Assembly (NCBI GenBank): GCA_013141175.1
Contig: JABFRN010000001.1
Coordinates: forward strand, 806,001 to 870,000
Direction: 5' to 3'
Source of the DNA: Lysobacter sp.
GTDB lineage: Bacteria > Pseudomonadota > Gammaproteobacteria > Xanthomonadales > Xanthomonadaceae
Length of the DNA stretch: 64,000 nt
Under the pieces are notes generated by a model. The model searched no databases. It was not told the origin of the DNA and worked only from the letters and a program-made list of their open reading frames with translations. Position numbers and translations under genes: made by a program. This document shows positions 1 through 64,000 of this stretch, piece by piece. Within the stretch, counting starts at the first letter, position 1. The number at the start of each line of letters is the position of its first letter.

Positions 1-2
1 TG

Positions 3-494
3 GTCAACTACATCATCGGCTGGGTCGGCGACCTGCATCTGAGCAGCTACCAGAGCCTCAACATGATGCTCAACGACGGTGTCGTCGATGCGGCGCAGCA
101 CAAGGTGCGGCTGAATCTCGGCCTGATCCTCGGCTACGTGCTGGCGCCGATCGCCTGGGTGATCGGCATCGAATGGAACGATGCGGTGATCGCCGGCGGC
201 CTGATCGGCCAGAAGGTGGTGCTGAACGAATTCATCGCCTATCTGCAGCTGTCGCAGACCCCGGTCGGCAACGGCCCGGGCGCGATCAGCGAGAACTCGC
301 GGCTGATCCTGACCTACGCGCTGTGCGGTTTCGCCAACTTCGCCTCGATCGCGATCCAGATCGGCGGCATCGGCAGCCTCGCGCCGGAACGCCGCAGCGA
401 TCTCGCCCGCTTCGGCATGCGCGCGGTGCTGGGCGGCTCGATCGCCACCCTGATGACCGCCACGATTGCCGGTGTGCTGATCCATTTGCGTTGA
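3..494 (+). CDS. nupC: NupC-family concentrative nucleoside transporter, C-terminal part
   Basis: The open frame runs in from the left edge, so only the last ~163 residues are seen. They carry the hallmark end of the concentrative nucleoside transporter family: a hydrophobic segment, the conserved stretch around GLIGQKVVLNEFIAY, a run with S-E-N-S-R and 'ALCGFANFASIAIQIGG', and a final membrane helix. The family imports nucleosides by cation symport across the inner membrane. A strong rho-independent terminator follows 82 bases after the stop, so the transcript ends here. The ribokinase-like gene downstream could use ribose released from imported nucleosides, but it lies beyond the terminator and needs its own promoter. 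Family call is firm; substrate range is not readable. Confidence 0.9.
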   Translation, partial: VNYIIGWVGDLHLSSYQSLNMMLNDGVVDAAQHKVRLNLGLILGYVLAPIAWVIGIEWNDAVIAGGLIGQKVVLNEFIAYLQLSQTPVGNGPGAISENSRLILTYALCGFANFASIAIQIGGIGSLAPERRSDLARFGMRAVLGGSIATLMTATIAGVLIHLR

Positions 495-576
495 CAGATA
501 CGGACGCCGGCCCCCGTCGGCGCACGACAACCAGAAAGCCCTGTTCCGCCCAATGTGAACTTCCCTGTGTCACCCG

Positions 577-608
577 ACACCTCCGGAGCGATCCGGAGGT
601 GTCTTTTT
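577..608 (+). terminator. Rho-independent terminator of the nucleoside transporter gene
   Basis: A perfect 10-bp stem (577-586 with 593-602), a 6-nt loop and then CTTTTT. It ends 15 bases before the ATG at 624, which also argues that the next gene does not start at the upstream in-frame ATG at 555, since that would put the hairpin inside the coding region. Confidence 0.85.
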
Positions 609-623
609 CAGAGCGCCCGCAAC

Positions 624-1616
624 ATGTCGAACACATCCCCCAATCCCATCGCGACGCAGGTCGTCGTGGTCGGTTCGTTCAACGTCGATCACGTCTGGCG
701 CTGCGACGCGCTGCCCCAGCCCGGCGCCACGCTCAGCGGCGACTACGCCAGCGGCCCCGGCGGCAAGGGCTTCAATCAGGCCACCGCAGCGGCGCGCAGC
801 GGCGCCCGCACCGCATTCGTCTGCGCGCTGGGCAACGACCTCGGCGGGCACCACGCCCGCGCGCTGGCGACCGCCGACAGCATCGACCTGCGCGACCAGA
901 CCGCCGATGTTCCCACCGGCAGCGCCGGCATCTTCGTCGATACCCAGGGCCGCAACAGCATCGTCGTCGGACCCGGCGCCAACGCCGTGCTTTCGGCCGA
1001 CTTCATCGAAGCGCATGGCGCCGCCATCGCCGAGGCCGCAGTGACGCTTGCACAGTTGGAATCGCCGCTGGAGGCGGTCGCGGCGGCCTTGCGCCTGGCC
1101 CGCGAATCGGGTCGGATCGCGATACTCAACCCGGCCCCGGCGAACGTGGCGCTGCCGCGCGAGTTGCTGGCGCAGGCCGACATCCTCACCCCGAACGAAA
1201 CCGAATGCGCCGGGCTGTTCGCCCGCCATCTGGGCGAGCGCATCGACGGCGAAGCCATCGCCAGCCTCGATTCGCCGCGACTGCATGCGCTGTGCCGCGA
1301 CCTGCTGCCCGGCGGCACCGTGGTGGTGACGCTGGGCGCCGCCGGCTGCTTCGTTTCGCATCCCGACAACGCCACCCGCGGCGACGACAGCGCGTGGTAC
1401 CGGCTGGCGGCGGAACCGGCCACGCCGGTCGACACCACCGGCGCTGGCGATGCCTTCAACGGCGCGCTGGCGGCGGCGCTGGCGCAGCGCCCGGGCGCTG
1501 CGTTCGCGGTCCATCTGCGCGCGGCCAACCGATACGCAGCACTGTCCACCGAACGCCCGGGCGCCGCGCTGTCGATGCCCACCCGCGCGGACCTGGACGA
1601 ACGATTCCCGGAATGA
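624..1616 (+). CDS. rbsK: Ribokinase-like PfkB-family sugar kinase
   Basis: Predicted 330-residue cytosolic kinase that would phosphorylate ribose (or another sugar/nucleoside) at the 5-position with ATP. Both PfkB signatures are visible: the N-terminal sugar-binding GGKG motif (residues 46-49, followed by F-N-Q-A) and the C-terminal DTTGAGDAF at about 270-278, in which D276 would be the catalytic base and the GAGD turn the anion hole. Length is close to the ~310 residues usual for ribokinases. The ATG at 624 is chosen because the in-frame ATG at 555 would include the transporter's terminator. Fructokinase, adenosine kinase or another PfkB member remains possible; ribokinase is favoured by the GGKG-x-N-Q motif and the transporter neighbour. 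Confidence 0.82.
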   Translation: MSNTSPNPIATQVVVVGSFNVDHVWRCDALPQPGATLSGDYASGPGGKGFNQATAAARSGARTAFVCALGNDLGGHHARALATADSIDLRDQTADVPTGSAGIFVDTQGRNSIVVGPGANAVLSADFIEAHGAAIAEAAVTLAQLESPLEAVAAALRLARESGRIAILNPAPANVALPRELLAQADILTPNETECAGLFARHLGERIDGEAIASLDSPRLHALCRDLLPGGTVVVTLGAAGCFVSHPDNATRGDDSAWYRLAAEPATPVDTTGAGDAFNGALAAALAQRPGAAFAVHLRAANRYAALSTERPGAALSMPTRADLDERFPE

Positions 1617-1704
1617 CGGCTGTTTTCGTCGCCGGCCGCTGCTAATCTCGGCATACCGCTCAGCAATACCATCCCAGCACCACCACCACGCTAAGGAGGT
1701 TCTT

Positions 1705-2043
1705 ATGGCCGGCAAGTTCGAGATCAGCAAGCGCAAGGACGGCGAGTTCCAGTTCAACCTGAAAGCCGCCAACGGCCAGGTGATCCTGACCAGCGAGGGT
1801 TACAGCACGTTGCAGGGCTGCGAGAACGGCATCGAATCGGTGCGCAAACACGCGCAGTCCGAGGCGAACTTCGACAAGAAGGTCGCCAAGGACGGCAGTC
1901 CGTACTTTTCGCTGATGGCCAGGAACGGCGAATCCATCGGCAGGAGCGAGATGTACAAGAGCGCGTCCTCGCGCGACAACGGCATCCGCTCGGTGATGAC
2001 CAACGCACCCGGCGTCAAAGTCCAGAATCTCGCGGCCAAATAA
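1705..2043 (+). CDS. YegP-like DUF1508 family protein
   Basis: 112 residues made of two tandem DUF1508 (YegP) units, roughly residues 4-50 and 54-103, each with the pattern F-x-[IK]-x-K-x-x-[DG]-G-x-x-x-F-x-[LF]-x-A-x-N-G. The family forms a small beta-rich fold and has no agreed biochemical role. An excellent Shine-Dalgarno (TAAGGAGGT, 1692-1700) stands four bases before the ATG, suggesting high expression. A GC-rich hairpin (2064-2081) without T-tract follows the stop. No signal peptide. Confidence 0.85.
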   Translation: MAGKFEISKRKDGEFQFNLKAANGQVILTSEGYSTLQGCENGIESVRKHAQSEANFDKKVAKDGSPYFSLMARNGESIGRSEMYKSASSRDNGIRSVMTNAPGVKVQNLAAK

Positions 2044-2106
2044 ACGCCGCAGCAGGCCCTGAAGCCCGGCTCCGGCCGGGCCCGATGGGCGGCTTACAAT
2101 GCGCCG

Positions 2107-3120
2107 ATGCAGATCGGCCCGTACACCATCGCTCCCCGCGTGATCCTGGCCCCGATGGCCGGGGTCACCGACAAACCGTTCCGGCAGCTGTGCAAAGGGC
2201 TGGGCGCAGGGATGGCGGTGTCGGAAATGACCATCTCCGATCCGCGTTTCCGGCACACCCGCAAATCCCTGCACCGGATGGACCACGACGGCGAGCCCGC
2301 CCCGGTCAGCGTGCAGCTCGCCGGCACCGAGCCGCAGCACCTCGCCGACGCCGCGCGCTACAACGTCGATCACGGCGCGCAGATCATCGACATCAACATG
2401 GGCTGTCCTGCCAAGAAAGTCTGCAACGCCTGGGCGGGCTCGGCGCTGATGCGCGACGAGGCGCTGGTCGCGCGCATTCTCGAAGCCGTGGTCGCCGCCG
2501 TCGACGTGCCGGTGACCCTGAAAATCCGCACCGGCTGGGCCGCTGGCCAGCGCAACGCACCGGTCATCGCGCGCATCGCCGAAGCCAGCGGCATCGCCGC
2601 GCTCACGGTGCATGGCCGCACCCGCGACCAGCAGTACACCGGCATCGCCGAGTACGACACCGTCGCCGAAATCAAATCCTTGCTGGCGATTCCGGTGATC
2701 GCCAACGGCGATATCGATTCGCCGGAAAAAGCGCGGGCGGTGCTCGATGCCACCGGCTGCGACGCGGTGATGATCGGCCGCGCCGCGCAGGGCCGACCGT
2801 GGATCTTCCGCGAAGTCGCGCATTACCTCGCCACCGGCGAGCACCTGCGCGCACCATCGCTCGCCGACATCCGCGACACGCTGCTGGGCCATCTCGATCA
2901 TCTGCATGCGTTCTACGGCGAACAGCAGGGCGTTCGGATCGCGCGCAAGCACCTGGGCTGGTATGCGAAGGATCGCCCGGAACATTCCGATGCGCAGCGC
3001 GCCGCGTTCCGTGCCGTCGTCAATCGCGCCGAAACCGCCGAGGCGCAGTCGCGGCTGACGCGCGATTATTTCGATGCGTTGATCGCAGGCGTATCGCCGG
3101 AATGGCCTGCGGCGGCATGA
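2107..3120 (+). CDS. dusB: tRNA-dihydrouridine synthase DusB
   Basis: 337 residues, the normal length of DusB, an FMN- and NADPH-dependent enzyme reducing uridines in the D-loop of tRNA. The N-terminus reads P-x-x-L-A-P-M-A-G-V-T-D, the Dus TIM-barrel start. The catalytic cysteine is C100 within I-N-M-G-C-P-A-K-K, and the tRNA/FMN-contacting H-G-R-T-R motif and the phosphate-binding IANGDI and GRAAQGRPW segments are all present. In many proteobacteria dusB is followed by fis; here it is followed, with ATGA overlap or near-overlap, by a methyltransferase gene instead. Confidence 0.93.
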   Translation: MQIGPYTIAPRVILAPMAGVTDKPFRQLCKGLGAGMAVSEMTISDPRFRHTRKSLHRMDHDGEPAPVSVQLAGTEPQHLADAARYNVDHGAQIIDINMGCPAKKVCNAWAGSALMRDEALVARILEAVVAAVDVPVTLKIRTGWAAGQRNAPVIARIAEASGIAALTVHGRTRDQQYTGIAEYDTVAEIKSLLAIPVIANGDIDSPEKARAVLDATGCDAVMIGRAAQGRPWIFREVAHYLATGEHLRAPSLADIRDTLLGHLDHLHAFYGEQQGVRIARKHLGWYAKDRPEHSDAQRAAFRAVVNRAETAEAQSRLTRDYFDALIAGVSPEWPAAA

Positions 3121-3149
3121 CGGCACCGCGTTATCGGAGCGATATCGAC

Positions 3150-3974
3150 ATGCATCACGACGACCAGAAGACCTATCTCCACGGCTTCTCCAGCACCGAA
3201 CAGGCGCGACTGGTGAAACAGGCCCGGATCGCGGAAAGCACGATCTTCCGCAACATCGATTACACCGGCGCGCAGCGGTTGCTGGAAGTCGGCAGCGGCG
3301 TCGGCGCGCAGACCGAAATCCTGCTGCGGCGGTTTCCGGATCTGCATGCGACCTGCGTCGATCTCAACGACGCGCAGCTGACCGCCGCCCGGGACAACCT
3401 CGGCCGCATGCCGTGGCTCGAAGGCCGCTACACGCTGCAGCAGGCGGATGCCACCGACCTGCCGTTCGAGGCGCGCAGCTTCGACGCCGCGTTCCTGTGC
3501 TGGGTGCTGGAGCATGTGCCCTCGCCCGCGCGCGTGCTGGCCGAAGTGCGCCGCGTGCTGTCGCCGGGTGCGCCGGTGTACATCACCGAGGTGATGAACG
3601 CCTCGTTCCTGCTCGACCCGTATTCCCCGAACGTGTGGAAATACTGGATGGCGTTCAACGACTTCCAGCACGAAAGCGGCGGCGATCCGTTCGTCGGCGC
3701 CAAGCTCGGCAACCTGCTGCTGGCCGGCGGTTATCGCGACGTGACCACCGAGATCAAGACCTTCCACCTCGACAATCGCGAACCGGCGCGGCGCAAGACC
3801 ATGATCGCGTTCTGGGAAGAGCTGCTGCTGTCCGCCGCCGATCAGCTGATCGCCGCCGGCTGCGTGACCCGCGAAGTCGTCGACAACATGCGTCGCGAAA
3901 TGCACCAGGTGCAGAGCGACCCCGACGCGGTGTTCTTCTACTCGTTCGTACAGGCGCGGGCGGTGGTGTACTGA
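3150..3974 (+). CDS. Class I SAM-dependent methyltransferase
   Basis: 274 residues with a Rossmann-like methyltransferase fold: motif I LLEVGSGVGAQT, an acidic motif-II loop (T-C-V-D-L-N) binding the ribose of S-adenosylmethionine, a motif around D-A-T-D-L-P-F and motif IV-like A-F-L-C-W-V-L-E-H-V. Substrate is unknown; this architecture resembles small-molecule or quinone methyltransferases. Start chosen at 3150 because GGAG lies 10 bases before it and the conserved fold begins just after; an in-frame ATG at 3117 overlaps the dusB stop (ATGA) and would add 11 residues, which would imply translational coupling. Probably cotranscribed with dusB. Confidence 0.8.
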   Translation: MHHDDQKTYLHGFSSTEQARLVKQARIAESTIFRNIDYTGAQRLLEVGSGVGAQTEILLRRFPDLHATCVDLNDAQLTAARDNLGRMPWLEGRYTLQQADATDLPFEARSFDAAFLCWVLEHVPSPARVLAEVRRVLSPGAPVYITEVMNASFLLDPYSPNVWKYWMAFNDFQHESGGDPFVGAKLGNLLLAGGYRDVTTEIKTFHLDNREPARRKTMIAFWEELLLSAADQLIAAGCVTREVVDNMRREMHQVQSDPDAVFFYSFVQARAVVY

Positions 3975-4021
3975 ATGGCGACGTGGCGTCTGCGCTGCGA
4001 TCGTTGTCGCTCACCGATACA

Positions 4022-5086
4022 TCAACCGCCGCTTTCTCCGGCAAGCGTGGTCGGCCCGTTCCAGATCCGCGACCACAACGCGGGCAGGCGACCGACGGCA
4101 TCCCACGGCCACTTCAATTGTTCCGGGCGGATCGCACGCCAATGGCTCGCAGGCTTCGGTCCCTGCGCCGTGTTCACGGACGCGTCGACACGCTCGGCAA
4201 CCACGAACCGGAACGTGTAGTCCGGATCCGCACCCATGCGCAGATCGGTGAGCACCAGGCGTCCGTCGTGTACTTCGGCCTTGGCGAAATGATGGTTGAA
4301 CCACAGCAACCGCGCGGCGGCGGGAATATCGGCCATCGCTGCGCGTGCGGCGCGGTCGTCGGCATGGGCGCGAAAACGCATCGGGCCGCGATCGGCGACG
4401 AGCGAGCGCTCGCCTTCGAGATAGCCGTCCGGCGTCATCGCCACCACGCGCCACAGCAGCGTGTTGAACGGCATCGGCACGCTGAAGCGCGGCGCGTCCT
4501 GCAAGCCCATCGCGGTCAGCGCGCGCGTCGCTTCGCGTTCGACCATCGCTTTCGCGATCAGCGACCAGCCGAGGTAACCGAAGCCCAGCACCAGCCCCGC
4601 GAGCAGCGCGCGATCGGCGGCGCGACGCATGGGCACCCACACCGCCACCGCGAATGCGGACACCCACACCAGCAGGAACAACGGGTCGATGATGAACAGG
4701 CTCGACCACATCGTCGGCGCCAGCGGCAACGGCCACAGCAACTGCGTGCCGTACACGGTGAAGGCGTCGATCAGCGGGTGCGCCAACAGCGTCAGCATGA
4801 ACACCCAGAACCAGCGTCGCGGCGCCTGCGCCACGCGTCCGCCGCGTCGACGGAACCACGCCCACAGCGCCCAGGCCACGAACGGCAACAGCAGCAGCGA
4901 GTGCGTCGCGCCGCGATGGCAGGTCATCTGCGCGACCGGATCGCCGAACAGCGCCAGCGGGATGACGTCGAGATCCGGCAGCGTGTTGATCGCCATGCCG
5001 GCCAGCAGCGCCGCGCGCCGGTGTTCGCGGGGCGCGATCGCGGCGGCGATGACGCCGCCGTAGAACAGGTGGGTGATGGAATCCAT
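4022..5086 (-). CDS. YdjM/DUF457-type membrane-bound metal-dependent hydrolase
   Basis: 354 residues beginning M-D-S-I-T-H-L, the typical start of the membrane-bound 'metal-dependent hydrolase' family (PF04307). Conserved His/Asp residues are visible: H6, the D-L-D-V-I-P segment around residue 38, and H-R-G-A-T-H-S at about 57-63, followed by hydrophobic helices to about residue 175. The C-terminal half is a soluble alpha/beta region. Family members sit in the inner membrane; E. coli YdjM is LexA-controlled, but substrates are unknown. It converges with the methyltransferase gene and lies 37 bases downstream of the small gene at 5124-5369, so the two may be one operon. Confidence 0.8.
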   Translation of the reverse strand: MDSITHLFYGGVIAAAIAPREHRRAALLAGMAINTLPDLDVIPLALFGDPVAQMTCHRGATHSLLLLPFVAWALWAWFRRRGGRVAQAPRRWFWVFMLTLLAHPLIDAFTVYGTQLLWPLPLAPTMWSSLFIIDPLFLLVWVSAFAVAVWVPMRRAADRALLAGLVLGFGYLGWSLIAKAMVEREATRALTAMGLQDAPRFSVPMPFNTLLWRVVAMTPDGYLEGERSLVADRGPMRFRAHADDRAARAAMADIPAAARLLWFNHHFAKAEVHDGRLVLTDLRMGADPDYTFRFVVAERVDASVNTAQGPKPASHWRAIRPEQLKWPWDAVGRLPALWSRIWNGPTTLAGESGG

Positions 5087-5123
5087 CTGCGGATTCTAGT
5101 GCGCCGTGCGGGGCCGGCGCGCG

Positions 5124-5369
5124 TTACGGCGGAAAGCCCTGCTGGATCCACCCGGTGAACCGCGCGACCTCCTCTTCGGTCAGCGACGGATACGGCGGCG
5201 GCGGCATGTTGCCGTTGCGGATCCGCGCCAGGATCGGCCGCGCATGTTCCTTCACATCCTCGTACTTGGTCATGTCGAACCGCCAGAGCATCCCGGCGCG
5301 GTACAGCTTGAACAAAGGGGCGATATCGCGCTCGAACGAAATCTCTTCGGTCATCTCGTATTGATCCAT
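5124..5369 (-). CDS. Small cytochrome-c-like protein without haem motif
   Basis: 81 residues. The pattern F-E-R-D-I-x-P-L-F near residue 12, a central D-[YM]-x-x-Y-x-D-V-K-E-H-A, then I-R-N-G-N-M-P-P-P-P-Y-P and a C-terminal F-x-x-W-I-x-x-G resembles cytochrome-c-like modules appended to oxidases. No CXXCH is present and there is no cysteine at all, so it cannot bind haem c covalently. It has no signal peptide. Function unknown. Start at 5369 has little ribosome-binding context; an internal ATG at 5354 is an alternative. Reality as a gene is supported by coding-like composition and the recognisable domain pattern. Confidence 0.65.
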   Translation of the reverse strand: MDQYEMTEEISFERDIAPLFKLYRAGMLWRFDMTKYEDVKEHARPILARIRNGNMPPPPYPSLTEEEVARFTGWIQQGFPP

Positions 5370-5463
5370 GATGGGAGCATGCCTTGCCCCCGCAGCCCCG
5401 GATCATTGGGCGCTGCCGCGCTGTGGTCAAGGAGGAAACGCGTCGAGGCGGACCGGCAGGCCA

Positions 5464-6183
5464 TCAGGCCGCACTTCCCTCGCATGCCAGCACCTGTCTG
5501 GTCGCTGCGATCAACCCTGCCGTGAACGACGCCTGCGATTGGGTCACGCTGATCACCAATTCCGGCGAGGCTTCGGTCGGGTCGCCCGCATGCACCGGCG
5601 GCGACGGCGCGTACTGCACGAACAGTTGACTCGTCTGCGCCGCATCGCGGCCGGCGATGGTCTCCACCAACTTCAGCGCCAGATCGATCGACGAGGAAAT
5701 GCCGCCGCCGCTGAAACGTTTCCTCTCTTCGTCCAGATGCCAGCGCGGGTAGCCGGGCACCAGCTCGACCTTCGGAAACAGTTCCAGCACCGACCGCGCG
5801 CTCCAGTAGGTGGTCGCCTGGCAACCGTCGAACAGACCGGCCGCCGCCAGGATGAATGCGCCGGTGCAGACCGAGCCGACCCATTCGGCCTGCGCTGCGG
5901 TCTGTTTCAGCCAGCCCTGGAAAGCCGGGTCCAGCATCGCGGCGCCGACGCCATCGCTGCCGCCGCCGGGCATGAACAGGATCGACAGCGGCGGATGGTC
6001 GTCGAAGGTCGCGCCGGGCATGACCGAAACGCTTTCGGTGGTCGGGACCGGGTCGCGGGTCGCGGCGATCCAGACCACCTCGAATCCCGGGGTGTAGGCG
6101 AAGACCTGGGTCGCGCCCGCGAAATCCAGCAGCGTGCAGCCGGGATACAGCGGAAAACCGACGGTGATGGTGGAAGACGACAT
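5464..6183 (-). CDS. DJ-1/PfpI family protein (GATase1-like)
   Basis: 239 residues with the DJ-1/PfpI fold: an N-terminal strand followed by L-Y-P-G-C-T-L-L-D-F-A-G, the F-M-P-G-G-G loop at about 70-75, and the nucleophile elbow V-G-S-V-C-T-G-A-F with C106 as the expected reactive cysteine. This pattern is that of the isonitrile-hydratase/GlxA N-terminal domain group; no AraC-type helix-turn-helix follows, so it is a stand-alone enzyme or chaperone, not a regulator. The ATG at 6183 has AGGAG nine bases upstream. An extended open frame further upstream is not needed. Real substrate unknown. Confidence 0.82.
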   Translation of the reverse strand: MSSSTITVGFPLYPGCTLLDFAGATQVFAYTPGFEVVWIAATRDPVPTTESVSVMPGATFDDHPPLSILFMPGGGSDGVGAAMLDPAFQGWLKQTAAQAEWVGSVCTGAFILAAAGLFDGCQATTYWSARSVLELFPKVELVPGYPRWHLDEERKRFSGGGISSSIDLALKLVETIAGRDAAQTSQLFVQYAPSPPVHAGDPTEASPELVISVTQSQASFTAGLIAATRQVLACEGSAA

Positions 6184-6277
6184 CCTTGCGCTCCTGATCC
6201 ATGCGCGGCGAAACCGCGCTGGCCACCGTTTTAACACGCTTTCCGATATCGCCGACCGTGCAACTCCAGATCGCGTT

Positions 6278-7093
6278 TCAGGCGGCCTGCAAGGCGGGCG
6301 CTTCCGGCCGCGCGACTTCCCGCTGCGGCCGAATCTCGGCCAGCGTTTCGCCCCGATGCGAAAGCAGCCGCAGACGACCATCATGATCTTCGACGAACAC
6401 GGTGAGGCTTTCGACCCAGTCGCCGTCGTTGGCATAGATCATGCCATCGCGCTCGAACAGCGCCGCGCGGTGGATATGGCCGCAGACGATGCCATCCAGG
6501 CCACGACGACGCGCGTCGCGGAAACCGGCCTCGACGAAACGCGCGATGTAGCGCTCGGCCGCTCCGCTCTGGCGCTTGAGGAATTCCGACAGCGACCAGT
6601 AGCGCAGACCGACGCGACGGCGCAGCCAGTTGAACCACTGATTGCCGGTGAGGATGCGGTAATAGAGCCAGTCGCCGAATTTTTCCTGCAGATTGCCGAA
6701 ATGGGTGACCGCATCGTAGTCGTCGCCGTGCACCACCAGCAGGCGACGACCATCGGCAGTGACGTGGATCGCGCGACGCCGCACGCGCATGGCCGGCATC
6801 GACAGGCCGCACAGATGCCGCAACGGCCGGTCATGATTGCCCGGAATGTAGACGATCTCCGTGCCGGCGCGGCGCAGCGCATGCAGCCGCTCGATCACCC
6901 GGTTTTCGGCCGCACCCCAGCGCGCGCGGCGTGAGGTCATCCACCACAGATCGACGATATCGCCGACCAGATACAGCCGCTCGCACTCCAGCCCGGCGAG
7001 GAAGTCCGCCAGCTCGGCGGCGTGGCAGTGTTTGGTGCCCAGATGCAGATCGGACAGGAACACCGCGCGCCGTCGGCCGGCGGCGATGGTCAC
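6278..7093 (-). CDS. Calcineurin-like phosphoesterase, LpxH-like (UDP-2,3-diacylglucosamine diphosphatase candidate)
   Basis: 271 residues with the full two-metal phosphoesterase set: F-L-S-D-L-H-L-G near the N-terminus, L-V-G-D-I-V-D at about 40, I-P-G-N-H-D at about 75, V-V-H-G-D-D-Y-D near 120 and C-G-H-I-H near 205. This is the COG2908 pattern, which includes LpxH, the lipid A pathway enzyme hydrolysing UDP-2,3-diacylglucosamine to lipid X. GTG start at 7093 overlaps the stop of the acyltransferase gene upstream (GTGA), so the two are translationally coupled, a context that fits lipid metabolism. It could instead be the LpxH2-type paralogue of unknown role, because E. coli-like LpxH is shorter (~240 residues). 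Confidence 0.8.
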   Translation of the reverse strand: MTIAAGRRRAVFLSDLHLGTKHCHAAELADFLAGLECERLYLVGDIVDLWWMTSRRARWGAAENRVIERLHALRRAGTEIVYIPGNHDRPLRHLCGLSMPAMRVRRRAIHVTADGRRLLVVHGDDYDAVTHFGNLQEKFGDWLYYRILTGNQWFNWLRRRVGLRYWSLSEFLKRQSGAAERYIARFVEAGFRDARRRGLDGIVCGHIHRAALFERDGMIYANDGDWVESLTVFVEDHDGRLRLLSHRGETLAEIRPQREVARPEAPALQAA

Positions 7094-8820
7094 GCAACGG
7101 CCTCGCGCGATTGCAGATAGCGTTGACGCTTCTTCGGCAGCACCGTCTGCAGATCGACCTCGATCAAACCATCGATGCTGTCGCTGAACGCGGGGTCCAC
7201 GCCGAAAGCGAGGAAGCGCGCACCGCCGGGCTCGCACAGTTCGGTGTACTGCTTGTACAGCACCGGCACCGATGCGCCGTGCGCGGAAAGGTTGCCCTTG
7301 AGCACGCCGTACGCGGTGTCCGCATCCATATCGCCGAAGCTCGGTGGCGCCGCGAAATAGCGGAACGGTCGCAGCGAGGCCGCAAGCGCGTTGTCGCCGG
7401 CGGTCGCGCCAGTGCCGTAGAAATGCGAGTAGTAAGCCACCAACTGCTCGCGCGCAGGCAGCGGCAGCGCCGCGCTGATCGACACCGCGCCGAACAGATA
7501 GCGCACCTGCGGATAGCGGCGCAGATACGCGCCGATGCCCTGCCACAGATAATCCAGGCTGCGGCTGCCCCAGTACTCGGGCACCACGAAGCTGCGGCCC
7601 AGTTCCATGCCCTGCGCGATGCGCGGCAGCGCTTCGTCGGCGTAGCGGAACAGCGAAGCGGTATAGAGCCCGGACAAGCCCTGGCGCGCGAGCACCCGCG
7701 CACCGCGGGCGACGCGATAGGCGCCGGCGATCTTCGCTGCCTGCGCATCCCACACCAGGATATGGTCGTAGTGTGCGTCCCACGCATCGAGATCGCGGGC
7801 ACGGCCGGTGCCCTCGCCCACTTGGCGGAAGGTCAACTCGCGCAGCCGGCCGAGTTCGCGCATCAACGGGTCGCGTGCGAGTTCCACACCGTGCGCCGGT
7901 CTGGCCAGCCGGATTTCCTTGCCATCGCCGGTGCGACCGAGCAGTTCGGTCGCCGCGACCGCCTCCGCCAGCACGGCGGGCGCGATCGGCGCCGGCAGCG
8001 GCTCCGGGACGGCCGGCATCTCGCGGCGGCGGCCCAGCGCGTACAGCGCGCGTCGGACTTCCTGCAGCAATTGCGCGTTCTCGCGCTCCGGATCGAGCTG
8101 CAGCAGCGGGCCGATATGCAGCTCGACGCGGCGCTGCTGGCGCGCGAACATTTCCCGCGCCAGCAGCGCGGTCGCCGCCGGCTTGTACAGCGCCGACGCA
8201 CCGTAGAACAACGCCGAGTTGCGGGCGACGATCCGCACCGGCTGCACCGGTGCGCCGGAATGGCGCGCGAAGCGCACGAAGCCCTGACGCCAGCGGCTGT
8301 CGCGCACGCCGCGCAGCCCCAACCGGGAGACTTCGCCCGCCGGAAACACGATCACGCATTGCTCGGCCGCCAAGGCCTGATCGATCGCGCGCAGGCTTTC
8401 GGCGCTGGCGCGGCCACCGAACACCCGCACCGGCAGCAGCAGGCCCGACAACGGTTCGAGCATCGACAGCACATCGTTGGCGACGATCCTCACGTCGCGC
8501 CGCACCCGGCCGACGGCATCCAGCAGGGCCAGCGCATCCAGCGCGCCCGAGGGGTGGTTGGCGACGATCAGCAGCCGCCCGGAGGCCGGGATCGAGGCCA
8601 GCGCCTGCGGATCGACCCGGTAGCCGGCCTGCAGGAAGCCCAGCGCGGCGGTGACGAACGCGAAGTCCCGAGTGCTGCCGTTGCGTTCCAGGAACTCGCC
8701 GATCTCGTCGAATCTCGACCAGCGGCCCAGGGTCCGCAGCAGCGGCCGGGTCAGGCCGGCACGACGGCCGGAGAACCATTGCGGGTAGCGTCGTTCAAGC
8801 TGTTGTTCTAGCGGGCGCAT
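7090..8820 (-). CDS. Two-domain acyltransferase: PlsC-like domain plus OlsB-like GNAT domain
   Basis: 576 residues. Residues ~70-270 form a lysophospholipid acyltransferase domain: N-H-P-S-G-A-L-D (the H-x4-D box, about residue 93) and F-P-A-G-E-V-S. From ~290 to the end the chain matches the OlsB/haemolysin-type N-acyltransferase family (GNAT-like), with R-x-L-T-F-R-Q-V-G-E-G, Y-D-H-I-L-V-W-D, I-A-G-A-Y-R-V and E-L-G-R-S-F-V. Joining both activities in one protein recalls OlsF, which makes ornithine lipids by itself; here that is an inference. It is coupled to the LpxH-like gene by a 4-base overlap. Start at the ATG 8820; the frame stays open upstream but becomes non-coding in character. Confidence 0.82.
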   Translation of the reverse strand: MRPLEQQLERRYPQWFSGRRAGLTRPLLRTLGRWSRFDEIGEFLERNGSTRDFAFVTAALGFLQAGYRVDPQALASIPASGRLLIVANHPSGALDALALLDAVGRVRRDVRIVANDVLSMLEPLSGLLLPVRVFGGRASAESLRAIDQALAAEQCVIVFPAGEVSRLGLRGVRDSRWRQGFVRFARHSGAPVQPVRIVARNSALFYGASALYKPAATALLAREMFARQQRRVELHIGPLLQLDPERENAQLLQEVRRALYALGRRREMPAVPEPLPAPIAPAVLAEAVAATELLGRTGDGKEIRLARPAHGVELARDPLMRELGRLRELTFRQVGEGTGRARDLDAWDAHYDHILVWDAQAAKIAGAYRVARGARVLARQGLSGLYTASLFRYADEALPRIAQGMELGRSFVVPEYWGSRSLDYLWQGIGAYLRRYPQVRYLFGAVSISAALPLPAREQLVAYYSHFYGTGATAGDNALAASLRPFRYFAAPPSFGDMDADTAYGVLKGNLSAHGASVPVLYKQYTELCEPGGARFLAFGVDPAFSDSIDGLIEVDLQTVLPKKRQRYLQSREAVA

Positions 8821-8973
8821 GGGCGAGGCATCGTGTCGGCCGGAATTGGCCGCCAGCCTGCCCACGATCCGCGACACTGCGATGGCGCCGTTGCGGCGAT
8901 TGCGTGACACTTCCCGCCCCGGCCGACGCGCATGCAACGGCCCGCCACCGGGTGTATCATGCGCACCCATCTT

Positions 8974-8995
8974 TTCATCCCGATCAAGGGATGAA
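8974..8995 (+). promoter_or_regulatory. Perfect 8-bp palindrome in front of metK
   Basis: TTCATCCC (8974-8981), six bases, GGGATGAA (8988-8995), ending 29 bases before the metK start. A TATCAT hexamer at 8955-8960 could be the -10 box, which would place the palindrome at the very start of the transcript. It may be a repressor operator or a 5'-leader hairpin; there is no T-run, so it is not a terminator. No known SAM riboswitch core was recognised. Confidence 0.5.
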
Positions 8996-9024
8996 TCCAT
9001 TTCACTCTTAAGGAAGCCCTGTCG

Positions 9025-10254
<1,230 letters not shown>

Positions 10255-10284
10255 GCCTCGCAGGACATCGCGATAGCAGTCACA

Positions 10285-10310
10285 CGAAGGGCGCCGAAAG
10301 GCGCCTTTCG
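10285..10310 (+). terminator. metK terminator hairpin
   Basis: An 11-bp stem (10285-10295 with 10300-10310, one G-T pair) closed by a GAAA tetraloop, followed by a short T-rich run (TCGTTT). The AAGGGCGCC...GGCGCCTTT core is shared with the terminators at 11711 and 19961. Confidence 0.7.
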
Positions 10311-10363
10311 TCGTTTCGGGAAATGCGCAGGCAACGTCAAGGACAGCACATCCAAGACCGGGA

Positions 10364-10392
10364 TTGACAGACTGTGTGGCGCACAGTACCGT
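10364..10392 (+). promoter_or_regulatory. Promoter and embedded operator of the padR-like gene
   Basis: A consensus -35 box TTGACA (10364-10369) is followed 17 bases later by TACCGT (10387-10392) as a weak -10. An inverted repeat ACTGTG-n5-CACAGT (10371-10387) fills the spacer. Position and symmetry suit a dimeric PadR-type repressor that shuts its own operon by blocking polymerase. The ATG follows 8 bases after the -10, so the transcript would be nearly leaderless. Confidence 0.6.
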
Positions 10393-10399
10393 GCGCCGC

Positions 10400-10735
10400 A
10401 TGGCTGACCAAGACGCTTTCGCAAAACTCGAGCTGGAGCTGCGTCGCGGGGTGCTGGTGCTGGCCACGCTCTCGCAACTGCGCACGCCGCGCTACGGCTA
10501 CGAACTTCGGCAGGCGCTGGTGGAGAAAGGCATGCCGATCGAGGAAGGCACGCTGTATCCCCTACTGCGTCGTCTCGAAGCCCAGGGCGTGCTCGCCAGC
10601 GAATGGAAGATCGAGGACGGCCCGCCCCGCCGCTACTACGCGCTGAACGCGGACGGCCGCACGTTGCTCGACAAGCTCACCGGGTCATGGCAAGGCATGA
10701 ACGCCGCCATGGATCGACTGTTGAAAGAGGACTGA
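10400..10735 (+). CDS. PadR-family transcriptional regulator
   Basis: 111 residues with the PadR winged helix-turn-helix: L-R-R-G-V-L-V-L-A-T-L, the Y-G-Y-E-L-R-Q-A-L recognition region, E-E-G-T-L-Y-P-L-L-R-R-L-E and P-P-R-R-Y-Y-A-L-N-A-D-G. Length is that of the short PadR subfamily (PF03551), which binds ligands between the wing and a C-terminal helix and usually represses an adjacent membrane or transport gene. The next gene begins two bases after this stop (TGACCATG), so both form one operon under the promoter at 10364. Start at 10400 is preferred over 10364, which lies in the -35 box. Confidence 0.9.
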   Translation: MADQDAFAKLELELRRGVLVLATLSQLRTPRYGYELRQALVEKGMPIEEGTLYPLLRRLEAQGVLASEWKIEDGPPRRYYALNADGRTLLDKLTGSWQGMNAAMDRLLKED

Positions 10736-10737
10736 CC

Positions 10738-11706
10738 ATGCATGCGAACGACACGAATCTCAACGAATTGATCGAAAACTATGTCTCCGATGTCGGCCTG
10801 AAGCTGCCGCGCGCGCAGCGCGATGATGTCGCGTTCGAACTGCGCGCGCTGCTGCACGAGGAACTGCAGGCCAAGGCCGATGCCGCCGGGCGCCCTGTCG
10901 ATGCGGCGATGACGATGGCGCTGCTGCAGGCGTTCGGCCATCCCAACGAGGTCGCCGCGCGCTATCGCCCCATCCTGACCATCATCGATCCCGCCGACGG
11001 GCATGCGTTCCGCCGCATCACGCTCATCGGTCTGGCGGTGATCTGGTGCGCGGGGCTGCTGGAAGTCGTGCAGCAGCCCATCAACTCGGGATGGGACATC
11101 CTGACGCCATTGAGCCAATGGTGGTTGGGCGTCGTCATCCCTTCGCTGTGGTGGCCCGGCCTGCTGGTCGTCGGATTCGCGATGGCCGCGAGGTCGCGCC
11201 GCAGACGTCCGCACGCTGCCGTGTGGACACCGCGCACGGGTAAACGCACGCATGCGAATCGCATCGCGATGGCAGCGGGCATCGTCGGCATCCTGTGCGG
11301 CGTGTTCGTGCTGATCGAGCCACGTTGGCTGCTGGATGTCGTCTGGCAAGGCCGCGCCGCACAGGAGGCCTACACCGCGCTGACCTATGCCGAACCCTTC
11401 CGCCACCGTCAGGCCCCGATCCTGCTGGCACTGCTGCTGCTCAACATTCCGATGTTGACCGCCGCGATACTCGGCGGACGATGGTCGGTCAACATGCGTC
11501 GCATGGAAACCGCGTTGAGCCTCATCACCTGCAGCGTGATGCTGTGGACCGTCCTCGACGGCCCGGTGTTCATGGCCGACAGCAGCGACAGCACGGTCAA
11601 GTTCGTGATGGTCGCGATTGTTGCGATCACCTTGATCAACTTCGGGATTCAAGCGTTCCGGCGGGTGAGGCCGAAGCCGGACCGAGGGGTTCATGCACAG
11701 TCATGA
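10738..11706 (+). CDS. Membrane protein with N-terminal HAAS-like helical domain
   Basis: 322 residues. The first ~85 residues (I-E-N-Y-V-x-D-V-G-L-K-L-P, E-L-R-A-L-L-H-E-E-L, L-L-Q-A-F-G-H-P-N-E-V-A-A-R-Y) resemble the HAAS domain found in membrane proteins encoded beside PadR regulators. About six hydrophobic segments follow, with an Arg-rich loop (about 158-175) between them. The PadR/HAAS pairing is a known association; a role as a PadR-controlled membrane sensor or effector is inferred. It is followed immediately by a strong terminator. Confidence 0.78.
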   Translation: MHANDTNLNELIENYVSDVGLKLPRAQRDDVAFELRALLHEELQAKADAAGRPVDAAMTMALLQAFGHPNEVAARYRPILTIIDPADGHAFRRITLIGLAVIWCAGLLEVVQQPINSGWDILTPLSQWWLGVVIPSLWWPGLLVVGFAMAARSRRRRPHAAVWTPRTGKRTHANRIAMAAGIVGILCGVFVLIEPRWLLDVVWQGRAAQEAYTALTYAEPFRHRQAPILLALLLLNIPMLTAAILGGRWSVNMRRMETALSLITCSVMLWTVLDGPVFMADSSDSTVKFVMVAIVAITLINFGIQAFRRVRPKPDRGVHAQS

Positions 11707-11710
11707 GATG

Positions 11711-11739
11711 AAGGGCGCCGATGGCGCCCTTCGTTTTTT
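11711..11739 (+). terminator. Terminator of the padR operon
   Basis: A perfect 9-bp stem (11711-11719 with 11723-11731), a 3-nt loop and then CG followed by six T residues. Confidence 0.9.
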
Positions 11740-11837
11740 GGATGTTGCTTCTGGTCATCATGCCGGCATAGAAGCGCATACGCTGGCGCTGTCTTTCTGC
11801 TGCAGATCCCATGTCGCACAGCAAGCTCAAAACTGTT

Positions 11838-11962
11838 CCCTCTCCCCGTGCGAAGCACGGGGAGAGGGTGGGGTGAGGGGCGCTCTTCGTGACGCATTGC
11901 GGCTGCGTTCGCCCCTCATCCGGCGCTGCGCGCCACCTTCTCCCCGCTGTGCGGGGAGAAGG
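11838..11962. repeat. REP-like paired palindrome element, copy 1
   Basis: Two hairpins: a perfect 13-bp stem CCCTCTCCCCGTG/CACGGGGAGAGGG (11838-11868) and a perfect 12-bp stem CCTTCTCCCCGC/GCGGGGAGAAGG (11936-11962), with the complementary pair GGTGAGGGGCG and GCCCCTCAT between them, so the whole ~125 bases can also fold as one unit. Related elements occur at 14110-14232 and 44357-44410. Confidence 0.75.
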
Positions 11963-11987
11963 AAAATCCCACCAACGCTGTAGACCC

Positions 11988-12138
11988 GTAGGGTGGGCCC
12001 CTGGCCCACCGTTCGCGGCAAGAACATCGTGTCGGTATCGAACGAAGCAACGCGAGGTGTAGTCCCATTTACACGATCATCGTACGGATGGCGCTGGTGC
12101 GTGGATTCTCGTTTCGGTGGGCCAGGGGCCCACCCTAC
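11988..12138. repeat. Perfect 24-bp inverted repeat with 103-bp interior
   Basis: The 24 bases at 11988-12011 (GTAGGGTGGGCC...) are the exact reverse complement of 12115-12138. Each arm also contains its own internal near-palindrome GGTGGGCC/GGCCCACC. The interior carries no open frame with coding character. It looks like a small non-autonomous intergenic element. Confidence 0.75.
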
Positions 12139-12201
12139 TTGCTACCCGATACAACTCTGCACGCCACTTCGGCGAAATGCAGGCGCTCGCCCGTACGTGG
12201 A

Positions 12202-13194
12202 TTACCAGCTGGGCTCGATAATCGGCCCCGTGGCATGCCAGTGCGGGTTGTTCTCGTCCGATTGCGTCCACTCATGATAAAGGTGACCCACCGACCAGAA
12301 CACGATGTCGCTGCCGTTGGCCGCGAATGGTTCTTCGATCGGCCAGCGATAACCCAGATGCTGGTCCCAATCGAAGTTCCAGCCATTGTTCTCCGCATCG
12401 TGGTAAAGACGAACGCCCATGTCCTTGTAACTGAAGTTGTACCAAGGCCCTCCGCTGCTCGCATCGCGCGCGCCGTTGCCCGGATAACGGAAACGCACAT
12501 GTTTGTCGGAGCCGGGCTTGCCGATGGTCCATTCTATTTTCTGATCGTCCGATTCCTTCCACGAATTCCACTCCCTCGGGTATTTGAAGAACTGCACTGC
12601 GCCGCTGTTCTTGGTCTTGATGCGCCAGACTTCGTTCTGGGCGCCTTCGACGTCGAAATCCAGACGCCAATAAGGATGATGTTTGTGATCGAGTTCATTG
12701 CCGTCCTCGCCGCAAGACCATCCGCTGCTGTACAAGCGAGGCTCGAGTCTGCCGGTGTTCTTGAAATAGTAGGCCTGGTAAAGGTCGTAGCCGCCGATCT
12801 CGGCGAACACCGCGATCTCGAAGGTGTTCGAACTGAACTGGCGGCCGGTCACCGCCGTCTGCTGTCCCTGAACCACCGACAGCGAGTCCCAATCGATCTG
12901 ATCCATCCACGGGCCGCAGCCATCGCCCAGACTGTCGCCATCACCACGATATTTCACGCGAATGACCGACAAGCTGGCGCGATACAGCACCAGCGTGCCT
13001 TTCCAGCGGACGTTCTTGATGACCAGCCCTTCCTTGTTGGCGTCGCCGACGCCGTAGTCGAAGGTCCAGTTGCCCCAGATGATCGAGCCGGTCTTGGGCA
13101 GAGGGATATGCGGCGGGTCGTCCGCGAGCGCCGTGATCGGCGCAAGCATCAAAGCGAGCATCAAAGCGAGCATCAGTGCAGGCATGAATTTCAT
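12202..13194 (-). CDS. Exported mini copper-amine-oxidase-like catalytic domain protein
   Basis: 330 residues starting with a signal peptide (hydrophobic Leu/Met/Ala run to about 22, cleavage near A-L-A-D-D). The mature part resembles only the C-terminal catalytic domain of copper amine oxidases: E-G-L-V-I-K-N-V-R-W near 55-64, L-Y-R-A-S-L-S at about 70-76, G-Y-D-L-Y-Q at 125-130 where the topaquinone Tyr is expected (Y126, but with Gly instead of the usual preceding Asn), H-K-H at 150-152 followed by R-L-D-F-D-V-E-G as copper ligands, and a C-terminal D-I-V-F-W-S-V-G ... H-W-H-A-T-G (H318/H320) for the third ligand. Usual enzymes have 600-700 residues. It follows the 234-residue gene by 17 bases and has AGGAGA upstream. 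Activity is uncertain because the cofactor motif is altered. Confidence 0.6.
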   Translation of the reverse strand: MKFMPALMLALMLALMLAPITALADDPPHIPLPKTGSIIWGNWTFDYGVGDANKEGLVIKNVRWKGTLVLYRASLSVIRVKYRGDGDSLGDGCGPWMDQIDWDSLSVVQGQQTAVTGRQFSSNTFEIAVFAEIGGYDLYQAYYFKNTGRLEPRLYSSGWSCGEDGNELDHKHHPYWRLDFDVEGAQNEVWRIKTKNSGAVQFFKYPREWNSWKESDDQKIEWTIGKPGSDKHVRFRYPGNGARDASSGGPWYNFSYKDMGVRLYHDAENNGWNFDWDQHLGYRWPIEEPFAANGSDIVFWSVGHLYHEWTQSDENNPHWHATGPIIEPSW

Positions 13195-13211
13195 TTTGGT
13201 CTCCTGGCAAA

Positions 13212-13916
13212 TCAATGGCGGAGAGGCTTGGCGCGAACGACCCGGCCCTTGCTCATGTTGACGGTCGCTTCGTAGAGCGCTGGACGCTCCTTGCCCTTGT
13301 AGAACAACAGGTAGAGCAGCCGGTCGCCGCGTTCGCTCGGCGCCCGCAGACCGCGAGCGGTGAGGCCCGCGACCGCACGCGCATGCGCTGGATTCTTGGC
13401 GACGATATCCGCCGCCGCCTGCACTTCCGCGCGCGTTTCCTTCGGCTGATGACCCTTTGGCCATGGCTGCACGGAAACGACCCGGTCGTCGAGCAGAATG
13501 GCGCGGTAGGCGCGGTTTTGATCGTAGTTGTAGAAGTCCACGGCGATGTTGCCTTCGTTCGCCTTGAGCGCGCCTTTTCCAGGGTCGATGGTTCCGCCGC
13601 CAAGCGCCGCGTTGCGCTGACCGGCGACCGCTTTCACACGCGGATCGCTGAATGCAAGCGAAGTTGCGGCCACCATGCGCTTTTCGATGTCGGCGCCTCC
13701 CAACGCCCGGAATTCGACCTTGGCATCCTTGTCCACGGCCAAGCCCTTGAGCTGCGGCGGGAACGCATGCGGGTCGCTGAACTGCACCGGGTCGTCGATG
13801 GTGGGAAAACCGCCGCGTTCATATGCCTTGAGGTAATCGGGCCTTGCGTCCTGGGCGCAGGCGAATGATGCTGGAAACAGTATCAACAGCAAGGTAAAGA
13901 CGAGAAGGTGCGTCAT
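13212..13916 (-). CDS. Exported protein resembling amine-oxidase N-terminal domains
   Basis: 234 residues with a clear signal peptide (M-T-H-L-L-V-F-T-L-L-L-I-L, cleavage near C-A-Q-D). The middle and end (E-V-Q-A-A-A-D-I-V-A-K-N-P, G-D-R-L-L-Y-L-L-F-Y-K-G, Y-E-A-T-V-N-M-S-K-G-R-V-V) recall the small N2/N3 alpha-beta domains of copper amine oxidases, where a strand ending in 'G-x-V-x' precedes the catalytic domain. Immediately downstream on the same strand lies the catalytic-domain-like gene, so the pair looks like one oxidase split in two secreted chains. AGGAG sits 8 bases before the ATG at 13916. Similarity is read by eye and is weaker than for the partner; otherwise a hypothetical exported protein. 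Confidence 0.55.
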   Translation of the reverse strand: MTHLLVFTLLLILFPASFACAQDARPDYLKAYERGGFPTIDDPVQFSDPHAFPPQLKGLAVDKDAKVEFRALGGADIEKRMVAATSLAFSDPRVKAVAGQRNAALGGGTIDPGKGALKANEGNIAVDFYNYDQNRAYRAILLDDRVVSVQPWPKGHQPKETRAEVQAAADIVAKNPAHARAVAGLTARGLRAPSERGDRLLYLLFYKGKERPALYEATVNMSKGRVVRAKPLRH

Positions 13917-14257
13917 TGCAGTCTCCTGTTGGTCGCGTAATGCAACAGACATTCCTGTCGCATGACTGACAACGAGCTGTTGCAACGGTTTCGGCCAAAC
14001 ATGCGCCCAAGCGGCTCATCCCAAGAGACCGGCGCCCGTTGGCTCGTAGCGTGGGGTTCGCTGCGCTCACCGCAGCCCTGCGATTTGCGCTGTCGGGTAG
14101 GTTGCGCCGTTTTTCTCCTCCCCTTGCGCATAGCGCAGGGAGAGGTCGGGAGGGGTGCTTCTGCGTGGATATTGCTGCGAGCGCCCCTCCCCAACCCCCC
14201 CCTTCTCTACGCGAAAGGGAGGGAGGGGGTGATATTGCGGCGCGAATCGAAAACGCT
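13917..14257. other. Gene-free interval with REP-like element
   Basis: No coding region seen. It contains the upstream region of the exported pair (RBS and presumably promoter near 13917-13990) and, at 14110-14232, a degenerate REP-like element. Confidence 0.6.
14110..14232. repeat. REP-like paired palindrome element, copy 2
   Basis: Paired palindromes of the same style as copy 1: CTCCCCTTGCGC...GCGCAGGGAGAG followed by GGGAGGGG, then CTCCCC...CCCTTCTC-TACGCGA-AAGGGAGGGAG. It is more diverged than copies 1 and 3 and lies just downstream of the PlsB-like gene. Confidence 0.55.
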
Positions 14258-15727
14258 CTAGCCAGCGCTCGAAACACGCATCGCCACCCCCGGATCCTCA
14301 TCACCATCGCCGCTTTCCACCAGCAACCAATGCGCGATGGAATTGGCGTAGTAATTCAACAGCGCCAAGGATTCCGGCCCCGCGAAATACCGGTCATCGT
14401 CCTCGACCAGAACGCCGCGCCGCTGCAGCAGCTGCAGACTCTGCAGCAAGGTCGAATTGCGCGGTTTCTCTTCTTCGCGCATGGGCGCGCCGCCGTGGAT
14501 CAGTTCGTCGATCAGGCGGTCGACTTCGACGATCACATCGATGGAACGCAAACCGGTCTGCGGGTTGCGCACGAAAACCGTCGAGATCAACGGCACCGGC
14601 AAGATCGGGATGACGTGGCGGATCCCGTCCATCAACGTATCGGCGAGCGCTGCGACCTGCTCGAAGCGCTGCTCCTTCGACAGGCGTTTGAACTGGATGT
14701 CCTTCGCTGATGAAAATGCCTTCGCGGACACGGGAATGCCGAAGTTCACGCTGGCGTAGCCGTTGCGCCGGAAGCGCGCGTCGCCGCCGACGAACAGATT
14801 GAAGCGCAGGAACCGCGCGACGTTGCGGATATGGAACGCAATCCCTTTGCGTTTGCTGTGCGGGTCGGTCCAGGCCAGCATGTTCAGATCTTCGAGCACG
14901 TGGTCGTAGTTGATGCCGATCGGGATGAAGACGATGTCGCGGTCGGTCTCCGCATCGAAAGAACGCAGCATGTAATCGAGGAAACCGAGCTTCGGCCGGC
15001 CGAAATTGCCGTCGCGGCTCAGGCCGCCTTCCAGATACACCGCCTGGCAGACGCCTTCGTGCGTGGACATGTGGATGTAGCGTTCCAGCACCTTGCGATA
15101 CAGCGGGTTGTTGGATTCGCGGCGCACGAAATAGCCGCCCAGGCCCTTGACCACCAGGTTCAGCGGCAGCACCCGTGCCCATTCGCCGACCGCGTAGGAC
15201 AGCGTGGCCTGGTTGGCGGCCAGGTAGGTGACCAGCAGATAGTCCATGTTGCTGCGGTGGTTCATCACGAACACCACGGTGGACTGCGGATCGATCTGGC
15301 GGAGCTTGTCGATATCGGCCGCGCCGACCTTCACCCGGTAGATGAAGCGCGAGATCTGCCGCGCCAGCCAGTAACCGAGGCGGTAGTACATGTAGGCGTT
15401 GAACGAGGGCACGATTTCGCGGGCATAGGTGCGCACTTTCTTCTGCAGCGCGCGCCTGGGCGCATCGCTGTCGGTGGCCAGTTTTTCGATCTCCGCGATC
15501 ACCTGCGTGTCGTAGCTCAAGCGGTCGATCAGCACCTGCCGCCGGGTGCGCTGGAACGGGCGGATCTGGATCCGCAGACTGCTGTTGATCCGCTCGATGG
15601 CGCGATTCAATCGCCGCCGGACGAACCAGCGGACACCGGGCAGGAAAACGCTGTTCAGCACCGCATAACCGCTCGCCGCGATCAGCAGCAGCAAAAGCCA
15701 AACGGGAATTTCGACAGCACTCGTCAT
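14258..15727 (-). CDS. PlsB-like glycerol-3-phosphate/1-acyl acyltransferase
   Basis: 489 residues. A single N-terminal membrane helix (about 6-27) is followed by a soluble region with the GPAT/DHAPAT motif set: V-M-N-H-R-S-N-M-D (H-x4-D, about residue 160), a G-G-Y-F-V-R-R block near 205, and Y-L-E-G-G-L-S-R near 240, then I-P-I-G-I-N-Y-D. These are PlsB-type motifs I to IV, for transfer of an acyl chain to glycerol-3-phosphate at the inner membrane. E. coli PlsB has 807 residues, so this is a compact family member and could be a paralogue with other substrate. ATG at 15727 preceded by a G-rich stretch. The gene is divergent from the LolA-like gene. Confidence 0.8.
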   Translation of the reverse strand: MTSAVEIPVWLLLLLIAASGYAVLNSVFLPGVRWFVRRRLNRAIERINSSLRIQIRPFQRTRRQVLIDRLSYDTQVIAEIEKLATDSDAPRRALQKKVRTYAREIVPSFNAYMYYRLGYWLARQISRFIYRVKVGAADIDKLRQIDPQSTVVFVMNHRSNMDYLLVTYLAANQATLSYAVGEWARVLPLNLVVKGLGGYFVRRESNNPLYRKVLERYIHMSTHEGVCQAVYLEGGLSRDGNFGRPKLGFLDYMLRSFDAETDRDIVFIPIGINYDHVLEDLNMLAWTDPHSKRKGIAFHIRNVARFLRFNLFVGGDARFRRNGYASVNFGIPVSAKAFSSAKDIQFKRLSKEQRFEQVAALADTLMDGIRHVIPILPVPLISTVFVRNPQTGLRSIDVIVEVDRLIDELIHGGAPMREEEKPRNSTLLQSLQLLQRRGVLVEDDDRYFAGPESLALLNYYANSIAHWLLVESGDGDEDPGVAMRVSSAG

Positions 15728-15857
15728 ATCGCCCCCAGCATCGCGCCCCCAAGATATCGCCCCGGGCGTGGTCGCGCCGCTGCTGGATAGTGACCGGCCG
15801 GGGTGAAATCCGGAAGCATTATTTTCGATACCGCGACGATCCCTTTCTTGTCGTGCC

Positions 15858-15896
15858 GAAGTTTCTTGCCGAAGTTTCTTCCGGAAGTTTCTTTCC
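15858..15896. repeat. Three tandem 13-bp repeats in a divergent promoter region
   Basis: GAAGTTTCTTGCC (15858-15870), GAAGTTTCTTCCG (15871-15883) and GAAGTTTCTTTCC (15884-15896) follow each other with exact 13-bp period; a partial GAATTCC continues. They lie between the PlsB-like gene and the oppositely oriented LolA-like/propeller operon, where they might be stacked regulator sites. Confidence 0.6.
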
Positions 15897-16021
15897 GAAT
15901 TCCGCCTCCCGATTCTTCCGCAACGCAGCATGGCGTTCGCGGCATGACTTCCGGCCCTGAGCACTGCGCACGCGAAGGACTACCGTGCAGGCTGCCCACC
16001 ATCCGGCGCAGGAGCCTCTCC

Positions 16022-16732
16022 ATGTACGTTCGTCTCGTATTGATGGCCGGGCTTGCCGGCCTGTCCCTGTCCGCGTCTGCGGCCGATGCCATGACCGCCG
16101 ACGCGCTGGTCGCCAGGACCCTCGAAGCGAGCGGCGGCGCCGACAAGCTGCGCGCGATCGCCAGCCTGCACACCGTCGGCAGGCTGCGGCTCGGTGGCGG
16201 CATCGAGGCCAGGACCGAATCCTTCGCCATCGCGCCCGACAAGATCCGCTTCGAATTCTCGCTGCAGGGCCTGACCGCGATCAATGCCTGGGACGGCAAG
16301 CAGGCGTGGGCGATCCAGCCGTTCCAGGGCCGGCGCGATCCGCAGAAGACCAGCAACGACGATGCGAAGGGCCTGATCCTTGCGGCCGACATCGGCGGCC
16401 CGCTGCTGGATTGGAAAGCCAAGGGCAGCAGGATCGAGTATCTCGGCACCGAAGACATCGACGGCACCGACGCCCACAAACTGCGCATCACGTTCAAGAA
16501 CGGCGACAGCCGGGTGTCGTTCATCGATCCCGATCATTTCCTCGAAATCCGCATCGAAGACCATCAGTTCATCCGCGGGCAGGAGCAGGTCAACACCACC
16601 GATCTCGGCGAATACGCCTTGGTCAACGGCGTGTATTTCCCGTTCGAGCAGGGCCAGAACCACATCGAGTCGATCGAAGTGAACACGCCCATCGATGCAT
16701 CGATCTTCGCCTTCCCCACCCCCAAGCCCTGA
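16022..16732 (+). CDS. Exported LolA-like (outer-membrane lipoprotein sorting-like) protein
   Basis: 236 residues with signal peptide (M-Y-V-R-L-V-L-M-A-G-L-A-G-L-S-L-S-A-S-A, cleavage before A-D-A-M). The mature part has the LolA/LppX-type half-barrel pattern: A-R-T-L-E-A-S-G-G-A-D-K-L-R near the N-terminus, repeated strands such as F-A-I-A-P-D-K-I-R-F-E-F, and G-Y/D-G-T-D-A-H-K-L-R-I-T-F. Such periplasmic proteins bind lipids or hydrophobic moieties. The next gene begins 13 bases later, so the two are cotranscribed and may act together in the periplasm. GGAG stands 9 bases before the ATG. Confidence 0.75.
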   Translation: MYVRLVLMAGLAGLSLSASAADAMTADALVARTLEASGGADKLRAIASLHTVGRLRLGGGIEARTESFAIAPDKIRFEFSLQGLTAINAWDGKQAWAIQPFQGRRDPQKTSNDDAKGLILAADIGGPLLDWKAKGSRIEYLGTEDIDGTDAHKLRITFKNGDSRVSFIDPDHFLEIRIEDHQFIRGQEQVNTTDLGEYALVNGVYFPFEQGQNHIESIEVNTPIDASIFAFPTPKP

Positions 16733-16745
16733 GCCGGAGCCGGTC

Positions 16746-19700
16746 ATGCACGTTTCGATCAAAGTCCTGACCCTGGCGATCGGCGCGACGCTCGTCGTCG
16801 GCCTGCCAGCCATCCGCCTGCACGCGCAGGAGCGCATCGCGCAACCCGACCAGGGGTCGATTTCGGGCCTCGGTATCCGCAACATCGGCTCGGCCACGAT
16901 GAGCGGCCGGATCTCCGCGCTCGCCGCCGCGCGCCGCAAGGACGGCGCGCTCACGCTGTATGTCGGCGCGGCCAGCGGTGGCGTGTGGAAGTCCACCGAT
17001 GGCGGCACCACGTTCCGGCCGAAGTTCGACAAACAGCCGGTGCAGTCGATCGGCGCGATCGCGCTGAATCCCGGCAACCCCGATCACGTCTGGGTGGGCA
17101 CCGGCGAAGCGTGGACGCGCAACTCGGTGTCGATCGGCGATGGCGTCTACCGTTCCACCGACGGCGGCGAAAGCTGGACGCACGCCGGCCTGCCCAACGC
17201 CGAGCGCATCGTCGGTCTTGCGGTGGATCCCCGCAACGGCGAGACCGCGCTCGCCTGCGTCACCGGCAAACTCTGGAGCGACTCCACCGACCCTGGCGTC
17301 TACCGCACCACCGACGGCGGCAAGACCTGGACGCAGGTGCTCAAGGGCGGCAACGCCTCCACCGGCTGCGGCGGCATGAGCGTCGATGCGAAAAACCCCG
17401 ATGTGATGTTCGCCTCGCTGTGGGATTTCCGGCGCAAGGGCTGGACCTTCCGCTCCGGCGGCGAAGGCCCCGGATCGCCGTCCGGCAGCGGCCTGCACCG
17501 CTCCACCGACGGCGGCAGGACCTGGCAGGAAGTCGCCGGTGGCGGCCTGCCGGCGAAACCCTACGGCCGCATCGCGGTCGCGGTGGCGCCGTCGAATTCG
17601 AACGTCGTGTACGCGATGGTCGAAAACCTGAAGAGCGCGCTGTTCCGCTCCGACGACGGCGGCAAGACATGGGACCGCCGCGACGACAGCCAGATGATGG
17701 TGTGGCGCCCGTTCTACTTCGCCCACCTCGTCGTCGACCCGGGCAACGCCGACCGCGTGTTCAAACCGAACCTGCAGTTGATCCAGAGCATCGACGGCGG
17801 CAAGACCTTCTCGAACGCCGGTGGCGGCGCGCACGGCGACTTCCACGATCTGTGGATCGATCCGAACGACAGCAAACAGATCATCGCCGGCGACGATGGC
17901 GGCCTGTGGTTCTCCAAGGACGGCGGCGAGCGCTGGTGGAAAGCGAACAATCTGCCGATCTCGCAGTTCTACCACGTGAGCGTGGACGACAACGATCCGT
18001 ATCGCGTCTACGGCGGCCTGCAGGACAACAGTTCGTGGGTCGGCGATTCGTCGTATCCCGGTGGCATCACCAATTCGCGCTGGGAAAACATGTACGGCGG
18101 CGACGGTTTCTGGATGTTCGCCGATCCGACCGATCCGGATTATCTCTACGTCGAATACCAGGGCGGCACCATCAGTCGCGTCCACCGTCGCACCCACGAG
18201 ACCCGCGACATCCAGCCGCGTGCCGGCGAAGGGGAAAAGCTGCGCTGGAACTGGAACACGCCGATCCATCTTTCGCCCAACGACAAGGGCACGCTGTATA
18301 TCGGCGCGCAATACCTGTTCCGTACCCGTGATCACGGCCAGGGCTGGGACCGCATTTCTCCCGACCTGACCACCAACGACCCGAAGAAGCAGCAGCAGGA
18401 ACTCTCCGGCGGCATCACCGTCGACAACTCCGCCGCCGAGATGCACACCACGATCTACGCGGTCAGCGAATCGCCGAAGGACCGCAACGTGATCTGGGTC
18501 GGCACCGACGACGGCAATGTGCAGGTGACCCGCGACGGCGGCAAGTCGTGGAAGAACGTGATCGCAGGCGCCAGGGTGCCGGCGAATTCATGGGTGTCGT
18601 ATATCGACGCAGGCCGCTTCGACGCGGGTACCGCCTATGTCGCCTTCGATCGCCACACCAACGGCGACATGGGGCCGATGCTGTACAAGACCACCGACTA
18701 CGGCGCGAGTTGGCAGGCGCTGGTCACGCCGCAGCAGCCCAAGACCGTGCGCGGCTATGCGCACGTGCTGCGCGAAGACCCGGTGAAGCGCGGGCTGCTC
18801 TATGCGGGCACCGAATTCGGCCTCTGGATCTCGCTCGACGACGGCGGCCACTGGGCACAGTTCAAGGGCGGCGATTTCCCCGCTGTCGCGGTGCGCGATC
18901 TGGTCGTGCAGCCGCGCGACCACGATCTGGTGCTCGCCACCCACGGCCGCGGCATCTGGATCATCGACGACGTCTCGCCGCTGCGCGCGCTCACCGCCGA
19001 GGTGATGCAGCAGGAAGCGACGTTCCTGCCGAACCGTCCGCAGCAGCAGCGCCTCAATGCGTTCGGCGGCTGGTCGGAAGGCGATGCCAGCTACGCCGGC
19101 GCCAATGCATCGAACGACGTCATCATCACCTACTACCAGAAGACCCGGCACCTGTTCGGGCCACTGAAACTCGAAGTGCTGGACAGCGCGGGCAAGGTCA
19201 TCGACACCCTGCCCGCCAGCAAACGCCGCGGCCTCAACCGCGTCGCATGGTCGATGAACGTCAAACCGCCGCTGGTGCCGCCGGCCGCCTCCGTTGCCGG
19301 CAACAGTCTGCAAGGCCCGCGCGTGCCGCCCGGCACCTATACCGTGCGCATGACCAAGGGCGACCGCGTGTACGAGGACCGGATCGTCGTCGCCCTCGAT
19401 CGCCGCGCCACGTTCTCTGTCGCCGACCGCAAGGCCAACTACGACGCGACCATGAACGTGCACGCCATGTTCGGCCGGATGAGCGATCTGGTCGCGAAGA
19501 TCCAGGCCGTGCGCGGCGGCGCCGACGGCATCGCCGGCAAGCTGACGCAGAACGACCCGCTGCGGGCGCAGCTGTCCAGGCTCTCGGACAGCGCCGACGG
19601 CATCCGCAAGCAGATCGTCGCGACCAAGGAAGGCGGCGCCATCACCGGCGAAGAACGCCTGCGCGAGCACATGGACAATCTGTACGGCGGCCTGATCGGT

Positions 19701-19925
19701 TACGAAGGCAAACCCGCCGACGCCCTGATCGCCTACAGCGCCGTGCTCGACCGCGAACTCGCCACGCTGGAGCGGTCCTTCGCGACGCTGCGCGATGGCG
19801 ATCTGGCGAACACCAACGCCGCGCTCAAGGCCAAAGGCCTGCCGGAAATCGCACTGCCCGAACACGCACCGCTGGCGTGGCGCTTCTCCGGAAACCCGGA
19901 TTCGATGCCGGCGGAACGCGACTGA
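16746..19925 (+). CDS. Large exported sortilin/BNR-type beta-propeller protein
   Basis: 1059 residues with an N-terminal signal peptide (hydrophobic to about 28, A-Q-E-R after cleavage). At least eight BNR/Asp-box-like repeats are visible, each of the form S-T-D-G-G-x-T-W or S-x-D-G-G, starting V-W-K-S-T-D-G-G-T-T-F and ending with L-W-I-S-L-D-D-G-G-H-W, which gives one large or two smaller propellers like the Sortilin/VPS10 N-terminal group often labelled 'glycosyl hydrolase'. After about residue 790 comes a beta-rich domain (L-K-L-E-V-L-D-S-A-G-K-V-I) and then a helical C-terminus. No catalytic residues of sialidases are evident. Function unknown; likely periplasmic or surface protein binding. 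Ends in a strong terminator. Confidence 0.8.
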   Translation: MHVSIKVLTLAIGATLVVGLPAIRLHAQERIAQPDQGSISGLGIRNIGSATMSGRISALAAARRKDGALTLYVGAASGGVWKSTDGGTTFRPKFDKQPVQSIGAIALNPGNPDHVWVGTGEAWTRNSVSIGDGVYRSTDGGESWTHAGLPNAERIVGLAVDPRNGETALACVTGKLWSDSTDPGVYRTTDGGKTWTQVLKGGNASTGCGGMSVDAKNPDVMFASLWDFRRKGWTFRSGGEGPGSPSGSGLHRSTDGGRTWQEVAGGGLPAKPYGRIAVAVAPSNSNVVYAMVENLKSALFRSDDGGKTWDRRDDSQMMVWRPFYFAHLVVDPGNADRVFKPNLQLIQSIDGGKTFSNAGGGAHGDFHDLWIDPNDSKQIIAGDDGGLWFSKDGGERWWKANNLPISQFYHVSVDDNDPYRVYGGLQDNSSWVGDSSYPGGITNSRWENMYGGDGFWMFADPTDPDYLYVEYQGGTISRVHRRTHETRDIQPRAGEGEKLRWNWNTPIHLSPNDKGTLYIGAQYLFRTRDHGQGWDRISPDLTTNDPKKQQQELSGGITVDNSAAEMHTTIYAVSESPKDRNVIWVGTDDGNVQVTRDGGKSWKNVIAGARVPANSWVSYIDAGRFDAGTAYVAFDRHTNGDMGPMLYKTTDYGASWQALVTPQQPKTVRGYAHVLREDPVKRGLLYAGTEFGLWISLDDGGHWAQFKGGDFPAVAVRDLVVQPRDHDLVLATHGRGIWIIDDVSPLRALTAEVMQQEATFLPNRPQQQRLNAFGGWSEGDASYAGANASNDVIITYYQKTRHLFGPLKLEVLDSAGKVIDTLPASKRRGLNRVAWSMNVKPPLVPPAASVAGNSLQGPRVPPGTYTVRMTKGDRVYEDRIVVALDRRATFSVADRKANYDATMNVHAMFGRMSDLVAKIQAVRGGADGIAGKLTQNDPLRAQLSRLSDSADGIRKQIVATKEGGAITGEERLREHMDNLYGGLIGYEGKPADALIAYSAVLDRELATLERSFATLRDGDLANTNAALKAKGLPEIALPEHAPLAWRFSGNPDSMPAERD

Positions 19926-19960
19926 AAGCCCGCGTTCAGCGCATTGGAATGCGATACGGG

Positions 19961-19988
19961 AAGGGCGCCGCGAGGCGCCCTTCGTTTT
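19961..19988 (+). terminator. Terminator after the beta-propeller gene
   Basis: A perfect 9-bp stem AAGGGCGCC/GGCGCCCTT (19961-19969 with 19974-19982), a GCGA loop and a CGTTTT tail. It nearly reaches the stop of the convergent kinase gene (20015), so it could serve both directions. Confidence 0.85.
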
Positions 19989-20014
19989 ACAACTGCGAAC
20001 CCGCCTCCTGGCGC

Positions 20015-22861
20015 TCAACCCCGCCGTGCGGGCGACGACATGCCGGAGGTCCGCTTCGCGTTCAACTCGTCCATGTAACCGTACTTTCTCGCGACCCGCT
20101 CGACATCACGATACGCAGCGCTGATCCGCACCGCATCGCCGCGCGCGATCTCGATATCCAGTTTCGACACGCCCATCACGAAGTGTTCGTGGGGCGCCTC
20201 CTCGATCGACGGGGCCAGGCACAGGAGGCGTGAGTGGATCGCAGAGGCCTCGTCGTAACGGCCTTGCGCGATACGGATCTTGAGCATGCTGGTCCAGGCC
20301 GCCTCCGGATAATCGCTGTCCGGGCCGAACAGCTCGCTCATCTCCGTAATCCCGCGCTGCGCTTGCCGCTCGGCCTCATCGACTTGATGGTCGTACAACA
20401 GCGTCTCGGCGTATTCATCGCGGGCATAGGCGATCGGCAAGCCCTGGCGCTCGCCCGTGCCCAGCACTTCGTACAGCAGGACCCTGGCTTCCAGGAACAG
20501 CGCCCGCTGCCTCTCTCCGCCCAGCATCCGCCCATTCTGCAGCAGCAGCGAGGCCAGATCGGTCTTCCGCTTGAGCGTCTCCTCGTGATTGGGGCCGTAA
20601 GCGCGCTCCAGCACATCGGCCGCCTCCCGTGCGATGTCCAGCGCGAGCGCGTAATCGCCGCTGTGGTATGCGATCGCACCACGGATGACCAGCGCATCGA
20701 CGAAATCCGGATGCTGCTGGCCGAGCGTACGGTCGAAAATCTGCGCCGCGCGATCCAGCGCGGAAGCCGCGCGCACGGAGTTCTTGTTGTAGAACCACGA
20801 CTTGCCGACGGCGATCCAGGCACGTCCGGTTTCCGGGTGCGCTTCGCCGAACAGCGTGCGGTTGCTTTCGAGCAGATCGGACGCCTGACGCAGCGCCGGC
20901 TTGCGATGACTGGTGAGAACCAGAAGGTCAACCAGATTCCTGCGCACGGCGTTGGCGGTCATTGGACTGCGGTCGCCAATCAGCTTGAGCGCTCGACGCA
21001 GATCCCTTTCGGCTTCCACGAACTCGAAGAGCTTGGTTTCCGCATAACCGCGCTGCCCCAGCAACTCCGCCTGTGCCGGCAACCCCTCGGCACCGAGTCC
21101 TTGCGCGGAGAGCACGGCGGCGTCGAGCACCACGATCGCGCCACGGGTGTCGCCCCTGCCCCAGCGCGCACGCGCGAGCTGCATCTGCAGGTCGAGCCTG
21201 ACCAGATCGTCCTCGATACCGCGGCGTTCGGGCACTGTCTGCATCGCGGCGCGCACGATCCGCTCCGCGTCGGCATGGCGCGACTGCAGACTCAGCAACT
21301 GCGCCCGTGCGGCATCGGCCCGGGCCGTCAGCAGCGGATCGCCGGCACCGATCCTCTTCGCTTCGTCCGCCAGCCTCGCCGCCTGCCGATAATCGCCGCT
21401 GATCAGCTGGGTGCGGGCAAGCGCGATCAGGCCGAGCGCCAGCGGCTTCGGCTGGTCGTGGCCGACCCGCTCGCGAATCCGCTGTTCGGTGTCGCTCAAC
21501 AAGGTCTGCGAACTCAGCGGCGCATTGCCCAGCGAAGACAGCGTCGCCACGCCGAGCGATTCCTCGAACACCCGGCTCAGCATCGCGGTCGCTTCCGCCG
21601 ATGCCTGCGCGCTGCGATGCTGCACGAACATCGCCCCCGCCGACAGCATCACCGCAACCGCGCACATCACGAATGCGGCGATCGAAATCGCGTTGCGGCG
21701 CGCATGGGTGATGGCCCGGTAGCGCCAACGACCGCCGCGCGCGGATACCGGCTGGCGCTGGATCCATGCGCTCAGATCGCGCTGCAGTTCGGCCACCGCA
21801 AGATAGCGTTCCTGCGGATCGATGGCCACCGCACGCAATGCGATGGCATCCAGATCGCCGCGCAGCATGCGCGCAAGCGCCTGTGCATTCCGCGCGCCGC
21901 GCGAGCGCGCAACCTGCGGATCCGAACGGGATGCCAACACGCTGGGCGATTCCGGCGCCGCGTCTTCCGACGCCGGCAGCGACGACGGTTTCATCGGCCC
22001 TTCGCCGCAGATCAGCCGATACAGCACGACGCCCAGCGCGTAGACATCGATCGCGATGCTCGGCGGCCCGCCGCGAAACACTTCCGGGGCCGCATAACCG
22101 CAGCTGACGCCGATCCGCGCGCTGCCGCCCTCCGCAGCCGACGAGAGCAGCGACGACAGTCCGAAATCCAGGAGTTTGACTTGCCCATCCTGCGTGACCA
22201 GCAGGTTCGACGGCTTGATGTCCTGATGCAGGATCCCGTGCCCGTGGGCATGCCGCACCGCATCGCATGCGTCGATCAGTCGCAGGATGCGCGTCCGCAG
22301 ATCGAGCAGATGCCCATCGCACCACCGGTCCATCGGATCGCCGGTCACCCGCTGCATCGCCAGCCACGGCTGGCCGTCCTCGCTGATCCCCGCATCGACC
22401 AGCGATGCGATGGACGCATGCTCGAGACGCGCGAGATTGCTGCGCTCATGGGCGAACGCGGCGAGCAGCGCGGGCGAGATCAGCTCGGAGCGGATGGTCT
22501 TGAGCGCGATGTCCTGCTCGTAGAGCCCATCGTCCCGGTGCGCGGCGTAGACGATGCCCATGCCGCCGATGCCGATGACGCTGTCCACGCACCATGCGCC
22601 CAGTCGCGTTCCGCTGCGCCAGATCGCGGTGGTGTCTCCGCGCGCGTCGCTTTCGCTTCTGGTCGCGATCCACCGCAACGGCGATGCGAACGTGTACGGC
22701 ATCGCGTCCGCATCCAGCAGCGTGACCAACGACGCATGCACGGCCGCATCTTGCCGCTTCAACGCTTCGAGCGCGCCGTTCAACCGTTCGCGCGGCATAT
22801 CGGCGTACTGGTCGAACAGGTCCAGCGCCCTGCTGGTGATCTCGTCGTCCTGATGCATCAT
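20015..22861 (-). CDS. Membrane Ser/Thr protein kinase with TPR-like extracytoplasmic tail
   Basis: 948 residues. Kinase domain about 90-370: glycine loop G-I-G-G-M-G (97-102), catalytic lysine K121 in A-L-K-T-I, catalytic loop H-Q-D-I-K-P-S-N (H212, Q213, D214; the usual R is Q, a non-RD kinase) and L-D-F-G (D232). A transmembrane helix lies near residues 395-415, after a basic stretch. The remaining ~500 residues are helical with repeated A-x-x-x-Y/L-x-x-A patterns typical of TPR-type repeats, probably periplasmic. An ECF sigma factor gene lies 108 bases upstream on the same strand, an association known for TIGR02999-type sigma factors. The target of the kinase is unknown; the divergent graspetide-like locus is a candidate regulon. 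Confidence 0.88.
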   Translation of the reverse strand: MMHQDDEITSRALDLFDQYADMPRERLNGALEALKRQDAAVHASLVTLLDADAMPYTFASPLRWIATRSESDARGDTTAIWRSGTRLGAWCVDSVIGIGGMGIVYAAHRDDGLYEQDIALKTIRSELISPALLAAFAHERSNLARLEHASIASLVDAGISEDGQPWLAMQRVTGDPMDRWCDGHLLDLRTRILRLIDACDAVRHAHGHGILHQDIKPSNLLVTQDGQVKLLDFGLSSLLSSAAEGGSARIGVSCGYAAPEVFRGGPPSIAIDVYALGVVLYRLICGEGPMKPSSLPASEDAAPESPSVLASRSDPQVARSRGARNAQALARMLRGDLDAIALRAVAIDPQERYLAVAELQRDLSAWIQRQPVSARGGRWRYRAITHARRNAISIAAFVMCAVAVMLSAGAMFVQHRSAQASAEATAMLSRVFEESLGVATLSSLGNAPLSSQTLLSDTEQRIRERVGHDQPKPLALGLIALARTQLISGDYRQAARLADEAKRIGAGDPLLTARADAARAQLLSLQSRHADAERIVRAAMQTVPERRGIEDDLVRLDLQMQLARARWGRGDTRGAIVVLDAAVLSAQGLGAEGLPAQAELLGQRGYAETKLFEFVEAERDLRRALKLIGDRSPMTANAVRRNLVDLLVLTSHRKPALRQASDLLESNRTLFGEAHPETGRAWIAVGKSWFYNKNSVRAASALDRAAQIFDRTLGQQHPDFVDALVIRGAIAYHSGDYALALDIAREAADVLERAYGPNHEETLKRKTDLASLLLQNGRMLGGERQRALFLEARVLLYEVLGTGERQGLPIAYARDEYAETLLYDHQVDEAERQAQRGITEMSELFGPDSDYPEAAWTSMLKIRIAQGRYDEASAIHSRLLCLAPSIEEAPHEHFVMGVSKLDIEIARGDAVRISAAYRDVERVARKYGYMDELNAKRTSGMSSPARRG

Positions 22862-22969
22862 CGGCGTTCGGCTGCAATCTGGGTGAAGGTCAAGGAAGCG
22901 TACGGACGGATCCGTCCATCACGCATTCGCGAACCGGCGCAGATCGCGGACATCGCCACGCGCGGACGA

Positions 22970-23620
22970 TCACGGCGCGGATCGCGGCGCAGCCGGCACG
23001 ACCTGCGGCGAGTCGCCGGAATTCGCGTCCTCCAGTTGCGTCAGCAGGAACGCGCGTGCCCTGCGCCAATCCCGGCGCAGGGTGCGTTCGGTCACGCCCA
23101 GCGACGCCGCGATCTCGTCTTCGTCCATGCCGCCGAAGTAACGCATCTCCACCAACTGCGCCAGGCGCACGTCCAGGCGCGACAGCCGTGTGAGCGCGGC
23201 ATCCAAAGCCACCATCTCCGCCAGCGCGCTGTCCTGCCCGGGATCGAACCCGTCGTCCAGCGAGACCGCGCGATGTCCGTCGCCACGCTTTTCCGCCAGC
23301 TCTTTCCGCGCTTCGTCCATCAGTACGAAACGCATCGCGCGGGCGACCAGCGCCATGAAATGCCTGCGGTTGTCGACATTGAACTGCGCGCTCGCCAGCC
23401 GCAGCCAGCCTTCGCTGACCAGCGATGTCGCCGACATGCGCCCGAACGTGCGTTGCCGGATCTGCGAGTACGCGATGCGATGGAGGTCGTCGTAGAGCAC
23501 CGCATAGATACGGTCCCACGCGTCGTTCCGACCGGCCTGGGCTCCCGCCAGCAATTCCGTGACGGAGTCCATCGATTCAGGGGAACAACCGAGATCGTGC
23601 ATGACCATCGATTTGTCCAT
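22970..23620 (-). CDS. ECF sigma factor of the TIGR02999 type
   Basis: 216 residues. Region 2: L-Y-D-D-L-H-R-I-A-Y-S-Q-I-R, A-T-S-L-V-S-E-G-W-L-R-L, then R-R-H-F-M-A-L-V-A-R-A-M-R. Region 4: L-V-E-M-R-Y-F-G-G-M-D-E-D-E-I-A-A-S-L-G-V-T-E-R-T-L-R-R-D-W-R-R-A-R-A-F-L, the C-terminal helix-turn-helix with its W-R-x-A-R signature. This subgroup (ECF43-like, 'sigma with partner kinase') is usually encoded beside a Ser/Thr kinase, as here. No anti-sigma factor is seen, consistent with control by phosphorylation. Several Met codons near 23620 make the precise start uncertain. Confidence 0.88.
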   Translation of the reverse strand: MDKSMVMHDLGCSPESMDSVTELLAGAQAGRNDAWDRIYAVLYDDLHRIAYSQIRQRTFGRMSATSLVSEGWLRLASAQFNVDNRRHFMALVARAMRFVLMDEARKELAEKRGDGHRAVSLDDGFDPGQDSALAEMVALDAALTRLSRLDVRLAQLVEMRYFGGMDEDEIAASLGVTERTLRRDWRRARAFLLTQLEDANSGDSPQVVPAAPRSAP

Positions 23621-23847
23621 GTCCGCAACTCGTCTCTTGTTACGAATACCAATTCAAGTAAAGCACAAATTCCCGCCGACGGATGGACACCGCAATGCCA
23701 CCCCCGGATTACGGCTCGATGCGATCGAACCCGTGGACACACGATGAGGCCACTCTGTCATTTGATCTTCGATAAACACGACCACCGTCACATTACCGCA
23801 TCCGACCGGCAGCACTGCATGCGCGTGGGTCACGTCTGCCGCCGCTC

Positions 23848-23870
23848 TGGAAACGTTCCCATGGAAACGT
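23848..23870 (+). promoter_or_regulatory. Direct repeat in front of the graspetide-like locus
   Basis: TGGAAACGT occurs at 23848-23856 and again at 23862-23870, spaced 14 bases start to start, ending 4 bases before the ATG at 23875. The first copy continues into the palindrome GGAAACGTTCC. Might be a regulator site or the ribosome-loading region (GGAA); not assignable by eye. Confidence 0.3.
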
Positions 23871-23874
23871 ACTG

Positions 23875-24489
23875 ATGGCATCGACGCCGCTCTATCGTTC
23901 GGAAGTCCTCGAAGCCAAGCGCAATCGCTGGCTCGGCAGCCTCATCATCCGTCAACCCATGTCGCACTGGGCCATGACCTGGATCGCGATCGGCGCGGTC
24001 GCCGTCGCCATCGCTTTTCTCTACATCGGCGAATACGCGCGAAAAATCCGCATCGAAGGAAGACTGGTCGAAACGCAAGCCGCAGTGCAATACGCGACTG
24101 CCGACAATGCGGGCCGTGCGGGCAGCGGTCTCGAAGTCGAACTTCTGGTCCCCGAAAACCTGTTGGCATCGATTGCCGTCGGCGGCGAAGTGCTGTTGCG
24201 CTATCCCGCCTATCCGCATCAGCACTACGGCCAATATCGCGGCCGGATCGTCGGCATTTCGCGGCAACCCGCGCAAGCGGGCGCGATCGACACGCCGGCC
24301 GGGCGCTCGCATAGCCGCTATCGCGCCACCGTCGCGCTCGAACGCCAGCGCGTCCGCGACGACAGCGGCATCGAGCGCGATCTGCGGCCGGGTCTCGGCG
24401 TCGAGACCGACATCGTCCTCGAAAAGCACCGCCTGTACGAATGGTTGATCCAGCCGTTCGCGCGACTGCGCGAACGCATCGCCGCATGA
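23875..24489 (+). CDS. Truncated HlyD-family adaptor without coiled-coil hairpin
   Basis: 204 residues. The N-terminus (L-Y-R-S-E-V-L-E-A-K-R-N-R-W-L-G) and single membrane helix (about 36-53) are those of HlyD-type adaptors for C39-peptidase ABC exporters, and the C-terminal half has their beta-barrel pattern: V-E-L-L-V-P-E-N-L-L-A-S-I-A-V-G, L-R-Y-P-A-Y-P-H-Q-H-Y-G-Q-Y, then L-R-P-G-L-G-V-E-T-D-I-V-L-E and L-Y-E-W-L. The lipoyl and alpha-hairpin parts that should lie between (about 150-200 residues) are absent: only G-R-L-V-E-T-Q-A-A-V joins the two halves. It opens the RiPP locus. No strong Shine-Dalgarno. It cannot reach a TolC channel in the usual way, so it may dock only on the ABC exporter. 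Confidence 0.78.
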   Translation: MASTPLYRSEVLEAKRNRWLGSLIIRQPMSHWAMTWIAIGAVAVAIAFLYIGEYARKIRIEGRLVETQAAVQYATADNAGRAGSGLEVELLVPENLLASIAVGGEVLLRYPAYPHQHYGQYRGRIVGISRQPAQAGAIDTPAGRSHSRYRATVALERQRVRDDSGIERDLRPGLGVETDIVLEKHRLYEWLIQPFARLRERIAA

Positions 24490-24528
24490 CACGAACCACC
24501 ACGCCCTCCCCTGACAAGGAACGCACAC

Positions 24529-25644
24529 ATGGCCGATACATCCAAGACCGTCTTCATCCACACCATGCCCGACGACTGGCACGCCATCCTGGCGGAGGCT
24601 GCGCTCAAGCGGCGCGGGCATCGGGTGCTGCGCTATTTCGGCACGGATTTCCCGGAACGCGCCGAAGTCGAGTTCTCGTACGGCAAGGACGGCGAAGCGC
24701 TGCACCTGCATACCATCGACGGCAGCTTCGCGCTCTCGGACTTCGACGTGGTCTGGAACCGGCGCATGCTCGGACCGAAGGTTCCATCCCATGTCGATCC
24801 GCGCGACCGTGAGTACGTCTCGCAACAGATCCGCTTCGCGGATGCCTCGTTGCGCAGCCTGTTGCGCGAAGCGTTCTGGATCAATCCCCACGATGCAGCG
24901 CGCAACGCCGATCACAAGCCGAAGCAGCTGCAGCTCGCGCTGCGCAACGGACTGCGGATTCCCGAGACCTTGATCAGCAACCGCCCGGAGGCGATCCGGG
25001 CGTTCATCGAGCGGCACCCGAGCGTCATCCACAAGCCCCTGATCGGCGCCGCGTGGGAAGAGAACGACAAGACATTGTCCACCTACACGGCGCGGGTCCG
25101 CAGCGAAGATCTTCCCGGAGACGAGCTGCTGCGCGCCGGGCCCGGCATTTTCCAGGCGCAGGTCAAGAAACAGTTCGAAGTCCGCGCGCAGTTCTTCGGC
25201 GCGAGCTGTTTCGCGCTGAAGATCGATCCATCGCGGATCGAATACGGCGAGATGGACTGGCGCCTGCACCAGCACGGCGACATGACAGACGGCAGCGTCA
25301 CCCTGCCGGACCAGGTGTACCAGGCCTGCTTGAAACAACTCCGCAGCCTCGGGCTGGTCGCCGGCGCATTCGACTTCATCGTCACCCCCGACGACGAATG
25401 GATCTACCTCGAAGTCAACGAAGCCGGTCAGTTCATTTTCGTCGAACAGTGGTGCGACGAACTGACCTTGTTCGATGCCTTCTGCCACTTCGTCGAAAGC
25501 GGCGACCCGGCTTTCGAATACCGCAAACCCTCGGACCCGCAGCGCCTCGCCGAGCTGATCGAACACACCCAACCGGAAGCGGTCGGCGAGCAGGACGCGC
25601 TGCGCAGGGAACCTTCTCCCGATACGCAGGCAGAGGCTGCGTGA
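24529..25644 (+). CDS. MvdD-like ATP-grasp ligase (graspetide macrocyclase candidate)
   Basis: 371 residues with the arrangement of RiPP ATP-grasp ligases such as MvdD: N-terminal alpha/beta domain ending in D-V-V-W-N-R-R (about 70-76), the central K-P-K-Q-L-Q-L-A-L-R-N-G-L-R-I-P-E-T-L-I-S region, H-K-P-L (about 168), Q-x-x-V-K-K-Q-F-E-V-R for nucleotide and metal binding, and the C-terminal A-G-A-F-D-F-I-V-T plus W-I-Y-L-E-V-N-E-A-G-Q-F, with acidic metal ligands E-V-N-E. Such enzymes phosphorylate Asp/Glu side chains of a precursor and form omega-esters or amides with Thr/Ser/Lys. Six precursor genes follow and supply suitable residues. Start at 24529 has AAGGA nine bases upstream. No GNAT acetylase or second ligase is present. 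Confidence 0.88.
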   Translation: MADTSKTVFIHTMPDDWHAILAEAALKRRGHRVLRYFGTDFPERAEVEFSYGKDGEALHLHTIDGSFALSDFDVVWNRRMLGPKVPSHVDPRDREYVSQQIRFADASLRSLLREAFWINPHDAARNADHKPKQLQLALRNGLRIPETLISNRPEAIRAFIERHPSVIHKPLIGAAWEENDKTLSTYTARVRSEDLPGDELLRAGPGIFQAQVKKQFEVRAQFFGASCFALKIDPSRIEYGEMDWRLHQHGDMTDGSVTLPDQVYQACLKQLRSLGLVAGAFDFIVTPDDEWIYLEVNEAGQFIFVEQWCDELTLFDAFCHFVESGDPAFEYRKPSDPQRLAELIEHTQPEAVGEQDALRREPSPDTQAEAA

Positions 25645-25769
25645 ACCCCATGCGCACCCGCGGACGCGCGGACAGCGGTCGCTGTTGCGGCGAACTCAGC
25701 GCCTGCACCAGTGTCGGCCCGTGATACGGGCATTTCATCCGGAAGTTCAATCATAAGGATCAAACAACA

Positions 25770-26072
25770 ATGGACACCAAGAACCAACGCGTGCTCGGCC
25801 GCATTCTGGCCGTCGAAGAACTGACGACCGTGGCCGGGGCCAGACCGCCATTGACCCTGGCTTTCTATGCCGAAACCGACCCGCTGTCCGACAGCAGCAC
25901 CACCGCAGACAGCGGCACCGTCTCGGACAGCGGCACGGTCTCGGATAGCGGCACCACCGCAGACAGCGGCACCACTGCCGACAGTGGCACCACCGCAGAC
26001 AGCGGCACGACGGCGGACAGCGGCACGTTCACCGACACCAGCCCCGCGCTGCGGCCGGACTATCAGATCTGA
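25770..26072 (+). CDS. Graspetide-like precursor peptide 1 (T-x-x-D-S-G repeats)
   Basis: 100 residues. Leader (1-24): R7-V-L-G-R-I-L-A-V-E-E then V-A-G-A, a double-glycine-type cleavage motif for the C39 exporter. The predicted core (25-100) holds seven uninterrupted hexapeptides T-[TV]-[AS]-D-S-G (residues 44-85), with a degenerate unit on each side, and ends P-D-Y-Q-I. Each unit offers Thr/Ser hydroxyls next to an Asp carboxylate, the chemistry used by ester-forming ATP-grasp ligases. AAGGA stands 9 bases before the ATG. Cleavage and crosslinks are predictions. Confidence 0.82.
   Translation: MDTKNQRVLGRILAVEELTTVAGARPPLTLAFYAETDPLSDSSTTADSGTVSDSGTVSDSGTTADSGTTADSGTTADSGTTADSGTFTDTSPALRPDYQI
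25899..26024 (+). repeat. Seven 18-bp tandem repeats inside precursor gene 1
   Basis: Seven consecutive 18-bp units coding T-[TV]-[AS]-D-S-G. Third-base differences among units show they are maintained at protein level rather than being a very recent pure DNA expansion. Confidence 0.8.
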
Positions 26073-26092
26073 CCCCCAGGTTTTTTTCCAAC

Positions 26093-26125
26093 CCCTGCGC
26101 GCGCCGCGCGCGCGACGCGCGCAGG
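26093..26125 (+). promoter_or_regulatory. Intergenic hairpin after precursor gene 1
   Basis: A GC-only inverted repeat (CCTGCGCGCG ... CGCGCGCAGG) beginning about 20 bases after the stop of precursor 1. It has no T-run downstream (a T-run precedes it at 26081-26087). It could protect the upstream mRNA or partially terminate. Confidence 0.5.
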
Positions 26126-26149
26126 GCGCTGGATTCCGGGACGCATCGA

Positions 26150-26257
26150 ATGAAGAACCAAACAGATCGCGTCCTCGGGAAGCATTTTTCGCCGGCGTCG
26201 CACCCGCGCAGCGCATCGCCTGCAACCCACACCGCGAGCATCCCCCGACAGCGGTGA
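26150..26257 (+). pseudogene. Possible relic of a seventh precursor leader
   Basis: A 35-codon frame starting M-K-N-Q-T-D-R-V-L-G-K, closely like the first 11 residues of the neighbouring leaders (x-x-x-N-x-x-R-V-L-G-R), but then departing into H-F-S-P-A-S without the A-V-E-E and double-glycine parts. It sits exactly between precursor genes 1 and 2. Best read as a decayed or truncated precursor; chance similarity cannot be excluded. Confidence 0.4.
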
Positions 26258-26317
26258 AACAAGAGTCGCATGTCGCGGCTCCATCCAGAACGCAACACCA
26301 GCCAAGGAGTTCCACAG

Positions 26318-26608
26318 ATGAACGGAAAACACGAAAACCGTGTGCTCGGCCGCATCCTGGCGGTCGAGGAACTCGAAATGATCTCCGGCGCCAAATGCAC
26401 CATTCCGGAGTACGACACTTCATGCAATGAAACCGGCACGACATCCGACAGCGGTACGACCTCCGACAGCGGTACGACCTCCGACAGCGGTACGACCTCC
26501 GATAGCGGCACCACCGCCGACAGCGGCACCACTGCGGACAGCGGCACCAGTGCGGACACCAGTCCGGTGGCCGAGACAAGGGCTTCGAGGTTCGTGGACC
26601 AGATCTGA
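26318..26608 (+). CDS. Graspetide-like precursor peptide 2 (T-T-x-D-S-G repeats)
   Basis: 96 residues. Leader: R8-V-L-G-R-I-L-A-V-E-E-L-E-M-I-S-G-A (to residue 25). The core begins K-C-T-I-P-E-Y-D-T-S-C and has six hexapeptides, four T-T-S-D-S-G then two T-T-A-D-S-G (41-76), a final T-S-A-D-T-S-P shared with precursor 1, and a C-terminal V-D-Q-I resembling D-Y-Q-I of precursor 1. Two cysteines ahead of the repeats might form a disulfide. Shine-Dalgarno AAGGAG is 8 bases upstream of the ATG. Confidence 0.82.
   Translation: MNGKHENRVLGRILAVEELEMISGAKCTIPEYDTSCNETGTTSDSGTTSDSGTTSDSGTTSDSGTTADSGTTADSGTSADTSPVAETRASRFVDQI
26438..26545 (+). repeat. Six 18-bp tandem repeats inside precursor gene 2
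   Basis: Six consecutive 18-bp units coding T-T-[SA]-D-S-G. The first four are nearly identical at DNA level, pointing to recent expansion; the unit is homologous to that of precursor 1. Confidence 0.8.
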
Positions 26609-26648
26609 TCCGCGGATGATCGTGATTGAAACTGTGCAAAGCGAACCG

Positions 26649-26680
26649 CTGCGCACGACGAAGACATCCGTCGTGCGCAG
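26649..26680 (+). promoter_or_regulatory. Intergenic hairpin after precursor gene 2
   Basis: A perfect 12-bp stem CTGCGCACGACG/CGTCGTGCGCAG with an 8-nt loop, about 40 bases after the stop of precursor 2. A very similar stem lies after precursor 5. Confidence 0.6.
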
Positions 26681-26801
26681 CACCGGATCGCCTCGCGCAC
26701 GAACGACGGCCGCCTTCGGTGCATGCATTCCTGCGAATGCGCGCACCGAAGACGGGCGACCAACGCCCACCTTCAAACCAACCTCCTATTGCGAGAACAC
26801 G

Positions 26802-26981
26802 ATGAACAACGAGAACACCCGCGTACTTGGCCGCGTCCTGGCCGTGGAAGAAACCACTGCCGTTTCCGGCGCCCGCCCGCTGACGACCTTTCCGCCGAAA
26901 GACACCGGCTACGTCTACGACGTCATTCCGCTCGATGCGCAGGACGTCACGATGTCTTCGTTCCACGCCAGGACGCTCTGA
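26802..26981 (+). CDS. Graspetide-like precursor peptide 3
   Basis: 59 residues. Leader 1-24: R7-V-L-G-R-V-L-A-V-E-E-T-T-A-V-S-G-A. The core (25-59) is unlike those of peptides 1 and 2: R-P-L-T-T-F-P-P-K-D-T-G-Y-V-Y-D then D-A-Q-D-V-T-M-S-S-F and a basic end. It supplies Thr and Ser and one Lys as nucleophiles and four Asp. The RBS is weak. Confidence 0.78.
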   Translation: MNNENTRVLGRVLAVEETTAVSGARPLTTFPPKDTGYVYDVIPLDAQDVTMSSFHARTL

Positions 26982-27045
26982 AAACGCCGCTCACCCGGCG
27001 CTCCCGGAGACCTTTCCGGTCTTCATCATCCACTGAGGAACCCAC

Positions 27046-27231
27046 ATGAAACAGAACGACAAGCGCATACTCGGCCGCATCCTGGCCGTCGAAGAAACCA
27101 ACGATGTCGCCGGCGGCTGGACGCTCGGCAGCGCCGGCGACACCGCGAAATTCACCGATACCGGCCCGTATACCGTCGACAGCAAACCCCTCATCGACAT
27201 CATCATCAGTCCCGACAGTACCAAACGCTGA
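27046..27231 (+). CDS. Graspetide-like precursor peptide 4
   Basis: 61 residues. Leader 1-24: R7-I-L-G-R-I-L-A-V-E-E-T-N-D-V-A-G-G, the only one with a true double glycine at the predicted site. The core (25-61) starts W-T-L-G-S-A-G-D and contains F-T-D-T-G-P-Y-T-V-D-S-K and ends S-P-D-S-T-K-R: many Thr/Ser placed next to Asp. GAGGAA lies 6-7 bases before the ATG. Confidence 0.8.
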   Translation: MKQNDKRILGRILAVEETNDVAGGWTLGSAGDTAKFTDTGPYTVDSKPLIDIIISPDSTKR

Positions 27232-27376
27232 TCGAAGACACGGATCGGATAGCGATATCCGGCCGCATCGATCCGACATGCGCGTTTTCCGGATCGCACT
27301 TCGATGTCGTCCGTTTTTTGCGGTATCGCAAGCGCGAAGACGGTTCGCGCAGCGTGGCTCGGATCTTTTGAAACCA

Positions 27377-27416
27377 TTCCGGCGGGCGTCCCTGCACGCA
27401 GGAACGCCCGCCGGAA
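27377..27416 (+). promoter_or_regulatory. Intergenic hairpin after precursor gene 4
   Basis: A 12-bp perfect stem TTCCGGCGGGCG/CGCCCGCCGGAA that is nearly continued by an inner CCTGC/GCAGG pair, giving a long stem of about 17 bp. It lies 54 bases before the ATG of precursor 5. Confidence 0.55.
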
Positions 27417-27469
27417 TCGAAACCCGATCGCACTCTCCATCGTTACGCCCATCGAAAAGGAACAGGCTC

Positions 27470-27673
27470 ATGGACAACGACAACAAACGCATTCTCGGCC
27501 GCACGCTCGCCGTCGAGGAAACCCTGGCCATCTCGGGCGCAAGGCCCACGTCGACGCGTGCCGATACGCGCATCGACGTCAACGGCAATCCGGACACGGC
27601 GCCTACCCAGGATTCGGGCACGGCCGCGGATACATCCAACACGATACTCGACCCGTCCCCCGCCGGCGCCTGA
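27470..27673 (+). CDS. Graspetide-like precursor peptide 5
   Basis: 67 residues. Leader 1-24: R7-I-L-G-R-T-L-A-V-E-E-T-L-A-I-S-G-A. The core (25-67) has R-P-T-S-T-R-A-D-T-R-I-D and, later, T-Q-D-S-G-T-A-A-D-T-S-N-T, a single diverged version of the D-S-G-T unit tandemly repeated in peptides 1 and 2, linking the core types. AAGGA stands 7 bases before the ATG. Confidence 0.8.
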   Translation: MDNDNKRILGRTLAVEETLAISGARPTSTRADTRIDVNGNPDTAPTQDSGTAADTSNTILDPSPAGA

Positions 27674-27687
27674 TGCGGTTGACGACG

Positions 27688-27725
27688 GAATTGCGCACGG
27701 CGAATCCATCCGTCGTGCGCAATTC
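27688..27725 (+). terminator. Terminator-like hairpin after precursor gene 5
   Basis: A 15-bp stem GAATTGCGCACGGCG/CGTCGTGCGCAATTC with one G-T pair and an 8-nt loop, followed by TTCTTC. Probably partial termination, since genes 6 and the exporter continue downstream. Confidence 0.6.
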
Positions 27726-27855
27726 TTCTTCGCATCCCGGGCCTGGAAATCATCGCGCGCGATTTCGGCCAGTCGTCTGAAGCAGGCAGACTGGCCGAAG
27801 CCCAGCCGATGCCGCCGGGCTTCCGCATGTCATCAATCACAACATGGAGAATTAC

Positions 27856-28125
27856 GTGAACAACGGTGGAAATCGCATTCTCGGCCGCATTCTGGCGGTG
27901 GAAGAAACGAAGCATGTCGGCGGCGCGACAGGCAGGGATCTCGGCACCGGCCCCGACGGCGGGTCCGACATCTCGCTTCCTGTGGAGGACAGCATCCCTT
28001 GCAACGAGAGCAGCTCTCACACCGACACGGCCTGTCAGCCGAACTCGGATATCACGCCCACCGATCCGCTGCTCGATTGCAACTCGTCATCGACCATACG
28101 CGATATCTGTCTCGACCCCGCTTGA
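27856..28125 (+). CDS. Graspetide-like precursor peptide 6 (four cysteines)
   Basis: 89 residues from the GTG at 27856. With this start R falls at position 7 as in the other leaders (R-I-L-G-R-I-L-A-V-E-E-T-K-H-V-G-G-A), and GGAG, part of an upstream in-frame ATG at 27844, becomes a well-spaced Shine-Dalgarno; the ATG would add only four residues. The core is the only one with four cysteines (I-P-C-N-E, T-A-C-Q-P, L-D-C-N-S, D-I-C-L-D) and is rich in Ser/Thr and Asp. It may be disulfide-bonded as well as crosslinked. Confidence 0.78.
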   Translation: MNNGGNRILGRILAVEETKHVGGATGRDLGTGPDGGSDISLPVEDSIPCNESSSHTDTACQPNSDITPTDPLLDCNSSSTIRDICLDPA

Positions 28126-28161
28126 AGACTTCTGTCTGCATTCCCGATACAAGATGAACCC

Positions 28162-28189
28162 GGCTCCCCGCGCTTCACGGCGGGGAGCC
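28162..28189 (+). promoter_or_regulatory. Hairpin between precursor 6 and exporter gene
   Basis: A perfect 10-bp stem GGCTCCCCGC/GCGGGGAGCC with an 8-nt loop and no T-run, 26 bases before the exporter ATG. It could lower exporter expression relative to the precursors. Confidence 0.55.
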
Positions 28190-28214
28190 CTACCGATCCA
28201 GGAACGCGCCCGCC

Positions 28215-30377
28215 ATGCCCATCCTCAAAAGCCTGCTGCAGACCGAAGCCGCGCAATGCGGGCATACCTGTCTGGCGATGGTGCTGGACTATCACGGCCG
28301 GCAGATGGACGGCCTGGCGCTGCAGCGCGAATACCCCTCTTCGATGCGCGGCGTCACCCTGGCCAATCTGATCGACGACGCCAGCGTCGCCGGACTGCAG
28401 TGCCGTGCGCTGCGGATCGAGCTGGAAGAACTGCCGCAGCTGGAGACGCCCTGCATCCTGCACTGGAACATGGATCACTTCGTGGTGCTGGCGAAGGCAA
28501 CCGCGACCGGGATCGTGATCCACGACCCCGCCACCGGCGTGCGCAAATTGCGCATGAGCGAAGCGTCGGCGCAGTTCACCGGCGTTGCGCTCGAGCTTTC
28601 GCCCACCGCGACGTTCCAGAAGCGCAAACTCGACGACAGCATTTCGCTGCGCCACCTCGTCGGCCAGGTCACCGGCCTGAAGCGCTCGGCCGCGCAGATC
28701 CTGTCGCTGTCGCTGATCCTGCAGCTGTTCGGGCTGCTGACCCCGTTCTACATGCAGTGGGTGCTGGACGATGTGCTGGTTACGCAGGACAAGGATTTCC
28801 TGTGGTTGATCAGCGTCGGTTTCCTGTTCTCGATGCTGATCACCTCGGCGATCGGCTGGCTGCGCAGCTGGTGTCTTGCGTATTTGTCCACCCGCATCGG
28901 CCTGCAGTGGTTCGGCAGCATCCTGGCGCACCTGCTGCGCCTGCCGATGGATTATTTCCAGAAGCGCCATCTGGGCGATGTCGTGTCGCGGATGGAATCG
29001 GTGCATGCGATCCAGACTACGCTCAGTTCCAGCTTCATCGAGGCCCTGCTCGATGGCCTGATGGTGGTGATCGCGGTGGCGGTGATGGTGTCGTACAGCT
29101 GGAAGCTGCTGCTGATCAGCGTGATCGCGGTCGGCCTGTACCTGGCGATCCGTTGGGCGACGTTCCCGACCATCAAGCGCCTGTCCGAACAGCAGCTCTC
29201 CGCCGCCGCCAAGCAGGACACCCATCTGCTCGAATCCATCCGCGGCATCCAGGCGCTGAAACTCAATGCCGCCGAATCGATGCGCCGCGCGACCTTCGGC
29301 ACGCTGATGGCCGACACCGCGAATCTCGGCCTGGACATCCAGCGCTTCATGCTGCGCTTCGGTTTCGCCAACCAGATGCTGTTCGGCATCGAACGGCTGC
29401 TGGTGGTCGGGCTGGCCGCGCTGCTGGTGATGCAGGGCCAGATGAGCGTCGGCATGCTGGTGGCGTATCTGGCCTACAAGGAAATGTTCACCGGCGGCGT
29501 CAGCCGCCTGATCGACACCTGGATGTCGTTCCGCACCCTGCGCGTGCAGGCGGAACGTCTGGCCGACATCGTGCTGACCGAACCTGAGGAAATCACCGCG
29601 CCCAGCGGCCCGGCGCTGCCGCAGGATCGCCCGCTGGGTCTCGAGGTGCGCGGACTGCGCTACCGCTTCAGCGATTCCGATCCGCTGGTGATCGACGACT
29701 GCGCGCTGACCGTCGCGCCGGGCGAAACCATCGCCCTGGTCGGCCCGTCCGGCTGCGGCAAGACCACGCTGATGAAGCTGATGCTGGGCCTGCTCAAGCC
29801 GCAGGCGGGCTGCATCCTGGTCGAAGGCCGCGATATCACCGACATCGGCCTGCGCCGCTATCGCCATGTGGTCGCTGCGGTGATGCAGGACGACCAGCTG
29901 TTCGCCGGTTCGATCGCCGACAACATCGCCTTCGGCAGCGAGGATCTGGATTTCGAACGGATCGAAGCCGCCGCGCAGTCCGCGTCGGTCCACGACGATG
30001 TGATGCGCATGCCGATGGGTTATCAGACCCTGATCGGCGACATGGGCGCGGCGCTGTCGGGCGGGCAGAAGCAGCGCGTGATCCTGGCGCGCGCGCTGTA
30101 CAAGCGTCCGAGCATCCTGTTCCTGGACGAGGCGACGAGTCATCTGGACGTGGATTCGGAGCGCGCGGTCAACGAGGCGGTGCGCAAGCTGAAGTTGACC
30201 AAGATCCTGATCGCGCATCGTCCGGAAACCATCGTCAGCGCGGAGCGCGTGCTGGTGATGGCGAATGGGCGGGTGGAGCGCGAGTATCGTCCTGCGGAGC
30301 GGGCGTTGCGGTTGGTGGCGGATGCGGAAGCCGGGCAGGATGGGGCTTCGGCGCAGCGGGGGGAGTTGTTGGCTTGA
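28215..30377 (+). CDS. C39-peptidase-containing ABC exporter (bifunctional leader protease and transporter)
   Basis: 720 residues in three parts. The C39 peptidase (1-~135) has catalytic C15 in T-E-A-A-Q-C-G, H88 in M-D-H-F-V-V-L and D104 in I-H-D-P-A-T-G. The membrane domain (about 160-450) has six predicted helices. The ATPase (about 475-700) has Walker A G-P-S-G-C-G-K-T-T, signature L-S-G-G-Q-K-Q-R, Walker B I-L-F-L-D-E-A-T-S and an H-loop I-A-H-R. Such exporters cut double-glycine-type leaders on the cytosolic side and export the product. The six precursors with [VI]-x-G-[AG] end motifs directly upstream are the evident substrates. The HlyD-type partner at 23875 is truncated, and no TolC gene is present. 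Confidence 0.93.
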   Translation: MPILKSLLQTEAAQCGHTCLAMVLDYHGRQMDGLALQREYPSSMRGVTLANLIDDASVAGLQCRALRIELEELPQLETPCILHWNMDHFVVLAKATATGIVIHDPATGVRKLRMSEASAQFTGVALELSPTATFQKRKLDDSISLRHLVGQVTGLKRSAAQILSLSLILQLFGLLTPFYMQWVLDDVLVTQDKDFLWLISVGFLFSMLITSAIGWLRSWCLAYLSTRIGLQWFGSILAHLLRLPMDYFQKRHLGDVVSRMESVHAIQTTLSSSFIEALLDGLMVVIAVAVMVSYSWKLLLISVIAVGLYLAIRWATFPTIKRLSEQQLSAAAKQDTHLLESIRGIQALKLNAAESMRRATFGTLMADTANLGLDIQRFMLRFGFANQMLFGIERLLVVGLAALLVMQGQMSVGMLVAYLAYKEMFTGGVSRLIDTWMSFRTLRVQAERLADIVLTEPEEITAPSGPALPQDRPLGLEVRGLRYRFSDSDPLVIDDCALTVAPGETIALVGPSGCGKTTLMKLMLGLLKPQAGCILVEGRDITDIGLRRYRHVVAAVMQDDQLFAGSIADNIAFGSEDLDFERIEAAAQSASVHDDVMRMPMGYQTLIGDMGAALSGGQKQRVILARALYKRPSILFLDEATSHLDVDSERAVNEAVRKLKLTKILIAHRPETIVSAERVLVMANGRVEREYRPAERALRLVADAEAGQDGASAQRGELLA

Positions 30378-31187
30378 GCGTCGCTGGCGCTGTTTCGGCT
30401 TCACTCATTTGGTTTCATGCACGATCTTCCTGTGACCTTGACTGATGTTTCGTGGCGCTGTCTGTATCGGCGTTTCATGCTGAACGGGTAAGGCCTGTCA
30501 TCTTTTTCGCGCTGGGGCGCGAGTTACTTTCTTTGGCGCAAAGAAAGTAACCAAAGAAACACTCAGGTCCAATTCAAACCTGCGGTCTGAGGCGAAGCCG
30601 GGATTTTTCGATGAGGCGTCCTGCCTCATCGAAAAACGGCGCACGTCCTGTGCGCCGCCCTCCGGGTCTGCGATCAGGGGAAAGTGTGCCGTCTCCGCTA
30701 GATCATCAGGACGTTGCCCTCTGCCGGCATTCAAGAATGCTTCCGTCGTTTTCGTGGCGTTTCATGCATGGCATGCTTCAGCACCTCGTGAGATTGTCCG
30801 CACGTTGTGAAAAAAACCAGCAATCTACATCGTCCTATCCATACCCAGACCATGGTTTCGTCGGACCTGGTTGTAGACCCGGAGGGCGATGCACAGGATG
30901 TGCATCGTTTTTCGATGAGACATGGATGTCTCGTCGAAAAATCCCGGCTTCGCCTCAGAAGGCAGGTTTGAATTGGACCTGAGTGTTTCTTTGGTTACTT
31001 TCTTTGCGCCAAAGAAAGTAACTCGCGCCCCAGCGCGAAAAAGGTGCCAGGCTTTACCCGCACCGCATGAAGCGCCGACACAGACAGCACCACGAAACAT
31101 CAGTCAAGACCGTTCGACGATCATGCGGGAAGCGCTTGTGCGAAGTCGAAGCCACCGCAAAAAATGAAGTCGTGTAGCCCCGCAAAC
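30378..31187. other. Gene-free interval dominated by a large inverted repeat
   Basis: About 810 bases without credible coding sequence between the exporter and kdpE. Nearly all of it is occupied by the two arms of the inverted repeat and their ~200-base centre, which includes two short palindromes but no gene. Confidence 0.7.
30437..31108. repeat. Large inverted repeat, arms of about 235 bp
   Basis: Left arm about 30437-30671, right arm about 30873-31108, in opposite orientation. They match from CTTGACTGATG at the outer ends to GCCCTCCGGGTCT at the inner ends. The central ~90 bases (from TTTTTCGCGCTGGGGCGCGA to CAATTCAAACCTGC) are practically identical; outer parts differ by scattered substitutions. 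Each arm contains further palindromes, e.g. TTACTTTCTTTGGCGCAAAGAAAGTAA and a TTTTTCGA...TCGAAAAA stem. A related but single copy lies at 53660-53930. Confidence 0.8.
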
Positions 31188-31913
31188 TCAATGCGGCGCA
31201 ACAAACCGCAACCCCACCCCCGGCTCCGTCGCGATCCAACGCGGCGCGGACGCATCGTCGCCGAGCTTGTGCCGGAGTTTCCCGACCAGGATCCGAAGAT
31301 AGTGGGTGTCGTGCTGATGCGTCGGCCCCCACAACTCACGCAGCAACTGCGGCTGCGTGACCACACGCCCGGCATGCGCCACGAGATGCGCCAACAGCGC
31401 ATATTCCTTGCGCGACAGCACCAGCGACACACCGTCCAGCGTCACCTGGCGCTGCGCCAGATCGACCCGCAGATGCCCATCGTCGAACACCGCCGGCGCA
31501 TCCGCCGATGCACTGTGCGCGCGCATCAGCGCGCGGATGCGCGCCATCAGTTCCTGCACGCCGAACGGCTTGGTGACGTAATCGTTCGCGCCCGCATCGA
31601 GCGCGGCGACCTTCTCCGCTTCGCCCGCGCGCACCGTCAACATGATCACCGGCACCAGCGACCACTGCCGCAGTTCCCTCAATACTTCATGGCCATCCTT
31701 GTCGGGAAGACCGACATCGAGGATGACCAGATCGGCGCCGTGCGTGGCGAGCGAAATCAATCCTTCCTGGCCGTTCGCTGCCAGCACGACCCGGTAGCCC
31801 TGCGCGCGCAGGCTGATGTCCAGGAATTTGCGGATCTGCGGTTCGTCGTCGATCACCAGCACCCGCGCCGGTGGCGCGGACGTCGGGGACATCGGATCGA
31901 TCAGGTCAGGCAT
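31188..31913 (-). CDS. kdpE: KDP operon response regulator KdpE
   Basis: 241 residues, OmpR/PhoB type. Receiver domain: D22-D23 acidic pair in V-I-D-D-E-P, phospho-acceptor D66 in L-V-I-L-D-V-G-L-P-D, and K115 in V-T-K-P-F. DNA-binding winged helix: R-K-E-Y-A-L-L-A-H-L-V, R-V-V-T-Q-P-Q-L-L-R-E-L-W-G and H-Y-L-R-I-L-V-G-K-L-R-H-K-L, characteristic of KdpE. The ATG at 31913 lies inside the end of kdpD (8-base overlap), so translation is coupled. It activates kdpFABC at low potassium. Confidence 0.94.
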   Translation of the reverse strand: MPDLIDPMSPTSAPPARVLVIDDEPQIRKFLDISLRAQGYRVVLAANGQEGLISLATHGADLVILDVGLPDKDGHEVLRELRQWSLVPVIMLTVRAGEAEKVAALDAGANDYVTKPFGVQELMARIRALMRAHSASADAPAVFDDGHLRVDLAQRQVTLDGVSLVLSRKEYALLAHLVAHAGRVVTQPQLLRELWGPTHQHDTHYLRILVGKLRHKLGDDASAPRWIATEPGVGLRFVAPH

Positions 31914-34557
31914 CGCTCTTCTGCGGCAACGGTTCGATGAGCGGCAGGGTAATGCGGATCGTCGTCCCGTGGCCATCGCTTCCGGGCAATGCTTCCACGC
32001 TGCCGCCGTGCGCGCCCACCATGCCCTGGCTGATGGTCAGTCCCAGACCGGTGCCGTGACGCCCACGGTCGCCGCGCTCCACGCTGTAGAACATGTCGAA
32101 GATCCGCGCCCGCTCTTCTTCCGGAATGCCCGGTCCATGGTCGCGCACATCGATCCGCAGCTTGCCTTCGACCAGGCGCGCGTCGACTTCCACGGGCTGG
32201 CCGGGTGGCGAGAACTTGGCGGCGTTTTCCAGCACGTTGAACAGCGCCTGTTCGACCAGCGCCGGGTGCACCCAGATGGGCGTCATGCCGGATTCGATAC
32301 GGATGTCCAGCTTGACCTGCGGCTGATAGCGGAGCAGCCGGCCTGTGGCCGATCCGATGAGTTCGTCCACGCCGATCCAATCGCGGTTCAAGGTCAGGCC
32401 GTTGTGACCCAGCCGGGTCATGTCGAGCAGGTTCTGGATGTAGCGGTCCAGGCGTTCGCCTTCCAGTTGGATGGTCTCCAGCAGGCTCCTGCGGTCTTCG
32501 GCGCTCATCGCCTCGGAATAACTGGCCAGGCTGCTGGCCGAGCCGATCATCGACGCCAACGGCGAACGCAGGTCGTGCGAGACCGACGACAGCAGCGCCG
32601 AACGCAGGCGTTCGGTCTCGCCGCTGACCCGCGCGGTTCCCAGATCGGACACCAGACGCGTGCGCAGCGCGGCCTGGCCGATGTCGTCGGCCATGGCTTC
32701 GGCCAGACGGCGCTGCTCGAAAGCCAGGCGCGGATGGTCCGCTGCGAATCGCAGGCCCGCCACGCCCAGCGTGCCCTGGTCGTGACGCAGCGGCAGGAAC
32801 CACCACCGCGAACCCGACAGCGTATCGGTGTAGCGGCCGGTGGCCTGGCCGTGGCGCTGTGCCCATTCGGCTGCGCCCAGGTCGGTGTCGGTGAGCTTCG
32901 CGCCATCGGATGCGGCCGTGTCGTCGCCGATACGGACCCATGCCTGTACGCCGAAGGCCGCCTGCAATGCGGAGCGTCCAGCGGCGAGCACCTGCCCGAG
33001 ATCGGCGGCGCTGGCCAGATCCCGCCCCAGTGCCTGCAATGCGGTGGCATGCGCATTCGCCGCCCGCAGCGCCACCACCTGCATGCGCAATCTGGAGGCC
33101 AGCCGTCCGGCGACCAGTGCGGCCACCAGGAACAGGAACACCGTGGTCACGCCCTGGCGCGCACCGATATTGAAGGTGAAGCGCGGCTCGATGAAGAAGT
33201 AGTTGTAGGCCAGGAAGCAGAGCACGGCGGTGATCACCGCAGCGGCCATGCGCGTGCGCGAAGCCACCAGCACCACCGCGACGATGAAGATCATGGACAG
33301 ATCGTCCAGGGCCACCCAGCGTTCGGCCAGCCATGCGATGGCGACCGCCAACACGGTCGCCACCAATACCAGCATCGAATCGTCGCGCGTCAACGACAGG
33401 CGCGGCGCGTGCGATTCGCGGCGCGAACGCGCGCGCGCTTCCGGCGTGTTGACGATCGTCAACTCGTAGTGCGCCCCCCGCTGCAGCAGCTGCTGGGTGA
33501 GCGTGCGGTTGAACATGCGTGCGACGGGCCGTTCGCGCGTGCGTCCGAGCACGATCGCCGATACGCCGGTGCGGCCGGCGTGATCCAGCAACGCATCGGC
33601 GACATTCGCGCCGCGCAGCACATCGGTGTCGGCGCCGAGCTTGCGCGCCAGCGCGAAGGCCTGGTCGAGTTCCTGCTGACGCGCCTCGTCGATGACCCCG
33701 GTCTGCACGGTGACCACCGCCCACGGCGCATCGCGCCGTTCGGCGAGGCGTCGGGCCACACGCACCATGTATTCGGATTGGCCAAGACCATCGATGGCGA
33801 CCAGCACGCGGCGACGTACGTTCGCACCGGACATGCCGCGCGCGGCCTGGAGTTCGCGCAGATCGCTGTCGACGCGGTCCGCAGCGGTCTGCATGGCCAG
33901 CTCGCGCAGCGCGATCAGGTTGGAAGGCGAGAAAAAGGTCTGCAGCGCCTGCGCGGCTTGGTCCGGCACATAGACTTTGCCCTGGCGCAGGCGTTCGATC
34001 AGTTCGCGCGGCGGCAGATCGACCAGCACGATGTCGCGCAGGCGATCGAAGACCAGATCCGGCACGGTTTCGCTGACCCGGATGCCGGTGATGCGGAACA
34101 CCACATCGTTGAGGCTTTCCAGATGCTGGATATTGACGGTGGTGTAGACGTCGATGCCGGCGTCCAGCAGTTCCACCACATCCTGCCAGCGGCGCTCGTG
34201 ACGGCTGCCGGCGGCGTTGCGATGCGCCAGCTCGTCGACCAGGGCGATGGCGGGCTTGCGCGCCAGCAGCGCGTCGAGATCCATTTCCTCGAAGATGCGA
34301 TCGCGATATTCCAGGCGCGCGCGCGGCATCAGTTCCAGGCCATCGGTCAACGCTGCGGTTTCGCTGCGGCCGTGGGTCTCGACGATGCCCACCACCACGT
34401 CGATATTCTGTTTGCGCAGCTCGCGCGCGCGCGACAGCATGGCGTAGGTCTTGCCCACGCCCGGAGCCGCACCGAGAAAGATCGTCAGCCGCCCGCTGCC
34501 TTCGCGGCGAAGTTCGCCGATCAGCGCATCGGCCTGATGGGTGCGGGAGTCGATCAT
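31906..34557 (-). CDS. kdpD: Potassium sensor histidine kinase KdpD
   Basis: 883 residues, full length. N-terminal KdpD domain with P-loop F-L-G-A-A-P-G-V-G-K-T (about 28-38), then a universal-stress-protein-like domain near 245-370, four transmembrane segments (about 395-500), a GAF-type region, and histidine kinase core: H-box S-S-V-S-H-D-L-R-S-P-L-A-S-M (around residue 660), N-box V-L-E-N-A-A-K-F and G-boxes D-H-G-P-G-I-P and G-T-G-L-G-L. Senses low K+ and phosphorylates KdpE. It is separated from kdpC by 150 bases that hold an intergenic repeat, so a secondary promoter is possible. Confidence 0.95.
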   Translation of the reverse strand: MIDSRTHQADALIGELRREGSGRLTIFLGAAPGVGKTYAMLSRARELRKQNIDVVVGIVETHGRSETAALTDGLELMPRARLEYRDRIFEEMDLDALLARKPAIALVDELAHRNAAGSRHERRWQDVVELLDAGIDVYTTVNIQHLESLNDVVFRITGIRVSETVPDLVFDRLRDIVLVDLPPRELIERLRQGKVYVPDQAAQALQTFFSPSNLIALRELAMQTAADRVDSDLRELQAARGMSGANVRRRVLVAIDGLGQSEYMVRVARRLAERRDAPWAVVTVQTGVIDEARQQELDQAFALARKLGADTDVLRGANVADALLDHAGRTGVSAIVLGRTRERPVARMFNRTLTQQLLQRGAHYELTIVNTPEARARSRRESHAPRLSLTRDDSMLVLVATVLAVAIAWLAERWVALDDLSMIFIVAVVLVASRTRMAAAVITAVLCFLAYNYFFIEPRFTFNIGARQGVTTVFLFLVAALVAGRLASRLRMQVVALRAANAHATALQALGRDLASAADLGQVLAAGRSALQAAFGVQAWVRIGDDTAASDGAKLTDTDLGAAEWAQRHGQATGRYTDTLSGSRWWFLPLRHDQGTLGVAGLRFAADHPRLAFEQRRLAEAMADDIGQAALRTRLVSDLGTARVSGETERLRSALLSSVSHDLRSPLASMIGSASSLASYSEAMSAEDRRSLLETIQLEGERLDRYIQNLLDMTRLGHNGLTLNRDWIGVDELIGSATGRLLRYQPQVKLDIRIESGMTPIWVHPALVEQALFNVLENAAKFSPPGQPVEVDARLVEGKLRIDVRDHGPGIPEEERARIFDMFYSVERGDRGRHGTGLGLTISQGMVGAHGGSVEALPGSDGHGTTIRITLPLIEPLPQKSDA

Positions 34558-34594
34558 GCGGTCATTGTGCGCCAGGAAAAATCCAATTTTCGGC

Positions 34595-34702
34595 CGTCAT
34601 CCCCGCGAAAGCGGGGATCCCGTGTCTTGGCGCCTTTACACGCAACGTCGCTGGGTTCCCGCTTGGCCAGACATTCATCTGTTGAAGGCCGCGGGAACGA
34701 CG
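34595..34702. repeat. Intergenic repeat between kdpC and kdpD
   Basis: Begins GTCATCCCCGCGAAAGCGGGGAT, a hairpin with 8-bp stem (34599-34606/34611-34618) and GAAA loop, and ends GGGTTCCCGC ... GCGGGAACGACGA, a second inverted pair. The layout is that of a repeat frequent between genes in xanthomonads. It interrupts an operon that is otherwise tightly spaced. Confidence 0.65.
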
Positions 34703-34707
34703 AGTCC

Positions 34708-35304
34708 TCATTTTTCCGCATCCAGTGCCAAATTGAGCTCCAATACGTTGACGCGCGGCTGACCGAGGAGGCCGAACTGCGGTCCCCGCGCATGCATGGC
34801 GACCAGTCGCTCGACCTGCGCCGGATCGAGCCGCCTCGCCTGCGCCACGCGTGCGACCTGCACCCGCGCACCGGCGGGGCTGATGTCGGGATCCAGCCCG
34901 CCGCCTGATTGGGTGAGCAGTTCGCCGGGCACGTCCTGCGCGGCGATCCCGTCGCGCGTGGCCACCGCCGCCCGGGTCTCGTCGATGCGCTTGCGCAGAT
35001 CGGGATTGGTCCGGGCCTGGTTGCTGCCGGCGGCGGACATCGGGTTGTAGCCGGCCGCGGAAGGACGCGGCTGGAAATAGCGCGCGTCGGCGAAGGGCTG
35101 CGCGACCAGCAGCGAACCGACCGGCTTGCCGTCTCGATTCACGATGCTGCCGGTGGCCTGCTGCGGAAACAGGAGGCTGCCGATCGCCGTGCCTGTCAGC
35201 GAATAGAGCAGGCCCATGCCGAGAAGAATGACCAGTGCAAAGACCAGCGAAGCGCGCAGGGCGCCGTGGTCCTGCAAGGAGGGGGTATGTGCAGTGGTGT
35301 TCAT
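34708..35304 (-). CDS. kdpC: Potassium-transporting ATPase subunit KdpC
   Basis: 198 residues: one N-terminal transmembrane helix (about 18-42) and a periplasmic/soluble part with R-Y-F-Q-P-R-P-S-A-A-G-Y, S-G-S/A-N-Q-A-R-T-N-P-D-L and the conserved T-Q-S-G-G-G-L-D-P-D-I-S-P-A-G-A. These are KdpC hallmarks. KdpC stabilises KdpA-KdpB and is needed for the high-affinity K+ pump. It follows kdpB by 10 bases. Confidence 0.96.
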   Translation of the reverse strand: MNTTAHTPSLQDHGALRASLVFALVILLGMGLLYSLTGTAIGSLLFPQQATGSIVNRDGKPVGSLLVAQPFADARYFQPRPSAAGYNPMSAAGSNQARTNPDLRKRIDETRAAVATRDGIAAQDVPGELLTQSGGGLDPDISPAGARVQVARVAQARRLDPAQVERLVAMHARGPQFGLLGQPRVNVLELNLALDAEK

Positions 35305-35314
35305 GTGAATTCCT

Positions 35315-37363
<2,049 letters not shown>

Positions 37364-37373
37364 GTGCGTGCTC

Positions 37374-39083
37374 TCAGTGCGCTGCCGCAGTCAGCGACAG
37401 GTGGTCGGCGATCGGGCCCAACACCAGCGCAGGCATGAACTGCAGCACGGTGATGATCGCGACCACGGCGATCAGGGTCAGTACGAAGGTCGGCGTTTCG
37501 ATCTGCAGGCTGCCTGCGGTTTCCGGCGACGGGCGCTTGCGCGCCATCAGTGCGGCGACCGCCAGCGGCACGATCAAGGCGGGATAACGTCCCAGCGCCA
37601 GGACCAGCGCGCAGCTCAGGTTCCACCAGTAGGTGGCATCGCCCAGACCCTCGAATCCCGAACCGTTGTTGGCGTAGGCCGAGGTGTACTCGTAGAAGAC
37701 CTGGCTGATGCCGTGGAAGCCCGGATTGGAATTGGCGGTGATCGATGGGATCGCCAGCGTCAACGCGGTGAAGCCCAGGATCACCAGCGGCTGCAGCAGC
37801 ACCAGCAACGCCAGCAATTTCACTTCCGGCGCTTCGATCTTGCGACCGAACAGTTCCGGCGTGCGGCCCGTCATCAGGCCGGCCAGGAACACGCTCAGCA
37901 GCAGGTACACCAGGAACTGCTGCAGACCGCAGCCGATACCGCCCCAGATGGCGTTGACCAGCATGTTGACCAGCGTATCCAGCCCGGTGAGCGGCGCCAG
38001 CGAATCGTGCATCGCATTGACCGAACCATTGGAGGTCTGCGTGGTCAGCGATGCCCACAAGGCGGAGGCGTCCGCACCGAAGCGCACTTCCTTGCCTTCC
38101 ATCAGTGCGGCATCGGACGTGGTGGCCGAATGCGCTTCCGACCAGACCGCAAGACCGGTGGACGCCGCCGACATCAGCAGCATGCTGCCGAAGATCATCG
38201 CGGTGAGTTTGCGGCGACCGACCAGCGGCCCGACCATGAAGACGACGGACAGCGGGATGAGGATGATGCCGACCACTTCCAGGAAGTTCGAGAACGGCGT
38301 CGGGTTCTCCAGCGGCACCGCACTGTTGGGGCCGTACCAGCCGCCGCCGTTGGTGCCCAACTGTTTCGCCGCCACCATCGCCGCGACCGGCCCCAGCGGG
38401 ATTTTCTGCTCGGCCATCTGCGCGCTGGCATCGATCGGCGCGACCGTGGGCCCTGCGGCCAGCGTCGAAGGCACGCCCTGCGCGGTCAGCAACACCGACC
38501 AGAGCAGACACAGCGGCAACATGAAGCGGACGGCGGCGCGCGTGACATCGACCCAGTAGTTGCCCATGTCGGCCTCACCGGTGTCGTGCGCGTTCTTTTC
38601 GCGTCCGCCGAACAGTGCGCGCAGGGTGGCCACCACCAGCGCCAGGCCCATCATCGGGGTGATGACCTGCAGGCCGACGATGCCGACCATCTGCGCCAGA
38701 TACGACAGCTGCGCCTGGCCGGAATAGTGCTGCTGATTGGTGTTGGTGAGGAACGACACCATGGTGTGCAGCGCCAGGTCCCAACGCATGTTGGGAATGG
38801 CATCGGGATTGAGCGGCAGCCAGGCCTGGGTCATGAACAGCACCCAGACCAGCGCGCCGACCACAAGATTGCTCAACAGGAACGCCTTGGCATAGCCGCG
38901 CCAGCTCATGCCGCGCAGCGGGTCGATGCCGAGCAGCCGGTAGACCGGCTTTTCGAGCCAGCCGAACAGGCGATCGCCGCGCATCGGGGCGCCGCGCATC
39001 ACGTTTGCGAGGTAGTGGCCCAGCGGCCAGGCCAGGCCGATGGCCACCGCGAAGACAAGCAGGATCTCGATCATGGTCGTCAT
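37374..39083 (-). CDS. kdpA: Potassium-transporting ATPase channel subunit KdpA
   Basis: 569 residues with about ten membrane helices and the four KcsA-like pore loops, among them [32 protein letters not shown] and Y-A-N-N-G-S-G-F, which hold K+ in the selectivity filter. It is the ion channel of the Kdp pump. Starts 4 bases after kdpF. Confidence 0.97.
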
Positions 39084-39087
39084 CCGC

Positions 39088-39180
39088 TCAGAATTTTTCC
39101 GGGCGCAGGATCACCAGCAGCAGGTACACCGCCGCCACGATCACCACGATTCCGCACAACATCGACAACCAGCCGGGCAT
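39088..39180 (-). CDS. kdpF: Small membrane subunit KdpF
   Basis: A 30-residue peptide consisting almost entirely of one transmembrane helix (L-C-G-I-V-V-I-V-A-A-V-Y-L-L-L-V-I-L) ending R-P-E-K-F. This is the usual size and C-terminal pattern of KdpF, which stabilises the Kdp complex. It is the first gene of the operon, directly before kdpA. An upstream in-frame ATG at 39195 would add five residues. Confidence 0.88.
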   Translation of the reverse strand: MPGWLSMLCGIVVIVAAVYLLLVILRPEKF

Positions 39181-39227
39181 CTGCGCATTCCTCATGCATT
39201 CCGATCGGCGCAGTGTCCGCCTGCGAT

Positions 39228-39266
39228 GCGTAAACGCGCTATTCGCGTCGAAGCGCTGGGCGTAAA
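39228..39266 (-). promoter_or_regulatory. Repeated TTTACGC motif upstream of kdpF
   Basis: On the minus strand TTTACGC occurs twice (39228-39234 and 39260-39266), 32 bases apart, i.e. three helical turns, 48-86 bases upstream of kdpF. Spacing suits two dimers of an OmpR-type activator such as KdpE; sequence evidence alone is weak. Confidence 0.35.
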
Positions 39267-39392
39267 TTCTTCGTAACCGGTCATGCTTCCTGACCATGAC
39301 TGCCCTGACCGTGGCCTTGGATGGATGTCGCTGCCACATTTGCCTTGCAAGTACGCAGAGGCGAAGATCGGGAAAACACACCCGACGCAGGC

Positions 39393-40877
39393 ATGAACAC
39401 GTCCTCTCCCGGCTGGCGCGAAGCGCTGACCACTGCGCTGCAACGCGCGCTGCGCATCGAATGCGATATCGATCGAGCGCCGCAGGCGCTTCACGATGTC
39501 GCCGGACGCCGGCTGCCCGCGCTGGAAGAAGCCATTCGCCGCGAGTATTGGCATGCCGAGCTTCCCGGCTTCGCATGGCCGCTGGCTGCGCAGCCGGACG
39601 AAACAGCGATCGACGCGCAGCTGTTCTGCGCGGGTTGCCACCGCGACGGCCGCATCCGCGAACGCGCGCTGCGGCTGATGCGCGACCGTCCGGGCCGGCT
39701 CGCCACCGCGCTGACCCTGATCCGCTGCGACGACTGGGTGCCGCAGGTACGCCTGTGCGCCGAAGAGGCGCTGCAGCGGATCGTCGCCACCGACCCCGCC
39801 GCGCTGTTCGCGCATCTGGATGTGCTGTTCGTGCTGCGCGAGCGGCAGCGCATCCAGGCGGGCGTCTGGCGCACGCTGATCGAGCCCGCGCTGCTGGCAC
39901 CCGCGCATTCGGCGGCGCGCTGGCAAGCGCTCGATCACGGCGGCAGCCTGCAGCGCCTCTTCGTCTGCGATCTGATCCTGCGTGCCGACCCCGCGCGGAT
40001 CGACGCGCTCGCCGCGCAGACTGTGCGCAACCGCGACCCGGTGATCGCCCGCTGGGGTCTGCGCGATCTGCCGCGTTTGTCGGGCAAGCCGCTGAGCGAC
40101 GATCTCATCGCGTACGCACTGCGCCACCCGCATGCATCGGTACGCGCGCATGCCCTGCGCCTGCGCGCACACAGCCCCGACGACGCGTTCCGCGCGCTGC
40201 TGCGCGAATGCCTGCTCGATCCCTCGGCCTCGGTGCGCAACGTCGCCGCCCATGCCTCGCGGAGCCTGGGATCGGAGCCGCGCGAGGTCTGGCGCGATGC
40301 GCTCGATCGCTGTATCGAACCCGGCGGCATCGAACACGAGTGCCGCCACGCGCTGCTCGCCCTGAGCGATTGCGCCGAAGCCGAAGATCTCGACCGGGTC
40401 GCGCCGTGGCTGCGACACGCCACCGGCGACCTGCGCTGCGCCGCGCTGCGCGCCGCCGTGCGCGCCGGCATCGACGACCCTGCCGCGCATCTGCGCGACG
40501 CATTGGCCTCGCCATCGGGCAAAGTCGTCGCGTTGGCGCTGAAACTCGGCGCCACCGTGCCCGCGTTCCTCACCCGCGACACCCTGGCGAACGCCTTCAT
40601 CGCCGCGCATCCCCACACCCGCCAACGCCTCGTCGACGCCACCCACCAGCTGAGCCGCTGGGACGCCCTCGACTGCCTGCTCGACGGCATCGACCACGAC
40701 GCCCACGCCAGCGAACTGCTGCACGCCCTCGTCGACTGGCATCGCGAAATCGGCCACCGATACGCCCCGCTGTCCGCTGCCCGCAAACAGGCGCTGCTGC
40801 AGCGCATCGACGCCATGACGCCGCGCAACATGCACATCGCATGGCTGCCGGTCCGGCGGGTGGTCGAAACCGGCTGA
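39393..40877 (+). CDS. HEAT-repeat-like protein
   Basis: 494 residues, soluble, alpha-helical, with many segments like V-R-A-H-A-L-R-L-R, V-R-N-V-A-A-H-A-S-R-S-L-G and L-R-C-A-A-L-R-A-A-V-R-A-G that are characteristic of HEAT/Armadillo-type scaffolds. No catalytic motif or signal peptide. ATG at 39393 is preferred, since the extra 24 residues from 39321 are low-complexity upstream sequence. It is divergent from kdp and 131 bases ahead of the Anbu operon; a link with either is not shown. Confidence 0.7.
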   Translation: MNTSSPGWREALTTALQRALRIECDIDRAPQALHDVAGRRLPALEEAIRREYWHAELPGFAWPLAAQPDETAIDAQLFCAGCHRDGRIRERALRLMRDRPGRLATALTLIRCDDWVPQVRLCAEEALQRIVATDPAALFAHLDVLFVLRERQRIQAGVWRTLIEPALLAPAHSAARWQALDHGGSLQRLFVCDLILRADPARIDALAAQTVRNRDPVIARWGLRDLPRLSGKPLSDDLIAYALRHPHASVRAHALRLRAHSPDDAFRALLRECLLDPSASVRNVAAHASRSLGSEPREVWRDALDRCIEPGGIEHECRHALLALSDCAEAEDLDRVAPWLRHATGDLRCAALRAAVRAGIDDPAAHLRDALASPSGKVVALALKLGATVPAFLTRDTLANAFIAAHPHTRQRLVDATHQLSRWDALDCLLDGIDHDAHASELLHALVDWHREIGHRYAPLSAARKQALLQRIDAMTPRNMHIAWLPVRRVVETG

Positions 40878-41008
40878 GCCCGGCACGCCGGCCGGAAGCG
40901 GGCGCGGCGCGTCCCAGCCGCCTGCTGCACCGCAACATCTAGGCAAGCCCCGCCCTGCGTGCTATTCAATGGGACGAAGGGTCCGCCTTCCCTGTCCGGG
41001 GCCGCTGC

Positions 41009-42421
41009 ATGACGCAACGATTCGACGAGATGCACGACGACGCAGGCGCACCGCGCCCGCATTACCGCGTTTTCGACGAATGGCTGCGCAACACCCCCGA
41101 GCCGGCCATCGCCAGCAAGCGGCAGGAGGCCGAGATCGCCTTCCACCGGGTCGGCATCACCTTTTCGGTCTACGGCGAGGAAGCCGGCAACGAGCGCCTG
41201 ATCCCCTTCGACATGGTCCCGAGGATCGTGCCCGCCGCCGAATGGCGGATGCTGGAAGCCGGCCTGCGCCAACGCGTGCATGCGCTGAATCTGTTCCTCG
41301 GCGATGTCTACGGCGAGCAGCGCATCCTCCACGACGGACGCGTGCCCACCGATCTGGTGCTGGGCAACGAGGAATTCCGCCGCGAGATGTGCGGCCTGCG
41401 CGTGCCGGGCGGGGTGTATTCGCACATCTCCGGCATCGATCTGGTCCGCGCCGGCGACGGCGAGTACTACGTGCTGGAAGACAATCTGCGGGTGCCGTCC
41501 GGCGTGTCGTACATGCTGGAAAACCGGCGGATGATGGCGCGGCTGATTCCCGAACTGTTCGCGCGCCAGCAGATCGCGCCGGTCGAACGCTATCCCGACG
41601 CGCTGCTCAGCACATTGCGCGAGGCCGCACCCGAAGGCATCGACGATCCGGTGGTCGCGGTGCTGACGCCGGGCTCGGCCAATTCCGCATATTTCGAACA
41701 CGCCTTCCTCGCCCAGCAGATGGGCGTGGAGCTGGTGGAAGGCGCCGACCTGTTCGTCCGCGACGACACCGTGTACGCGCGCACCACGCGCGGCCCGCAG
41801 CGCGTGCACGTGATCTACCGGCGGATCAACGACGACTATCTCGACCCCACCGTCTTCCGCTCCGAATCGATGCTCGGCGTACCCGGTCTGTTCGGCGCCT
41901 ATCGCGCCGGGCGCGTGACCTTGGCGAACGCACCGGGCACCGGCGTCGGCGACGACAAATCGGTGTATCCGTACGTGCCGGAGATGATCCGCTTCTATCT
42001 CAGCGAAGAACCGATCCTGCACAACGTGCCGACCTGGCAGCTGCGCAAGCAGGACGACCTGCGCTACGTGCTGGACCATCTGCCGGAGCTGGTGGTGAAG
42101 GAAGTGCACGGCGCCGGCGGTTACGGCATGCTGGTCGGGCCGGCGTCGACGAAGGCCGAAATCGAGGAATTCCGCCTGCGCATCCTCGCCAACCCGTCGA
42201 ATTACATCGCGCAGCCGACGCTGTCGCTGTCGACCTGCCCCACCTTCGTCGAAAGCGGATTGGCGCCGCGCCATATCGATCTGCGTCCGTACGTACTGTC
42301 GGGCAAGCGCATCCAGGCGATGCCGGGCGGATTGACGCGGGTCGCGCTGCGCGAGGGCTCGCTGGTGGTGAATTCGTCGCAGGGCGGCGGCACCAAGGAC
42401 ACGTGGGTGTTGGAGAGCTGA
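41009..42421 (+). CDS. Circularly permuted ATP-grasp protein of the Anbu operon
   Basis: 470 residues of the circularly permuted type-2 ATP-grasp family (formerly DUF404/407). Motifs: H-A-L-N-L-F-L-G-D-V-Y, R-A-G-D-G-E-Y-Y-V-L-E-D-N-L-R-V-P-S-G-V-S-Y, S-E-S-M-L-G-V-P-G-L and V-V-K-E-V-H-G-A-G-G-Y-G-M-L. Such proteins are expected to ligate a carboxylate to an amine using ATP, and they are regularly encoded with alpha-E proteins and proteasome-like proteases. The next gene starts two bases after this stop. The target is unknown; a peptide-tag or peptide synthesis role has been proposed for this operon type. Confidence 0.88.
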   Translation: MTQRFDEMHDDAGAPRPHYRVFDEWLRNTPEPAIASKRQEAEIAFHRVGITFSVYGEEAGNERLIPFDMVPRIVPAAEWRMLEAGLRQRVHALNLFLGDVYGEQRILHDGRVPTDLVLGNEEFRREMCGLRVPGGVYSHISGIDLVRAGDGEYYVLEDNLRVPSGVSYMLENRRMMARLIPELFARQQIAPVERYPDALLSTLREAAPEGIDDPVVAVLTPGSANSAYFEHAFLAQQMGVELVEGADLFVRDDTVYARTTRGPQRVHVIYRRINDDYLDPTVFRSESMLGVPGLFGAYRAGRVTLANAPGTGVGDDKSVYPYVPEMIRFYLSEEPILHNVPTWQLRKQDDLRYVLDHLPELVVKEVHGAGGYGMLVGPASTKAEIEEFRLRILANPSNYIAQPTLSLSTCPTFVESGLAPRHIDLRPYVLSGKRIQAMPGGLTRVALREGSLVVNSSQGGGTKDTWVLES

Positions 42422-42423
42422 GC

Positions 42424-43458
42424 ATGCTGTGCAGAACCGCCAACGATCTCTACTGGGTGTCGCGACACATGGAGCGCGCGGAGAACACCGCGCGCCTGAT
42501 CGACGTCACCACCCGCATCGCGATGCTGCCCGAGCGGCTGGATCGCGGCAAAGCCGAGGCCGCACCGTGGCGGCGCGCGCTGGACGCACTGGGCGCGGTC
42601 GAGACCTGCCAGAAACGCTACGGCAGCATCGACGCCGACAGCGTGCTCGATCATCTGCTGCTGTCGCCGGACAACCCCTCGTCGATCCTCAGCTGCCTGC
42701 GCGCCGCGCGCGAATCCGCGCGCGCGCAGCGGGTCGCGATCACTTCGGAAATGTACGAAGACCTCAACGCCTCGTGGCTGGAGATGCGCGGCCTCGGCAC
42801 CGCCAGCATCGGCCGCGAAGGGCTCAGCAATATCCTCGAACGGGTGAAAAGCCGCTCGGCGTCTTTCCGTGGCGTCACCATCGGCACATTGGGACGCGGC
42901 GAGGGCTATCACTTCATGCAGTTGGGCGTGTTCATCGAACGCGCCGAATGGGCGATCCGCCTGCTCGACGTGGTCGGCAGCGACCGCGACCTGCCCGAAA
43001 GCGGCGAAGCGCGCGACACCATCGAATACTTCCAGTGGAGCGCGCTGCTGCAGTCGCTGTCGGCCTTCGAGACCTACCGTCGCCTGCACCGGCAGTCGGT
43101 CACGCCGGCAGGCGTGGCCGAAGTCATGCTGCTGCACGAAGCCAACCCGCGTTCGCTGCAGACCTGCACCCATCAACTGCATCAGGTGCTGCTCACCCTC
43201 GCGGGCGGGCAGACGCTGGAAGTGGTACGCCAGGCCGGCGCGCTGTCGGCGCACACGCGCTATGCTCGGATCGACGAAATCATCACCGACGGCCTGGAGC
43301 CCTGGCTGCAGAACGCGATGGAACGGCTGGACCGCCTCGGCAACGCGATCCATCGGCAATTCATGACCGCCGTCGATGCCGAAGAGGCCCGGCTGGCACT
43401 CAAGCCTGTGCAGCATCCGCCGCCGCAACTTCAATTCCAGGCGCAGACCTTGGCCTGA
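42424..43458 (+). CDS. Alpha-E domain protein
   Basis: 344 residues, entirely helical, with the alpha-E (DUF403) signature M-L-C-R-T-A-N-D-L-Y-W-V-S-R-H-M-E-R-A-E-N at the N-terminus, a later I-E-R-A-E-W-A-I-R-L-L and E-A-N-P-R-S-L. The family is known mainly as partner of the circularly permuted ATP-grasp gene, which immediately precedes it. Biochemical role unknown. ATG at 42424 follows the previous stop by two bases. Confidence 0.88.
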   Translation: MLCRTANDLYWVSRHMERAENTARLIDVTTRIAMLPERLDRGKAEAAPWRRALDALGAVETCQKRYGSIDADSVLDHLLLSPDNPSSILSCLRAARESARAQRVAITSEMYEDLNASWLEMRGLGTASIGREGLSNILERVKSRSASFRGVTIGTLGRGEGYHFMQLGVFIERAEWAIRLLDVVGSDRDLPESGEARDTIEYFQWSALLQSLSAFETYRRLHRQSVTPAGVAEVMLLHEANPRSLQTCTHQLHQVLLTLAGGQTLEVVRQAGALSAHTRYARIDEIITDGLEPWLQNAMERLDRLGNAIHRQFMTAVDAEEARLALKPVQHPPPQLQFQAQTLA

Positions 43459-43526
43459 TCCGCTTCACACTTGTGCGCCGTTACGGGCAAAATCAGCGCT
43501 GCTTCCGCGCGGGTACCGTGTCCTCC

Positions 43527-44273
43527 ATGACTTACTGCATCGGGTTGAATCTCGACCACGGCCTCATCCTGGCCTCCGACTCGCGCACCAATGCGGGCGT
43601 CGACGACATCCGCCGCACCGGCAAGATGCGGCTGTTCGTCTCCGAAGGCGAATACGTGGTCGCGGCGCTGTCGGCCGGCAATCTGTCGCTGACCCAGAAC
43701 GCACTGAATCTCATCGACCAGCGCTCCACGCTGGACGGCGGCCGGCCCGGTATCGGCAAGGCCACCTCGATGTTCGAAGTGGCGCAGTTGGTGGGCGACG
43801 CGCTGCGCGAGATCCGCAAACGCGACGACGCCTACCTGCGCGACAGCGGCATCGACCCCAACGGCAGCTTCATCGTCGGCGGCCAGATCCGCGGCGAAGC
43901 CCCGCGCCTGTTCCTGGTGTACTCGGAAGGCAACTTCATCGAAAGCTCGCCGGAGATGCCCTACTTCCAGACCGGCGAAAGCAAATTCGGCAAACCCATC
44001 CTCGACCGCGTCATCACCCCGCAGACCTCGCTGAGCGAAGCCTGCAAATGCGTGCTGGTGTCGTTCGACTCGACCATGCGCTCCAACCTCTCCGTCGGCC
44101 CGCCGCTGGACCTGCTGCTCTACCGCCGCGACAGCTTCACCGCCAACCTGCGCCAGCGCCTGGACGAAGACGACCCGTACCTGCAAACCATCCGCCGCGA
44201 ATGGAACGAAACCCTGCGTCGCGGCGTCCGCGAACTGCCGGGGCCGGCGTGGTTGCGGGATGCGGAGGGTTGA
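43527..44273 (+). CDS. Proteasome-type peptidase Anbu
   Basis: 248 residues beginning M-T-Y-C-I-G-L; removal of Met would expose Thr as the N-terminal nucleophile of Ntn hydrolases. L-I-L-A-S-D-S-R-T-N-A-G-V-D and K-M-R-L-F (with the catalytic Lys), G-G-Q-I-R-G-E and the C-terminal region match Anbu, the ancestral bacterial proteasome homologue that forms open helical rings. It is 68 bases after the alpha-E gene. The transglutaminase-like gene frequent in such operons is not present between or after these genes. Confidence 0.9.
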   Translation: MTYCIGLNLDHGLILASDSRTNAGVDDIRRTGKMRLFVSEGEYVVAALSAGNLSLTQNALNLIDQRSTLDGGRPGIGKATSMFEVAQLVGDALREIRKRDDAYLRDSGIDPNGSFIVGGQIRGEAPRLFLVYSEGNFIESSPEMPYFQTGESKFGKPILDRVITPQTSLSEACKCVLVSFDSTMRSNLSVGPPLDLLLYRRDSFTANLRQRLDEDDPYLQTIRREWNETLRRGVRELPGPAWLRDAEG

Positions 44274-44673
44274 GCGTCGCGAAAGGTCGAGCGAAGCGCG
44301 CAACGCATCGCGCATCGATCGAACGCCGGTTCGTCGAAACAGACCCTGATGCTTTTCCTTCTCCCCGCGCGCGGGGAGAAGGTGGCCGAAGGCCGGATGA
44401 GGGGCCGCCTGCCGCAAGCATCTTCACCTCAAGCGCATAAGGCGTGCTCAAGCACGCCGAACAACGAACCGCAAGCAGGCTTTTCGTAGCCCGTGTCTCG
44501 CCATCGGCGAGACACGGGATGACGGCAGGGAAGCGCTTAACCGCAAGGACGGATTTCGACCAGTAACGGACGTGAAACGTCCGCTCGGACCCGAGCCGAG
44601 CAACATGGGACTCTCATCGAAAATGCAGCCCAAGAAACAATAGACGCGGCCTGGTAATGCGCATCGCTGTCGC
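44274..44673. other. Gene-free interval with REP-like element
   Basis: No coding region identified. It contains the REP-like copy 3 and, further on, an inverted repeat around CCCGTGTCTCGCC ATCG GGCGAGACACGGG (about 44490-44518) that could be a terminator-type hairpin. Confidence 0.55.
44357..44410. repeat. REP-like paired palindrome element, copy 3
   Basis: CCTTCTCCCCGC (44357-44368) and GCGGGGAGAAGG (44371-44382) form a perfect 12-bp stem with 2-base centre, followed by GGCCGAAGGCC and GGATGAGGGGCCGCC. The arm is identical to the second arm of copy 1. Confidence 0.75.
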
Positions 44674-44892
44674 TCACTTCTTCAAGCCAGCGACGACTTC
44701 CGACACGCCAAGTCCAAGTTCGAGCTGAAGGCGCACGTATTCGCGCTCCTTGCGCGACAGGCTGCGACCCATCTCGATACGCACATCCTCAGCCTCCAGA
44801 ATGCGCAGGATCCTTGGCATCGCCGAGCCTATGGCATCCGGCCCGTAACCTGCCTCGCGCAAAGCCGCAATCAGAAGGGCTTGTATATCCAT
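44674..44892 (-). CDS. Small hypothetical helical protein
   Basis: 72 residues, no signal peptide or cysteine. Predicted helical throughout, with charged/hydrophobic heptad-like spacing (I-Q-A-L-L-I-A-A-L-R-E-A, I-L-R-I-L-E-A-E-D-V-R-I-E, R-K-E-R-E-Y-V-R-L-Q-L-E-L-G-L) and a C-terminal V-A-G-L-K-K. Not recognised. It lies between the Anbu operon and the low-GC defence-like gene, and its composition is GC-intermediate. Start could be further upstream; the frame stays open to 45066 but with poor coding character. Confidence 0.5.
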   Translation of the reverse strand: MDIQALLIAALREAGYGPDAIGSAMPRILRILEAEDVRIEMGRSLSRKEREYVRLQLELGLGVSEVVAGLKK

Positions 44893-45461
44893 GATGCGTC
44901 CATCTCTATTCAAGACACTGCATTGTGCACCAGCAGGTGCGTGCGCGGCATGAGATTCATGCCAGGGTCGCTTGGTTCGCTCATTTCGGATGAAACGAGG
45001 GCCTACCGCGCAAATCGCCAGTTGGAGACCGGAAAATCTCTGCAGGATCGGGCGCTGCGTCTTCAAGGTTGCTATACGAACTATCGATGTCGGCTTCGGA
45101 TCGGAAGACGCCTCTTCCTGCTTCCGATGATCATTCCCGATCCACGTTCACGCCATCTTGATGACCGACTCCGTCCGAGGGCGGGCAATGGCCATTCCTT
45201 GTAGGGCGCATCAGCCGAAGGCGTCATGCGTCATAGAAGGATCGCAACTTCTGAATACTCTGAAATGGTGCATGACGCTTCGCTTATGCACCCTACTCGT
45301 ATGCGCCTTACGGCCTTGCGCGCTCCCTAGAAGTCCGCTTCCGGCCAGGAGCAGACATTGGCTCACGTAGGATGCGTAAGCAAAAGGCGTTATTAGCAAT
45401 GCTCTTCAAAGACTGCCGAAGGTAATGGCAAATGGATACGTGGACAGTAGGGATCGATTAG
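44893..45461. other. Gene-free interval at the low-GC island border
   Basis: No credible gene on either strand. Base composition drops towards that of the adjacent large gene. No tRNA, integrase, direct-repeat boundary or insertion-sequence end was seen, so how the island was acquired is not visible here. Confidence 0.5.
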
Positions 45462-48400
45462 CTAAGACGACCGTTGCTGATGCCGCTGCCTTCTTTGGCG
45501 CCGGGGCAGTCGAGGCCGACGGACCACGCTAGAGCCACGGAATCGGCTGTCGATCTGATCTAGCGTAGCGCGCGCTTCAAAGGCGTCAATTTCCAAGAGC
45601 TTTTCAAAAAGCTGGGTGCCTTCCTCGCGAGTAGAAGGCCCGAGCCGATGTAGTGTCACTGCTAGGTCGACAAGGCCGGACGCGTGTGCTGCAATGCCAG
45701 TCCTGATGTCGCCCAGATCACTATGCCATTTCTCGACAAGTGTTATCGCCAAGCGTGCGACCAGTGGAGCTTCATGCGGCAACAAGAACTGAAGCTGATC
45801 GACGATAAAAGTCGCACTTATGTTAGGTGCCGAGCTAACATGATCTGCGATCGATTCGAGAAGCAGCGCCGTACTCTCATCAGGAGGCAATTGATCGACA
45901 ACCCGGAAAACATCGAAAATTGCGTTCCACTCTGCATCGCTAGCTTGAGGGATAATATCCAACAGGAATCGTGTCGCGGATGCGCGGTGCGCCGGATTCT
46001 CCCAGAGATTCACCGCTGTCATCGCTGCGCCTGCCCGAGCAACGGCGTCGTCACTTCGCCGGATCTCTGTCAACTCCGCTCTTGCAGAGTCGCGATCAGG
46101 GTGCGAAAACGCTAGCAGCGCAACGAGTTCACCATAGCCGCGTCGCACGATGTCTCTTTCTGAATTTTTCCAGCGCGAAAGCTCGCTTTCGACTAGCGCT
46201 GGCGCCCACCAATGGATGTGCCCGAACAGGAATGCAAGATTGTGTGTACCCATCAAGCCGGGAAAACGCTCAAGGATAGCTGCAATCAGAGCGGTTGCCG
46301 GGCCAGCTTCAGTGTCTTCTGAAGGCCGTAGATATCTGAGAAGCGGCAACAGGTGTGCCCAAACACTCTGCGCAAAATTTAAAGCTAAGGATTCGTACAA
46401 CAGGCAGCGCAGCGCCTCGTGATCCTGCGTGATAAGAAAGTGACGTATCAATGCGTGCAAAATTGGAAACGGCCCTCCCGGGAGGATCGAGATTCCGCCA
46501 TATCCCCAAATGAGGCTACTGCTCTCAGGATCGCTATCTGCTGCCGACGTTTCCGGCTCCTCATCTCCTTGTTCATCACCATCGATGGTTTGGATGTCCT
46601 TGGCTTCAGCCCGGAGCCAGCTTCTCATTGTCTCAATGAGGGCGTCGCTCAGAGTTACATTTCGGCTCAACATTGCTTCGATGGCTCTCGCTGCTGAAGC
46701 CTGAAATTCGAGACTCCCAAAACCTCGTTGGGCTAAGGCAGCAATCAGTACCTGCAGCTCATTCGGATCAACTACCTCAGCCATTTCCGCTATAGCGGCT
46801 CCTGCACCGCGCTCGCCGAATGTCGGTTCAAAACGGGAAATCAGGCGAAGCGTACGCTCGGGGTTTGACCTAGAAAAATTGGCAAACTCCCTAGAAAGTT
46901 GGATATTTCCACCTTTGCGGTGGTCACTTGGATGATCCCAATCAGTGGCATCGGGAATCTCTCTGAACGCATTCAAGATGTCATCGTCTTTGGCCCGGCC
47001 CATAGCAACCGCGCTCATGACCGAAGCCGGCGAGTAGACCCCGCTGAACGTTACTCCTAAGCGTCTATCCCCAATTGCACGCTCCTCCGTGCGAACAAGT
47101 TCTGCAGTTTCACGAGCTCGCTTGTTCGTTGGTAGCGCTCTCAGCAAACCCAGCCGTCGAATCCGTAATATCCGACTCCAGCTCCTACGTCCCTCAGGAT
47201 ACTGAAGATCAACTGGCACACTAGGCTTGTAGTCTCGTATATGCTGCTCGTAAGTAGCGATTTGTCCTGACGTCCAAAATGGGGCAACGGTAGAAACTAG
47301 GTCTGTCGTCGTCGCACTGGGGTCCCCTAAGTGACCAAGCGACCAACGGCGTTCGTCGGCAAGGATATAGTCGAGCGCATCGGCGGCGAACGCGGATGGG
47401 TTGCTACGGAAGGCATGCGCAATCAAGCGATGGACGGGCATATATTGCAGATCTCTTGCCGACGAGATCCAAGCCTTCAACCTATCGATGTCATGAGTCG
47501 CGAGCTGCTCGATGGCTATTCTAAGGGCAGCTGGGATCGAAGGCTCTGGCAGGTCCAAGCCATCCTCGCCCTCGAAGCGGAAATCTGCCACATACTCCAG
47601 AGCATAGTACGGGCGATCGCGGATCTCATAATAATTTGCGAGCGCGTCAAGTGCTTTCACGAACCAAGGCCAGAGAATCTCAATGGTCTCGAAGGGTGCT
47701 CGCTCGCCCAGTGAACGGAGCATGTCCCATTCGTTCGACGTCTCCAGCAGATGCTTAATCGGCTGCCTTGGATCGTTGCGTATCCTCCAGACAGAAAACT
47801 GCTCTGTATCGACCTCATTAGGCGGGGTCTCTGCTGCCAGCTTTGCTCCCTCGGACTGAGCTTCGGCAAGCGCGCGATCCAGCGCAGCTCGAACGAGCAG
47901 TAGAGCCTCGCGCGGCTGTTCGACGCCCAACGACCCAACAATATGATCGAGATACAAGGATGCGACCTTCGAACGACGAAGAATTACGATCCCCATCTCA
48001 AGCATAGCTTCGTTCCACGAAGGCGCATCTTGGAGCGCTGACCACGACCGATAATCATTCTCTGGAAGCGCGAGCCAGTGCCGCTTGATGAGGTCGACCA
48101 CCTCGTCCGGCGAAAAATGGATGGCGGCAGACAGCACACGAACCACACAATCGAGCTGCGTTCCTTCGCCTGTCATTGCCTGAGTAATCACTGAATGCTT
48201 GAGCCTCGCGAACCAACCAGGGCTGCCGGCGATCCCGCGAAAAGCAAACGAACGATCATCGTTAAGGGCAAATGCCGATAGCATCAAGAACTCTTCGCCA
48301 TTTGTCGGCTCGCGCTGCTGGCCTAAGAACTCGATCAGAAGTATGCGTAGATGGCGTCGCAAGTCATTAGCGTTCCATAGCAAGCCGACTTCTTCTTCGT

Positions 48401-50696
48401 AACCTTGAGGATCAGCGCCCCGGAGATAGGTGAGCCCAGCCCAAACCTTTGGCCGGCAAAATATCGAGGCTTGCCGTTCAAGAACAAACGCGGACAGCCT
48501 GCCTTTTTCCTTTGCGAAGGCGCGTGCAAGCGCATAGTCGAACACTGTCTGGTGAGCAAAGCCAACGCTTGATCCGGCAGCATTTGGCGTGAGGATACCC
48601 ATCCCGATAAGCGCATCTACCTCAGCCTTCATGTCATCCAGCTTGGCACGCGGCAGCCACAGACTTTCTTCATCCGCCATCTGGTCGGCGAGACCAACTG
48701 CAACGCGGGAGCGCTTGACGCCATCCAATCCTGACAGGACCCGCTCATCCCAGAGTCGGTCGAGCATTGCTTGGTAGCTAAGAAGCGGCTCGGAACGCAC
48801 CCTCTCATCCAATTGCAGGTAGATCGCGAGGGCTTGAGGAGCACGGAGAACCTCTTGCGCATCAATCGGCCAACCTGCGGCAGCGATGCCTTTCGCTTGG
48901 AGCAGTTCCAACACTACGCTCCAGCTCGGTAACTGCAATTGTAAGCTTTCCGCTGATATCGCACGCAAGCGCACATCATGCTCGTACTCGAATTTTCTTA
49001 CTGATAGCACTATGTGAATGTTGTCGGTCTTACCAAGACAACGCACCAAATTGAGGAGGGCGTTCAAGCGGCCGGTGCGGATATCGAGATAACCTGCCAG
49101 TGCATCAAGCTGGTCGATCAGTAAGAAAGTCGGCCGCAAGGCCGAAAGTCGAGTAAGGAGCGACGATGGACGATTAGACAGCCCCAGTCGCTTTTGCAGG
49201 TCAACCTCGTTGGTGATGTCGGTATCGAGTAGGTCCGCCTTGATGGCGAGGACCGGATGGCCGGCCTCAACCAGACGTTTGCCAAGCATGGCGAGAAGCG
49301 CGGATTTGCCTGATCCAGGATCCCCGATGACTGCAGTCACAGAGCGGTTGTGCTCGATCGGGAGCGCGAGGAGCTGCTGCAGCTCCGGGCGTTCAAACCG
49401 TTCACCACCAGGCAGTGTGTCAGGCCAATGGAGGAGATCGTGAGAAGCGATATGCAGTTCATTCTTGACTTCTCTCAGATCTTTCAGACTTTTCTCGGGC
49501 ACGAAACCTAGAAGCTTTAATGAGAAGCGTTTCTCAAGTTCATCGCGGAGCCTATGCGAACCAATCGCCTCAAGCGTCGCCGTAGGATCACATACGATCA
49601 GTCGCAGTGAGCCCTCTTCAATACGTTCTACTGAGATGCCGGGCTCACCCGCGAGTTCGCGCAGCAACACCTCAATAGCGGCGATGCGTTCGGCCGAGAC
49701 CGACCCCACCTCGGCGTCAATGTTAAGTACATAGCGAGCGACAGGCGCGTTAGCGCCCGGCTCACTTAAACCAGTTGGAGCCTCTGGTGGACTTACAATT
49801 TCTGGAATCGACTTTACGTTACTTATTGGGAGTGTGGGTTCTCTGGGATATAACTCTGCCCACCACGCGATCAGTTCGAATGCGAATGCGGCTGCGTGGG
49901 CAGCAGCTATCGGTTGGCGAATGGCATCAGTATCTGGGTCCTTGTACTCGGCCATATCTGATACACCGCGGATGACAATTGCGGGGACCTCTTCTCTGGA
50001 TGCAGAAAAGAGGGAGCCATAGCCCTCCATCTCGACTATGCACGCATCGCCACAGTGAATCGCAATTAGTTCCTCCAGTTCGCTAGCCGGATTCGCAAGC
50101 ACAGCCTCCACCGACACAGCTGGCGCTATCTCTGCTAGCGGCGGAAAATTACAGGGATAGCTCTCAAATGGTGGGATCGTGCGATCAGCAAGGTGAGTAA
50201 TCCGATCTATCCATTTCTTGTCACGTCGTACTTTCTTGGCTACTCCAAGAACGCGATTGTTGACATCAATGGCGTGCGGCCTAGCCGAGAAACCACTTTC
50301 TCCATATTTTCCGCTATATGGCCAATAGACTCGGCTTGTGGCAACAACACTGCCGATAGGAACATCTTTCTTGCGTGATCCTGCGATACCTACAAAAATC
50401 TGTAGTTCGGGTTTGACCTCCATGCGCCCAAGTGCTATGTGAGCATTAGTCGCAGCAATTTGAGCTTCGTGATTTCCCGCGCCCGTCTCAACTACGACGA
50501 CAAGCCATTCGTGTCCAGAATCCCGAAATATGCCGCATTCATAAACAGCGCCGTCGCGCCCCTTCACCGACGTGATATCGTTGATGTGAGGTAGCACCGC
50601 CTGAAGCTCTTTGTCGAGCGCGGTAAGGACGAGAACCGTCCTCCACTCTCTGGCTTTCGCTTCTGCAAAAAGGTCGTTGATTGGCTTAAGTCCCAT
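45462..50696 (-). CDS. Giant phosphorylase-STAND NTPase fusion (NLR-like, probable anti-phage defence)
   Basis: 1744 residues. Residues ~15-290: nucleoside phosphorylase/nucleosidase-like domain (V-L-V-L-T-A-L-D-K-E, I-F-V-G-I-A-G-S-R-K-K-D, I-V-E-M-E-G-Y-G, I-V-I-R-G-V-S-D). Residues ~340-430: a small alpha/beta module of unknown type. Around 455-465 a P-loop (I-G-D-P-G-S-G-K-S-A-L-L) and near 529 a Walker B-like F-L-L-I-D-Q-L-D-A-L start a STAND-type ATPase. The rest (~1000 residues) is helical, probably a sensor. Effector-NTPase-sensor is the plan of bacterial NLR-like defence proteins, in which phosphorylase effectors are known. GC and codon use are clearly lower than neighbours, pointing to transfer. 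ATG at 50696 chosen because homology begins there; one at 50732 is possible. Confidence 0.85.
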   Translation of the reverse strand: MGLKPINDLFAEAKAREWRTVLVLTALDKELQAVLPHINDITSVKGRDGAVYECGIFRDSGHEWLVVVVETGAGNHEAQIAATNAHIALGRMEVKPELQIFVGIAGSRKKDVPIGSVVATSRVYWPYSGKYGESGFSARPHAIDVNNRVLGVAKKVRRDKKWIDRITHLADRTIPPFESYPCNFPPLAEIAPAVSVEAVLANPASELEELIAIHCGDACIVEMEGYGSLFSASREEVPAIVIRGVSDMAEYKDPDTDAIRQPIAAAHAAAFAFELIAWWAELYPREPTLPISNVKSIPEIVSPPEAPTGLSEPGANAPVARYVLNIDAEVGSVSAERIAAIEVLLRELAGEPGISVERIEEGSLRLIVCDPTATLEAIGSHRLRDELEKRFSLKLLGFVPEKSLKDLREVKNELHIASHDLLHWPDTLPGGERFERPELQQLLALPIEHNRSVTAVIGDPGSGKSALLAMLGKRLVEAGHPVLAIKADLLDTDITNEVDLQKRLGLSNRPSSLLTRLSALRPTFLLIDQLDALAGYLDIRTGRLNALLNLVRCLGKTDNIHIVLSVRKFEYEHDVRLRAISAESLQLQLPSWSVVLELLQAKGIAAAGWPIDAQEVLRAPQALAIYLQLDERVRSEPLLSYQAMLDRLWDERVLSGLDGVKRSRVAVGLADQMADEESLWLPRAKLDDMKAEVDALIGMGILTPNAAGSSVGFAHQTVFDYALARAFAKEKGRLSAFVLERQASIFCRPKVWAGLTYLRGADPQGYEEEVGLLWNANDLRRHLRILLIEFLGQQREPTNGEEFLMLSAFALNDDRSFAFRGIAGSPGWFARLKHSVITQAMTGEGTQLDCVVRVLSAAIHFSPDEVVDLIKRHWLALPENDYRSWSALQDAPSWNEAMLEMGIVILRRSKVASLYLDHIVGSLGVEQPREALLLVRAALDRALAEAQSEGAKLAAETPPNEVDTEQFSVWRIRNDPRQPIKHLLETSNEWDMLRSLGERAPFETIEILWPWFVKALDALANYYEIRDRPYYALEYVADFRFEGEDGLDLPEPSIPAALRIAIEQLATHDIDRLKAWISSARDLQYMPVHRLIAHAFRSNPSAFAADALDYILADERRWSLGHLGDPSATTTDLVSTVAPFWTSGQIATYEQHIRDYKPSVPVDLQYPEGRRSWSRILRIRRLGLLRALPTNKRARETAELVRTEERAIGDRRLGVTFSGVYSPASVMSAVAMGRAKDDDILNAFREIPDATDWDHPSDHRKGGNIQLSREFANFSRSNPERTLRLISRFEPTFGERGAGAAIAEMAEVVDPNELQVLIAALAQRGFGSLEFQASAARAIEAMLSRNVTLSDALIETMRSWLRAEAKDIQTIDGDEQGDEEPETSAADSDPESSSLIWGYGGISILPGGPFPILHALIRHFLITQDHEALRCLLYESLALNFAQSVWAHLLPLLRYLRPSEDTEAGPATALIAAILERFPGLMGTHNLAFLFGHIHWWAPALVESELSRWKNSERDIVRRGYGELVALLAFSHPDRDSARAELTEIRRSDDAVARAGAAMTAVNLWENPAHRASATRFLLDIIPQASDAEWNAIFDVFRVVDQLPPDESTALLLESIADHVSSAPNISATFIVDQLQFLLPHEAPLVARLAITLVEKWHSDLGDIRTGIAAHASGLVDLAVTLHRLGPSTREEGTQLFEKLLEIDAFEARATLDQIDSRFRGSSVVRRPRLPRRQRRQRHQQRSS

Positions 50697-51645
50697 ACAG
50701 ATCAAGATAGCGACTCGTTCCCTGAATTGCATCTTCACGGATCTAGCGACCTGCCGTGACCCACTTCTTGCCGAAGTCCGCCTCTTGAGACGATGGGATA
50801 CTCGCAGGCTGTTAAACCCCAACCCTGTAAGAAATGACAGGGCCACCTACCGGCCGGTGAACAAATTTGGCCAGGATCACTTGCTAGTGTCCGCTCCGGG
50901 TCGCAACCAACCACTCAAATCCCCCCTCCCCTCACACCCAAACCTAACTCCAACCCCTGTCGCGGCTCCCGCCGCCCCTACGAAAAGCGCGGCAGCCATC
51001 GTGGCCTGCGGCAATGAGTATTCCGGTTTCGACGGATCGAGCCGGACGATGAAGTCTCTGGCGGATGCGTGGATCGCTGTCGGATGATGGGGCATCGATC
51101 GTATGAAGCGAAAGCGCCATCTTGACCGCTGCGCGAAGGCATCGCGGCTCCCGCCGTTCCCACAAAAGCACACCGCCACCGCCGAATGCAGCGGTAATCG
51201 ATATCATGGTTTCAATTGATCGCATCGATCGAATCAGCCTGCTGCGCATGGATTGACCCAAGTCGGGCAGCAGATCGTTGGCTGCACAGGGCCTTCGCCG
51301 ATCACTTCAAGATCATCCGCTTCTGAAAACCCAGCGAAGCGGTGAAAGACAAAAGCGTCGAGGCTGAAGCCCCTCCCACAAGTGCGATGGCGTCGCGGAA
51401 TGCACGGCGCTTTGATTGTCGAAAATCAGCGTTGTGGTGAAGAGGGAGAGCGTTGCGTCTTCCGGCGCTCCTGCAAGAGAAAGAGCATCGGGACTGAAGT
51501 CCCTCCTACAAAAGCAAGAGCATCGCGGCTTGCGCCGCTCCTACAAGAAGACAGGCATATGGGGATCTTGTTCGACCGTTGAGTGGTTGGTCGGTGTTGT
51601 CAGCCGCGGAACGGCGCCGCGATGCGGCGCCGTTCCGTCGAAGCG
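50697..51645. other. Gene-free interval with degenerate short repeats
   Basis: About 950 bases without a supported gene. From about 50950 to 51560 it contains at least five degraded copies of a short unit like TCGCGGCTTGCGCCGCTCCTACAA / GGGACTGAAGTCCCTCCTACAA, described as a separate repeat entry. The border between low-GC and normal GC lies here. Confidence 0.6.
50950..51560. repeat. Cluster of degenerate 25-30 bp intergenic units
   Basis: Recognisable copies include TGTCGCGGCTCCCGCCGCCCCTAC (about 50958), CATCGCGGCTCCCGCCGTTCCCAC (about 51145), GTCGAGGCTGAAGCCCCTCCCAC (about 51356), ATCGGGACTGAAGTCCCTCCTAC (about 51487) and ATCGCGGCTTGCGCCGCTCCTAC (about 51522). Each has a small internal palindrome (GGCTTGCGCC, GGACTGAAGTCC). 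A family of this style is common in xanthomonad intergenic DNA. Confidence 0.6.
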
Positions 51646-53340
51646 TTACAAAGCGCAGGTGCCGGTGCTCGGAATGACGATGCCGTTGCTGAGCTTCAAC
51701 GCGATGTCGTAGGTGTACGCGGGTACCGGGTAGGTGCGGCGGACGCCGTCGGCGAGGACGGTGAAGGCGCTGCCGATGCGGTTGCCGGTGGCGGGGTTGA
51801 TCCACTCTGCGGTGTAGTTGGTCGCAGCGGCGGCGGGCTGCAGGTCGATCGTGTTCAGCGCGGTGATGCTGGCGGGTTTGACGTAGGCCTTGAAGCCGTC
51901 GCTGGACAGGGTGCTGTGGTGGAGATACAGCACATAGGTGCTGCCGTTCTGCTGCATCGCGCTCCAGTAGACGTTGCTGGATCCGCGCGCGGTGCCGAAG
52001 GCCGGCAGGTTGGGCGCCCATGTCGGCGGGTTGTTGATGGCGCGCGCCATGTGGCGCAGATACGGGCCGAGTGCGGCGAGGAAATCCGCGAGCTTGCCCA
52101 ACTGCACGCGGGTCTGCAGCGGTTCGCCGGTGCCGCTCCAGTCGGTGGTGTAGTGGTTGTAGAGACCGCCCTCGCCCAGCATGAATTCCCAGGCTTCGGC
52201 GCGCGCTTCGTCGGGCGTGATGTAGTCGAAAGTGGGCGTGGTGCGATAGGACGGCGTGGGACGGCCTTCGTTGAAGCCATGGACGCGGTTGATACCCTGC
52301 AGCCCGCCGTTGAGATAGGTGCGCTGTTTCTCGGTGGCGGACAGGCGGCCCGCGTCGCGCACTTTGATGTAGTGGCCGTTGAGGATCCTCACCTCGGGCG
52401 CGTAGGCGGGGCTGACGATGGTGCGGAACGGCGCGAGCGCGGTCTGTGTGTGGTAGTTCGCGGCGATGAGGTGACGCTTGGGCGCGGCCATCGTGCCTTC
52501 GGCATTGCGCAGGATGTCGGTCATGCATTCGTGCCATTTGACGATGCGGGGCACGCTGACGGTGTCGTCGACCACGGCGCCGCTGGAGTTGTATCCGGCA
52601 TGCACGATCGACAGCTCGGGCTCGTTCGCAAGCTCCCAGTAGATGTTCTCGTAGTTGTTGAGTTCGACCACGAGCTTTTCGACCAATGCCTGCTGGCGGC
52701 TGTAGATATTCGTCGGGCTGCTGAAAGGCTTGCAGGTGGTGCCCGGCGCTGCGGTGAGGGTCCATTCGTCGCTGAGGCCCACGTAGCCGTTGGTGTTCTT
52801 GCCGAGGTACCAGGGGCTGGTGCGGAAGTCGCCGCTCAAGGCATCGAACAGCGTCAGCTCGACGACGACGTTCTTCGTCTGCGCGTATGCGACCACCTCT
52901 TCGAGGCGATCGAAGAAGGTCTGGTTCCAGGTGTACAGATCCCACTTGCCGAGCGCGGCGTTGTAGGCGAAGGGCTGCTCGTGCGGCAACGGCCCGGCGG
53001 CACCGCCCGGACTGTGGCCCAGACCGACCCAGACGCGCAGCACGTTGAGGTGCTTGAGCGCGAGATCGTCGATCACGCGCTGGAAATTGCGCTTGCCGGT
53101 GCCGGCATCGAGATTGTAATTGCACAGCTGGGTCACCTCGGGGGTGCCTGCCCGTTGTTCGAGATGGCAGATGTATTCCGGCGTGTAGCCGACCAGCGGC
53201 GTGGTCTTGCCGTTGTAGTGGAAATACTGGGGATTGACCGCGTCGATGCACAGCGGCGCCGCCGAGGCGATGCTGTTCGACAACATGCCGAGGCATGCGG
53301 CCAGCGCGATGTACGGTCTGGTTTTCTGCGAAGTGATCAT
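51646..53340 (-). CDS. Secreted clan GH-A glycoside hydrolase
   Basis: 564 residues with signal peptide (T-R-P-Y-I-A-L-A-A-C-L-G-M-L-S, cleavage near A-S-A-A-P). The mature part has TIM-barrel features: L-N-V-L-R-V-W-V-G near strand 2, V-V-V-E-L-T-L-F-D, and I-Y-W-E-L-A-N-E-P-E (around residue 242), where the N-E pair is the acid/base signature of clan GH-A. A second acid (F-M-L-G-E-G-G, about residue 385) fits the nucleophile strand. The C-terminal ~130 residues form a beta domain. GH5-like or a related family; substrate unknown. Possibly a plant or microbial polysaccharide degrading enzyme. Confidence 0.75.
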   Translation of the reverse strand: MITSQKTRPYIALAACLGMLSNSIASAAPLCIDAVNPQYFHYNGKTTPLVGYTPEYICHLEQRAGTPEVTQLCNYNLDAGTGKRNFQRVIDDLALKHLNVLRVWVGLGHSPGGAAGPLPHEQPFAYNAALGKWDLYTWNQTFFDRLEEVVAYAQTKNVVVELTLFDALSGDFRTSPWYLGKNTNGYVGLSDEWTLTAAPGTTCKPFSSPTNIYSRQQALVEKLVVELNNYENIYWELANEPELSIVHAGYNSSGAVVDDTVSVPRIVKWHECMTDILRNAEGTMAAPKRHLIAANYHTQTALAPFRTIVSPAYAPEVRILNGHYIKVRDAGRLSATEKQRTYLNGGLQGINRVHGFNEGRPTPSYRTTPTFDYITPDEARAEAWEFMLGEGGLYNHYTTDWSGTGEPLQTRVQLGKLADFLAALGPYLRHMARAINNPPTWAPNLPAFGTARGSSNVYWSAMQQNGSTYVLYLHHSTLSSDGFKAYVKPASITALNTIDLQPAAAATNYTAEWINPATGNRIGSAFTVLADGVRRTYPVPAYTYDIALKLSNGIVIPSTGTCAL

Positions 53341-54123
53341 GAGCGGTCCTTGTGCCAGCGATGGGAGGGAGGAATCTTCTCGTCGTCGGCGGATGCGTCC
53401 GCGCGCATCCATGCAATGAAGCGCCGTGCCGTGCACAGGCGATACACGGGAAGATGTCCTTTCCGCAACCGGCGCATTCCGCGTCTTCGACACGACCATC
53501 GGACACCCGGCACGCGAACGCGGCAATGAGCGACCTTGGCCGCAGTCCCCCGTCGAAAGTCATGCGCGATGCGGAGGATTCAGCTCTGCGTCGAAAAATC
53601 ACGCAGCCGATTTCATCCAGAAGCACGGCAATCCGCAGTTTCAGTCGAAACCGCTTTTGATCTTGATCTTGATTTACCGGGGCCCCTGGGCGCGGCGGGT
53701 TTCGTGGATCAGGCCCGCAGGGCGCGCGGCAGGACGCCGCGCGTTTTTCGACAGGACAGGGATGTCCTGTCGAAAAACCCCGCGAAACCTGCGGACCCGG
53801 CGCAAAGCGCCGGGCGCGACCGACGGGGTGTGCTTTCTTTTGGTTATCTTTTCTTTGCACAAGCAAAGAAAAGTAACTCGCTCGCGACAGCGAGCGAAAC
53901 CAAGGCCGGATCAGGAATCTTGCCGTTAGCCTTCGTTCCGAATTGCAGTCAAACCATTGAAAAACCGGCTCCCCTCTACAGCTCGCCACGAAAAGCATGC
54001 GTTGAATCTGCACAAACCGATAATTCTTCAAGAGAAAACTTGGGAATACATCAGAGCAGAAGTGCTGCCTTCTTCATGGCGATCGGACGCACATGCCATC
54101 GGTGGCATGCATGGATGCATCCA
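53341..54123. other. Gene-free interval with a complex intergenic repeat
   Basis: 783 bases with no supported gene. Contains the promoter region of the glycosidase and a repeat element at 53660-53930 related to the arms of the large inverted repeat near 30.4-31.1 kb. The remainder (53930-54123) is unremarkable. Confidence 0.6.
53660..53930. repeat. Single copy of the TTTTTCGA / AAAGAAA intergenic repeat family
   Basis: Contains a TTTTTCGACAGGACA ... TGTCCTGTCGAAAAA stem (about 53740-53780), then AAAGCGCC-type palindromes, then TTCTTTGCACAAGCAAAGAA and AAGTAACTCGC-TCGCGACAGCGAGCG. The order of modules (TCGA stem, GGTT/AACC module, AAAGAAA-GTAACTCGC) is the same as in the arms at 30437-31108, with different sequence between. 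Confidence 0.65.
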
Positions 54124-57100
54124 TCAGGCATCGCGCCGCTCGTCCGCCGGGTGTCCCGGCGATTCCTGCACGGGCATCGGCGCCGCGCGTTTTCGCTGTC
54201 TGTTCGCGATGCGTTTGCCGCGCGCGGAGTCGTTGCGCGCGCGTTTGATCTTGATCGCGCGCAGGCGCAGCGCTTCGAGCTGCTGGGCGATATCGCGGGC
54301 GGTGCGATTCCGGCAGACGCCGGCAAGGCCGTAATAGCCCGAGCGGATGTCCACTTGCCTGATCGTGTACTGGTCGATCAACAGGCCCATGAATTCCGCG
54401 CCGATGCCCAGCCCACGGACATGATCCTGCACGCGCAGCAGGCGCAGGCTGTGATCGGACAGCGCGGCGACGCCGAGCGTGGTGTCGGGGATGCGCGTGC
54501 CGGTGCGTGCGAGCACGGCGGTCCAGCGCAGCCGCAGCAACAGCAGTTTGCTCGGCGGTGCGCCAGCGTCGTCCAGCATCGGCTCCGAGAGCAGGATGGC
54601 ATGTTCGATGTGATTGATGCGGCCGTCTTCGACCAGTTGGTTGCAGTGCTGCGCCCAGGTCGTACCGTCCGCCGGCGATGCGTCCTCGATCCGCAATGCG
54701 CGCTGTTCCCGGTCGTCGTTGTCGAGTCGCGGAAATTTCAGGCGCAGTTCGCAGAACGCCACGAAGCGCGCGCCGAAGGTCGGTGCGCCGACCGCCCAGG
54801 CGATGCGGAACATCGGTGCGCCGCTCCAGTGCCGGAACGCATTCATCCAGCCGCGATTGTCCGGATGGTTCCAGGCGTGCTCCATATCCAGATCGTGGTA
54901 GACGGACTCCATCAGCCGCACCATTTCCTGGCAGAAATAGAAGCAGGCGCGGAAATCCGCCGCTGCCGGCATGCGCGTGCGACGCCCCACCGGTTTCGCC
55001 CCGTCGCTGCCGGTCGCGGCCGGATCGGCGGCCACCAGATCGGTCCATGCCGGATAGAACTGCGCATCCAGCACCGCCAGCGCCGGCGTCCCGCGCAGTT
55101 GTCCGAACAGGCGCGACATCGCCGTGGCGTGCAACGCGAAGCGTTCCGCGCCGCCGGGCAGCGAGGGCGCCCATTGATGTCGCAGCGCGATCAGGATCTT
55201 CTCTTTCAGTTCCGAATCCTGCACGCCCAATTCTTCGTGGCGCACTGCACCGACCTCGGCGCCGACGCGCTCCAGCACCGGTTCCAGCGCACGCATCATC
55301 ACGTCCTGACCGAGCCTGCGATAGCTTTCGAACTGGGCCTCGTCGAAGTATTGATCCGCCGTCGGCTCGTGCGGGAAACTCGGATGGGCACGCGCGTAGT
55401 GCTGGATGTCGTTCGGCTCTTCGCCGGTCAACGTCGGCTTCACGTACAGCAGCGTGCCGCGACTGCCGTCGCGATACTCGATGGTGCCGACCGCGCAGCT
55501 GCGCGCCGCAAGGCCATCGGCCTGTGGCCGGAGCGCGCTCACGTCGAGGTTGATATCCACGCCGAAATCGACGCGGCATTTCTGCACGGCGTTGCCCAGA
55601 TCGGCGAAGCCGCGTTCGGGATCGGCGGCGGCATCCACGCAGAGGATGAAACGACAGCGCCGACGCACCAGTTCGTACAGCCCCAGATTCTCGAAATGCC
55701 CGCCGTCGGACAGATGCACGTATTTGCCGCCGTCATGGGTGCGGCCGAGCATCTCCGCGATCAGCCAGCGCCCGAAGAACGGCGTGCTGTCGGCCTGCGG
55801 GCGCATGAGGTGGCTCGGGTTCGGCAACCACCAGCCCAGCCGCGCGTCGAACAGCGTCAGCAGGAACGTTACCGCCGGCGAACTGTGGTAACCCATGTTG
55901 GGATTGACCGCCGCGCCGGAGATCGCGATCGCGCTGCCGAGGGTCAGCGTCGAGGCCAGCGACTCGCCGACGTGGCCGGTGATGGCAGTGCCGGCCACGT
56001 CCGCGCGCAGATCGCCGACCACCCGTGCGCCGACGCGCGAAGTCGGCGGCAGATAACCGCAGAATCCCGGCGACAGACAGAACGACGCGGCTTTGCGGTC
56101 CTGCCAATCCAATTGCTTGGCCGCGACCAGATTCAACGCCGTGCCCACCAGCGGGAACAGCGGTCGATAGCCGTTGAGACGCTTCACTTCGACAAGATCG
56201 GCGAGCACCAGATCGTCCTGCACATCGAAGTTGGTGGTCGGTTCCGGATTGCGCGCGTCGTTGCTCGCGCCGAGGTAGCAGCGCACCAGGCGATTGCGGT
56301 AGAAGGCGTTGAGGCTGAACTCGTTGACGTTGACCGCCCAGCCGAACAACAGCCAGGTCGCCACCGCGAGGACAGCCACCAGGAACAGCGAATCCAGGTG
56401 TCGGGTGACATTGCCGTCGAGCCACAGCAGATGCTCGCGCAACGATCCGTGCCAGGGTCGGTACTGTTGCGCTGCGGATTCGAGAGTCGAGCGCGCATGC
56501 CAATCGATGAGCATCTGCCCGGCGAGACTCAGCGCGACCACCAGGCCGAGGATGAACACCCACGGCGCGATGCGCGCGACCAGATCAAGCGCGCGTCCGC
56601 GCTTCGAAGCGCCCGCGATACCGCTGCCCCCGGCGCTGCGACCCACCAGCAGACCGACGCCGGTGGTGGACAGCCACGCCACCGCGCCAGCCCAGCCCAG
56701 GCTGCTCCACTTCGCGCCGCCCAAGGCCAGCGATTGCATCAACAGCCACGGGCCGTAGACCGTCAGCGCAAGCGTCAGTGTCACGCCCAGCACCACCAGA
56801 CCGGCGGTCTTGCCGCCGACCCGCGCCCAGACCTCGCGCTGCAGGTCGCTCAGGGCCGGCCCCGCAAGGCCCAGATGCAGGACGCCGGTCAGCACCACCG
56901 CAACCATCACCACAGTCGGGCCGAGGATCATCACGTGCCAGTCGTTGTAGTCGTCGGCGAGGCCCTGCTTCAGCACCGAATGGACGACGACGATGGCGAC
57001 GCTCGCGAAGATCGCGGCCCCGAGGGTGGCCATCAGGAAGCGGCCGACATGCAGTTGCATCGACGACGGCGGCAGGTCGTCGATGGCGATCTCCGCCTGC

Positions 57101-58107
57101 CAACGGTCGAACAGCAGCCAGGCCACCCACATCAGCGCGTACAGCACGCCGCTGGCCACGCCGAGGCGCAGCACCGGCGCGAGCTGCAGCGGCGCCAGTG
57201 CGGACTCCAGCAGCGCCGGCAGATGGTCGTAATGCGCAAGACCGATCGCACCGACGAACGATGCGGCGGCCAGCAGCACGATGGTCGTCATCGCCGCCAA
57301 CGCGATCCGCGCCGGCGGCGCTTCGGCGACAGCACCGGGCGCGCGCGGACGCCGATGGATGTACGTGGTGACGTAGGCGAGCAGCGCCACCGCCAGCATG
57401 CCCAGCAGACCGGCCAGCGTCGGCGTCAACGCCGGCTGCGCGCGCGCCGCACCGATGAATCCGGCGTACAGCAGCAGCGGCAGCAGCGTCATCGCCAGGA
57501 TCAGGGCGCAAAGCTGCAACTGGATCAGCAGCACGTTGCGCACATAGGTGCCGATCATGCCGAGGGTGTCGCCGGAAAACGGCGACTTGCGCGGACTCAG
57601 GTAATTGCTGTACTCGCGCAGATGCTGGATCGGCCGGCGGTCGTGCGCGTCGCGCTGCGTCTGCGTTGCGGCATCCGCAAATTCATCGCGCGCTGCCACA
57701 TCAGGCTTGGCCTCATCACGCGCGACATCGGCAGTCGCGGCAGCATGCGAGCTGCGGCGTCGGCCCAGCGCCACGAACGCATTTTCGAAACCGCGCCGCC
57801 GGATCAGGCCCTGCAGGAACGCGCCGATATAACCGCCGCCGGACACCGTGGACTGGTAGTGGAAACAGCCCAGCAGATCGTGCCGCGCCAACGCCTGCAG
57901 CACGCCCAGGCCGAAGGTCGCGCTGCGGATCCCGCCGCCCGACAGCGCCAGCCCCCACAGCTCGACATCCTCGGGATCGTAATGCGCCTGCTCGCCGAGG
58001 ATGACGCGCAGTTCCGCCGCCTTCACCGCCTCCACATCCACCGGCGCATCCGCCGGCGCGCGACCCAGCCGCACTTTCAACGACGACACCATGGCCTGTA
58101 TCTGCAC
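54124..58107 (-). CDS. Large patatin-like phospholipase with multi-pass membrane region
   Basis: 1327 residues. Patatin signature split over the chain: anion hole L-A-L-S-G-G-G-I-R-S-A (53-63), nucleophile S-T-V-S-G-G-G-Y (S89), and much later L-S-D-G-G-H-F-E-N-L-G (near residue 800) supplying the catalytic Asp. Between these lie about eight hydrophobic segments (from ~185 to ~640), i.e. a multi-pass membrane insertion inside the hydrolase fold. After ~850 follows a long soluble region with R-K-type basic C-terminus (K-R-A-R-N-D-S-A-R-G-K-R). Likely a membrane lipase; a Ser-Asp dyad is complete. No signal peptide. Upstream lipoprotein and metzincin genes share the strand. Confidence 0.8.
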   Translation of the reverse strand: MQIQAMVSSLKVRLGRAPADAPVDVEAVKAAELRVILGEQAHYDPEDVELWGLALSGGGIRSATFGLGVLQALARHDLLGCFHYQSTVSGGGYIGAFLQGLIRRRGFENAFVALGRRRSSHAAATADVARDEAKPDVAARDEFADAATQTQRDAHDRRPIQHLREYSNYLSPRKSPFSGDTLGMIGTYVRNVLLIQLQLCALILAMTLLPLLLYAGFIGAARAQPALTPTLAGLLGMLAVALLAYVTTYIHRRPRAPGAVAEAPPARIALAAMTTIVLLAAASFVGAIGLAHYDHLPALLESALAPLQLAPVLRLGVASGVLYALMWVAWLLFDRWQAEIAIDDLPPSSMQLHVGRFLMATLGAAIFASVAIVVVHSVLKQGLADDYNDWHVMILGPTVVMVAVVLTGVLHLGLAGPALSDLQREVWARVGGKTAGLVVLGVTLTLALTVYGPWLLMQSLALGGAKWSSLGWAGAVAWLSTTGVGLLVGRSAGGSGIAGASKRGRALDLVARIAPWVFILGLVVALSLAGQMLIDWHARSTLESAAQQYRPWHGSLREHLLWLDGNVTRHLDSLFLVAVLAVATWLLFGWAVNVNEFSLNAFYRNRLVRCYLGASNDARNPEPTTNFDVQDDLVLADLVEVKRLNGYRPLFPLVGTALNLVAAKQLDWQDRKAASFCLSPGFCGYLPPTSRVGARVVGDLRADVAGTAITGHVGESLASTLTLGSAIAISGAAVNPNMGYHSSPAVTFLLTLFDARLGWWLPNPSHLMRPQADSTPFFGRWLIAEMLGRTHDGGKYVHLSDGGHFENLGLYELVRRRCRFILCVDAAADPERGFADLGNAVQKCRVDFGVDINLDVSALRPQADGLAARSCAVGTIEYRDGSRGTLLYVKPTLTGEEPNDIQHYARAHPSFPHEPTADQYFDEAQFESYRRLGQDVMMRALEPVLERVGAEVGAVRHEELGVQDSELKEKILIALRHQWAPSLPGGAERFALHATAMSRLFGQLRGTPALAVLDAQFYPAWTDLVAADPAATGSDGAKPVGRRTRMPAAADFRACFYFCQEMVRLMESVYHDLDMEHAWNHPDNRGWMNAFRHWSGAPMFRIAWAVGAPTFGARFVAFCELRLKFPRLDNDDREQRALRIEDASPADGTTWAQHCNQLVEDGRINHIEHAILLSEPMLDDAGAPPSKLLLLRLRWTAVLARTGTRIPDTTLGVAALSDHSLRLLRVQDHVRGLGIGAEFMGLLIDQYTIRQVDIRSGYYGLAGVCRNRTARDIAQQLEALRLRAIKIKRARNDSARGKRIANRQRKRAAPMPVQESPGHPADERRDA

Positions 58108-58191
58108 GGCAGCCTCCTGCGTTCGGCCCAGTGTCCACGCTCGATCGCACCGCCGCCAGTGCGTCCGCGCCGGGCATGCCGGTGCGGATCG

Positions 58192-59820
58192 TCAGTGGTC
58201 GAAACGGATGTAGTGCGGCAGCTGGATGTTGTTGCCCATCGCGTCCCTTTCGTTGGTATAGCCGCCGGCGACCCACTCGTTGCCTTTCGAGCCCGAACGG
58301 CGGGCGGTGCTGTAATCGCCCCAGCGGCTGGTCGCGCGCGTGCTCAGGCGCGGATAGTAGACGACGAAATCGCCCCACACGCCGACCGCATGACTGGCGT
58401 AGAACGGCCCGCCGCCGAACCCGATCGACATGCCGAGTTTTTCTTCCGAGTTCGTCGACAGGTAAGGATCGAGGAACGCGATGTCCGGGTTCCAGACCTG
58501 CACCTGTTCCTCGAACGCGAACGTCGAGGTATTGAGCCTGACCAGTTGCACGTGCGGCCTGGGAAAACCTCCGCCGTCCGACGCCAGCCAGCCGAACCAG
58601 ACGCTGCCGCGCTGGCGCGCATTGCCGTAGACGTAATGCTTCCACGACTCGAACGTCAGCCAGTCGGTGCCGTCCGGCGCGGCATTGGTGTTGGTACCGT
58701 TCGGCCAGCTGTTGATGGTGACGTTGCGCCACGAATAGAAACCGTCGGCATCGCGCATGCTGAACACGCGCAATTCGCTGTTGCTGGCGTGGCCCGCCCA
58801 GAACACCGCATCGGTCGCGTTGTGGGTGACGTGCGACCACAGCGCGTCGGTGCCTGCGGTGTATCCGAAATTCACCGTGCCCATCGCCGCCAGCTGGTTC
58901 AGCGGAACGCGCACGACGACGCGTCCATCGGCCTGCTGGCTGGTCCAGTAGAGATTGTTGTTGCCGAACGACATGTCGTTGTAATCCAGCGTGCCGGTGG
59001 GATGGAAGACATCGCTGACGAAATCCCAGTACGTCCAGGCGGTGCCTCCGGAGGCGACGACGTTCGCGGTCGTCTGCACGGCGATGCGGATCCGGTTGTC
59101 GTCGCCGCTCTGCCAGTACTGCATCAGCCAGACGAACATGTCGTATCGCGGCACGTACTGCACGACCTGGTCGCAGCACAGGCCGCCGTCGTCCTGCGGA
59201 AAGATCGTGGTCGGATTGATCACATTGAAATTCGCGCCGCCATCGGTCGACAGCCCCATCCAGGTGTTGCCGGTCATCATCACCGTCCGTCCGTTTTCGG
59301 CGACGCTGATTTCCGGACAGCATGCGCTGGTCGAACCCGCCGCTTCGTCGAGTTCCGAATAGAAGGTGTAGCGCAGGCTTTGTCCGCGCCGATCGCGCGC
59401 CACCGGCGCCTGCATGTCTGTCTGCCGATCCTTGACCTGCATGCGCTTGTCGCCGGCCCCGGGGACGCCCTTCGGATCGATCTCGATCATTCGGCTCGCT
59501 TTGCTGAGCGGCTGCATCGACCCGATCTTCGGCCCTGTCGGCACCGGCTCGAAGCGGTCCCCAAGGTTCGGATCGCGTTCGATCCGGGGCGCGGCCGGAT
59601 ACGGCGCCCCGGATGTCTTCTGCGGCTTGACCGTGCCGGTCCTGAGCGCCTCGCGCTGCTCTTTGCCGACCACACCGGGCCGGCCGTCGCCCGACTGCGG
59701 ATCGTCGTCGACAGGTGGCGTGGCGCAGGCCGCGAGCGAAAGTGCGAAGGCGGCTGCAAGCGCGTACTTCGTCCATGCTGTGCACAGCGGGCGGGCGACG
59801 GCGAAAATATCGGTATCCAT
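58192..59820 (-). CDS. Exported lipoprotein, BNR/beta-propeller-like
   Basis: 542 residues. The N-terminus ends in a lipobox L-A-A-C (C32), so it is a predicted lipoprotein with a long polar, Pro/Asp-rich linker. The body has beta-propeller-like strands and S-T-D-G-G-A-N-F (Asp-box) as in sialidase-type repeats, with two C-C pairs (A-C-C-P and L-C-C-D) that may form disulfides. No catalytic site evident; a surface adhesin or binding protein is plausible. Neighbours: patatin-like gene downstream, metzincin upstream on the same strand (gap 263 bases). Confidence 0.7.
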   Translation of the reverse strand: MDTDIFAVARPLCTAWTKYALAAAFALSLAACATPPVDDDPQSGDGRPGVVGKEQREALRTGTVKPQKTSGAPYPAAPRIERDPNLGDRFEPVPTGPKIGSMQPLSKASRMIEIDPKGVPGAGDKRMQVKDRQTDMQAPVARDRRGQSLRYTFYSELDEAAGSTSACCPEISVAENGRTVMMTGNTWMGLSTDGGANFNVINPTTIFPQDDGGLCCDQVVQYVPRYDMFVWLMQYWQSGDDNRIRIAVQTTANVVASGGTAWTYWDFVSDVFHPTGTLDYNDMSFGNNNLYWTSQQADGRVVVRVPLNQLAAMGTVNFGYTAGTDALWSHVTHNATDAVFWAGHASNSELRVFSMRDADGFYSWRNVTINSWPNGTNTNAAPDGTDWLTFESWKHYVYGNARQRGSVWFGWLASDGGGFPRPHVQLVRLNTSTFAFEEQVQVWNPDIAFLDPYLSTNSEEKLGMSIGFGGGPFYASHAVGVWGDFVVYYPRLSTRATSRWGDYSTARRSGSKGNEWVAGGYTNERDAMGNNIQLPHYIRFDH

Positions 59821-60083
59821 GGCGCTCTCCTCGACGCGGCCTCAGGCCGGATGTTCGGATGCACATGCGTCGCCGCAGGGGCGACGCGCTACGGGAAGCG
59901 GTGCCAGCGCTGTCCCTCAACCGAGCAAACGCGAGACATCCGCAGCAACGGTCATGGGACGGCCGGATCGCGCGACGCGCACGCGGGCCCGCCGATGGCA
60001 TCGCGTCTTTCGGGGCGATCGATCGATGCGGTCGATCCGGCACCCTGTCGCCGGCAAGACGACAGGGCGCCACGCAGCGACGA

Positions 60084-60935
60084 TCAGCCGGGATACATCT
60101 TCTTGATCATGGTGCGATCGGTCGTGGACAGCTGCGTGTTCTCGTTGGTCGGCCCTTTGTTGTCCGCGAACAGCTCGGCATCGAACGCATACAACATGAT
60201 CGATTTCGGATCGAAGGCCGTCGCCTTGATGCCGAAGGGCGAATACTTCTTCAGCACGTTGTGCTCGATATCGCCCTTGTCCCAAAAATTCGGAGGCCCC
60301 TGGAAATACTGCAGCACGGCCGCCTTGTTCCATTTGCGATCGAAGGTGGGCGACTGGTGCTCGTGAACGCAGCCCAGCGCATGACCGAATTCGTGGAGGA
60401 TGACCGCGCGGTCCTCGTCGGGATCGGAATCGTCGCGGACCCAGCCGAAGTTCATCGTCGGCAGATGCGGCGGGAAATAAGTGGTGTTCAACGCATCGCG
60501 GCCCACCGCAGACCAGGAACCGTCGTCCGCGTAGAAGGAGATGCGAATCTCGGCGGGCGCACTGCTCACGAATCTGATCTTGATGTTGGCGTGCTTCTCC
60601 CATTCCTTGGCCAGTGTGCGCACCTTGTTCTGCATCTTCGCGCTGCCGTCCAGGAAGCGACAACGCAGCACGAAGCCCGACCCAAAGGTCGCCCAGCGTT
60701 TGGATGCCATCAGCGCCATCCGCGCCACGCGCCCCACCTCGTCGGCGCTGAGCGTGCGGCCGGCGGCGGCGACCATCTCGGTGCGCAGCGCCCTGCGCAC
60801 ATGCCGCTCCGGATCCTGGGCATCGGGAATGATGCGCTCGAAACAGATATGCGGTCGGCGCTGTGGTGCCTGCGATGACGCACTGCTCTTCGGCGATGAC
60901 TTGATGTCTTTGGCGTTCTTCTTTTTCTTGACCAT
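60084..60935 (-). CDS. Astacin/M12-like metzincin metallopeptidase
   Basis: 283 residues. The zinc motif H-E-F-G-H-A-L-G-C-V-H-E-H (H181, E182, H185, H191) and the downstream Met-turn S-I-M-L-Y give the metzincin fold; it resembles bacterial M12A (astacin-like) proteins. The N-terminus is M-V-K-K-K-K-N-A-K-D followed by a Ser/Pro/Lys stretch, with no signal peptide, so export (if any) must be by another route. AGGAG lies 8 bases before the ATG at 60935. The upstream in-frame region to 61040 is not preferred. Probably degrades or processes proteins; natural target unknown. Confidence 0.82.
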   Translation of the reverse strand: MVKKKKNAKDIKSSPKSSASSQAPQRRPHICFERIIPDAQDPERHVRRALRTEMVAAAGRTLSADEVGRVARMALMASKRWATFGSGFVLRCRFLDGSAKMQNKVRTLAKEWEKHANIKIRFVSSAPAEIRISFYADDGSWSAVGRDALNTTYFPPHLPTMNFGWVRDDSDPDEDRAVILHEFGHALGCVHEHQSPTFDRKWNKAAVLQYFQGPPNFWDKGDIEHNVLKKYSPFGIKATAFDPKSIMLYAFDAELFADNKGPTNENTQLSTTDRTMIKKMYPG

Positions 60936-61230
60936 GGTGTTCTCCTGTGACGGGAGTATCTGCGGTATTCCACCCATGCATACGCCCGGATCGGGATCAC
61001 TTCGGTATGGCCGCCCCGACAGAAATCGTACCCGGTGCATCAGGCACCAACGTCAAGCGCTGGCCGCATCGGCCAGCGGACTTGGTGCCATGGGGATCGG
61101 AAAGCCCCGGATCCGGGCGATGGCCTCCCGGGTGCCGTAATGCGACACCGGACCACCCGGCTGTAACAGAGCGCGTGTAGCCTTTCGCCGGAATGCGCAT
61201 CGAAGCTCCCGATTGCTTGGCGTGGACACC

Positions 61231-64000
61231 ATGAAAACACTACCGATATCGGAATATCAAAAACGCTTCTTCCTCGAGTGGGCCATCCGGCCGGAAGAAG
61301 ACACTTACAACATTTTTGGCGTTTACCGGATCAGCGGACATCTGGACACGGACAGATTCAGACGCGCGTGCGAACTGTTCGTCGAACGGCACGAGGAAGT
61401 ACATGCCCGATACCATCAGGATGGCAGCGAATGCTACTGGTCGAATTACGGCATCGACGATGTCTACAGCCGCATCGCGGCGGACTCGGACGAGTACGCC
61501 CATCAGCGCCTGAAGGATGTCCTGGGAACTCCGTTCCATCTCGAACAGCAACCGCTGCTGAGGTTGCGCCTGATTTCCAATGGAACAGAAGGCGAATATT
61601 ATTTCGCGCACGTCGCGCACCACATCATCTGCGACGCCGAAATGCTGAGGATCATCGGCGAACAAATCTCCGGCCACTACAATGCCTTGGCCGACGGATG
61701 CGAAAACGGCATCGTCGACGTGGATTCGCCGTTCAGCGCTGCGGTCGAAGCCGAAAAACTTCTTCTCACGGAACGATACAACGACGACGCCAGGCGGTAT
61801 TGGCTCGACTTCATCGGAGACGTGCCGATTCACGTGAAGCTGCCCTTCAAGTCAAATGCAGACCCCAACGTCATCAGCAACAGGACCGACGGCAAACTGG
61901 GGAAAAGCATTTATTTCGACCTGCCGAGCGAGCAGGCAGGGGAGATACGGAACCATGCCGACGCGCGCGGGACGACCACATTCGTCGTGTTCGCGGCGAT
62001 GTATGCGCTCGTCCTTTCGAAATACTGCAATCAACAGCGATTCTTCATCAGCTACCCGGTCAATGTCCGGCCGCCCGGACACGCGAACGCGGGCGGCAGT
62101 TTCGTGAACAATGTCCCTTTGAAGGTCGAAATCGACAGATACGAAGCACTGGACGATCTGATCGAAGGCCTGAAAGCGCAAAGAACCTCGGCAAAGGCTT
62201 GCCAGCACTATTCATTCACGAGGATTGTCCGCGATCAGGCAATCGAGAACGATGCGGACATCGACAATTGCATGAACGTCGGCTTCGTATCCACCAACCT
62301 GCGCGCCAGCAACGTGCTCGGGTTGAACGGCCTCGAAACCGAAGTCGTCGACGTCCCGAGGAAACACTCGATCTTCAACTTTTCCTTGCTGTACGACAGT
62401 CGCGATGCAGGGGGCATCAAGTTCAGGCTCGACTACATGACGGAACTGCTCGATGAGCAATTCGCACGGAATTTCATCGCGTCGTTCCGCAAGCTGATAT
62501 TCGACGCCGTCGCTTCCGGAACCAGGGTCGTCCTGAAGAAGTATTGCGTCCTGGACGACGCGTCGCGCGCCAGCCTGGCCCGCGCTTCGGGTTCGGACGA
62601 CCGGGACTATGAGACCGATGCGCCCATCCATGCGCTGTTCGATCGGCAGGCGCGACGCACTCCCGGCGCGATCGCGGTCATCGACGGGAACAATATCGGG
62701 CATACCTACGCCGATTTGCGGTTCGATGTCGAGCGGTTGGCAATGCGCCTGATCGCGAGCGAAGGCGCCTTGATCGGCATATTGAGCGAAAAAGGCTACA
62801 ACCATGCCGTTTCGACGCTTGCCGTAATGAAGTCCGGACACGGCTATCTGCCGCTGAACGTGGATTGGCCGGCAGCGAGAATCGCGGACGTGCTGGATTG
62901 CGGCGATGCGGTTACGTTGCTGGTGTCGCGTCGGCAGCGACAGGCCGTCGAATCCGAACCACATCTGTTCAAGCGATACGAGATCATCGAAATCGAAGAA
63001 CTGCTCGATACTCCGGATGGCATGTCCGCGAGTGCTGCAGCGGCCTATCCCGCGGTGGCCGCGCACGCGATCGCATATGTGATCTTCACATCCGGTTCGA
63101 CCGGAAAACCCAAAGGCGTCGCGATCGCTCACTCCGGCGCATTGAATACCATCCATGCCGTGAACGAGCGGTTTTCCGTCGGCGGCGCAGACCGGGTGCT
63201 TGCCCTGTCCGACCTGAGTTTCGATTTATCCGTCTACGATCTGTTCGGACCGCTGCTTGTCGGCGGAGCCGTCGTCTTTCCCGAGCAATCGGAGACCCGC
63301 AACTGCGAATACCTGGCCGGGCTCATTCATCGATGCCGGGTCACGATCTGGAATTCCGTGCCGCAACTGGCGGATCTTCTGGTGAACGCCACTCCGCTGC
63401 GCGATGGCCAATTGGATTCGTTGCGAGTGTTGATGCTGAGCGGCGATTGGATACCCGTCGGCTTGCCTGCGGACATCAGGAGGCATTGCGCCGGAGAGCA
63501 CGCCGAGATCATGAGCCTGGGTGGCGCGACGGAAGGCAGCATCTGGTCGGTCTGGTATCCGATCCACGATGTCGATCCGGAATGGACGAGCATCCCCTAC
63601 GGCCGTGCGATGCCGAACCAGAGAATGTACGTCCTGGATTCCAACGATGCGATTCTGCCGCCCGGGACGCTTGGCGACATCTGCATCGGCGGCGCAGGCG
63701 TTGCGATCGGCTACTGGAACGATGAAGAAAGAACGGGCAAGAGCTTCTTCGATCACGAAACGCTGGGGAGGCTGTACCGCACCGGAGACCTGGGAAAATC
63801 GAATCACCGGGGCCATATCGAGTTCGCGGGCAGGAACGATTTCCAGGTCAAGATCCGTGGCTACAGGGTGGAGCTGGGCGATGTCGAAGCACACTTGGCT
63901 TCGTATCCGGGGATCCGGCAGTCGATCGTCCTGGCAAGAAGCAATCCCGGAAGCAGGAACAAATACCTGGTCGCCTATTACGTGTCGGACCAGAGACTGG
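61231..64000 (+). CDS. Non-ribosomal peptide synthetase, C-A (partial, probable Cys-activating)
   Basis: Frame open to the right edge; 923 codons seen. Residues 1-~430: condensation domain with H130-H131-I-I-C-D135-A-E (H-H-x3-D-G variant, G to A) preceded by F-A-H-V-A. From ~455: adenylation domain with A3 T-S-G-S-T-G-K-P-K-G (near 619), A4 S-F-D-L-S-V-Y-D, A5 G-G-A-T-E-G-S, A7 Y-R-T-G-D-L-G (near 849) and A8 R-N-D-F-Q-V-K-I-R-G-Y-R-V-E-L. Reading pocket residues by alignment with GrsA gives D-L-Y-N-M-S-L-I-W, the pattern of Cys-specific domains. A carrier domain would lie beyond the window. ATG at 61231 is the natural start; GGACACC precedes. Confidence 0.85.
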   Translation, partial: MKTLPISEYQKRFFLEWAIRPEEDTYNIFGVYRISGHLDTDRFRRACELFVERHEEVHARYHQDGSECYWSNYGIDDVYSRIAADSDEYAHQRLKDVLGTPFHLEQQPLLRLRLISNGTEGEYYFAHVAHHIICDAEMLRIIGEQISGHYNALADGCENGIVDVDSPFSAAVEAEKLLLTERYNDDARRYWLDFIGDVPIHVKLPFKSNADPNVISNRTDGKLGKSIYFDLPSEQAGEIRNHADARGTTTFVVFAAMYALVLSKYCNQQRFFISYPVNVRPPGHANAGGSFVNNVPLKVEIDRYEALDDLIEGLKAQRTSAKACQHYSFTRIVRDQAIENDADIDNCMNVGFVSTNLRASNVLGLNGLETEVVDVPRKHSIFNFSLLYDSRDAGGIKFRLDYMTELLDEQFARNFIASFRKLIFDAVASGTRVVLKKYCVLDDASRASLARASGSDDRDYETDAPIHALFDRQARRTPGAIAVIDGNNIGHTYADLRFDVERLAMRLIASEGALIGILSEKGYNHAVSTLAVMKSGHGYLPLNVDWPAARIADVLDCGDAVTLLVSRRQRQAVESEPHLFKRYEIIEIEELLDTPDGMSASAAAAYPAVAAHAIAYVIFTSGSTGKPKGVAIAHSGALNTIHAVNERFSVGGADRVLALSDLSFDLSVYDLFGPLLVGGAVVFPEQSETRNCEYLAGLIHRCRVTIWNSVPQLADLLVNATPLRDGQLDSLRVLMLSGDWIPVGLPADIRRHCAGEHAEIMSLGGATEGSIWSVWYPIHDVDPEWTSIPYGRAMPNQRMYVLDSNDAILPPGTLGDICIGGAGVAIGYWNDEERTGKSFFDHETLGRLYRTGDLGKSNHRGHIEFAGRNDFQVKIRGYRVELGDVEAHLASYPGIRQSIVLARSNPGSRNKYLVAYYVSDQRL

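What the first reader, a model, noticed from the sequence alone, without database searches (positions are those of the whole stretch)
23875..30377. Undescribed-looking graspetide-type RiPP locus with six precursors and one leader
An MvdD-like ATP-grasp ligase, six adjacent small genes with the same leader but unrelated cores, a truncated HlyD and a C39-peptidase ABC exporter stand in one strand-consistent row. ATP-grasp ligases of this type make omega-ester or amide macrocycles (graspetides). I know of no graspetide class combining tandem T-[TV]-[AS]-D-S-G cores with several other core types under one leader, but novelty cannot be tested here.
Basis: partly seen in the sequence, partly recalled or inferred. 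Interest (0 to 1): 0.93.

Follow-up and report, generated by a model that had tools for sequence, protein, structure and literature searches.

The report
Predicted chain-of-rings peptide gene cluster
A Lysobacter-like bacterium carries one RiPP-type ligase gene beside six small peptide genes whose different-looking cores share one spacing pattern, a serine or threonine five residues before an aspartate, so the enzyme likely ties each peptide into a row of small separate rings, which would be a new shape in the graspetide class.

Summary
The ligase's best sequence and fold matches are graspetide synthetases, ranked above RimK. Ligase and leader hit the same 5 of 198 family genomes. "Truncated HlyD" is right but not decay: four of four aligned Lysobacter-clade loci share it. 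"Unrelated cores" is wrong. All 158 parsed precursors contain [ST]-x4-D. With one core per family (29 non-tandem families), Ser/Thr stands five residues before 105 of 142 Asp (shuffles 0.27, none of 2000 reaching it); in 18 families without a discovery member, 64 of 76. Neighbouring hexads overlap in 1 of 90 cases and often abut. In tandem cores 193 of 195 Asp-bounded hexads start with Ser/Thr. I infer Ser/Thr(i)-to-Asp(i+5) macrolactones side by side (2 to 9 per window core) rather than interlocked or nested rings. One core family departs from the rule and a covariation test was negative. Chemistry is untested. Multi-precursor and repeat-core graspetides are known, and published Lysobacter clusters could not be compared: new variant of a known kind.

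The parts
23875..24489 (+). short HlyD-type adaptor, 204 aa, without the lipoyl and hairpin region
   Evidence: TIGR01843, profile positions 308-412 of 422 only, 36 bits, below cut-off; shared internal deletion in 4 of 4 Lysobacter-clade loci; full length 420-421 aa in L023, L024; no Pfam match
24529..25644 (+). ATP-grasp graspetide synthetase, 371 aa
   Evidence: PF21068, 45.4 bits, cut-off 27; AF2 pLDDT 93.5
25770..26072 (+). precursor 1, tandem core; 9 predicted hexads
26318..26608 (+). precursor 2, tandem core; 9 predicted hexads (one ends in Glu)
26802..26981 (+). precursor 3 (TFPPKDTGYVYD core); 2 predicted hexads
27046..27231 (+). precursor 4 (GGWTLGSAGD core); 2 hexads, two further Asp with Thr at -6 instead
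27470..27673 (+). precursor 5 (TRADTRIDVNGNPDTAPTQDSG core); 4 predicted hexads
27844..28125 (+). precursor 6 (SLPVEDSIPCNES core, the type also found in outgroup L023); 5 predicted hexads (one ends in Glu); start may be GTG 27856
28215..30377 (+). C39-peptidase ABC exporter (PCAT), 720 aa
   Evidence: Peptidase_C39 99 bits, ABC_membrane, ABC_tran; bacteriocin transporter 4ry2 matched over residues 9-688
22970..23620 (-). divergent ECF sigma factor, possible regulator (adjacent, link inferred)
   Evidence: PF07638, 126 bits; same place in L005-L007 and L009/L023; also present without the module
20015..22861 (-). Ser/Thr kinase with TPR repeats next to the ECF gene (link inferred)
   Evidence: Pkinase 113 bits, TPR_12

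Best explanation
This is a graspetide-type RiPP locus in which one ATP-grasp ligase is predicted to bind the shared leader of six precursors and join the side chain of a Ser or Thr to an Asp five residues on, so that each hexad [ST]-x-x-x-x-D would become one 20-membered macrolactone and neighbouring hexads would become a row of separate, abutting rings. The C39 domain of the exporter would then cut after the leader's GA or GG and export the core; the hairpin-less HlyD probably assists at the inner membrane. Shown by sequence: gene order, leader, ligase family, the hexad rule, its near-absence of overlap and its recurrence in relatives; the ligase fold is a confident prediction. Inferred: ester formation, connectivity, order of steps, cleavage site, export route. 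Unknown: the target of the products; protease inhibition is a guess from other graspetides (PMC8939145 passage).
Against: No chemistry was tested. In the window's own four non-tandem cores the rule is weak alone (12 of 24 Asp, z 2.7). The WTLGSAGD family departs from it (63 of 132 at -5; +1 is its top offset). Nine of 29 families have another top offset. Glu alone shows no signal in eight representatives (3 of 8). A column covariation test found no coupling at -5 (odds ratio 1.08) and more at -6 (3.79) and -9 (2.63). The decoupling test is weaker over all 149 distinct cores (0.52 against 0.37) and indecisive in the tandem set (0.43 against 0.39). In the representatives 41 of 146 Asp lie outside any hexad. 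The ligase scores below NCBIfam's cut-offs (226 against 350 for TIGR04187). Families share ancestry, so counts are not independent.
Confidence: 0.62

Rival explanations
1. An ordinary graspetide locus whose rings are nested or interlocked, as in plesiocin or the microviridins; the i+5 spacing would mark only one ring of a multicyclic unit.
For: Characterised graspetides are said to be typically interlocked or ring-within-ring (PMC13097080 passage); Ser/Thr at -11 is also enriched (51 of 114).
Against: Each hexad offers one acid; neighbouring hexads overlap in 1 of 90 cases; the -11 signal is expected from abutting hexads; TTxxxxEE, TxKxPSD and TxxKxxDD occur in 0 of 158 cores.
Confidence: 0.2
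2. In the tandem arrays the donor is the Thr three residues before Asp, giving four-residue rings.
For: T-x-[AS]-D is common in the tandem cores: Ser/Thr at -3 in 151 of 195 hexads.
Against: Position -5 is Ser/Thr in 193 of 195 with free Ser-Thr exchange; -3 is at background in non-tandem families (37 of 144, 0.26).
Confidence: 0.07
3. The cores are not cross-linked within the chain: the ligase joins chains to each other or adds another group, and the acidic, hydroxyl-rich repeats act as metal-binding or structural secreted peptides.
For: The cores are rich in Asp, Ser and Thr; for the two tandem ones NCBIfam gave only matches far below cut-off, mostly to adhesin and lipoprotein models.
Against: Close fold and sequence kinship to intramolecular macrocyclases; the hexad rule also holds in short non-repetitive cores; like hexads mostly differ in codons (8 of 8 and 5 of 6 distinct DNA hexads), against mere DNA slippage.
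Confidence: 0.08

Closest known systems
Chryseoviridin (CdnC, PDB 7mgv)
   Same: Top Foldseek match of the ligase; several precursors in one locus, and a core motif TxxxxDxxxTxKxPSDxD[DE] that holds the same TxxxxD spacing (PMC8939145 passages). [quoted passage not shown] the paper is not held).
   Different: No TxKxPSD in any of 158 cores here; the [ST]xxxxD unit recurs through the core and often abuts.
Plesiocin / thuringinin
   Same: Repeated core units under one leader, made by a related ATP-grasp ligase (PMC12291112 and PMC13097080 passages); PsnB, which I recall as the plesiocin enzyme, is a fold match.
   Different: They have two esters per repeat unit (PMC12291112 figure legend); TTxxxxEE is absent here (0 of 158) and only one acid closes each hexad.
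Engineered tandem fuscimiditide (ThfA46)
   Same: One ring per repeat, three repeats in a row, 3-fold dehydrated (PMC12291112 passage).
   Different: Designed, with Gly-Pro-Gly linkers between repeats and a different, larger ring; here the units are natural, abut and number up to 9 per window core.
Corallotide (graspetide group 15)
   Same: Repeated single rings in one long precursor (PMC13097080).
   Different: KxxxD isopeptide rings, hydroxylated, in a BGC with an oxygenase and a beta-lactamase; here [ST]xxxxD, KxxxD in only 9 of 158 cores and neither gene in the row of four gene kinds seen.
Lysobacter cluster 859 and other branch-3 loci of Makarova et al. 2022; RODEO groups 26, 30, 32, 34, 35, 40 of Carter et al. 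2026
   Same: Lysobacter origin and leader similarity across unlike cores (PMC8939145); PCAT or protease neighbours or repeat precursors (PMC13097080).
   Different: Cannot be compared: the sequences are in figures and supplements that were not available. This family may be in those sets unnamed.
Gra-8, Lysobacter capsici (group 19)
   Same: A Lysobacter graspetide made in E. coli, up to three dehydrations (PMC9576775).

Membership tests
Graspetides (class) | ATP-grasp ligase of the MvdC/MvdD type | tested here: met
   PF21068 45.4 bits, cut-off 27; PDB and fold matches to MdnB, MdnC, AMdnB, CdnC, PruB, PsnB above RimK. NCBIfam cut-offs for TIGR04184, TIGR04185 and TIGR04187 not reached.
Graspetides (class) | adjacent precursor with a conserved leader and a core holding donor (S/T/K) and acceptor (D/E) residues | tested here: met
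   Six precursors; [ST]xxxxD in 158 of 158 parsed precursors, 4 of 162 not parsed; same 5 of 198 genomes as the ligase.
Graspetides (class) | side-chain ester or amide cross-links formed by the ligase | not testable with these tools
   Needs co-expression and mass spectrometry.
Microviridins (group 1) | PFFARFL leader and TxKxPSD core | tested here: not met
   PFFARFL in 0 of 162 precursors, TxKxPSD in 0 of 158 cores.
Plesiocin type | TTxxxxEE repeats (motif recalled) | tested here: not met
   0 of 158 cores.
Corallotide type (group 15) | KxxxD repeats with a 2OG oxygenase | tested here: not met
   KxxxD in 9 of 158 cores; the genes of the row are HlyD, ligase, precursors and ABC exporter only.
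Graspetide leader motif Phhx(1,2)h of PMC8939145 | Pro followed by two hydrophobic residues in the leader | tested here: not met
   2 of 158 leaders; the paper reports it in about half of precursors.
Makarova cluster 859 / RODEO groups 25-43 | membership by sequence cluster | not testable with these tools
C39-type peptide exporter (PCAT) | N-terminal Peptidase_C39 plus ABC membrane and ATPase domains | tested here: met
   bacteriocin transporter 4ry2 matched over residues 9-688. Cleavage itself not tested.

The most novel reading that the evidence does not exclude
A third graspetide architecture: one ligase reads only a spacing rule (Ser/Thr, then Asp five residues on) and turns almost any core into a chain of up to about nine to eleven side-by-side 20-membered macrolactones, so that a single locus makes five to seven different ring chains at once.
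Probability: 0.5. Interest if true: 0.78.

Novelty: new variant of a known kind. Interest (0 to 1): 0.63.

Why it matters
If the rule is the enzyme's real specificity, bond positions can be predicted from sequence for this whole family, whereas the 2022 survey reports that for most of its new precursors connectivity could not be predicted (PMC8939145). A ligase that needs only a leader and a hexad spacing would also be a useful tool for making multi-ring peptides, and rows of separate rings would be a new shape to test for protease inhibition or other activity. The series from one hexad (L024) through six in one precursor (L023) to five to seven precursors per locus, with up to eleven hexads per core in the family, is a clear case of how RiPP diversity can grow around one enzyme.

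Tried and rejected
Unrelated cores: rejected. HlyD as a decaying pseudogene: rejected, the same deletion is shared by 4 of 4 aligned Lysobacter-clade loci and matches of about 0.6 kb occur in the same 5 of 11 genus genomes as the ligase, the other ten matches being about 1.2 kb. DNA slippage as the sole cause of the repeats: unlikely, codons differ between most like hexads. ECF/kinase pair as a dedicated regulator: not established; 8 of 11 genus genomes (ours included) have an ECF at least 63% identical but only 5 have the ligase, and in L042 and L043 the pair stands without the graspetide genes; the third such genome, L044, could not be read clearly. I looked for a shared motif in the ECF/HlyD gap and found nothing I would defend. 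Leader outside the family: 1 of 369 sampled class genomes, only our own. Covariation test: negative. Single-linkage families merged too much (8 families, one of 120) and were replaced by average linkage. In print: a search for TTADSG, ADSGTTADSG, GRILAVEE and GRVLAVEE found no paper; searches on ATP-grasp with Lysobacter, omega-ester repeats, macrolactone/tandem and TxxxxD gave the surveys cited and a few others seen only in the listing. The mini HlyD was not folded.

Papers: PMC8939145, abstract, sections 5, 6 (parts 1 and 2 of 3) and 7, and passages; PMC13097080, abstract, section 7 and passages; PMC9576775, section 11 and passages; PMC12291112, passages; PMC13147305, abstract and outline only; jacs.1c02316 not held, title seen in a reference list.

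Rows dropped: of 162 precursor sequences, 4 did not parse (P0136 has no leader; P0222, P0227, P0228 leader variants). One search listed 120 of 126 hits. L024's precursor was left out of the counts. Some parsed sequences are copies of each other (149 distinct cores).

Full report
OBSERVATION. The window is a stretch of a complete 4.16-Mb chromosome (G000:C1:806001-870000); the three relatives found in named records are metagenome assemblies called Lysobacter sp. or Lysobacterales. The six short genes share a leader, R-[VI]-LGR-x-LAVEE-x(3)-[VI]-x-G-[AG]; across 19 non-tandem precursors from six loci M1, R7, L9, G10, L13, E16 and G23 are invariant. The corresponding DNA pattern has six exact matches in the whole genome, all in this row.

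PAIRING AND SPREAD. A ligase search (E up to 1e-60) and a leader-profile search (E up to 1e-3) of 198 genomes of the family hit the same five genomes. In the genus 5 of 11 genomes have the ligase. The leader profile hits 1 of 369 sampled genomes of the class, our own. Three relatives with full context (L005 94%, L006 79%, L007 77% identical ligase) keep the order HlyD, ligase, precursors, exporter with 6, 7 and 5 precursors. A more distant one (L023, 52%, another genus) has a single precursor, of the type of our precursor 6, and a full-length HlyD. The most distant (L024, 40%) has a 57-aa precursor with leader RVLGHILSKEEMELVAGG beside a 2OG-Fe(II) oxygenase.

THE HEXAD RULE. Aligning the non-tandem precursors suggested that all cores are laid out in units [ST]-x-x-x-x-D, in which the residue after the Asp is often again Ser/Thr and opens the next unit. 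I wrote this down before the third homologue search. Of 162 precursor sequences then in hand 158 parsed into leader and core; 29 were tandem (four or more D-[ST]-[GS]) and 129 not. Ser/Thr stands at -5 of Asp in 224 of 336 cases in 67 non-redundant non-tandem cores (shuffles 0.27, z 16) and in 243 of 292 in the tandem cores (z 17). With one core per non-tandem family (29 families) it is 105 of 142 against 0.27, reached by 0 of 2000 shuffles; -5 is the top offset in 20 of 29 families; in 18 families with no member from the window, L005-L007 or L023 it is 64 of 76. In the 105 distinct cores first seen it is 370 of 564. All 158 parsed cores hold at least one [ST]xxxxD.

Three further tests speak to meaning. 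(i) Abutment: among 119 hexads in the 29 representatives 45 are followed at once by another, against a shuffle mean of 1.4 and maximum of 8. (ii) Non-overlap: 1 of 90 neighbouring hexads overlaps (shuffle mean 0.27, 3 of 2000 as low); counting Asp alone 0 of 76 (38 of 2000 as low); over all 149 distinct cores 14 of 550. (iii) Which acid the hydroxyl belongs to: an Asp with no acid six before it still has Ser/Thr at -5 in 57 of 88, whereas an Asp with no acid six after it has Ser/Thr at +1 in only 16 of 75, which is background. So in the representatives the hydroxyl goes with the acid downstream. This third test is weaker over all 149 cores and indecisive in the tandem set. Within the tandem arrays 193 of 195 Asp-bounded hexads begin with Ser or Thr (146 and 47), while -3 is Ser/Thr in 151 of 195. 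In hexads of the non-tandem cores Pro at the third position is enriched 4.7-fold.

RESULTS AGAINST. The four non-tandem window cores alone give only 12 of 24. The WTLGSAGD family (31 members) has 63 of 132 at -5, with Thr at -6 for two of its four usual Asp (read from the sequences). Glu shows no signal (3 of 8). A test for joint loss of acid and hydroxyl in alignment columns was negative at -5 (odds ratio 1.08) and higher at -6 (3.79) and -9 (2.63). In the representatives 41 of 146 Asp lie outside any hexad. The families share ancestry, so z-scores overstate independence.

MECHANISM. Established for the class: the synthetase phosphorylates a carboxylate and a side-chain nucleophile attacks it (PMC13097080). 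Inferred here: the leader docks the ligase; each Asp is activated and captured by the Ser/Thr five residues before it, giving a ring that I count as 20 atoms; hexads are closed one by one; the C39 domain cuts after GA/GG (117 GA, 40 GG, 1 GS among 158 leaders) during export. Characterised graspetides are described as typically interlocked or ring-within-ring (PMC13097080) and the repeat types plesiocin and thuringinin as two esters per unit (PMC12291112). A natural row of abutting single rings is in none of the passages I read; the nearest are corallotide's separate KxxxD rings and an engineered fuscimiditide with three linker-spaced single rings (ThfA46). The nearest precedent for the spacing is chryseoviridin, whose core motif contains TxxxxD (PMC8939145) and whose ligase is the top Foldseek hit.

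EXPORT AND REGULATION. The short HlyD keeps the membrane anchor region and the C-terminal domain but lacks about 220 residues including the lipoyl and hairpin parts (Pfam finds a lipoyl domain in the full-length L023 protein; the hairpin is placed there from general knowledge of HlyD). Adaptors are thought to meet the outer-membrane channel through that hairpin (general knowledge), so the product may be released to the periplasm or pass on with help from elsewhere; this is inference. The divergent ECF sigma factor and TPR kinase resemble in kind the Xanthomonas PknS-EcfK pair, where the kinase activates the sigma factor by phosphorylation (PMC13147305 abstract). They adjoin the ligase in L005-L007 and L023, but close ECF homologues also stand in three genus genomes without the ligase, and in two of these the gene order shows the pair without the module, so the module was probably gained or lost beside a standing regulator pair.

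NOVELTY. Loci with several precursors and diverse cores under one ligase, repeat cores, and Lysobacter graspetides are in print (PMC8939145, PMC9576775, PMC13097080). No held paper contains the tandem or leader strings searched. The supplements that would show whether this family is already listed were not available. I rate it a new variant of a known kind: class membership nearly certain on sequence, topology a strong but untested prediction.

Noticed in passing
L021:8797-8985, 9267-9464 and 9674-10894 (G000:C1 near 3486889): Second likely graspetide locus in the same genome: an MvdD-domain ATP-grasp (PF21068, 53.7 bits) preceded by two paralogous small ORFs with a different leader (QLAS.QK...KADHK/KADQK) and cores with CTDPT or CADPT.
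   Followed up: partly
L020:9021-10172 (G000:C1:665254) with HlyD at G000:C1:661044-662282: Third ATP-grasp relative (33% identity) about 3 kb from a full-length HlyD; precursors not sought.
   Followed up: no
L022 about 9194-9784 (G000:C1:883693): Fourth, shorter ATP-grasp match in a lower-GC stretch 13 kb beyond the window, possibly acquired.
   Followed up: no
L024:6523-12000: Related locus (ligase 40% identical) with a single-hexad, Pro-rich precursor and a protein that joins a weak C39-like domain (below Pfam's cut-off) to a 2OG-Fe(II) oxygenase (L024:7673-8719), suggesting a hydroxylated single-ring product.
   Followed up: partly
L042, L043: Same-genus genomes hold the ECF/kinase pair and a neighbouring 266-aa gene in order but no graspetide module, so the module seems to come and go as a unit.
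   Followed up: partly
window 30414-31131: Large inverted repeat just downstream of the exporter: 208-nt arms, 88% complementary, with a second 57-nt pair inside; nature not determined.
   Followed up: partly
window 27046-27231 and relatives (WTLGSAGD family): The core family that departs most clearly from the hexad rule: Thr stands six, not five, residues before two of its Asp. Unexplained.
   Followed up: partly
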